Below, piece after piece: positions 1-33,525 of a stretch of 33,525 bases of DNA (position 1 is the first letter of the stretch; every line of letters starts with the position of its first letter). The position numbers were made by a program, and so were the translations under genes. The DNA comes from Bacteroidetes bacterium RIFCSPLOWO2_12_FULL_35_15 (GTDB lineage Bacteria; Bacteroidota; Bacteroidia; 2-12-FULL-35-15): contig MEPB01000012.1 in NCBI GenBank assembly GCA_001769385.1, forward strand, positions 1 to 33,525, in the 5' to 3' direction. The notes under the pieces were generated by a model. That model did not search any database. It worked only from the letters and a program-made list of their open reading frames with translations, and was not told where the DNA came from.

Positions 1-297
1 CAGGCACCATCACCACGCGTTTCTCAAAATGCAATAAAAAATGCGTATCAAACATTGTTCTATTATTTCTTTCAACGATTAATAGGGAATTCTCCTACAC
101 TATAAATCTACAAACGGTTACTAATAACGAATGGTTACTAATTTACAAAAGCAAAAAAATCTTAACATATCCTAACAAAAAATCTGCGTTCCATCACTGT
201 TACGAAAAACAAGGGATAACTAATTTACGAAAACAAAAAAATCTTAACACATCATAACCATCATAAAAATCTGCGTTCCATCACATAAAAAAATCGT
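1..297. other. AT-rich leader with imperfect direct repeat, no gene supported
   Basis: No convincing gene lies here. Two related blocks, 138-197 and 220-284, form an imperfect direct repeat with a period of about 82 bases. Both begin with CTAATTTAC, pass through an A-rich run and ATCTTAACA, and end with ATCTGCGTTCCATCAC. A shorter motif, GGTTACTAAT, also occurs twice between 115 and 142. No TAnnTTTG box is evident before the gene at 298. A minus-strand gene could begin at the extreme left edge, but too little is visible to say. Confidence 0.6.
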
Positions 298-1302
298 ATG
301 TCAAAATCACTCATCATCACCTCCATAGCAAACGACAAACACCCGATTTTAAATCAGTTTGCAAAAGAATGTAAAACACATAACGTTCCATTTATAGTTA
401 TCGGAGATACTAAATCTCCTGCTGATTTTAAATTGGAAGGATGCGATTATTGGAGCGTTGAAAAACAACAAACCCTCCCATTTGAATTGGCAAAAATTAC
501 TCCTACCCGACATTACTCCAGAAAAAATTTAGGATATTTAATTGCCATTAAAAATGGAGCGACCGAACTGGTTGAAACCGATGATGATAACATTCCCCGT
601 AAAGAATTCTGGGAACCTAAAACACGAGAAATAAAAAGCCATCAGTTTGAAAATGCCGGTTGGGTAAATGTGTATCATTATTTTACGAAACATTTTATCT
701 GGCCAAGAGGTTTCCCTTTGGAAGAATTACAAAACAAACAAATTGAACTTACTTCCTTAAAATACGGATCAACAAATTGTCCGATTCAGCAAGGCCTGGC
801 AGATGAAAATCCGGATGTGGATGCGGTATATCGTTTAACGTATCCACTGCCGATCGACTTCGAAAAAAAGGAACGCATTGCACTCGGAAAAAACGCCTGG
901 AGTCCCTTCAACAGCCAAAACACGTATTGGTTCAAGGAAGCTTTTGCATTGATGTATTTACCATCTTATTGCAGCTTCAGAATGACGGACATCTGGCGAA
1001 GCTATGTTGCACAACGCATTGCGTGGGAATGTGGCTGGAGCGTTTTGTATCACGAATCAACTGTCTGGCAGGAACGCAATGATCATAACCTGATGAAAGA
1101 TTTTGAAGATGAAATCCCGGGTTATACTAATAATTTAAATATCTGTAAAGAGTTACAAAGCCTAACATTGAAAGCAGGGCAAGAATATATGTATGATAAT
1201 TTGATCACATGTTATCAAAAACTGATTGACATCAATGTTATTGGAAAGGATGAAATGACTTTACTGAAAGCTTGGATCAGCGACCTAAAAAAAACAGAAT
1301 AG
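298..1302 (+). CDS. STELLO/DUF288-like glycosyltransferase
   Basis: This 334-residue protein resembles the STELLO (DUF288) family of putative glycosyltransferases, best known from plant Golgi proteins. It has no signal peptide or membrane segment, so it is probably cytoplasmic or membrane-associated through partners. The N-terminus (SLIITSIAND, then PFIVIGDTKSP) reads like the first strands of a GT-A nucleotide-sugar fold. An acidic ETDDDNIP motif at about residues 93-100 would be the metal-binding DxD element. The family-like IWPRGFPL lies at 134-141, and the C-terminal half carries the long W-rich region DIWRSYVAQRIAWECGW. It is the first gene of a three-gene plus-strand operon, with 4 bases to the next gene. 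The donor and acceptor are unknown, and the family assignment is from memory of motifs. Confidence 0.7.
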   Translation: MSKSLIITSIANDKHPILNQFAKECKTHNVPFIVIGDTKSPADFKLEGCDYWSVEKQQTLPFELAKITPTRHYSRKNLGYLIAIKNGATELVETDDDNIPRKEFWEPKTREIKSHQFENAGWVNVYHYFTKHFIWPRGFPLEELQNKQIELTSLKYGSTNCPIQQGLADENPDVDAVYRLTYPLPIDFEKKERIALGKNAWSPFNSQNTYWFKEAFALMYLPSYCSFRMTDIWRSYVAQRIAWECGWSVLYHESTVWQERNDHNLMKDFEDEIPGYTNNLNICKELQSLTLKAGQEYMYDNLITCYQKLIDINVIGKDEMTLLKAWISDLKKTE

Positions 1303-1306
1303 GAAA

Positions 1307-2659
1307 ATGAATAAAAAAAACAAAACATTTCTTTACGCGCTGTTAATTGGTTTTTTTTATCTAATTACTTTTACTTTTACATATAAAGCATTAGAAAATC
1401 AAACGATATACGACAAGATTTTTTCCTCGTTTATGCCCACCTATGAGAATAAAAATGGCGAAATAAATCTTGTTAAAAAACCCTTTACAAAAATTACAGA
1501 TGCTGATTATACAATAATGGATGCATCACACTATTCGTATATAAAAGACAATTCTTATAAAATTGGGGATGACGTTGAAGAAACAAAATATAATTTCGCA
1601 TTTTTTCCTTTATTCCCTATCGTTTGGAAGTTTTTTTCAAATTTGGGCATAGTAACGCTGAACTATTTTTTATTTATTGCATCTATTATAATTTTGGCGT
1701 ATGTGTTTTGCAGCGAATCTATTAATAAAGCTTTATTGATCGCTTTGACACTTCCAACATTAACGGTATTTCTTCTTCCATATACAGAATCGTTGTTTAT
1801 GTTTTCCATTAGTATAGGATTATTAGGTTTTAAAAGGAAGAATAACTATTTACTGTTGACAGGTTTTTTTCTCGCGTCTATTACCAGACCTGTGTTTCTG
1901 CTGTTTATTGCATCAGCAATAGCTACCTCTATCTACATACTGATTAGGGATAAAAAAATCGATATTAAGCAGCTTATCATTTTGTGTATTCCTTTTATTA
2001 TTGGAACTGTGATGGTTGGTTTGTACCAACAAACATATCACAATGATTCATTTTTTACATTTATTAGTGCACAAAAACATTGGGGCACTTATTTCAGACT
2101 TCCTGAAACAATTAATGATTGGTCGAACGAAGGTTATGGAATGAATGTGTGGGCGTTAATTTTTTGTTTTGTTTTTGGAATAGGTTTATTATTATTTAAT
2201 TTATTTAAGAGAGTAAAAGAAGAAGTTGACGATTTGAAGTATTGGTATTATTTTTCCTGGATTTATTTGGTTGCAACTTGTGTTTACGTATTGCTATTTC
2301 AAGGGGGCTGTTTGCACAGTTTATATCGTTATACATTGTGCTCCCCATTCTTCTTCATTATTCTTTTCAGTCATTTAAAAGATTTTAATATAATTCCGGT
2401 TAAATATTCTATTTCCTTAGTTATAGCTTTTTTTATTGGACTATTTTTGTTTTTGAAAATGGTTTCTTATTCATCAAATTGGGATTTTTCTAAATTGGGA
2501 TTCATTTTGCTGTCATGCGTATTCCTACTTTATATTGCTTTTCAAAAGTTTAAGACAAATTATTTGTACATAGCATACAGCTTAATTTTGGCCGTTAGTA
2601 TAGTGTGGAATTGTTATCTCTATAATATGTTTTTCTGCAGAGGTTGGATATTTTTATAA
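1307..2659 (+). CDS. PIG-V-like multi-pass membrane glycosyltransferase
   Basis: A 450-residue integral membrane protein with roughly ten to twelve hydrophobic segments. The extracytoplasmic loop after the first segment carries DASHYSYIKDNSY (about 72-84), closely followed by NFAFFPLFPIVWK. This pair recalls the WDxxHYxxIA...FFPLYP signature of PIG-V-type lipid-linked mannosyltransferases. LPYTESLFM and ASITRPVFLL in the middle are also typical of that GT-C group. By analogy it would transfer a sugar from a polyprenyl-phosphate donor on the periplasmic face, with the Asp of the first loop (D72) as a candidate catalytic residue. It starts 4 bases after the STELLO-like gene and ends 9 bases before the next one, so the three are surely cotranscribed. 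Acceptor and sugar are not inferable. Confidence 0.65.
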   Translation: MNKKNKTFLYALLIGFFYLITFTFTYKALENQTIYDKIFSSFMPTYENKNGEINLVKKPFTKITDADYTIMDASHYSYIKDNSYKIGDDVEETKYNFAFFPLFPIVWKFFSNLGIVTLNYFLFIASIIILAYVFCSESINKALLIALTLPTLTVFLLPYTESLFMFSISIGLLGFKRKNNYLLLTGFFLASITRPVFLLFIASAIATSIYILIRDKKIDIKQLIILCIPFIIGTVMVGLYQQTYHNDSFFTFISAQKHWGTYFRLPETINDWSNEGYGMNVWALIFCFVFGIGLLLFNLFKRVKEEVDDLKYWYYFSWIYLVATCVYVLLFQGGCLHSLYRYTLCSPFFFIILFSHLKDFNIIPVKYSISLVIAFFIGLFLFLKMVSYSSNWDFSKLGFILLSCVFLLYIAFQKFKTNYLYIAYSLILAVSIVWNCYLYNMFFCRGWIFL

Positions 2660-2668
2660 TATTTTCTT

Positions 2669-4555
2669 ATGGCATTTATGAAAAAATTGGTTCGAGATAA
2701 TTTTATTTCTTTTATAACAACGGTTGCTATATGTTGTGTCATATTGTATTTTCACTTCACGCTGCCAAAGTATGAATACAGTCATTATTCTGCCGAAACA
2801 GCGTGGGATATATTATCTTACTATTTATATCTGCCGCTCACTTTTATTCAACAAGATATTGGATTGAAGGATTATAGTTATATCAACCATATTTTTGATC
2901 AGTTTCATTTTTCAACGGCATTCTATCAAGCAGCTCAGGCTCCAAATGGTAACTGGGTAATGATATATACTATGGGAATGGCAATTTTATATATGCCTTT
3001 CTTTCTAATCGGGCATTTGTGGGCAACTGTTGGTGGATATCCAACTGATGGCTTTTCTTATCCATATCAATTCTGTGTTTCAACAGGTATGATGATTTAT
3101 ATTCTTTTTGGAATCTTTATTCTACGAAAAATCCTGCTTACTTTTTTTTCTGACAAAATTTCTTCAATTGTGCTTGTTGTCATCTTACTTGGAACAAACT
3201 ATTTCAGAGAAGCCACCGATTATAATATGGGGCCACATGCAGTTTTATTTTCATTTTATTGTTTGTTAATATATAATACAATACGTTGGCATAATGAACC
3301 CAAAGTAAAGTATGCAATATGGATAGGGATTTCAATTGGCTTTGTCGCATTAATAAGGCCAACAGAAATAATCAGTATTTTCATTCCTGTATTATGGGCT
3401 GTTTATGATAAGGAATCTTTTTTAAGAAAAATAGCACTAATCAAGACGAACTATAAACAGGTTATCATTATTATGATTACCGTTGCATTAGTTGGGCTAC
3501 CACAAATGATTTATTGGCACCATCAAACAGGATCGTTCATATACAATAGTTACTGGAATCAAAATTCCTTTGATATAACGACATCCCATTTCATGAAAGT
3601 GTTTTTTAGTTTAAGAAAAGGCTGGTTTGTTTATACACCTATTATTGCTTTAGCTTTTTTGGGTTTCTTTGTATTGGGTAGTGCAGAGTTAATAAAATCA
3701 AGAATTGCTGTTTATTGTTTTATATTCTTTAATATTTTTATTTTGACACATGTGCCAATCTGGTGGAATGCAGGTAGTTTTGGGCAGCGATTTATGGTAC
3801 AGTCGTATGCATTACTAGCAATTCCGATGGGAGCGTTTTTTCACTTTTTATCAAACCGGAATATTGTTTTGAAATTATTTGTTGGAAGCATTTGTTTATT
3901 ATTGGTTTTATTAAATCTATTCCAGACCTGGCAATTTGTTCGATGGATAATACCTGGAGATGGTATGACAAGGGAATACTATAAAGAAAGTTTTTTGAAA
4001 ACTTCATTCATGACAAAAGAAGAGCAGTCACTTTTGGAACTTCAAAGAACATTCGATCCCAATGAAAAATTCAATGATGCTAACCCGGAATACAGGAAAC
4101 GCACGGTTGGTTATTTTAATATGGATGATGTAAACACTGGTGAGTACGCTATTTATTGTTTAGATACTACTCATACACGGAGTGGACGGTATTCCTATCG
4201 AATGAGTCCTGAATCCGAGTTCTCTCCTGTTTTCGATATGCCTTTTTCGCACATAACAAAAAAGGATCACGTCTGGATAAGGTTTACACTCTGGTATTTT
4301 CCAACTTCTAAAATGAAAGAAACACCTACAGATATCGTTATTCATGTGAATCATCATGGTAAGACATATCAATATTGGGGTTACCATATTGAAACAGCTC
4401 CGTATAAACTGAACGAGTGGAATAAATATACGGCTGATTATTTAACCCCTACTATTCAGGATGAAGACGATGAAATAAAAGCCTACGTTTGGTTTAGAGG
4501 TAAAAAAGAGCTTTTGATTGATGATATTCAAATTGAAGCTTTTGATAAAAGATAG
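2669..4555 (+). CDS. GT-C-like membrane protein with C-terminal beta-sandwich module
   Basis: A 628-residue protein with about ten to eleven transmembrane segments up to about residue 425, followed by a soluble tail. The first loop contains AWDILSYYLYLPLTF (about 45-59). This loop has an acidic residue where GT-C enzymes place the catalytic Asp, but the family match is weaker than for the other GT-C genes here. Residues about 479-628 form a separate module ending YVWFRGKKELLIDDIQIEAF. The same kind of ending is found on the proteins at 8550-10640, 23602-25674 and 10664-12583, and on the small protein at 7224-7814. Two in-frame ATGs (2669 and 2678) are possible starts; the first is used. It is the last gene of the plus-strand operon, and its stop faces that of the SGNH gene with 10 bases between. 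Confidence 0.6.
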   Translation: MAFMKKLVRDNFISFITTVAICCVILYFHFTLPKYEYSHYSAETAWDILSYYLYLPLTFIQQDIGLKDYSYINHIFDQFHFSTAFYQAAQAPNGNWVMIYTMGMAILYMPFFLIGHLWATVGGYPTDGFSYPYQFCVSTGMMIYILFGIFILRKILLTFFSDKISSIVLVVILLGTNYFREATDYNMGPHAVLFSFYCLLIYNTIRWHNEPKVKYAIWIGISIGFVALIRPTEIISIFIPVLWAVYDKESFLRKIALIKTNYKQVIIIMITVALVGLPQMIYWHHQTGSFIYNSYWNQNSFDITTSHFMKVFFSLRKGWFVYTPIIALAFLGFFVLGSAELIKSRIAVYCFIFFNIFILTHVPIWWNAGSFGQRFMVQSYALLAIPMGAFFHFLSNRNIVLKLFVGSICLLLVLLNLFQTWQFVRWIIPGDGMTREYYKESFLKTSFMTKEEQSLLELQRTFDPNEKFNDANPEYRKRTVGYFNMDDVNTGEYAIYCLDTTHTRSGRYSYRMSPESEFSPVFDMPFSHITKKDHVWIRFTLWYFPTSKMKETPTDIVIHVNHHGKTYQYWGYHIETAPYKLNEWNKYTADYLTPTIQDEDDEIKAYVWFRGKKELLIDDIQIEAFDKR

Positions 4556-4565
4556 AACTCTGTAT

Positions 4566-5732
4566 TTATTCTTTCTTTGTTGCAGCCTCTTCTTGCTTTA
4601 AAAGATCATACATCTGCTCAATGAAACCGCTGGCACACTGGTTCAGTGCCCAACGATTATTTACAATTAAAATATAATCCCTTTTTAAAGTTTGCTCTGT
4701 CAGTGTTTTGTTATCCAGTGGAAATTTCAGATTAGATTCTTGCTTGTTTTCCCATGCCAACTCTCGGTTGTAAAACCAGTAGGCAGAATTCTGATTGAAC
4801 AATTCAGGAAAGAACTTATAAAACCCAATAAAGGACCATACAAAGCTGTCGCCAACAATTAATACATTGGGCTTTATTTTAGTGTTATCTTTTTTAATCA
4901 CCAAATTGGGGTAATACATAGGGTAGGAGGGGATGTCGTGTAATAAATTCATTGCACTTCCCAGGTCATCGTCTGTATCCCTTGGTTTTTCTGATAGTTC
5001 ACCACCATTATAATAATAATCGGTAATATCAATGTTTTTTTTCTGTTCCATAAATTTTACCAATGTATCGGCTGCAAGGGTTGCTCCATAGCCACTCCAG
5101 TGAATTCCACACCTTGTAAATAGTGGATATTTTGTACTGGGTTTAAGCTTTATGAAATATTCGGAAAGATCTATATAGCTGATGTTTTGCTTCTTGAATT
5201 GTTCAATAAAGGATTCATAATTGGTTCTTTCTTTTTTTAATGAAGCGTATTTATCAGAAATGTTTTCGGGCATATATGACGCTTTTGTGGGGGCTATAAC
5301 AAAGAGTAAATCCACATTTCGTTTTTTTAGTTCGGTCTGAACATAAGCAAGTTTCATGGTTTTTTCCCTAACAATATCTTCGCCTACAAAATCACGCCCC
5401 AGATAAGAAATAATGTATCCGGTTTCAAACAGAAAATTATCTTTTCCGATTTCGCTTTCATGAACATTCATTTCTTTAAAACATAAAAAAGCAAATTCGT
5501 TTCGTATTCTAATAAATGTTGGGTGCAGTTCAAGATTTTGTTCGAAGTGTTTCATTACCGAATCCTGATACTGTCCGCTCAACCAGTTATCCAGCGTGAA
5601 TGATGGTTTGGCTGGTACAACATAAACCCCCTTTAAAGGTTTTGGAGTAAAAGGATGCAGTGTGTTTTCAATAAGCTCACTTGAAATAACAAGAAAGAAA
5701 AGAATGAATAATATGTGTTTTAGTTTTTGCAT
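4566..5732 (-). CDS. AlgJ/AlgX-like SGNH-hydrolase protein, probable O-acyl transferase partner
   Basis: A 388-residue protein with an N-terminal hydrophobic anchor or signal (residues about 6-22) and a periplasmic domain of the AlgJ/AlgX SGNH type. LLFVIAPTKASYMP (about 142-155) is the usual first block. IHWSGYG (about 210-216) carries the conserved catalytic His (H211). VGDSFVWSF (about 293-301) contains the nucleophile Ser (S296). In AlgJ/AlgX the His motif is normally DxHW; here the Asp position is Gly (CGIHW), which is odd for the classical dyad but may be normal in Bacteroidota homologues. It lies 3 bases downstream of the MBOAT gene. In alginate and related systems this pairing moves acyl groups across the membrane and onto an exported polysaccharide. 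Confidence 0.78.
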   Translation of the reverse strand: MQKLKHILFILFFLVISSELIENTLHPFTPKPLKGVYVVPAKPSFTLDNWLSGQYQDSVMKHFEQNLELHPTFIRIRNEFAFLCFKEMNVHESEIGKDNFLFETGYIISYLGRDFVGEDIVREKTMKLAYVQTELKKRNVDLLFVIAPTKASYMPENISDKYASLKKERTNYESFIEQFKKQNISYIDLSEYFIKLKPSTKYPLFTRCGIHWSGYGATLAADTLVKFMEQKKNIDITDYYYNGGELSEKPRDTDDDLGSAMNLLHDIPSYPMYYPNLVIKKDNTKIKPNVLIVGDSFVWSFIGFYKFFPELFNQNSAYWFYNRELAWENKQESNLKFPLDNKTLTEQTLKRDYILIVNNRWALNQCASGFIEQMYDLLKQEEAATKKE

Positions 5733-5735
5733 TCT

Positions 5736-7148
5736 TTAGAACCGGAAATAAATGAAAGGGTTAAATCCACTGCCATTAATATCGCTGATGCAAATAATTA
5801 ACAACAACAATAACATGGCTCCCCGAAAAATCAGAATAATTTTGGAAAAACGGGTCTCTGTTTTATTCATATTTAATTTCATTAAAGGGAAAAATGAGAT
5901 CAATATTGCTATTACGAACATGACCCAGAAGCGCAATTCAAAAACCGGCTGTATCGCAGTTATTGTTGCGAATGAAAAAAGTTTTTTGATAAAATCCAGC
6001 GCAAACTGAAAATCAGTTGCCCTGAAAAAAACCCAGCCAATTACCACGAGAAGAAATGTTATTGAAATGTTAATTACGGTAAAAAATTTGGAGCTTAGTT
6101 TAATAAAAAACAACCGGTCAATAATCAACAGTAATCCATGATATGCTCCCCAAACTACAAATGTCCATGATGCTCCGTGCCATAATCCAGAGACTAAAAA
6201 GACAATCCATAGATTTAATAATAATTGGTACTTTGAAACTTTATTTCCTCCTAAGGGGATGTACAGATAATCTTTCATAAATCGTCCTAGAGTAATGTGC
6301 CATCTTCGCCAGAATTCAGTAATATTTTGTGATATGTAAGGGAAATTGAAATTTTCTGGAAAAGTAAAGCCCATCATTTTTGCCAGACCTATTGCCATGT
6401 CCGAGTAGCCCGAAAAATCAAAATATATCTGAAATGTATATGCAAGTATTCCTACCCAAGCTGTGAAAGAAGACATATCATGTATGTTTAATGCAAATAC
6501 TGTATTTGCCACATTCCCTAGAGGATTGGCAATTAATACTTTTTTTGATAAACCTACAACAAAGCGAAACATTCCTTCAAGTCGGTTGTCAATGCTATAT
6601 TCTGTTTCTCTGTTTTCTATCTGGCTGGCAATTTCATTGAAGCGAACAATAGGACCTGCAATTTGGTGCGGAAACATAAGGATGTACAAAACATAATCAC
6701 TAAATTTTTCTAGGGGCCTATGTACATTTCTGTATGCATCAATAGCGTAGGTAAGTTTATGGAAAGTAATAAACGAAATCCCGATAGGTAAAGCTATTTC
6801 AGTCCAGTAGATATTATCAGTATGATAGTGATTTAACACAGCATTAAGGTTGTCGATAAAAAAATTGGCATATTTGAAATAGGCAAGCAGTGTTATGTTC
6901 AGAAGGACAGAAAAAAACAATGCACACTTTTTCCATTTGTTTTCAGTGTTATTGATTATTTTGACTAAATAAAAATCAATGAAAAGAGAAAATAATAAGA
7001 TGAAAATAAACTTTGGAGCTCCCCATGTATAGAAAAAAATACTTGCAATGAGTAAAATGATATTCTTATGTTTGTGCGGGGAAATATAATAAGCTAAAAA
7101 AAATAAGGGCAAAAAAGCCAGAATAAAAAAATTATTGCTAAAAACCAT
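5736..7148 (-). CDS. MBOAT family O-acyltransferase (AlgI-like)
   Basis: A 470-residue polytopic membrane protein of the membrane-bound O-acyltransferase family. The key blocks are all present: ISFITFHKLTYAID (about 124-137), FPHQIAGPIVRFNEI (about 159-173), YFDFSGYSDMAIG (242-254), FWRRWHITL with H284 (279-287), and GLWHGASW with the conserved active-site His324 (321-328). MBOAT enzymes such as AlgI, PatA and DltB pass acyl groups through the inner membrane to an extracytoplasmic acceptor. The length is normal and no catalytic residue is missing. It starts with ATG at 7148 and is followed by the SGNH gene after 3 bases. A TACATTTG box 22 bases upstream is a likely promoter element. The acyl group (acetyl most often) and the glycan acceptor are inference. 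Confidence 0.93.
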   Translation of the reverse strand: MVFSNNFFILAFLPLFFLAYYISPHKHKNIILLIASIFFYTWGAPKFIFILLFSLFIDFYLVKIINNTENKWKKCALFFSVLLNITLLAYFKYANFFIDNLNAVLNHYHTDNIYWTEIALPIGISFITFHKLTYAIDAYRNVHRPLEKFSDYVLYILMFPHQIAGPIVRFNEIASQIENRETEYSIDNRLEGMFRFVVGLSKKVLIANPLGNVANTVFALNIHDMSSFTAWVGILAYTFQIYFDFSGYSDMAIGLAKMMGFTFPENFNFPYISQNITEFWRRWHITLGRFMKDYLYIPLGGNKVSKYQLLLNLWIVFLVSGLWHGASWTFVVWGAYHGLLLIIDRLFFIKLSSKFFTVINISITFLLVVIGWVFFRATDFQFALDFIKKLFSFATITAIQPVFELRFWVMFVIAILISFFPLMKLNMNKTETRFSKIILIFRGAMLLLLLIICISDINGSGFNPFIYFRF

Positions 7149-7165
7149 TCCTTCAATTGTTTGGG

Positions 7166-7203
7166 GTTTTCAAATGTATTAATTTTACGTAATATAAGCC
7201 GCA
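7166..7203 (-). promoter_or_regulatory. Bacteroidota-type promoter for the MBOAT/SGNH pair
   Basis: Read on the minus strand, TACATTTG (complement of 7171-7178) matches the TAnnTTTG -7 consensus. A TTG lies 23 bases upstream (complement of 7202-7204), at the long limit of the accepted spacing. Transcription would begin near 7165, shortly before the ATG at 7148. The region is shared with the divergent gene starting at 7224. Confidence 0.45.
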
Positions 7204-7223
7204 ATTCTTTATTAATTTTAAAT

Positions 7224-7814
7224 ATGAAATCACTCAGCGATAAATTACTCAGGCTTAATTTCATTCGAATAAGTACTCTTATTTTAATTTTTATTTATGT
7301 GTTGTTCAGTATAATGAACTATTTGAATTTTTTTGTTGAAGAAATTATATGCAGCGTTGATGAAATGGTTATGCATAATAACAAAGAGTACCTGATAGCA
7401 AAAAATTACGGATTAATAAATGAAGCGAACAAGACAGATGAAAGGGCGCAAAATGGGAAATGTTCTGTCAGACTTATTCCCGAATGTAATTTTGGTTTGT
7501 CATTTCTTTTAGATGTTCCAAAACCAAAAGACGAATATGAAGCAAGTGTCTGGGTTCACATGGAAAAAATATCTGAAGATACAGCAGGATCTGGTTTTTT
7601 GGTTGCTTCTTCCGGGCAGATTTTCTGGAAGGGTGAAAACATTCCTGTTGAGATGAAAAATGGTTGGGGGTTACTTCATTTAAAATTTAGTATTCCGGAA
7701 GGAAACTATAATGAACCTCTGAAAATATTTTGCTGGAATAGCTCAAAGAATATTTATTACTTTGACAACATCAGTATCAAGCGTAAAAACTATTGGAAGT
7801 ATTTTAAAAACTAA
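7224..7814 (+). CDS. small membrane-anchored protein made of the shared beta-sandwich module
   Basis: I do not recognise a named family. The protein is 196 residues from the ATG at 7224. An in-frame TTG at 7161 would add 21 residues but is a poor start. One transmembrane helix (about residues 13-38) is followed by an extracytoplasmic domain. That domain aligns by eye with the C-terminal modules of the neighbouring GT-C enzymes. It has [11 protein letters not shown] where they have EYSxGLxF, then a central IFW, a later NGWG, and the ending [19 protein letters not shown], where they have IYLWNxGKKxxxIDDI. It therefore looks like a free-standing, tethered copy of that module. It is divergent from the MBOAT gene, and its stop overlaps the stop of the GT2 gene by 4 bases (7811-7814). 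Function unknown; a binding role is only a guess. Confidence 0.65.
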
Positions 7815-8536
7815 TTTCCAATATTATATTTCAAGATACACCACATTGCTCTAAAGCCATCTTTCCAGCCAATTTTTTTTCCTTCTTCATAGGTGCGACC
7901 ATAATAAGAAATGCCAACTTCATATATTCTGATGTTTGGTACGCGGGCAATTTTTTGTGTTATTTCGGGTTCAAAACCAAAACGTTTTTCTTTCAATTTA
8001 ATTCCTTGTATGGTTTCTGTTTTAAATAATTTATAACAGGTTTCCATATCTGTTAAGTTAAGATTGGAAAACATATTACTCAAAAAAGTTAAAAAACGAT
8101 TACCTATGGTATGCCAAAAAAACAGAACGCGATGAGGCTCTCCTCCCAAAAAACGGGAGCCATATACAGCATCAGCAAATCCATCAACAATAGGTTGAAG
8201 CATTCTGTTGTATTCACGTGGGTCATACTCCAGATCAGCATCCTGAATAATTAAAAACTCACCTGTAGCCAATGATATCCCTTTATGTAAAGCAGCTCCT
8301 TTTCCTTGATTGTACTCTTGATTAAAGAGACGGATATTAGATTCGGTATGTTCGCTGATGTATTTTTCAATAACTTCTTTTGTAGTATCTTTTGAACAAT
8401 CGTTCACTATAATAATTTCTTTTTGAATGTTGTTGAGAAGATCAACTGAAATTACTTTGTTCAATATTAAGTGTATTGTTCCTGCTTCATTGTATGCAGG
8501 AATAATAATTGATAATTTTTTTATCTGAAGTGTCAT
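7811..8536 (-). CDS. GT2 glycosyltransferase, polyprenyl-phosphate hexose synthase-like
   Basis: A 241-residue soluble GT-A enzyme of the dolichyl-phosphate mannose synthase type. [14 protein letters not shown] (8-21) is the classic N-terminal strand. [12 protein letters not shown] (41-52) carries the first acidic motif, [12 protein letters not shown] (76-87) is the hallmark loop of this group, and QDADLEYDP (98-106) holds the DxD metal site. GSRFLGG and the C-terminal [15 protein letters not shown] region also fit. These enzymes transfer a hexose from a nucleotide sugar to polyprenyl phosphate at the cytoplasmic face. There is no C-terminal transmembrane domain. It is the last gene of the long minus-strand run, 13 bases after a GT-C enzyme that could use its lipid-linked product. 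The sugar (mannose or glucose) cannot be told from sequence. Confidence 0.88.
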
Positions 8537-8549
8537 TTACTTTTTTTAT

Positions 8550-10640
8550 CTAGTCTTCTTCTATAAACTCAATTTTTATATCGTCTATAAAAATCCGTTT
8601 TTTTCCGGTGTTCCAAAGATATATTTTTATTGTGTTTTGTTCCGTATTTATTATTGGAAGATCTACTGCTCCTTCCATTTTTTTCCATTCATTTTTTTGT
8701 TCATTTTGTTTATCTTTCAATTGGCCTATACCACCCCAAAAATAAACTGATCCATTCGGTCGGGTAATCGCAACAACAAGTGTGGCCTCGGCATCTGCCT
8801 GATCAGTATACCTCCAAAAAGACGCCTTTAGAACAATGTTTTTTTTGTTGTAAATATAATCAAGATTTGTAATTGTTAAACCGGAACTATATTCTATCAC
8901 GCTGTCAACCATGGCTGAAAAGAGACCTGAATGTGCACCGCAATGTGGCTGAAGGATTCCATTGTTGTCCCAATTTGCTTGGACATGCTCAAAATCCGTT
9001 GAAAAACTCATAAGCGTTTTACCCTTAACATCTCTGTAAAGATCCTCTGAATGTCGGATCTTAAATGCGGTTCCAATCTTTGCGTTCCCGATAATGGCAG
9101 AATAAGCATCTTTCCTGTAAGGGTATTCTTCTTCTTTGTACCACCGGTAATCTGCAATATAATAATTTGCTTTTTCCAGTGTATCAGTGTATTCCAATCT
9201 CTCTCTCTGCTCTTTTGTTAATATGGATGCATTTAATACACCCGGCATATTTTCCGCATAGATTTTTATGTGCTTTGAGCTGTCGATTAATAAAATATTT
9301 TCTAATAACTCTCTGGAAGCTACACCCCAATAATCAAATTCAAAATTGGTTTTAATCCTATTCATATCTCTGCCAGCAAAGGCATTAAAATATAAATTTT
9401 GGTAGGGGTGAATTTTAACCATCATATAGATTACATCACTTATCGACAAAAAAATAATAAGATGAAACGAATATAAAACAACTTTCCTTTTTTTTATTGT
9501 TTCATATAGTGCCTGCAGACCGAAAAGGGCGATTAAAACAAAACCTCCATTCATAAAATACAAATGTCTTCCGGTATCAAATACTCTAACCTTAAAAATC
9601 AGAACAAGCATCAAGGGAAGAAAAAACCAGATCAAACAAATTATTTCATTTCTTTTTTTTAGTATAAAATTCAGTGGCTTCTTAAAAAAAGAAATCAAAA
9701 GCACAATCGTTCCTGAAACAAACAAAACAGAATACAATATTGGTTTTGAAATAAAGATCCAATACAAAACATAGTGCCATGGGAGATCAGAGGCGATGTC
9801 TGTTTTTCCAAAATAAAGAACTTTGCCATTCCAGGGATAAGCGCTGTTCTCTTTTAATGCTTCTATAAAATGATGGATAGGGTCTATCCACAATATGGGC
9901 CAAAACAAAATGATTAATGGAATTAGCAGTGTAAAATAAAAAACGTAAATAAATACTTTTGATGTAAACTTTGTCTTGTTGTTAATTGAACCAATTATTT
10001 CGATCAATAGCAAAGAAAATGAAATTGCAGGAATTATAATTCCAAAGATCCGGATATCTATTGTAAAGGCTGTAATCAGTGCATAAATCAGCGCATTAAA
10101 ATATGTTGGTTTTTCGTGAAAACGGATAAGCAGAAAGATGCTGATAGTAAAGAAAGCAAGAAAAATGGGATCTTTAGAATTATAAAAAGAATGAGCAAAA
10201 ATATGTGGACACAAAAAATAAAGTAAAAATCCAATAAGCGCGATTTTTTTATTTTTAAATATTTTTTTTGCCAGATGGTAGAAAAATAGGGACGAGATAA
10301 AAAAAGTAACAAACGTTAGCAGGTGACGCATAAAAAATATTTCTCTGCTGTCATTTAGCCGGAATAGCTTTTCAATTCCAACTAGAAATAGTTCAAATGC
10401 CGGACCGTGATATCGGTCCCTTGCAGCTAAAATCGCAGCCTTATCATGATGTACAATAAAATTAAAGTTTACATATCCGTTGTCGTGCCATTGCGCATAT
10501 TCATCCCAAGACAATCCATAATCTTTGTAGGTTCCTAATCCAACAATTAAAAACACTGTAAAAAAAAGAAATACAATTTGTTGACTATGTTTACCAACAA
10601 ACCGATTAATTTTTAAAATTTCAAAAGGATTTCTGATCAA
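8550..10640 (-). CDS. GT-C (family 39-like) membrane glycosyltransferase with C-terminal module
   Basis: A 696-residue protein with an N-terminal polytopic GT-C part and a C-terminal soluble module. The first periplasmic loop has YGLSWDEYAQW (about 41-51), whose D46-E47 matches the catalytic acidic pair of PMT/ArnT-like enzymes. YHGPAFELFL (77-86), HSFYNSKDP (150-158), FTIDIRIFGIIIP and DTGRHLYFMNGG are further conserved blocks shared with its paralogue at 23602-25674; identity is well above half by eye. Residues about 542-696 form the shared module ending IKIYLWNTGKK then IFIDDIKIEF. No ATG is available: the only plausible start is TTG at 10640, after an in-frame stop six codons upstream. 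It follows the next GT-C gene by 23 bases and precedes GT2 by 13. It probably transfers a lipid-linked sugar to an exported acceptor. Confidence 0.8.
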   Translation of the reverse strand: MIRNPFEILKINRFVGKHSQQIVFLFFTVFLIVGLGTYKDYGLSWDEYAQWHDNGYVNFNFIVHHDKAAILAARDRYHGPAFELFLVGIEKLFRLNDSREIFFMRHLLTFVTFFISSLFFYHLAKKIFKNKKIALIGFLLYFLCPHIFAHSFYNSKDPIFLAFFTISIFLLIRFHEKPTYFNALIYALITAFTIDIRIFGIIIPAISFSLLLIEIIGSINNKTKFTSKVFIYVFYFTLLIPLIILFWPILWIDPIHHFIEALKENSAYPWNGKVLYFGKTDIASDLPWHYVLYWIFISKPILYSVLFVSGTIVLLISFFKKPLNFILKKRNEIICLIWFFLPLMLVLIFKVRVFDTGRHLYFMNGGFVLIALFGLQALYETIKKRKVVLYSFHLIIFLSISDVIYMMVKIHPYQNLYFNAFAGRDMNRIKTNFEFDYWGVASRELLENILLIDSSKHIKIYAENMPGVLNASILTKEQRERLEYTDTLEKANYYIADYRWYKEEEYPYRKDAYSAIIGNAKIGTAFKIRHSEDLYRDVKGKTLMSFSTDFEHVQANWDNNGILQPHCGAHSGLFSAMVDSVIEYSSGLTITNLDYIYNKKNIVLKASFWRYTDQADAEATLVVAITRPNGSVYFWGGIGQLKDKQNEQKNEWKKMEGAVDLPIINTEQNTIKIYLWNTGKKRIFIDDIKIEFIEED

Positions 10641-10663
10641 GGCGATATTAAAGTTTTAACGAT

Positions 10664-12583
10664 TTAGTTTTTTTTCAAGAAAGAGTAGTTGATCCATTTC
10701 AACTGTATCTTTTTTAATTGCATCTCTTGTTTATTCGGGTTCCAGATATAAATGCTTAATTCGTCCCCGGCCTTCACTTCAGCAGGAATAATTGAAGTAA
10801 AATAAGCGGTTGAAGCTTTGTTTATGTCAAAGAAAAAATCATTGAGGCGTGTATTTACCCATAAATACAAACCCTCGTTGTTTTGATAAGATGTTATAAG
10901 ATATACGTTTCCTGTAAATATTTTGGGTGCCTGAAATTCAATTTTACAGGAAAGAATACTGTTTTTATATGGTAATGAATCAGTAAAAATATGCTTATAT
11001 CCTGGACTATATTCCACGGATGAATCTAAATTAAAAAAAATTTCATTTGTGTTTAGTAAAATTGTACTATCTAAAATAACAGATGTTTTATTAAATGGAT
11101 ATTTGGGTTTTGCTAAAACATTTTTAGTAACAGGATACGTTTTAAGTATTTCTAAAGAATCTTTATTTGCTGTTGCAAGATCACCTGGCCGGAGGAAAAA
11201 ATAATCATTTAAATAATTTATTTTTTTTGACCACATCACCTGGTTTAGCCAGGATAACTTATTTACAATTCGATAATAATTAATGCTTGACTCCAGGGCC
11301 AAAGGCACATCAATACTTAAATTAAATTTTTCGGTAGGCTGCTGTTTGAGTTTTTCCAGATCTCTTAACATTTCCTTTGTTTCACAATCATCTTTCCATT
11401 CATAAACATATTTCAGGTTAAGAGAAAACATAAAATGGATAAAAATAATACTTGCAAATACATGGATGACATTCTGAAACTTTTTTCTTTCAATAACTAA
11501 TTCATTAATAAAAAACACAAAGACCAACATCAACAAAACAAACAAAAACAAAACACCCCGTTCAATTAAATAAAGGGTTCCAAAAACGTAATGTTGAACT
11601 ACTGTGGATAAAATAATTAAAAAAAAGAGCAACAGGAGGGAACCTAAAAACAGGTTCCCATTTGTTTTTTTATTTTTCGCAAATTTAATTCCAACAAATG
11701 CAGTTGATGTTAGGAGTATCAGTAAAAAAAAACCTTTGGTTGACCTTTGCAGCCAATATGAAAAATCTAATCCATACCACAATCGTGGAATTATTGTTCC
11801 AACGGTATCTTTCCAGAATCCTTGTTCTCCTCCAAAAAACAAAGCATTTGCGTCCTTTAAACCGAAAGAAATAGGGAGAATGAACCACATGAAAATTGCA
11901 AGTAATAAAGTTGGGAATAACATTTGTTTTAACGTATTCCTTATCGATAAAGGAAAACTGTTGTTTGCTTTAAAGTTGTTATAGGACAATAGAATGAAGA
12001 TAGCTCCGAATAAAGCAATGCAGTAATTTAACAAAGTCAGGTTTCCTAAAGTAGCTAATTCAGCAAATAAAATGGAAGCAATTGCATATTTTGTTTTGTA
12101 ATTAGTTACATGTAGCAGGTATAAATAATAAATACTTGGCATCATCAATCCTAATGAAAGTCCATAACCACGAGCTAATGAAAAATAATCGAGCAGGTAT
12201 GGATTTAAGTTCAGAATTAAAAATGCTGACAAGGAGATCCATTTATTTCCAAAAGTGGATACCAGTTTTGCAGAGTAAAATAAAAAAAACAGATGAGCAA
12301 TTAGTGAAGGCATTCGAAGTGTAAATTCGCTTACTCCAAAAACAGATGTGAAAATAATTCCTCCAAGAGTATTTAAAATATGGTTGTTTGCCGACAAGGT
12401 GTTGTAGGACTGTAACAAAACAATATTATTTCTGATGTACTCGTGGTACGATTGGCTTTCGTCCCAGGTAATGGAAATAAGATAAGCTCTTAAAACCGTG
12501 TATGTAAAAATAAGAGCGCCAAAAACAAAAAGCATTTTAGCTGCTGTTTTGTTTTTGGCGTTTAAAAGTAAATCGGAATTCAT
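10664..12583 (-). CDS. GT-C (family 39/ArnT-like) membrane glycosyltransferase with divergent C-terminal module
   Basis: A 639-residue polytopic protein. ISITWDESQSYHEYI (about 36-50) places the acidic pair D41-E42 in the first periplasmic loop, as in GT-C enzymes. ANNHILNTL and YFSLARGYGLSLGL are typical of the ArnT/PMT-2 type. Hydrophobic helices continue to about residue 395. The soluble tail ends in a module (about 514-639) with SVEYSPGY and LSIYIWNPNKQ, which parallels the modules on its neighbours, although the IDDI part is replaced by LKKI. Its ATG (12583) follows the stop of scoB directly (TAAATG), so the two genes are probably translationally coupled. The substrate is unknown; use of the polyprenyl-linked sugar made by the GT2 at 7811-8536 is inference from the operon. 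Confidence 0.78.
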   Translation of the reverse strand: MNSDLLLNAKNKTAAKMLFVFGALIFTYTVLRAYLISITWDESQSYHEYIRNNIVLLQSYNTLSANNHILNTLGGIIFTSVFGVSEFTLRMPSLIAHLFFLFYSAKLVSTFGNKWISLSAFLILNLNPYLLDYFSLARGYGLSLGLMMPSIYYLYLLHVTNYKTKYAIASILFAELATLGNLTLLNYCIALFGAIFILLSYNNFKANNSFPLSIRNTLKQMLFPTLLLAIFMWFILPISFGLKDANALFFGGEQGFWKDTVGTIIPRLWYGLDFSYWLQRSTKGFFLLILLTSTAFVGIKFAKNKKTNGNLFLGSLLLLFFLIILSTVVQHYVFGTLYLIERGVLFLFVLLMLVFVFFINELVIERKKFQNVIHVFASIIFIHFMFSLNLKYVYEWKDDCETKEMLRDLEKLKQQPTEKFNLSIDVPLALESSINYYRIVNKLSWLNQVMWSKKINYLNDYFFLRPGDLATANKDSLEILKTYPVTKNVLAKPKYPFNKTSVILDSTILLNTNEIFFNLDSSVEYSPGYKHIFTDSLPYKNSILSCKIEFQAPKIFTGNVYLITSYQNNEGLYLWVNTRLNDFFFDINKASTAYFTSIIPAEVKAGDELSIYIWNPNKQEMQLKKIQLKWINYSFLKKN

Positions 12584-13240
12584 TTAGTCAATGATCATTT
12601 CCGGAATGTCTCCTTCAATTATTAATCGGCCCTCTGTTGCATTTTCAATTTCCTGAACACTGATTCCCGGTGCACGTTCTAACAATCTGAATCCTTCCGG
12701 TGTGACATCTATTACTGCTAATTCGGTTACAATTTTTTTAACGCATCTTACACCTGTTAATGGTAAACTGCATTTGGTTAATAGTTTTGATTCCCCTGCT
12801 TTATTCACATGTTGCATGGCAACGATAATGTTTTTTGCAGAAGCAACCAGGTCCATTGCCCCTCCCATTCCTTTAACCATTTTACCCGGAATTTTCCAGT
12901 TGGCAATATCTCCATTATCAGAAACTTCCATAGCACCCAAAATTGTAAGATCTACTTTGCGTGCACGGATCATCCCGAAACTCATTGCCGAATCAAAAAA
13001 AGCGGATCCGGGAACAGTCGTTATTGTTTGTTTTCCGGCATTTATCAAGTCCGAATCTTCTTCTCCTTCAAAAGGGAAAGGCCCCATTCCTAATAATCCA
13101 TTTTCTGATTGCAGAACAACGTTCATTCCTTTGGGAATATAGTTGGCTACCAATGTTGGAATTCCTATTCCTAAATTCACATAATAACCATCTTTTATTT
13201 CTTTAGCGATACGTTTCGCGATTCCAATTTTGTCAAGCAT
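12584..13240 (-). CDS. scoB: 3-oxoacid CoA-transferase subunit B
   Basis: This 218-residue beta subunit belongs to the succinyl-CoA:3-ketoacid CoA-transferase family, which moves CoA between succinate and acetoacetate or similar acids in ketone body and branched-chain/fatty acid metabolism. The catalytic glutamate motif SENGLLG is at 45-51 (E46). GLGIPTLVANYIP (23-35) and FFDSAMSFGMIR are other family blocks. The C-terminus (LLERAPGISVQEI) is complete and the length is normal. Its partner scoA lies upstream on the same strand but is separated by the GxxExxY cassette, which is unusual since these subunits are normally adjacent. The following membrane transferase begins directly at its stop codon. 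Confidence 0.95.
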   Translation of the reverse strand: MLDKIGIAKRIAKEIKDGYYVNLGIGIPTLVANYIPKGMNVVLQSENGLLGMGPFPFEGEEDSDLINAGKQTITTVPGSAFFDSAMSFGMIRARKVDLTILGAMEVSDNGDIANWKIPGKMVKGMGGAMDLVASAKNIIVAMQHVNKAGESKLLTKCSLPLTGVRCVKKIVTELAVIDVTPEGFRLLERAPGISVQEIENATEGRLIIEGDIPEMIID

Positions 13241-13266
13241 ACTTCTTAAAATTAATATAGATTTTT

Positions 13267-13306
13267 AATTATCTACGAATACGAATTTATACGAATGTAC
13301 GAATAG
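13267..13306. repeat. left inverted arm of the GxxExxY cassette
   Basis: This 40-base arm is built from TACGAAT units. It is the reverse complement of 13791-13830 with 37 of 40 positions matching (counted by eye). The arm lies 26 bases upstream of the scoB start codon. No clear target-site duplication could be recognised outside it. Confidence 0.85.
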
Positions 13307-13324
13307 GTATTGTGTATTCACTAA

Positions 13325-13729
13325 TTACGTATTTGCATTTACATTCACCATTCTTTTATAAACAACTCCTTGTGCCGAAAATTTTATCAATAGCGCTAAG
13401 GTTATTCCTGTTGTTTTTAAATACTGATTAACTTGATCAATATTTTGTTTGGAAAAGCGCGTATCTTTTTTCAGCTCGATAATTATTTTTTCAGCAACAA
13501 AAAAATCAAAAAACATTTTGCCGACAATTTTTTCGTTAAATTTTACCGGAAAATAAAGTTGTTCTGTAAATAAAATATCTCTTTTCTTTAATGCTTCAGC
13601 AAATGCGCGCTGGTAAAATTTTTCTGGGTGTCCGAACCCTAATTCATTAAATACATCGTAAGCACATCCAATGATTTGATAGCTCAGTTCAGGAAACAAC
13701 AAATCTTTTTTATGAATTACAGCAGGCAT
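13325..13729 (-). CDS. GxxExxY protein (PD-(D/E)XK nuclease-like superfamily)
   Basis: A 134-residue protein with the hallmark GxxExxY motif (GHPEKFY, about 33-39) preceded by IIGCAYDVFNELGFG, the typical N-terminal helix of this family (PF13366/TIGR04256). Downstream, FDFFVAEKIIIELKK (about 73-87) supplies the D...ExK pattern expected of a PD-(D/E)XK nuclease-like core. A C-terminal helix QNIDQVNQYLKTTG and a LLIKF strand complete the fold. No biochemical function is established for the family as far as I know. The length is full and the frame is open. It sits between scoA and scoB, bounded on both sides by inverted ATTCGTA-type repeats, so it appears to have arrived as a cassette. It carries no transposase or recombinase of its own. 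Confidence 0.88.
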   Translation of the reverse strand: MPAVIHKKDLLFPELSYQIIGCAYDVFNELGFGHPEKFYQRAFAEALKKRDILFTEQLYFPVKFNEKIVGKMFFDFFVAEKIIIELKKDTRFSKQNIDQVNQYLKTTGITLALLIKFSAQGVVYKRMVNVNANT

Positions 13730-13753
13730 CTTCCCGTTTTTTTTGATTCTTAT

Positions 13754-13830
13754 ATTCGTACCAATTCGTATTCGTAGTTTATTTTTATCTCGATTCGTAT
13801 ATTCGTATAAATTCGTATTCGTAGATTATT
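13754..13830. repeat. right arm: tandem ATTCGTA repeats, inverted relative to 13267-13306
   Basis: Two 24-base copies (13754-13777 and 13801-13824) differ at two positions and repeat with a period of 47. The outer one is the core of the 40-base arm 13791-13830, which is inverted relative to 13267-13306. The stop codon of scoA (13826-13828) lies inside this arm, so the cassette begins exactly at the end of that gene. Confidence 0.85.
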
Positions 13831-14533
13831 TCTTTCTTACCGTCAGCTGTTCAATTCTTTTTTCATAATTCGCGCCCTGGAAAATCCGATGTATATAAAT
13901 TCCGGGAGTATGGATATGATCGGGATCCAGTTCACCTGCAGGTACTAATTCTTCTACCTCTGCAATGGTTATTTTTCCTGCCATTGCCATCATTGGATTA
14001 AAATTGCGTGCTGTTTCGCGATAAATTAAATTTCCTTGAGTATCACCTTTCCAGGCTTTTACAATTGCAAAATCGGCATCAAAAGCCATCTCCATCAAAA
14101 ATTCTTTTTCTTCACCGTCCACTAAAAATTTTCGTGATTCTTTTCCAATTGCAATTTCTGTTCCTACTCCTGCGGGAGTGAATATTGCCGGCATTCCATA
14201 TCCTGTAGCCAAACAACGTGTTGCTAATGTTCCTTGCGGAATGAGTTCTACTTCTAATTCCCCACTTAATAATTGACGTTCGAATTCTGCATTTTCACCA
14301 ACATAGGAAGAGATCATTTTTTTCACTTGTCGTGTTTGCAACATCAAGCCAATACCAAAATCATCAACACCGGCATTATTGGAAATACATGTTAAGCCTG
14401 TTATGCCTTTTTTTACTAATGCAGTAATACAGTTTTCCGGAATCCCGCACAAACCAAATCCACCAAGCATGATGGTCATATTATTCTTAATGTCCTGGAT
14501 TGCCTCATCAGCATTTTTTACTGTTTTGTTCAT
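13826..14533 (-). CDS. scoA: 3-oxoacid CoA-transferase subunit A
   Basis: This 235-residue alpha subunit pairs with scoB. IMLGGFGLCGIPE (about 21-33) is the family's N-terminal glycine-rich block. ISNNAGVDDFGIGLML, SSYVGENAEFERQ, and RETARNFNPMMAMAG near the C-terminus are all typical. The length is normal. The last codons (VRKK then TAA) run into the inverted repeat of the neighbouring cassette, yet the C-terminal residues look intact. The gene starts 12 bases after the end of the ORF6N reading frame. It forms an active enzyme only with the beta subunit, encoded 585 bases further along the strand. Confidence 0.95.
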   Translation of the reverse strand: MNKTVKNADEAIQDIKNNMTIMLGGFGLCGIPENCITALVKKGITGLTCISNNAGVDDFGIGLMLQTRQVKKMISSYVGENAEFERQLLSGELEVELIPQGTLATRCLATGYGMPAIFTPAGVGTEIAIGKESRKFLVDGEEKEFLMEMAFDADFAIVKAWKGDTQGNLIYRETARNFNPMMAMAGKITIAEVEELVPAGELDPDHIHTPGIYIHRIFQGANYEKRIEQLTVRKK

Positions 14534-14545
14534 GTTAATAACAAT

Positions 14546-15100
14546 TTAATTATTTGACATTTTTAAGTTTATAACCAATTTTTTTTCTTGGTTTGGCTTT
14601 TTCTTTTTTCTCAAGCAATTCATCCAGATACTGGAATACAAGTTCAATATTCTTGCTGTGATTCCCATTATTTGTTTTATTTGTTCAATTTCCAATTTTA
14701 ATTCAGAGGTATCAGCAAAAATCTGTTTTATTTTAGTAAAAATTCTAATTATTTGAATGTTAACGGCTATTGCCTGCTTGCTATTAAGAATGCTTGAAAG
14801 CATTGCCACACCTTGTTCTGTAAATGCAAATGGAGCATATCTTAGCCCCATTTTGTCTGAATAATTGGAGATCACATTTTGTGATCTCCAATTATCAAAT
14901 TCGACTTTGCTTAACTCGAACATAAAATCGGAAGGAAAGCGTTCTATATTCCTTTTTACAGATTGTTTTAATACTCTTGTTTCGACTCCATACAATGCAG
15001 CCAAATCTCTATCAATCATTACTTTCTGCCCTCTTATAACATATATTTGATTGATTACAAAATCTACCGGAACTATTATTTCAGACTTTTTTTCTGACAT
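14546..15100 (-). pseudogene. ORF6N domain protein, frameshifted near its C-terminus
   Basis: The 184-residue reading frame begins with an ORF6N DNA-binding-type domain often found in phages and mobile regions: IYVIRGQKVMIDRDLAALYGV, FPSDFMFELSKVEFDNWRSQ, and APFAFTEQGVAMLSSIL (residues about 20-105). The tail read in frame is unfamiliar (after QIKQIMGIT). In the -1 frame, starting around 14665-14680, the DNA encodes NHSKNIELVFQYLDELLEKK, then PRKKIGYKLKN and a stop at 14550-14552, which is the usual ORF6N tail. A one-base deletion (or equivalent indel) therefore separates the two parts. The site has no long homopolymer, so a homopolymer sequencing error is not the obvious explanation. The N-terminal domain may still be functional. 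It lies between the penicillin-binding protein gene and scoA. Confidence 0.8.
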
Positions 15101-15109
15101 AAAAATTAA

Positions 15110-17371
15110 TTAAAAATCATCCATTTCAAAATTTTCTATTCCACTTTCCAGCTCTTTGTTATACTTGCTGCAATCCATTTCTATTTCAATTCTTTTAGCA
15201 GGCTTTTCAAAATCACTTTGTGAAATTTTGATGGTTTTATCGGTATATACTTTTTGCATGTATTTTGCCCAAATTGGCAGGGCCATCTGAGCTCCCTGTC
15301 CTTGGTCTGTCCTGTCAAAATGAACCGCCCTGTCCTCGCCTCCAACCCAGCAACCGGAAACCAGATCGGGTGTAATTCCCATAAACCAGCCATCGGAATT
15401 ATTTTGTGTTGTACCGGTTTTACCTGCTATCGGCATATTTAATTTGTATCGATAACGTAAACGACTACCTGTTCCCATTTGAACAACACCTTTCATTAAT
15501 TGTAACATGACATAGGATTTTTCTTCATTCATAACCTCTTCGGTACGGGGAACAAAATCGGCCAGCACTTTTCCATTTTTATCTTCTATTCGTGTAACAA
15601 ATGTGGGTTCGATCCAGGTACCTTTATTTGCAAATGTTGAATTGGCTCCAACCATTTCGAATACTGAAATTTCAGGTGTACCTAAACAAATAGATGGGGT
15701 AGGATCAATTTTACTGACAACACCCATTCGGTGCGCCAATTCTGCAACAGCATTTGCGCCAAATTGTTTTATCAGATAGGCTGATACATAATTTACAGAA
15801 TGCGCCAAAGCTTGTTGCAGGGTAAGCATTTTACCGTCCAGTTTTTCTTCACCTCCTGCATTGTCAGGACAATATTGTGGCTGTCCGGGTGGCATATCAA
15901 TACATGTTCTTACGTTGGGTACCCGGTAACAAGGGGAATAACCTTCCTGAATGGCAAGTGCATAAACAAACGGTTTAAATGTGGAACCAACTTGTCGTGA
16001 ATGTCCTATTTGTACGTGATCATATTGAAAATATTTATGACTGATGCCACCAACCCAAGCTTTTATATATCCTGTTTGTGGCTCCATGGACATGAACCCT
16101 GTTTGTAAAAATCTTTTATAATAACGAATAGAATCCATTGGCGTCATCATGGTATCAATCGCTCCTTTCCAAGTGAAGAGGGTCATTTCGGTTTTTGTAT
16201 TAAAATTCTTTTCGATAGCCGCTTCACTCATGCCTCCTTTTTTCAAAACACGATAACGCTCCGAACGCTTCATGCCTTGATGCATGATGCTTTTGATTTC
16301 TTCCTTATTTACATTCCAGGCAAATGGTGCGTTTCTTTTGTTCTTCAATTCTTTATCAAATGAGGCTTGCAACTCCCGTAAATGCTCTGTAACAGCTTCT
16401 TCGGCATAACGTTGCATTCGTGAATCAATGGTAGTATATATTTTTAGTCCATCACGATAAACATTATACTTTGTTCCATCGGGTTTGGGGTTTTCCTCAC
16501 ACCATTTTTTTAAAAACACATCACGTAAATATTCTCTGAAATAAGGCGCCAAACCCTCGTTATGATTTTCGGGTTGAAATTTTAATTTTAACGGGATCTT
16601 TTGCAAGGAGTCGGATTGGACCTTTGTTAGAAATCCGTATTTTTCCATTTGCTGCAGCACGGTATTTCTTCTTCCTTCTGATCTGTCATGAAAGCGGTTT
16701 GGATTAAAATAAGCAGGGTTTTTTGCCATTCCAACGAGTGTTGCAGCTTGCTCCATGCTTAAGGAATCCGGTGTTGTTCCAAAATAAATTTGTGCTGCTG
16801 ATTTTATGCCTACCGCATTATTTACATAATCAAATTTATTGAGATACATCGCAATGATTTCCTGCTTGGTATATTCTCTTTCGAGTTTAACGGCAATGAT
16901 CCACTCTTTAAATTTTCGTAATACCAAACCTGCTTTGCTGAGATCTTCTCTCGGGAAAAGCATTTTTGCTAATTGCTGTGTTAGTGTACTTCCTCCGCCA
17001 CTAGCCGAATTGCCGGTTACTGCACCATAAACAGCTCTTAACAAAGCTCTAACATCAACTCCTGAGTGGTTGAAGAAACGAACATCTTCAGTTGCAATTA
17101 ATGCGTTAACAACATTGGGAGAGATCTGATCAAATTTTACAATGGTTCGGTTTTCAGCATAAAACTTTCCAAGCACTTTCATATCGCTTGAAAAAACTTC
17201 GGTGGCTAAATTTGTTTTTGGATTTTGTAAGGCTTCGGTGTCAGGCAAATCGGCAAACATTCTAATGCATAATATGAATAAGAATAAAGAGAAAACAGGG
17301 CCTGCAAAAAGTATCCAAAACCAAAATACGTACTTTTTAAAATCTGTTTTTTTTGTTTTTTCAGCGCTCAT
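15110..17371 (-). CDS. penicillin-binding protein 1A, bifunctional peptidoglycan synthase
   Basis: A 753-residue class A penicillin-binding protein. A short cytoplasmic tail and one transmembrane helix (about 13-37) precede the glycosyltransferase domain (GT51). That domain has the catalytic EDVRFFNHSG (95-104) and GGGSTLTQQLAK (125-136). The transpeptidase domain has SxxK at S463-TFK (GSTFKPF), SVN at 525-527 and KTGTT at 651-655, followed by DGWFMGITPDLVSGCWVGG. The enzyme polymerises lipid II glycan strands and cross-links peptides in the periplasm. All motifs are intact and the length is normal. It follows gldH in a cluster holB-ricT-gldH-PBP1A, an order I believe recurs in Bacteroidota. 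Confidence 0.96.
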   Translation of the reverse strand: MSAEKTKKTDFKKYVFWFWILFAGPVFSLFLFILCIRMFADLPDTEALQNPKTNLATEVFSSDMKVLGKFYAENRTIVKFDQISPNVVNALIATEDVRFFNHSGVDVRALLRAVYGAVTGNSASGGGSTLTQQLAKMLFPREDLSKAGLVLRKFKEWIIAVKLEREYTKQEIIAMYLNKFDYVNNAVGIKSAAQIYFGTTPDSLSMEQAATLVGMAKNPAYFNPNRFHDRSEGRRNTVLQQMEKYGFLTKVQSDSLQKIPLKLKFQPENHNEGLAPYFREYLRDVFLKKWCEENPKPDGTKYNVYRDGLKIYTTIDSRMQRYAEEAVTEHLRELQASFDKELKNKRNAPFAWNVNKEEIKSIMHQGMKRSERYRVLKKGGMSEAAIEKNFNTKTEMTLFTWKGAIDTMMTPMDSIRYYKRFLQTGFMSMEPQTGYIKAWVGGISHKYFQYDHVQIGHSRQVGSTFKPFVYALAIQEGYSPCYRVPNVRTCIDMPPGQPQYCPDNAGGEEKLDGKMLTLQQALAHSVNYVSAYLIKQFGANAVAELAHRMGVVSKIDPTPSICLGTPEISVFEMVGANSTFANKGTWIEPTFVTRIEDKNGKVLADFVPRTEEVMNEEKSYVMLQLMKGVVQMGTGSRLRYRYKLNMPIAGKTGTTQNNSDGWFMGITPDLVSGCWVGGEDRAVHFDRTDQGQGAQMALPIWAKYMQKVYTDKTIKISQSDFEKPAKRIEIEMDCSKYNKELESGIENFEMDDF

Positions 17372-17420
17372 TTTTTTACTCCTTTATCCACAATTGGACA
17401 TGTACCGTTTTTATTTTTTT

Positions 17421-17459
17421 CATTGCCAAATTTTCAAATCGGCAAATTTTCAAATTATT
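17421..17459. repeat. short tandem intergenic repeat
   Basis: Two nearly identical 15-base units (17425-17439 and 17441-17455; core GCAAATTTTCAAAT) are in tandem, directly after the gldH stop codon. This is one of several low-complexity repeats placed at gene junctions in this window. Confidence 0.7.
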
Positions 17460-17951
17460 TTATTCTCCTTTTTCTATTCGTAATCCAATATCCATAATTA
17501 ATGGAACAATATCGGTACGCATACCATGTTGAATTTCAAATGTATATTTTCCGGATACAGGGAAACGGACATTTCGTTTAAATGGTATTTGATTATCATA
17601 AATATCGCCCATTCCGCTTCCTAACCATTTTCCTTTTTCATCAGCCAAAACACACTCCAGCGTATCGTTTGACATTTTTCCATTTGGGAAAGTTGTTTTA
17701 ATGAATAAATAAATATTGCTGTAGGGATAACCATCGGCATTTCGAACGTTGATATAAAAATTTGCAGGTATTGCAATATCTGTTATTTCAACGTCATATT
17801 TTAAAATAGTTTTACTGCTCCAACCACTTTCAGGAATACTTTGATTTTGTTCAAATATGCGTGCGCTATCACAGGAATAAAAAAAGAATACACACAACAA
17901 AAAAAATGTTGCAAAAAAAATGGGTGCTGATTTTTTATTTGAACAGGTCAT
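17460..17951 (-). CDS. gldH: gliding motility lipoprotein GldH
   Basis: A 163-residue lipoprotein matching GldH of Bacteroidota gliding systems. A hydrophobic signal segment ends in the lipobox FYSC, with Cys27 as the lipid anchor. The mature part has YPYSNIYLFI, FPNGKMSNDTLECVLAD and WLGSGMGDIYDNQ, which are strong family blocks, and ends with VPLIMDIGLRIEK. GldH is required for gliding in Flavobacterium johnsoniae and is also present in non-gliding relatives, so motility itself cannot be concluded. Its exact molecular role is unknown; the protein faces the periplasm from a membrane anchor. It lies 22 bases downstream of ricT on the same strand. Confidence 0.92.
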   Translation of the reverse strand: MTCSNKKSAPIFFATFFLLCVFFFYSCDSARIFEQNQSIPESGWSSKTILKYDVEITDIAIPANFYINVRNADGYPYSNIYLFIKTTFPNGKMSNDTLECVLADEKGKWLGSGMGDIYDNQIPFKRNVRFPVSGKYTFEIQHGMRTDIVPLIMDIGLRIEKGE

Positions 17952-17973
17952 AAAAAATTTTCGTTACTCTTTT

Positions 17974-19359
17974 TTATTTAGTTGTATCCGGTGGCCTTTT
18001 GTTGTTGTTGTTCTGCCCAGGTTGCTTTATAGTTGGTCGCGGACGATTGTTAGTGTTTTTTGGCTTATTACTAATGTTTTGATTAGGGTTCGGCTTGTTT
18101 TGGTTTGGGTTCGGTTTGTTTTGATTTGGGTTCGGATTCGGTTTGTTTGGAACAGATTTGTTCCCATCCGAAACTCCTGCAGGCTTATTAGGGTTTGGAG
18201 GACCGTTTCGTCTCTTGTTATTATTTTTTGATTTCGATTTTTTGCTTTTATCGAATCGAGTAAGACTATCTTGTCCGACTACATTTTCGTAATCAGGTTT
18301 TTTCTCAACAAATTTTGGTTGAATAACTTTTACTAATAGATCTTCCGGCTTTTCGCCACTTGCATTCATTTCAATTATTAGCTTCACACGATCAACAGGA
18401 AGCGGAATAAAATTGTCCGGTTCATCGGTATAAGAGAAAAACATGGTTCGTCTGAAAATATCTGTTTTTTGATGGAAGGCTCTTCCTCGTGCAGTTTCCA
18501 GTTTCACATTATTTACTTCCGGGAAATCCTGAATGGCATCCAGATAACTATCCAATTCGTAATTCAAACAACATTTAAGTTTTCCGCATTGTCCGGCTAA
18601 TTTCAAAGGGTTTAATGACAGTTGCTGATAACGTGCAGCACTGGTGGAAACGGAACGGAAATCAGTTAACCAGGTGGAGCAGCATAATTCGCGTCCGCAA
18701 GAAGCGATACCTCCTAAACGGCCGGCTTCCTGACGTGCACCGATCTGGCGCATCTCAATACGTACCTTAAATTCATCGGCCAGCACTTTTATCAGTTCAC
18801 GGAAATCAACACGTTCTTCAGCGGTATAATAAAATATCGCTTTGGTTTTATCTCCCTGATATTCGACATCCGAAATTTTCATTTGTAAATTCAACTTTAC
18901 AGCAATGGTGCGTGCACGATACATGGTGGAGTGTTCCAGATTTTGAGCCTCTACCCATTTATCAATATCGGTCTGTTTGGCTTTACGATACAATTTTTTA
19001 ATTTCTTCGGATGCAGGATTTGCATTTTTCTTTTTCATTTGAAGGCGAACCAGTTCCCCTGAAATAGAAATTACACCAATGTCATGACCGGGAGAAGCTT
19101 CAACAGCAACAACATCTCCAACGTTTAATGGTAAATTGTTTACGTTCCTGAAAATCTCTTTTCGGCTATTTTTAAATCGAACTTCTATGCAATCAAATAT
19201 TGGCTGACCGGCAGGTAATTCCATATTTGCTAACCAGTCAAATACATTTAATTTATTGCATCCTCCGGTACTACACGAACCATTGTTTTTGCATCCTCCC
19301 GGCAAACCTGTGCTTGCGGTGCTGCATCCTCTACCCGTTGAACATCCACTACATCCCAT
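17974..19359 (-). CDS. ricT: PSP1-domain protein, RicT (YaaT) homologue with Asn/Pro-rich tail
   Basis: A 461-residue protein with a central PSP1 domain (about 60-270). The N-terminus is unusually Cys-rich (nine Cys in the first 35 residues, beginning MGCSGCSTGRGC). Within and after PSP1 are ASCGRELCCSTW (C221, C226, C227) and AGQCGKLKCCLNYE (C258, C263, C264). These are typical of RicT, a subunit of the Fe-S-containing Ric complex that affects RNA processing by RNase Y in Bacillus. From about residue 375 the tail is basic, then almost entirely Asn, Pro and Lys. It is encoded partly by a 21-base tandem repeat at 18083-18145. The tail is probably disordered. Synteny with holB also occurs in Bacillus (holB-yaaT). 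The role in Bacteroidota is not established. Confidence 0.9.
   Translation of the reverse strand: MGCSGCSTGRGCSTASTGLPGGCKNNGSCSTGGCNKLNVFDWLANMELPAGQPIFDCIEVRFKNSRKEIFRNVNNLPLNVGDVVAVEASPGHDIGVISISGELVRLQMKKKNANPASEEIKKLYRKAKQTDIDKWVEAQNLEHSTMYRARTIAVKLNLQMKISDVEYQGDKTKAIFYYTAEERVDFRELIKVLADEFKVRIEMRQIGARQEAGRLGGIASCGRELCCSTWLTDFRSVSTSAARYQQLSLNPLKLAGQCGKLKCCLNYELDSYLDAIQDFPEVNNVKLETARGRAFHQKTDIFRRTMFFSYTDEPDNFIPLPVDRVKLIIEMNASGEKPEDLLVKVIQPKFVEKKPDYENVVGQDSLTRFDKSKKSKSKNNNKRRNGPPNPNKPAGVSDGNKSVPNKPNPNPNQNKPNPNQNKPNPNQNISNKPKNTNNRPRPTIKQPGQNNNNKRPPDTTK
18083..18145. repeat. 21-bp tandem repeat encoding the RicT tail
   Basis: GGGTTCGG recurs at 18086, 18107 and 18128 with a strict 21-base period. 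On the coding (minus) strand this gives seven-residue units of the form PNPNQNK. The repeat keeps the frame, so copy number could vary without breaking the protein. Confidence 0.85.
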
Positions 19360-19484
19360 ATTTTCAGATTTAGTTAATTGGTTAAATTAGTTCATTAGTT
19401 GATTTAGGCTATGTTTGTTATGCCTTTATTAACCGAATCACTCTTTTTTTTAACCAATCACCCTATTTAATTCATTTAACTTAA
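19360..19484. other. holB-ricT gap with TTAACCAAT-type repeats
   Basis: This gap is rich in short repeats of TTAATTGGTTAA, AATTAGTTCATTAGTT and their complements (TAACCGAATCACTC and TAACCAATCACCC at 19429-19472). It is one of the low-complexity junction repeats of this window. No gene or clear terminator was seen. Confidence 0.5.
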
Positions 19485-20615
19485 TTAACCCGCTTTGGGT
19501 AAATTTAATAATTCATTGAACTTAAATGCCAGATCCATAAATAAAATTTTTGCATTTGCATTTCGTTCCATGTGATAATGTGCTTTGTTAAGCTCTTCAA
19601 TAAATTGTTCGGTATTACTTGAATGAATAAATGGTGAAAATTTTTGAACAAATTCCTGTTCACTGGCACCCAGTTTTACCAGACTCGCATCACCATAATT
19701 TAAAACTAAACTTTCGCGAACAATGTGTAATGAATAATTCAAAAAGTTTTTTTGTCGTTCGCGTCCGGCATCTGCAACTTCATCGATCCAAGCTAATACA
19801 GCTTTCGGATCAAACTTTAAACTTGCTCGCATCAGCTTCTGAAAACGCATTAAATTCTGACCCGCATTTTCATTTTCCCGGATCAGCAACAATGCTTCGG
19901 CATAATTACCATCCGCTAAATGAGCTGTTTTTTCAGCATCTTCGGGCGATATTCCATTTCGTTCCACCAGCGCTTGTGTTAGATCTCTGTCGCTGATCTT
20001 TAGGATCTTAATTAGCTGGGTTCGTGAAACAATGGTACGTAAAAGTTGATCTTCATTTTCACAGACCAATAAAAATAAAGTTTTATCGGGTGGCTCTTCT
20101 AAAATTTTCAGCAACTTATTAGCAGCTTGCTGATTCATTTTTTCTGCCTGCCAAATGATCATTATTTTATATTCCGCTTCATACGTGGTTAGGCTTAATT
20201 TACGAAGTGTTTCAGCACTTTCTTCAACACCGATCACTGCTTGTTTGTTTTCTGCCTCCAGGAGTTCGAACCAGTTGAACAAGGTGATATACGGGTTATC
20301 CAAAAAGGCTTCCCGCCACTCTGCTGCAAGATCTGTACTGGTCTTTACATTTTTCGAAAGTGCAACAGGATACACAAAATGCAGATCGGGATGAACCAGT
20401 TTATTGTACTTCACACAAGAAGGACAAACACCGCATGAATCAGCTTCAAGTTTGTTTTTACATGAAATATATTGTGCATAAGCCAGTGCAAGAGCAAGAC
20501 TTCCGCTACCTTGCGGACCCAAAAATAGTTGTGCATGACTAATACGTCCCTCGTTTACGGAACGTATCAATCGCTCTTTGATTGTTTGTTGGCCTATGAT
20601 CTCACTAAATAACAT
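19485..20615 (-). CDS. holB: DNA polymerase III subunit delta' (clamp loader)
   Basis: A 376-residue AAA+ clamp-loader subunit. IIGQQTIKERLI (6-17) and GRISHAQLFLGPQGSGSLAL (23-42) give the N-terminal region with a degenerate P-loop that lacks the lysine, as expected for a non-ATP-binding delta' subunit. A zinc module has Cys52, Cys61, Cys64 and Cys67 (CGVCPSC). NQQAANKLLKILEEPPDKTLFLL and IVSRTQ are the Walker B/sensor region. It loads the sliding clamp onto DNA with the other clamp-loader subunits. It starts with ATG at 20615 as the first gene of the long minus-strand run, with a promoter-like TATCTTTG at 20686-20693. Confidence 0.93.
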   Translation of the reverse strand: MLFSEIIGQQTIKERLIRSVNEGRISHAQLFLGPQGSGSLALALAYAQYISCKNKLEADSCGVCPSCVKYNKLVHPDLHFVYPVALSKNVKTSTDLAAEWREAFLDNPYITLFNWFELLEAENKQAVIGVEESAETLRKLSLTTYEAEYKIMIIWQAEKMNQQAANKLLKILEEPPDKTLFLLVCENEDQLLRTIVSRTQLIKILKISDRDLTQALVERNGISPEDAEKTAHLADGNYAEALLLIRENENAGQNLMRFQKLMRASLKFDPKAVLAWIDEVADAGRERQKNFLNYSLHIVRESLVLNYGDASLVKLGASEQEFVQKFSPFIHSSNTEQFIEELNKAHYHMERNANAKILFMDLAFKFNELLNLPKAG

Positions 20616-20651
20616 TTTTTTGTGTTTCTATACTTTTCAAGGAAAAGCGAA

Positions 20652-20664
20652 GGGTGGTTCACCC
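20652..20664 (-). promoter_or_regulatory. hairpin in the holB leader
   Basis: GGGTG-GTT-CACCC is a perfect 5-bp GC-rich stem with a 3-base loop. It sits in what would be the 5' leader of holB, between the TATCTTTG box and the start codon. It is not followed by a T-run, so a terminator is unlikely. Confidence 0.4.
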
Positions 20665-20685
20665 ATTACTTTTTTTAAACGATTT

Positions 20686-20693
20686 CAAAGATA
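20686..20693 (-). promoter_or_regulatory. holB: holB operon -7 box
   Basis: On the minus strand this reads TATCTTTG, a perfect TAnnTTTG element, about 70 bases before the holB ATG. A clear TTG at the -33 position is missing (GTTTC at roughly 18-22 bases upstream). The hairpin at 20652-20664 would lie in the resulting leader. Confidence 0.45.
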
Positions 20694-20836
20694 ACAAATG
20701 ATTTGCGATGAAACGGTAGCTTATTTAGATTTTTTAAACGGAAGGTATTTGATAAGTTTTGGGGGTCTGTAAAATTTACTTAAAATAATTTAAGACCAAT
20801 AGTAAGCATATTTTTCCTGTTATTTTACTCTTCCCG

Positions 20837-20916
20837 CTTTCTCGATGTGTCTGCTGCTTCAGCGCAGAGTGCTCGAAATGATCTGTGTGCATTCTTTTCG
20901 GGCGGAATCGAGAAAG
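20837..20916. repeat. inverted repeat of a dispersed-intergenic type
   Basis: CTTTCTCGAT (20837-20846) and ATCGAGAAAG (20907-20916) are a perfect 10-base inverted pair. The interior includes CTGCTGCTTCAGCGCAG and CTCGAAATGA, which resemble the TCATTTCGAG...GAGAAAG sequences seen scattered between genes in many bacterial genomes. No coding potential is convincing. Confidence 0.55.
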
Positions 20917-20986
20917 TATGTGGCACACCTTATCAAATTGTTTTTCTTATAGCCTCTTTAAATTTGTTTCAAATTTATTATGTGTC

Positions 20987-21130
20987 GTCCCATACCGGGC
21001 TATATCTTAATACGGATCTTATTTTCTACTAATATCGAGTCACTACGAGACTATTTTTTCTCCTTTAGGAGCTATATATTGGTAGTAATGACAAAAGAAG
21101 AACATCAAAAAAAACCTTTAGGGGTGATAT
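20987..21130. repeat. cluster of four small hairpins, several followed by TATAT
   Basis: The units are near 20987-21005 (GTCCCATACCGGGC then TATAT), 21036-21054 (GAGTCACTACGAGAC then TATT), 21060-21079 (CTCCTTTAGGAG then CTATATAT) and 21114-21130 (ACCTTTAGGGGT then GATAT). Each has a short inverted repeat followed by an A/T-rich tag. They look like degenerate members of one repeat type. Confidence 0.5.
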
Positions 21131-21160
21131 AAATTATCAGAAATAAATTTAAACAGACTT

Positions 21161-21814
21161 CTAGTCCTCGTTTTTTATTTTTTTGAACACCACATACGAA
21201 TACACAATAGGAATAATTGCAATTACAGCAAGATAGGCCAGAAACAAAAATTCGCTGATCTGACTTGAAAAAAATGGCAAAGCTACCATTGTGATTAGTG
21301 TGGCAACTACCCATATTTTCGCTGCAAACCGATGTGTTTTAGTCCACACTTTTTCATTAGCAAGTGTCCATGGGGTTCGTATTCCAATGAAATAATTATG
21401 ACGAATATTTCCTAAATAATTTCCAAGAATTAAAAATAAAACCAATGTGGAATAAATAATTAAGAATGAGATATTGAAATTATACCCCAAGGCGTAAAAC
21501 GCGTTCAGAAAAAATGCAAAAGCGAAAAATAAATGCAACACAATTCGAATAATTTTATATTTATCCTGAAACAAACCATAGTTTTTTCGGGAGGGGTCAA
21601 TCACCGGCAATACAAGAAATAAAAAGTATAAAAGAATATTTATTCCGGGCATTAACAGTACACCTTGGAGCTTATCGCTATAGTCATCGGGTTCGCCACT
21701 AAAATTAAAATGGGTTGGAATTTTATCCGGAAATTGATTCCAGAAAATTGCAATAAATACAAATGGTGCTATTAAAATTATCCAGATCAACCAATCGTTT
21801 TTTAGTGTTTTCAT
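21161..21814 (-). CDS. sdpI: SdpI-like membrane protein (DUF1648 plus SdpI domain)
   Basis: A 217-residue protein with about six transmembrane segments. The N-terminal half is DUF1648-like: FWNQFPDKIPTHFNFSGEPD (about 24-43) is the typical extracytoplasmic loop. The C-terminal half is the SdpI domain with GNYLGNIRHNYFIGIRTPWT and the hallmark VWTKTHRFAAKIWV (about 156-169). In Bacillus subtilis SdpI gives immunity to the SdpC toxin and helps signal its presence by sequestering SdpR. The gene overlaps the ArsR-family gene upstream by 4 bases (21811-21814), so the two are coupled. No SdpC-like toxin gene is in the window, so the role here is unknown. Confidence 0.88.
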   Translation of the reverse strand: MKTLKNDWLIWIILIAPFVFIAIFWNQFPDKIPTHFNFSGEPDDYSDKLQGVLLMPGINILLYFLFLVLPVIDPSRKNYGLFQDKYKIIRIVLHLFFAFAFFLNAFYALGYNFNISFLIIYSTLVLFLILGNYLGNIRHNYFIGIRTPWTLANEKVWTKTHRFAAKIWVVATLITMVALPFFSSQISEFLFLAYLAVIAIIPIVYSYVVFKKIKNED

Positions 21815-22101
21815 GTGTTTTTATTTTTTACTTTTTTTAATGTTTTTTTTTGTGATAGATCAATGGCCCATTTTACCATTTCATCAAATACTGTCGTGTT
21901 TAAAGAATAGGTAATAAACTGTCCTTCTTTAATAGAAAGTACAATGCCTGCTTGTTTCAAAAGATCGAGATGATGTGAAATGCTGGGTTTGCTGATCGAA
22001 AAATAATCGGCAATTTCTCCCGCATTCATATCCCGTTTTCGCAGTAATTCTATTATTTTTCTGCGTGTCGGATCGCCTAAAGCTTTAAATAGAAGATTCA
22101 T
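21811..22101 (-). CDS. sdpR: SdpR-like ArsR family autorepressor
   Basis: A 96-residue winged-helix regulator. LFKALGDPTRRKIIELL (4-20) opens the ArsR-type fold, and MNAGEIADYFSISKPSISHHLDLLKQAGIV forms the recognition helix-turn-helix and following helix. It has no CxC metal motif, consistent with the SdpR rather than the metal-sensing branch. It overlaps the sdpI-like gene by 4 bases and is preceded by a palindromic operator at 22108-22145, which fits autorepression. The ligand or signal would be the membrane protein SdpI, by analogy with Bacillus. Confidence 0.9.
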   Translation of the reverse strand: MNLLFKALGDPTRRKIIELLRKRDMNAGEIADYFSISKPSISHHLDLLKQAGIVLSIKEGQFITYSLNTTVFDEMVKWAIDLSQKKTLKKVKNKNT

Positions 22102-22107
22102 TTTATG

Positions 22108-22161
22108 TATTTAGATAATTATATATTTAGGCAAATATCTAAATAAATTCTGAATTGACAA
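22108..22161 (-). promoter_or_regulatory. sdpR promoter with palindromic operator
   Basis: TATTTAGATA (22108-22117) and TATCTAAATA (22136-22145) are a perfect 10-base inverted pair 18 bases apart. A third half-site, TATTTAG, at 22124-22130 pairs with CTAAATA (22139-22145) across 8 bases. On the minus strand GATATTTG (complement of 22132-22139, one mismatch to TAnnTTTG) lies 19 bases from a TTG (complement of 22159-22161). The operator overlaps the -7 box, so binding would block transcription. Confidence 0.65.
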
Positions 22162-22331
22162 AATAGTTGATGAGAAGGTTAGTTTTTTTATTGTAAAGAT
22201 TCTTCATTTCATTCAGAATGACATCGCATTAGTTTTGTCATATGGAGCGGAGCGAAATATCCTGATGGGGAAGCAGAGAAATAATTAGTTTGAGTAAAAT
22301 TAAATTTGTCATATTGGATTGCGAAAAAGCA
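22146..22331. other. sdpR-pgk intergenic region with an inverted pair of dispersed repeats
   Basis: The gap between sdpR (22101) and pgk (22409) is 307 bases and has no gene. At 22196-22223 there is a sequence whose complement begins TGTCATTCTGAATGAA and ends AGAATCTT. At 22236-22270 there is TGTCATATGGAGCGGAGCGA. Both resemble the widespread TGTCATTCTGAGCGAAGCGA intergenic repeat, in opposite orientations. The sdpR operator is at the left end and the pgk promoter at the right. Confidence 0.55.
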
Positions 22332-22362
22332 TTGTAAAGTATGAACAGAAAAGTTATTTTTG
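22332..22362 (+). promoter_or_regulatory. pgk: pgk promoter (Bacteroidota consensus)
   Basis: TTG (22332-22334), 20 bases, then TATTTTTG (22355-22362), which fits the TTG-N19-21-TAnnTTTG form exactly. Transcription would start near 22368, about 40 bases before the ATG at 22409. Confidence 0.65.
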
Positions 22363-22408
22363 CAGCACAAATTTTTCTGACAACCATTTCTAAAAAAAAT
22401 AGATACTT

Positions 22409-23599
22409 ATGAAAACAATTGATGATTATAGTTTCAAAGGTCAAAGAGTCTTGATTCGTGTTGACTTTAATGTTCCTCTGGATGCACAATACACTATTAC
22501 GGATGATACCCGTATTCGTGCCGCTGTTCCAACAATTAAAAAAATCTTAAATGATGGCGGAAGCGTTATTTTAATGTCCCACCTGGGAAGACCAAAAGAA
22601 GGACCAACTGAAAAATATTCACTAAAACATATTGTAAATCATTTAAGTAAATTATTAAATGTGCCGGTTGCATTTGCTGCTGATTGCATTGGTAATGTTG
22701 CAAAAAGTGCCGCGAACAGTTTAAAGCCTGGTGAGGTTTTGCTTTTGGAAAACTTGCGGTTCTATAAACAAGAAGAAAAAGGAGATGTTGAATTCGCAAA
22801 ACAGCTTTCTGAATTAGGAACATTTTATGTGAACGATGCTTTTGGAACAGCTCATCGCGCACATGCCTCTACTGCTATTATTGCCCAGTTTTTTCAGGGC
22901 AATAAATGTTTTGGTTATGTAATGAGTGGAGAATTAGCCAGTGTGGATAAGGTTTTAAATAAGTCGGAGAAACCGTTCACTGCGATCATGGGCGGAGCAA
23001 AAGTGTCGGATAAAATTTTGATCTTAGAACAACTCATCAACAAAGCAAACAATATTATTATTGGTGGTGGAATGGCATTTACATTTGTTAAGGCTCAAGG
23101 CGGAACAATTGGCAATTCATTGGTGGAAGAAGATAAACTACAGACCGCATTAAATATTTTGAAGGATGCAAAAGCGAAAGGTGTAAATATTTATATTCCT
23201 GTTGATGCCATTGTTGCTAATGCATTTGCAAACGATGCCGAAAAACAAACGGTGGATATCAAATCAATTCCTGACGGGTGGATGGGACTTGATATCGGAC
23301 CTGCAAGCGAAAAAATATTTGCAGAAGTGATTTCAAATTCAAGAACAATATTATGGAACGGACCCATGGGAGTGTTTGAAATGAGTAACTATGAACATGG
23401 GACCAAATCAGCAGCCGAAGCGATTGTTGCAGCAACAAAAAAAGGAGCTTTTTCGTTAATCGGGGGAGGAGATTCGGTTGCAGCAATCAATAAATATCAT
23501 TTTGCAGATGATGTTTCTTATGTTTCAACTGGTGGTGGAGCATTGCTGGAATATATTGAAAGCGGCAGTCTTCCTGGTGTTGAGGCAATAGAAAAATAA
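22409..23599 (+). CDS. pgk: phosphoglycerate kinase
   Basis: A 396-residue glycolytic enzyme that transfers phosphate from 1,3-bisphosphoglycerate to [16 protein letters not shown] (13-25) is the 3-phosphoglycerate site, [10 protein letters not shown] (35-44) and MSHLGRPK (56-63) follow, and [10 protein letters not shown] and [15 protein letters not shown] are conserved. The C-terminal nucleotide-binding lobe has [25 protein letters not shown] and the GGGDSVAA loop. It is full length with no missing catalytic residue, and starts with ATG after a consensus promoter. It is monocistronic, converging with the GT-C gene with only 2 bases between the stops. Confidence 0.98.
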
Positions 23600-23601
23600 T
23601 A

Positions 23602-25674
23602 TTAATCTGCTTCTTCAATAAAGGTTACTTCGATATCATCGATTAAGATTTGCTTTTTTCCGAGATTCCATAAGTAAATACTTATTCTGTACTGGGCTGT
23701 TTTTAGTAGCGGAAGCTCAATGGCGCCTGTTACTTTTTCCCAGCCTTTTTTTGAATTTGCTGCCGTTTCATTGAGTGCCCTCCAAAAATAATTTTTCCCA
23801 TCAGGTGTATCAATACTCACAACAAATTTTGCATGCGACTGTGGTTGATCATCATACTTCCAAAAAGATGTTTTTAATACGATGTTTTTTTTATTTAAAA
23901 AAGCAGGTGTTACCGTAAATGATAAACCATCACTGTATTCTATCAGGCTATCCACTTTTGTAGTGAACAGCCCTGAATGAGCGCCAACAGCTGGGTTTGA
24001 AACAGAACCCCTTCCCCAGCCCTGTTCTTCATTTTCAAAATCAGTAAAAAAACGCAACAGCTTTTTACCTTTAACAGTATGGTACAATTCTTCTTCGGAG
24101 CGAATCTTAAATGCGGTCATTATTTTTGCATTTCCAATCGTTACTGAATAAAATTCTTTCTGATACACATAGTCTTCCGCTTTGTGCCAACGATAATCGG
24201 CAATAAAATAATCAGCATTTTCTGCAGTATCGGTATATATCAGCCTCTCTCTTTCCTCAAGTGGCATCATGCGTGCATTTAAAGTTGCGGGATAACTCTC
24301 GGCAAATATTTTTATTTGTTTTGAACTATCTTTTTGTAAGATATTTTCCAGGACTTCTCTTGAAGAAAGTCCCCAATAGTCCATTTCAAAACGGCTCTTT
24401 ATTTCATTCATATCTTTGCCTGCCAACGAATTAAAATAAAGATGTTCATATGGATGCAGTTGGATCATGCTTTTTATGACGCCAGCGAACGAAAAAAGAA
24501 GAATGAAGTTGAATATAAAAACAACTGTTTTTTTTTCTTTACTGATTTTATAAATCGCTTCAAGCCCATACACTGCAATTAAAATAAATCCTCCATGAAG
24601 AAAATACAAATGTCTGCCTGTATCAAAAACTACGCTTTTCAATACAAGGATCATCAGCATCGGCAGAAAAAACCAGATCAAAGCAATCAACTGATAATGT
24701 TGTGTTTTAATAAAGTTTAAAGGGGTTCTGATTGCTTTTATGAGTGATACAAATGTTCCTGTTAAAAATAAAACAGTGTAAAGAATAGGAGTTGAAATGC
24801 ATATCCACAGGGGAACATAATGCCAAGGTAGTTCCGAGGATCTGTAAATTTTCCCTAAATAAAAAACATCGATATTCCAGTGATAATAAAACGCTTCTTT
24901 AAATGCACCTATAAAATGATGGATCGGCCCCAGCCATAATACCGGCCAAAAAAGAATGATCAAGGGAATTAAAAAAATGAAGTACGCTAAATTTGAAAAA
25001 AAATTCTGTTTGTTTCTTTCCTTAAAAGAGAAAATCAATTCGATCAGAAAAAGAGTAATTAAAATAAGCGGAATAATAATTCCCATTATTCTAATATCAA
25101 TTGTAAAAGCCGTAATTAAGGCGCAAAGGAAAGCCCAAAAAAGAGTTCTCTTTTCATAAAAAACAATTGCCAGATAAATGCTGATCGTGAAAAAAGAAAG
25201 GAAAACAGGATCTTTTGAGTTGTAAAAGGAGTGGGCAAAAACAGGAGGACTTAACACATATAACAAACAGCCGATTAATGCAAGGGTTTTGTTTTTGAAT
25301 ATTTTTAAAGTCAGTAAATAAAAGAAAATGGAAGAAATGAAGAAAACAAGAAAAGTTGCCAGGTGCCGCATTTGAAAAATATCCCGGGAATCGGATAATT
25401 TAAAAATCTTTTCCAGTGCTATAAGGAACACTTCAAAAGCTGGTCCGTGATATTTATCCCCACTGTTTAATAGCTCTGCGCTATTATGATGTGTAATAAA
25501 ATCAAAGTTAACATGTCCTATATATTTCCACTGAGAATTTTCATCCCAGGATAAACCATAATCTTTATAAATACTGATACCGGCAAGTAAAAACAAAACA
25601 AAAAAACCAACTACAATAAATTTGTAATTTTTTTCAATCCAGGTACAAATACTTTTTTCTAATGTCGATAGCAT
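23602..25674 (-). CDS. GT-C (family 39-like) membrane glycosyltransferase, paralogue of 8550-10640
   Basis: A 690-residue protein aligning end to end with the one at 8550-10640. YGLSWDENSQW (39-49) holds the acidic pair D44-E45; YHGPAFEVFL, AHSFYNSKDP, AFTIDIRIMGIIIP and DTGRHLYFLHGG are shared. The C-terminal module (about 539-690) has AHSGLFTTKVDSLIEYSDGL, KTSFWKYDDQP and ISIYLWNLGKKQ then IDDIEVTF. This copy begins at an ATG (25674), unlike its paralogue. It lies 28 bases after ybeY and is probably cotranscribed with it. A duplication followed by dispersal to a second site is the simplest explanation. Likely reaction: transfer of a polyprenyl-linked sugar at the periplasmic face; acceptor unknown. 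Confidence 0.82.
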   Translation of the reverse strand: MLSTLEKSICTWIEKNYKFIVVGFFVLFLLAGISIYKDYGLSWDENSQWKYIGHVNFDFITHHNSAELLNSGDKYHGPAFEVFLIALEKIFKLSDSRDIFQMRHLATFLVFFISSIFFYLLTLKIFKNKTLALIGCLLYVLSPPVFAHSFYNSKDPVFLSFFTISIYLAIVFYEKRTLFWAFLCALITAFTIDIRIMGIIIPLILITLFLIELIFSFKERNKQNFFSNLAYFIFLIPLIILFWPVLWLGPIHHFIGAFKEAFYYHWNIDVFYLGKIYRSSELPWHYVPLWICISTPILYTVLFLTGTFVSLIKAIRTPLNFIKTQHYQLIALIWFFLPMLMILVLKSVVFDTGRHLYFLHGGFILIAVYGLEAIYKISKEKKTVVFIFNFILLFSFAGVIKSMIQLHPYEHLYFNSLAGKDMNEIKSRFEMDYWGLSSREVLENILQKDSSKQIKIFAESYPATLNARMMPLEERERLIYTDTAENADYFIADYRWHKAEDYVYQKEFYSVTIGNAKIMTAFKIRSEEELYHTVKGKKLLRFFTDFENEEQGWGRGSVSNPAVGAHSGLFTTKVDSLIEYSDGLSFTVTPAFLNKKNIVLKTSFWKYDDQPQSHAKFVVSIDTPDGKNYFWRALNETAANSKKGWEKVTGAIELPLLKTAQYRISIYLWNLGKKQILIDDIEVTFIEEAD

Positions 25675-25702
25675 TTTAATAAGAAGTTCTTGGTGTGTTT
25701 GC

Positions 25703-26131
25703 TTAAAATTTAGGTAGCTGTTTTAAACAACGATCTTCCTGTAGGGTCATTTCCGCTTTTGCAATTTTTGTTTTGTCTTTGTAACCAAGCAAATGTAAAG
25801 TGCCATGAATTAGTATTCGATGCAACTCATCTTCAAAGGATTTAGAAAATTTCAGAGCATTTTCTTTTACCCGTTCTATACTGATATAAACATCACCGCT
25901 TATGTCCAGATTCGGGTTTCCTTGCGAATAATCAAATGTGATAATATCTGTATAGGTATCGTGATCTAGATGTTGTTTGTTGAGGCTGAGCAACTGATCA
26001 TCTGAACAAAAAATAAAATTTAATTCTCCGGCTTTGCGTTTCTTTTTTTTAATGGTTGAGGTGATCCATTGTTTAAGAATCACTTTGTTTTTTAATGTAA
26101 ATTTTATGTCTTGTGTATGGAAATAGATCAT
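25703..26131 (-). CDS. ybeY: endoribonuclease YbeY, rRNA maturation factor
   Basis: A 142-residue metal-dependent ribonuclease involved in 16S rRNA 3' end processing and ribosome quality control. TDIITFDYSQG (61-71) and ISGDVYISIERVKENA (77-92) are family blocks. The zinc motif is IHGTLHLLGYKDK (108-120) with His109 and His113. The usual third His (in GYDH) is replaced by KDK; D119 could serve as ligand, and I recall that Bacteroidota homologues have this form. Starts with ATG at 26131. Followed after 28 bases by a GT-C gene. Confidence 0.95.
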   Translation of the reverse strand: MIYFHTQDIKFTLKNKVILKQWITSTIKKKKRKAGELNFIFCSDDQLLSLNKQHLDHDTYTDIITFDYSQGNPNLDISGDVYISIERVKENALKFSKSFEDELHRILIHGTLHLLGYKDKTKIAKAEMTLQEDRCLKQLPKF

Positions 26132-26243
26132 GGTGTATAATTCTTATTATCGCGAATTTACGAATCTTTGTTAAAATGAATTGCCTAATACAGCGGCTTC
26201 AAAAAAATTAAGGAATAATAATAAAAAACCAATTTTTTAAAAA

Positions 26244-26285
26244 ATGATATTTTATGAATTATATCATGTTGTTTTTTTTATGTTT
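26244..26285. repeat. AT-rich hairpin between ybeY and the T9SS protein gene
   Basis: ATGATAT (26244-26250) and ATATCAT (26261-26267) form a perfect 7-base stem with a 10-base loop. An A-run lies before it and a T-rich run (GTTGTTTTTTTT) after it. It resembles a weak bidirectional terminator, although it sits between two divergent genes. Confidence 0.35.
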
Positions 26286-26300
26286 TTTAGCAAATAATTA

Positions 26301-26308
26301 TATATTTG
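26301..26308 (+). promoter_or_regulatory. -7 box for the T9SS repeat protein
   Basis: TATATTTG is a perfect TAnnTTTG element 30 bases before the ATG at 26339. No TTG lies at the preferred -33 spacing (the nearest is 29 bases upstream), so the promoter is only partly supported. Confidence 0.45.
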
Positions 26309-26338
26309 TTTTCCAAAAAAATCCAAAAATTAATACCA

Positions 26339-29149
26339 ATGAAAAAAATTCATGCCTTTTTTATTATAACAATGCTTTTTACTGTTTATCATTCTTTCGC
26401 AATTGAATTGAACGGAAACAATAAAAGCGATAAAAAACACACTATTGCAGACCCTCCTTGTGAAACATACATTTATGGTCCTTCAACCTGGTGTATTAAT
26501 GCCGGAACTATTAGTTTAACAGGTTATGTAAACCCGGATTGCAACTCGAATTGGGGGGTGCTTTCAGGATCAGGCACACTTAATGTAACCGGTGGTGGTG
26601 CATCTGCGACTTATACTCCTTCTCCTGCCGATGCAGGCACAACTGTAAAAATTGTACTTGACAATGATGCACTATACTGTACTGCAACCGGTGGAGTAAT
26701 TATTGCTGAATTAGATATTGTAATTACTGCTTTACCTGGTACACCTGGCACATTAACCGGTTCAAATAGTGTTTGTCAGGGTCAAAACGGACTTGTTTAT
26801 TCTGTTCCTTCAATTTCAGCAGCAACAGGTTATAACTGGTCATTACCAAGCGGGGCCACAATTACCTCGGGATTAAATACCAATGCTATTCAAATTAATT
26901 ATTCTACTTCAGCCACGTCAGGAAATATTACTGTTGTCGGAACTAATGGTTGTGGAAACGGACCTGTTTCCTCCTCTTTTGTGGTAACGGTTAACCCCTT
27001 ACCTGGAGCTGCAGGAAGTATATCCGGTCCAACAAGCGTTTGCCAGGGGCAAAATTCTGTTTCATATTCCGTTGCTGCAATTGCTAATGCAACAAGTTAT
27101 AATTGGACATTGCCAATTGGGGCATCTATTGTAGCAGGTAACAATACCAATAGCATTACGGTTAATTTTTCGGAGTCTGCATCTGGTGGTGGTGTTGGAG
27201 TAACAGGTGTTAATGCGTGTGGAAATGGAACTTCTACCATGTTGCCAATTAGTGTGAATCCTTTGCCTCTTGCCGCAGGCAGTATAACCGGTACAACAAA
27301 TTTATGTGCGGGTACAAACAGTGTTTCTTATTCTGTTCCTTCAATTACAAATGCCACAGGATATGTCTGGACCTTACCAAATGGCGCTTCTATTGCAACA
27401 GGTAGCAATACAAATAGTATAACAGTTAATTATTCAGCATCTGCTACGTCTGGAACGGTTTCCGTTATCGGGACAAATTCATGTGGCAATGGCGCGTCTT
27501 CAGCCAGTACAGTTATTGTTAACCCTTTTCCTGTTGCAGCAGGAAGTGTATCAGGCATAGCCGCAATCTGTCAGGGACAAAATAGCCTTACCTATTCTGT
27601 TGCTGCAATCACAAACGCAACAGGTTATTCATGGAGTTTGCCAACCGGTGCAACAATAGCATCAGGAAGTAATACCAACAGTATTACTGTTAATTATTCT
27701 AATTCAGCTTCTTCAGGAAGTATTACTGTTTACGGGACAAATTCTTGTGGTAGCGGAACTACATCTTCCAGCTTACCAATAACCGTAAATCCTTTACCTT
27801 CTGCATCCGGGGTTATTTCCGGTACAGCGAGTGTTTGTAAAGGACAAACAGGCCTTACCTATTCTGTTACTGCAATCACAAATGCAACTGGTTATTCCTG
27901 GAGTTTACCATCCGGTGCAGCGATAACTTCCGGTAATAATACGAATACAATAACTGTGGACTATTCTGTTTCTGCTGCATCTGGCGATATTACCGTTTAT
28001 GCTACAAATGGTTGTGGCAATGGAACAACTTCTTCTGCTTTTGCCGTAACAGTAAACTCTTTGCCTCTTGTTACTGCAAATGCTTCTGCAACAACTGTTT
28101 GCTCAGGAAATACAGTTATACTTACCGGAGGAAATGCTAGTTCTTATACTTGGACAGGTGGTGTAACCAATGGAAACCCTTTTAATCCAACCAGTACAAT
28201 TACATATACTGTAACCGGCATTGATGGTAATGGATGCAGTAATACAGCAACTCAAACAATTAATGTAATTACACCGGCAACACCATCAATTTGTATGGTT
28301 ACAGTGGACGATGCATCAAATTACAATATTATTTACTGGGATAAGTCATCTTTTGTAAACACGAGTGTTGATTCATTTATAGTTTATCGTGAAACGACTT
28401 CCAATGTTTATAAAAGATTAGGTTCCGTTTCTGTTGATTCAATGAGTTCGTTTACTGATACAGTAAGAGCATTGTATTTTCCATTTACGGGTGATCCCAA
28501 TGTGGGAACCTACAGGTATAAATTGCAAATACGTGACACCTGTGGCAACCTGGGTACAATGAGTTTATATCACAATACCATTTATGCAAATCAAACAGGT
28601 GGCACGTTCAATTGGAATCATTATCAAATTGAAGGAGAAGCAACACCTCTTCCTCAGTTATCGGCTTATCTTTTAGAAAGGGATAATAATAATACCGGTA
28701 GCTGGACAGTAATTGGAGGGGTAGCCGGTTCGCAAACATCGGTAACAGATCCTGGTTATGCTACTTATCCGAATGGAAGATGGCGCATTAGTACTTCCTG
28801 GAGCATTAATTGTGATCCTACACGTGCAAGTATAAACACTACCCGATCAAATATTAAACATACTTCGGTGGCTACAGGTTTAATTCAAAACGAATTAAGT
28901 GAATCAACATCGCTTTATCCGAACCCTGCAAATAATGAAGTTACGATAGAAGTATCAGAGCAAATACAAGATGCAACCCTAAAAATTACAAATGCAATTG
29001 GTCAAACTGTATTTGAAGAAACATTAAACTCCACTGTCAATACAAAAACCTTGAAACATATTGATATCAGTAATTATACAAAAGGTATTTATACGGTAAG
29101 AATTGAAAGCAAAGGAGTTAAAGCGATCAAAAAATTAGTAGTAAATTAG
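26339..29149 (+). CDS. secreted repeat protein with T9SS type A sorting domain
   Basis: A 936-residue exported protein from the ATG at 26339. A signal peptide (MKKIHAFFIITMLFTVYHSF) is followed by an Ig-like segment. Then come five tandem PKD-like repeats of about 88 residues (encoded at 26737-28062), each with VCxGQN, YSVxxIxxATxYxWxLPxGA, NTNxIxVxYS and TNxCGxG blocks. A sixth, divergent beta domain (VCSGNTVILTGG...) and a fibronectin-like part precede the C-terminus. The last 75 or so residues are a T9SS type A sorting domain: SLYPNPANNEVTIEV, then GIYTVRIESKG and KKLVVN. Such proteins cross the outer membrane by type IX secretion and are anchored or released. It is likely an adhesin or structural surface protein. 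The next gene, also for a repeat protein, starts 125 bases downstream. Confidence 0.88.
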   Translation: MKKIHAFFIITMLFTVYHSFAIELNGNNKSDKKHTIADPPCETYIYGPSTWCINAGTISLTGYVNPDCNSNWGVLSGSGTLNVTGGGASATYTPSPADAGTTVKIVLDNDALYCTATGGVIIAELDIVITALPGTPGTLTGSNSVCQGQNGLVYSVPSISAATGYNWSLPSGATITSGLNTNAIQINYSTSATSGNITVVGTNGCGNGPVSSSFVVTVNPLPGAAGSISGPTSVCQGQNSVSYSVAAIANATSYNWTLPIGASIVAGNNTNSITVNFSESASGGGVGVTGVNACGNGTSTMLPISVNPLPLAAGSITGTTNLCAGTNSVSYSVPSITNATGYVWTLPNGASIATGSNTNSITVNYSASATSGTVSVIGTNSCGNGASSASTVIVNPFPVAAGSVSGIAAICQGQNSLTYSVAAITNATGYSWSLPTGATIASGSNTNSITVNYSNSASSGSITVYGTNSCGSGTTSSSLPITVNPLPSASGVISGTASVCKGQTGLTYSVTAITNATGYSWSLPSGAAITSGNNTNTITVDYSVSAASGDITVYATNGCGNGTTSSAFAVTVNSLPLVTANASATTVCSGNTVILTGGNASSYTWTGGVTNGNPFNPTSTITYTVTGIDGNGCSNTATQTINVITPATPSICMVTVDDASNYNIIYWDKSSFVNTSVDSFIVYRETTSNVYKRLGSVSVDSMSSFTDTVRALYFPFTGDPNVGTYRYKLQIRDTCGNLGTMSLYHNTIYANQTGGTFNWNHYQIEGEATPLPQLSAYLLERDNNNTGSWTVIGGVAGSQTSVTDPGYATYPNGRWRISTSWSINCDPTRASINTTRSNIKHTSVATGLIQNELSESTSLYPNPANNEVTIEVSEQIQDATLKITNAIGQTVFEETLNSTVNTKTLKHIDISNYTKGIYTVRIESKGVKAIKKLVVN
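26737..28062 (+). repeat. five tandem ~265-bp PKD-like coding repeats
   Basis: Repeat starts are near 26737, 27002, 27266, 27530 and 27797, so the period is about 264-267 bases. All are in frame, and units 3 to 5 are the most alike. This is coding repeat structure inside the T9SS protein, not a separate element. Confidence 0.8.
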
Positions 29150-29179
29150 ACAAAATCCTATATTTCACGGTTAAAGGAT

Positions 29180-29210
29180 GCTTATATAGATATGTATGAG
29201 CGTTTTTTAA
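29180..29210 (+). terminator. possible weak terminator
   Basis: GCTTATA (29180-29186) pairs with TATGAGC (29195-29201) with one G-T wobble and an 8-base loop, followed by GTTTTTTAATTTT. It lies 30 bases after the stop of the T9SS repeat protein. Confidence 0.4.
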
Positions 29211-29220
29211 TTTTAAAACC

Positions 29221-29250
29221 TTGCCAGTTTCAAAAATTGTATTATTTTAG
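29221..29250 (+). promoter_or_regulatory. promoter-like element for the PKD/SprB protein
   Basis: TTG (29221-29223), 19 bases, then TATTTTAG (29243-29250), which has one mismatch to TAnnTTTG. The ATG follows 24 bases later at 29275. With the terminator-like hairpin before it, this suggests the giant gene has its own transcript. Confidence 0.4.
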
Positions 29251-29274
29251 CATAAAAATTTTAAAAAAATTAAC

Positions 29275-32200
29275 ATGAAAAAAATTACTCTTCACCTTAT
29301 TAGCACAGTAATTCTGATTTTTATCAGCACTATTAATGTTTTGGCTCAACCTATTGGTTTTTCTGCAAACAACACTCAGGGTTGCGCCCCGCTTGCAGTC
29401 GTATTTACAAACACTACGACCGATCCAAATGCGTATCGATACGAATGGGATTTTCAGGATGGTAGTCCTGTTTTTGTTGATACTTTACCAACAACAGTTA
29501 CTCACACATTCACTAATTCCGGTTGGTACAATGTTAATATAAATGTTTTTGACATTAGCGGAAGTTATATTGGATACGCTTATTGTAATAATGGGAACAT
29601 TCAAGTAGATGGACTAAGTATTAGCGGCCCTGATAGTGTTTGTCAGAACGAATCCACCGGCTTTTGTACCGGCTCAAATGGTCCGGCAAATAATGTATCC
29701 TGGGATTTTGGCGATCCAGGGTCCGGTACAAACAACACTTCTACTCAACCCTGTCCGATGCATACTTTTTCAACATTAGGAACTTATACAGTAACGGTTG
29801 TTGCAACCACAAGTTGTGGTATAGATACAGCCTCAAAAACAATATATGTTACAAATATTTCCTATCCTCAAGTCAATTTTTGGGCAAACTCTCCTTCATG
29901 CCCAAATACTCCAATAAATTTTAGTGCAGGTTCGTTTGCCTCTTATAGCTGGGATTTTGGTGATCCAGGTTCAGGCACTGCAAATACGTCTACACTGCAA
30001 AATCCGGAACATACTTACACAACGGTTGGAAATTATTATGCAGCCTTAACCGTTACCAATGGTTGTGGTAATACAGGTATTTATGGTGATACTATCAGGG
30101 TTTCAAATACTGTTGGATTTCCAGGTGGAATGGGAGTTGGAAATCCTGGTTCAGTTTGCCCTAATCAACAAGTGAATTGTTACATTTATGGGAGCTCTAA
30201 TTATCCGAAATATGTTTGGGATTTTGGAGATGGTACTCCAAAAGATTCATCTGGTACAAACGTGAATCATAATTTTGGTGCAACATTAGGAACATATACA
30301 ATTTCATGTAAAATAACAAATGCATGTGGAATAGATACCACACTTTATAATACGATTTCTGTTTCAAACTATACTCCTTATCCTAATCAATCATGGTTTA
30401 CATTGCAAGTATACTCATCTCCTTCGTGTCCAAATTCAACTGTAAGTTTTGATGCACCGGGTGGCTATAATACCTATGTTTGGAAATTTGGAGATAGCCC
30501 GGACTCTACCATAACCAACAATAATTATAATAATCATACCTATGGCAGCCTTTTAGGAAACTATACTGTTTCAGTTAGAATAACGAATTCCTGCGGAAAT
30601 GATACCACGTTATATGGTACCGTTGTAGTAGATACCAATGCTTACTTTTCTAATCAATCTTGGTTCCAATTACAAGCCAATTCTCCATCTTGTCCAAACT
30701 CCGGTATTTATTTTGATGCCCCATATGGATTCTCTAACTATACATGGGATTTTGGTGATGGTACACCTCAGGTAACATCCACTTATGGAAGTTATAATCA
30801 TACCTATGGAAATACCATTGGAACATATACCGCTTCGGTTAAAATTACCAATGGGTGTGGAAACGATACCACCATTTACACAACAGTTCAAATTTCAAAT
30901 AATATTGGTTTCCCTAATCAAACGTGGTTTGAATTATCCGGACCAAGCACTGCTTGCCCTGGTGATCAAATGAATTGGAATGCTCCTGGTGGATATACAA
31001 ATTACAAATGGAAATTTGGAGATGGAGACAGTGTAATGAGTACCAATAGTTATGCAAATCATATTTATGCTGCAACAGGAACATATAACGCCTCTGTAAA
31101 AATTACAAACAACTGTGGTAGAGATACTACACTTTATGGATCTATTATAGTTAATAACACTGGATCATTCCCTAATTGGCTTCAAATTTATGCGTCACCC
31201 ACAACCAGTTGCGCCAATGATATGATAGCATTTAGTTTGAATCAAAATAATTATTCATCCTATGACTGGGATTTTGGTGATGGTCAAACAGCATCCTCAA
31301 CAGGTGAAAATATTCAACATGCTTATGATACTATCGGAAATTATACTGTTTCCTGCCAGGTAACAAACGGTTGCGGTAATACAACCACAATAACTACCAC
31401 AGTTCAGGTATCCAACAGCAGCCCTGTAAGCAACGACATAGCGATTGATGGGGTCCTTCAAAATCCTTCCTGTCCGAATGATGAGGTGTTTTTTTTAATT
31501 AAAGAAGGTCAGAGCAGTTATACTTATGTATGGAATTACGGAGACAGTTCCGGTGCGGATACCACAGTTGGAACAGGAGGACAGCATATTTATTCAGCAA
31601 CAGGTGTCTATACGGTAACAGTGTTAGTGATCAACGGATGTGGCTCGACTAAAACTATTTCCAATACAGTTACTGTTTCTGACACTATTTCTCCAACCCT
31701 TACTGATGACCAGGGATATAAAAATTGGGGCTTTCCAGGAAATGATCAAAATGGAATTGCTTCTGCAGCAGGATGTGCCGGAGATGCGGTTCTTTTTTAT
31801 TTTTTAGGTTCAGCTGCTGATAACGTTTGGGATTTTGGTGATGGTACTACCGGAACGGCAACAGAAAGTATGATGATAGATGGTGGAGATAAGACGATGC
31901 CAATTACTATTATTAATCATGCTTATTCCGCTAATGGTAATTATTTGGTTTCACTTACCATCACTAATAGTTGTGGTAATAGTGTTACAGATACCATGAC
32001 AATTAAAATAGGAGGTAATCAGACTGTAAACGGTGATTTGACAAACTCTCCCCCTCCTTTCACCACTTGTGCCGCCATTGATTTTCTTGCATTTGGTGGT
32101 TCTACCTATGGATGGAATTTTGGTGATGGTGATACTCTTTCTTCTCCTTCACCTACAGTGTCCCATACATTTGCTACACAAGGTGTATATGTTGTAAGCG

Positions 32201-33525
32201 TATTGATAACCAATGGTTGTGGAAATACAGCAACTTATTCCCGTTCTATTAATGTTGATGGTGCCGGGGGCCCTGCTGTTTCGCTGGTCTCTTCATTGGC
32301 CCCTACCTGTGTTGATGGAAACGATGGAACAGCTACCATTTCGGTATCGAGCGGACAACCGCCATATGTATATTCATGGAATGATGAAAACGGGCAAACT
32401 TCTGATGTTGTAACAGGTTTAACACCAGGGTTATATTATGCTACGGTTACTGATGACATTGGCTGTGCTTCCACATTTGCCGTTTCTATTCCTAGTCCAG
32501 CTCCAATTGTGTTAGGAACTTCAAGTACAACTACTGGTTGTGGTACATCAACAGGAACAGCTACTGTTTCGGTTTCAAGCGGAGGAACAGGACCATTTAC
32601 CTATTTATGGTCAACAGGTGGCATAAGTGTTACTGAAACAGACCTTGCGGTTGGAACTTATTCTGTTGTTGCCACAGATGTAAACGGTTGTTCTTCATCT
32701 GCAAATATTGGAATCAGTGAAAGTGGCGGAGCTGTGCTTTCTGTCAATAATTTAACAACTATTTTGTGTTATGGAAGTTCGACAGGAGCAATTGATATTA
32801 ATGTTACCGGTGGAACTTCCCCATATACATATGCCTGGTCTAATACCGCAATAACACAGGATATTACAGGCCTGGCTGCAGGTAGTTATTCGGTTCAGGT
32901 TACAGATAATAGTGGTTGTAGAGCAACTTTAAATACAACGGTTATTCAGGCAACTGAAATTATGGTTGCAACAAGTACCACACATTCCCCTACTTGTGGA
33001 AATTTTGATGGGAATGCAATTGCCACTCCATCTGGTGGAACTGGACCATACACCTATTTATGGGATGCTAATGCAGGAAGTCAGACTACACAAACTGCTA
33101 CTGGTTTACCTGCAGGAACATATACGGTTACCGTTACTGATTTTAAAGGATGTACAAAGGATGGAGTAATTTCATTGAGCAACTCTAATTCACCTACTCT
33201 TTCGGCTGTAGTAACAGATGTAAGTTGTTTTGGCAACGCGAATGGTGCTATCAATATTAGTGTTACAGGCGGTACAGGTCCATATTTATATACATGGAGT
33301 GTTAATCCCCCTCAAACAAATAATCAGGACGTGAACACCTTAGCACCGGGAAATTATTCTGTGTTTGTAAATGATGCACATGGTTGTATGAGTTTCAGAA
33401 ATTATACTATTACCCAACCCTCTGTACTGGCAACAACAGTAACTAATACAAGTGTAACTTGCAGTAATACAGATGGAACTGCAACAGCAGCACCAACAGG
33501 AGGTAACACCCCATATACTTATTCC
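29275..33525 (+). CDS. giant PKD/SprB-repeat surface protein, truncated by the window end
   Basis: An open frame of 1417 codons starts at ATG 29275 and runs off the right edge without a stop. A signal peptide (MKKITLHLISTVILIFIST...NVLAQ) precedes about eleven PKD domains. Each is marked by a WDFGDG-type motif (YEWDFQDG, YVWDFGDGTP, YVWKFGDS, YKWKFGDGDS, NVWDFGDGTTG, YGWNFGDGD) and a closing TNxCGN block. PKD domains 4 to 7 share nearly the same linker (PNQSWF or similar) with a period of about 265 bases. From about 32290 the protein switches to SprB-type repeats, with TGAIDINVTGG and GPYTYLW patterns; five are complete and a sixth is cut. This architecture is typical of Bacteroidota cell-surface adhesins, some of them carried by gliding machinery. 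A C-terminal sorting domain is expected beyond the window. Confidence 0.88.
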   Translation, partial: MKKITLHLISTVILIFISTINVLAQPIGFSANNTQGCAPLAVVFTNTTTDPNAYRYEWDFQDGSPVFVDTLPTTVTHTFTNSGWYNVNINVFDISGSYIGYAYCNNGNIQVDGLSISGPDSVCQNESTGFCTGSNGPANNVSWDFGDPGSGTNNTSTQPCPMHTFSTLGTYTVTVVATTSCGIDTASKTIYVTNISYPQVNFWANSPSCPNTPINFSAGSFASYSWDFGDPGSGTANTSTLQNPEHTYTTVGNYYAALTVTNGCGNTGIYGDTIRVSNTVGFPGGMGVGNPGSVCPNQQVNCYIYGSSNYPKYVWDFGDGTPKDSSGTNVNHNFGATLGTYTISCKITNACGIDTTLYNTISVSNYTPYPNQSWFTLQVYSSPSCPNSTVSFDAPGGYNTYVWKFGDSPDSTITNNNYNNHTYGSLLGNYTVSVRITNSCGNDTTLYGTVVVDTNAYFSNQSWFQLQANSPSCPNSGIYFDAPYGFSNYTWDFGDGTPQVTSTYGSYNHTYGNTIGTYTASVKITNGCGNDTTIYTTVQISNNIGFPNQTWFELSGPSTACPGDQMNWNAPGGYTNYKWKFGDGDSVMSTNSYANHIYAATGTYNASVKITNNCGRDTTLYGSIIVNNTGSFPNWLQIYASPTTSCANDMIAFSLNQNNYSSYDWDFGDGQTASSTGENIQHAYDTIGNYTVSCQVTNGCGNTTTITTTVQVSNSSPVSNDIAIDGVLQNPSCPNDEVFFLIKEGQSSYTYVWNYGDSSGADTTVGTGGQHIYSATGVYTVTVLVINGCGSTKTISNTVTVSDTISPTLTDDQGYKNWGFPGNDQNGIASAAGCAGDAVLFYFLGSAADNVWDFGDGTTGTATESMMIDGGDKTMPITIINHAYSANGNYLVSLTITNSCGNSVTDTMTIKIGGNQTVNGDLTNSPPPFTTCAAIDFLAFGGSTYGWNFGDGDTLSSPSPTVSHTFATQGVYVVSVLITNGCGNTATYSRSINVDGAGGPAVSLVSSLAPTCVDGNDGTATISVSSGQPPYVYSWNDENGQTSDVVTGLTPGLYYATVTDDIGCASTFAVSIPSPAPIVLGTSSTTTGCGTSTGTATVSVSSGGTGPFTYLWSTGGISVTETDLAVGTYSVVATDVNGCSSSANIGISESGGAVLSVNNLTTILCYGSSTGAIDINVTGGTSPYTYAWSNTAITQDITGLAAGSYSVQVTDNSGCRATLNTTVIQATEIMVATSTTHSPTCGNFDGNAIATPSGGTGPYTYLWDANAGSQTTQTATGLPAGTYTVTVTDFKGCTKDGVISLSNSNSPTLSAVVTDVSCFGNANGAINISVTGGTGPYLYTWSVNPPQTNNQDVNTLAPGNYSVFVNDAHGCMSFRNYTITQPSVLATTVTNTSVTCSNTDGTATAAPTGGNTPYTYS

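Follow-up and report, generated by a model that had tools for sequence, protein, structure and literature searches.

An inverted-repeat-bounded GxxExxY gene between scoA and scoB: a putative mobile cassette whose predicted nuclease may be paired with its own repeat words

Introduction

In Bacteroidetes bacterium RIFCSPLOWO2_12_FULL_35_15, the genes for the two subunits of 3-oxoacid CoA-transferase, scoA and scoB, are separated by a small gene of the GxxExxY family, which lies between two inverted arms of short repeated words. The question is what this unit is, and whether the protein and the arms belong together. The window is the whole stretch of 33,525 nucleotides that was analysed, from contig C12 (MEPB01000012.1) of a draft assembly that comprises 110 contigs and 5.39 Mb. 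A first-pass annotation, made from the sequence alone, had proposed a non-autonomous mobile cassette with a nuclease-like passenger. GxxExxY genes are common, and a pairing with their arms offers a concrete, testable function for them. A search of open-licence papers, judged by their listings, returned no account of GxxExxY function, and within the same scope none of the papers listed for PF13366, PDDEXK_3 and TIGR04256 dealt with such cassettes by its listing.

Results and discussion

The unit between scoA and scoB

The features of the locus are as follows.

12584-13240, - strand: scoB, 3-oxoacid CoA-transferase subunit B, host gene, intact open reading frame (TIGR02428, 2.3e-97)
13267-13306, - strand: low-coordinate arm, 3' of the gene, with ATTCGT words on the - strand; 37/40 complementary to 13791-13830
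13325-13729, - strand: GxxExxY protein, 134 aa, predicted PD-(D/E)XK nuclease (PF13366, 2.2e-29; TIGR04256, 7.7e-29)
13469-13507, - strand: predicted catalytic codons D75 (13505-13507), E85 (13475-13477) and K87 (13469-13471), their role inferred from the PD-(D/E)XK pattern
13737-13783, + strand: weaker right-arm repeat that matches 13784-13830 at 85% across 47 nt in the repeat search
13791-13830, + strand: high-coordinate arm, 5' of the gene, with ATTCGT words; includes the scoA stop codon
13826-14533, - strand: scoA, 3-oxoacid CoA-transferase subunit A, host gene, intact open reading frame (TIGR02429, 4.9e-74)

The repeat search returned the arms as a 38-nt inverted pair at 95%. The inverted-repeat score was 66. 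In 1000 dinucleotide shuffles the highest score was 32, and 124 intervals of equal geometry slid over the window, part of which may overlap the cassette, reached at most 36. The first-pass annotation had described the 40-nt arms as reverse complements at 37 of 40 positions, and this was borne out with a score far above the controls. The 24-base second copy that it had placed near the right arm (13754-13777) is also real and lies within the longer copy at 13737-13783. The stop codon of scoA (13826-13828) falls inside the right arm, as had been stated, and both host genes are undamaged by the unit. The GxxExxY gene is the only open reading frame of at least 90 aa within the unit. An ORF6N-domain gene (14546-15100, - strand; PF10543, 3.9e-35) lies directly upstream of scoA. 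No inverted arms were found around it, and it was absent from the other 29 scoB loci, which extend only 1.5 kb from scoB.

The GxxExxY protein

The window protein matched TIGR04256 at 100.4 bits (cut-off 35) and PF13366 (PDDEXK_3) at 102.6 bits (cut-off 22). The Pfam search of this protein returned PF13366 only, with no match to an HUH tyrosine (Y1) transposase. Among 88 aligned proteins of the genus, D75 is kept in 88, E85 in 87 and K87 in 88, and the window protein has all three. This conservation makes a working enzyme likely, and we predict that the GxxExxY proteins are likely functional nucleases. AlphaFold2 was run on three sequences and gave a mean pLDDT of 45.9, too poor to use; a sequence search of solved structures returned nothing better than E 0.23.

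The family is widespread. TIGR04256 gave 11 matches at 10 loci in the genome of the window. A scan of the genome_contigs set with the single protein yielded only 2 loci. All 36 genomes of the genus contain a GxxExxY match, with 1 to 11 matches per genome, and the window protein was matched at E 1e-10 in 146 of 395 sampled genomes of the phylum. Some GxxExxY matches lie within much longer open frames (L210, L213, L214 of 883 aa, L142 of 584 aa), which are possibly fusions with a different protein.

Inverted arms flank most GxxExxY genes of the genus

The first-pass annotation had proposed a check for ATTCGTA-type inverted arms at other GxxExxY genes of the genome. An inverted repeat flanks the gene at 8 of the 10 loci in this genome, and the spellings differ (GCGCCTTTGCGTCTTTGCGG, AATCTGTGAATCTGTGGC, CTATGTTTCTATGTGG, ATTCGTA and others). 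By a stricter test that left out the decayed locus L018, 7 of 9 testable loci reached the threshold, an inverted-repeat score of at least 28; L010 (27) and L014 (21) were below it. For the genus, 119 loci among the matches listed were tested. An open reading frame of at least 100 aa was present at 118 of them (including the decayed copy L017), and for 114 of the 118 the sequence extended 300 bp to either side. Arms at the threshold were present at 92 of the 114 loci and lacking at 22. The controls were close to zero: 0/342 for dinucleotide shuffles, 0/9 for other open reading frames and 2/394 for intervals of matching geometry slid along these loci. When left flanks were paired with right flanks drawn at random from other loci, 15/342 passed. 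The words of the arms vary between cassettes.

A wider set was formed from the 29 phylum loci nearest to the window protein together with L050 and L051, of which 3 were unusable at an edge. Arms were present in 18 of the remaining 28, compared with 0/140 shuffles, and 10 were below the threshold. Four plasmid records (Bacteroidota, Fusobacteriota, Spirochaetota and Gemmatimonadota) gave inverted arms in 0/4 by the same test, and heptamer counts in the flanks of these four loci showed no convincing excess over shuffles. In the plasmid pZRK30-1 of Fusobacteria bacterium ZRK30 (L313), the repeats that flank the gene are direct, 52 bp long and hold ATCNGTG words, and in a plasmid of Gemmatirosa kalamazoonensis (L315) an ATCCGCG-word hairpin was seen by eye close beside the gene. 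An Rfam search of nine repeat loci gave zero matches within the repeats; a Bacteroidales small SRP match was found in L308.

The arm words follow the protein tree

In the 92 arm pairs, 426 matches to the pattern [AC]T[TCA][TCA]G[TC][GAT] were counted in 6008 nt, compared with 62.6 in shuffled arms; the pattern was written after the arms had been seen, and the count is descriptive and not an independent test. Word spacings were 7-10 nt in 103 of 122 cases, and 88 of the 92 cassettes had at least two word matches. Ten word classes, set by patterns after the arms were seen, were placed on a quick tree of 94 proteins (135 columns, 22 of 91 inner branches unresolved). They required 18 changes, where the minimum is 9 and the mean for shuffled labels is 64.9; none of 200 shuffles was as low.

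All 21 proteins of the window clade have TTCGTA-type words, including two from metagenome-assembled genomes (MAGs) outside the genus. Locus L051, from a Falkowbacteria MAG, has 46-48% protein identity, the arm ATTTGTATATTTGTATACAATTTGTAATTTGTAG and a window-like layout, and L050, from an unplaced MAG, lies in the window clade with TTCGTA-type words; either MAG may be misbinned. One TTCGTA-labelled row (L165) stands outside the window clade. Of 20 loci added afterwards, arms reached the threshold in 12, each of which shared the word class of its nearest labelled protein. These loci were read by eye once and not blind, 8 of the 20 were armless or untestable, and L233, L249 and L250 have a nearly identical arm and are not independent.

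The spelling of the repeat follows the family tree of the enzyme, which suggests that each enzyme recognises its own repeat and perhaps moves it. Arm words and nuclease diversify together across the genus, so the protein looks like a match to its arms and not like chance cargo. Some agreement between word and protein is expected from the common descent of gene and arms. Of the two roles that the first-pass annotation had considered, this favours the second, with the arm repeats as the putative binding target of the nuclease. The 88 tabulated pairs of nuclease and word provide a natural experiment in the way that such a small enzyme shifts its DNA target.

Two further analyses of the arms were set aside. 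A residue-to-letter code was sought between protein columns and word letters; with at least 4-5 supported independent pairs, the comparison was underpowered. Whether the two arms of a site evolve in concert was also considered: similarity within a cassette exceeded that between species in 67 of 85 pairs and was below it in 14. No conclusion was drawn, since the arms had been chosen in advance for their mutual match and the 17 groups of cassettes that share a site disagree.

An origin of the arms in chance, or in ordinary intergenic low-complexity sequence unlinked to the gene, has a negligible probability in our view. ATTCGT arrays are indeed common in the genome away from GxxExxY genes, but this explanation is refuted by arms at 92 of 114 loci with near-zero controls, together with word classes that track the protein tree.

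It was also considered that the nuclease might be cargo, or a protein that the host has domesticated for repair, uptake or defence, that another enzyme moves the arms, and that word and protein match through joint travel and descent. We regard this as unlikely. The same word class is kept in window-clade proteins down to about 46-48% identity. PADLOC returned weak matches only (E 0.0018 and 0.0039), phage records gave zero matches to the nuclease, and PHROGs reached only E 0.06. The genome has 11 RAYT-type (Y1_Tnp) matches, none of them between ATTCGT arms, and several of these genes have other, GC-rich repeats. The evidence in its favour comes from the persistence of cassettes and from gene-less repeats, both given below.

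The unit is absent from the same junction in related genomes

An empty scoA-scoB site in related genomes was expected if the unit had been inserted. The scoB gene was found in 30 of the 36 genus genomes, and scoA and scoB were both visible at 28 loci including that of the window. None of the 27 other readable junctions holds the GxxExxY gene, and 8 of the 27 gaps are only 5-35 bp long, counted from the last matched scoA codon. The expected empty site was therefore found.

Four of the gaps (L059, L063, L069 and L071) contain another open reading frame, bounded by TTTGAAAATG-type words; for the weight of these four, G031 and G027 are close relatives. The reading frame in L059 is PF05635 (23S_rRNA_IVP), and those in L063, L069 and L071 look alike by eye. 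In others, for example L057, L062, L075 and L076, inspection by eye showed short hairpins built of further words, with no reading frame. The 23S_rRNA_IVP-like reading frame is a second type of passenger between inverted word arms (TTTGAAAATG, ACTTTATAAACT and AACCTCAACCT types). In the genome of the window, TIGR02436 had 10 matches, and only L111 and L112 had inverted repeats clearly above shuffles.

This related arrangement in the scoA-scoB gap of other species is one reason to consider an RNA role, in which the transcript folds into a stem around the reading frame, as in 23S rRNA intervening sequences excised by RNase III, and selection keeps the stem. The portion of the Coxiella report used here describes such an intervening sequence with a 28-bp terminal stem that is cut by RNase III (PMC4990558). 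We give this explanation very little credence. The window unit lies outside any rRNA gene, and mismatches between the arms on the sense strand, summed over the 92 cassettes, were G.T in 57 cases and A.C in 62, which is no wobble excess, albeit by an indirect test. The lack of a G.U excess favours DNA sites over RNA pairing.

Empty sites were also sought for 10 other cassettes in five relatives with joined flanks. Eight were inspected, all but L009 and L016. Empty sites were found for 5 of the 10: L010, L013, L017 and L123 in G023, and L160 in G027. The flanks of these five were too diverged or altered to place the junction, and no target-site duplication was readable. Other sites were occupied differently. 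In G023, the L012 gap holds a different GxxExxY cassette (L109), whose right side is CTCTGTGACTCCGTGGTT and which is below the arm threshold. Words of the ACTTTAAACT type stand in the L123 gap of G017 and words of the ACTTGAAACT type in the L087 gap of G007, whose L181 gap has kept one arm, ATTCGTAAATTCGTA. Furthermore, pairs of cassettes at different sites share the gene and the arms and little beyond: L012 and L017, both in the genome of the window, at 81.9% over 443 bp, and L013 and L168 at 79.2% over 500 bp. That the GxxExxY unit of the window is an inserted unit is supported by these sequence comparisons. In the description of the unit as a non-autonomous mobile cassette with a passenger, the inserted unit is upheld by the empty sites; the passenger agrees less well with the data, because the words co-diversify with the nuclease.

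The same site is shared between species in 17 cassette groups, one of which spans 10 genomes. This indicates that much of the pattern is vertical inheritance and that the units also persist. The maintenance of 17 groups at one site in several species fits a host role of the nuclease.

Gene-less copies of the arms

Arrays of such words that are equally common at random intergenic sites without the gene had been named as an observation that would speak against the proposed cassette. This was in part borne out, as ATTCGT arrays without the gene are common in the genome of the window (93+83 matches, compared with 3+5 for the reversed pattern). The arrays that were inspected include gene-less inverted pairs (L305, L306 and L308, by eye), single arms and tandem arrays (L310, L311). 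Head-to-tail amplification of ATTCGT was seen in L311 (G000:C9, 895-1208; 21 words in one orientation) and L307 (G000:C37).

For CTATGT, 28 matches were listed in G000, the genome of the window, and 32 in G001. Seventeen pairs of neighbours lay within 300 bp, and 16 of these 17 were in cassette orientation. Twelve gene-less CTATGT elements align with one another over 112-216 nt as aligned, four from G000 and eight from G001 (L292, L293 and L295-L304; L294 was left out because its span is unclear). Their ends read ACCACATAG..ACATAG and CTATGT..CTATGTGGT, and their interiors are alignable. The CTATGT words are present by construction of the search; the outer AACC/GGTT and the internal hairpin are not. 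This GAAGC..CTTC hairpin was seen by eye in 8 of the 12. Extra internal copies of the word are also carried by gene-less CTATGT elements.

Repeat density was higher where the matching protein is present. Where an intact window-clade protein occurs (18 genomes), the median was 28.8 ATTCGT per Mb; in the 18 others it was 9.5, a difference of about 3-fold (Mann-Whitney p = 1.3e-4). When these 18 others were searched for the window protein, G004, G015, G027 and G031 proved to have decayed copies, and the remaining 14 gave no match closer than E 8.6e-17. With decayed copies counted as present (22 and 14 genomes), p was 0.0034, and for CTATGT (8 and 28 genomes) it was 0.0086; all these density tests ignore relatedness, the counts include the arms of the cassettes themselves, and several assemblies are incomplete. 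There were exceptions in both directions: G005 lacks the protein and has 144 ATTCGT, and G028 and G033 possess it and have 10 and 16. CTATGT counts are 32 in G001 and 30 in G026, both without a cassette of that clade in the set examined, and gene-less pairs in these two genomes also fit a cargo or host role of the nuclease. We believe that the pairing of nuclease and arms may explain part of the intergenic repeats in these genomes.

The gene-less pairs could instead be what the nuclease cuts. In a homing-type process, the enzyme would cut word pairs that already exist without the gene, and the gene would be added when the break is repaired from an occupied copy, so that the arms would be a target and not transposing ends. 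PD-(D/E)XK homing enzymes exist. The orientation of the gene-less pairs is that of the cassette arms, and no target duplication was seen at the sites that were read, where the flanks are diverged. However, the five empty sites that were read show no matching word pair in the relative, and the empty scoA-scoB gaps of 5-35 bp are too short to have room for one. The single ATTCGT arm at the L181 site in G007 would be either a homing target or a decayed cassette. On this evidence, we think homing improbable.

A proposed pairing of the nuclease with its arms

We return to the reading in which the nuclease and its arms form a pair. The unit at 13267-13830 is probably, though far from certainly, a member of a group of mobile and long-lived cassettes, in which a PD-(D/E)XK nuclease is paired with its own arms in the manner of REPIN-RAYT but with an unrelated enzyme. 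Each nuclease lineage would have its own 7-nt word, and the nuclease would bind the words in both arms. It would then nick or cut the DNA at or beside the arm words. This cutting would drive the spread of the cassette, as well as the spread in trans of gene-less copies that have these arms at their ends. That binding, cutting and movement are due to this nuclease and not to another enzyme is what we infer; other enzymes could move the arms in trans. Should the movement be the work of the nuclease, the system would resemble transposition but have no known transposase.

A broader proposal is put forward more tentatively, as one that may almost as well be right as wrong. These PD-(D/E)XK nucleases may represent a new class of mobile DNA, which recognise and spread inverted arrays of 7-nt words, with many pairs per genome, each feeding its own gene-less elements. 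The pairing would then be a specificity code that has diversified letter by letter.

Comparison with known systems

The comparisons below with published systems extend as far as the cited portions of the respective papers. TAACTGA repeats of Beggiatoaceae and others are also intergenic arrays of a 7-nt word and occur across several phyla (PMC4679880). They differ in being direct, with one fixed word, and in lying mostly just upstream of start codons; the cited portion names no linked nuclease (PMC4679880).

In the 23S rRNA intervening sequences, a small open reading frame is likewise bounded by inverted repeats and sporadically distributed (PMC4990558). A relative of their reading-frame family (PF05635) even occupies the same scoA-scoB gap in L059. 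The difference is that an S23 protein lies in rRNA there, whereas here a GxxExxY reading frame lies between scoA and scoB, with no sign of RNA pairing in the arms.

Miniature inverted-repeat elements (MITEs) share with the gene-less copies a short length, the lack of a gene, terminal inverted repeats and dispersal between genes (PMC4596501). The ends of the MITE BrickBuilt of Porphyromonas gingivalis match an IS5-family transposon (PMC4596501), whereas the gene-less ends described here match those of the nuclease cassettes and are not found on the Y1_Tnp genes of the genome.

REPIN-RAYT systems consist of REP doublets and REP-associated tyrosine transposases (PMC3116915, PMC8266576). The cassettes share with them an enzyme gene beside its repeat, several such pairs per genome in which every enzyme has a repeat of its own, gene-less inverted doublets scattered between genes, and enzyme lineages that tend to stay in place (PMC3116915, PMC8266576). 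In the genome of the window, Y1_Tnp genes or fragments with GC-rich inverted repeats of their own were observed at L282, L283, L286, L287 and L291. Two differences are clear from the cited portions. The REPIN-RAYT enzyme is an HUH tyrosine transposase, and that of the GxxExxY cassettes is a predicted PD-(D/E)XK nuclease; the repeat there is a single REP palindrome, and the cassettes have rows of 7-nt words inverted across the gene. The enzyme is therefore not that of a REPIN-RAYT system, but in organisation the GxxExxY cassettes are closest to REPIN-RAYT among the systems compared.
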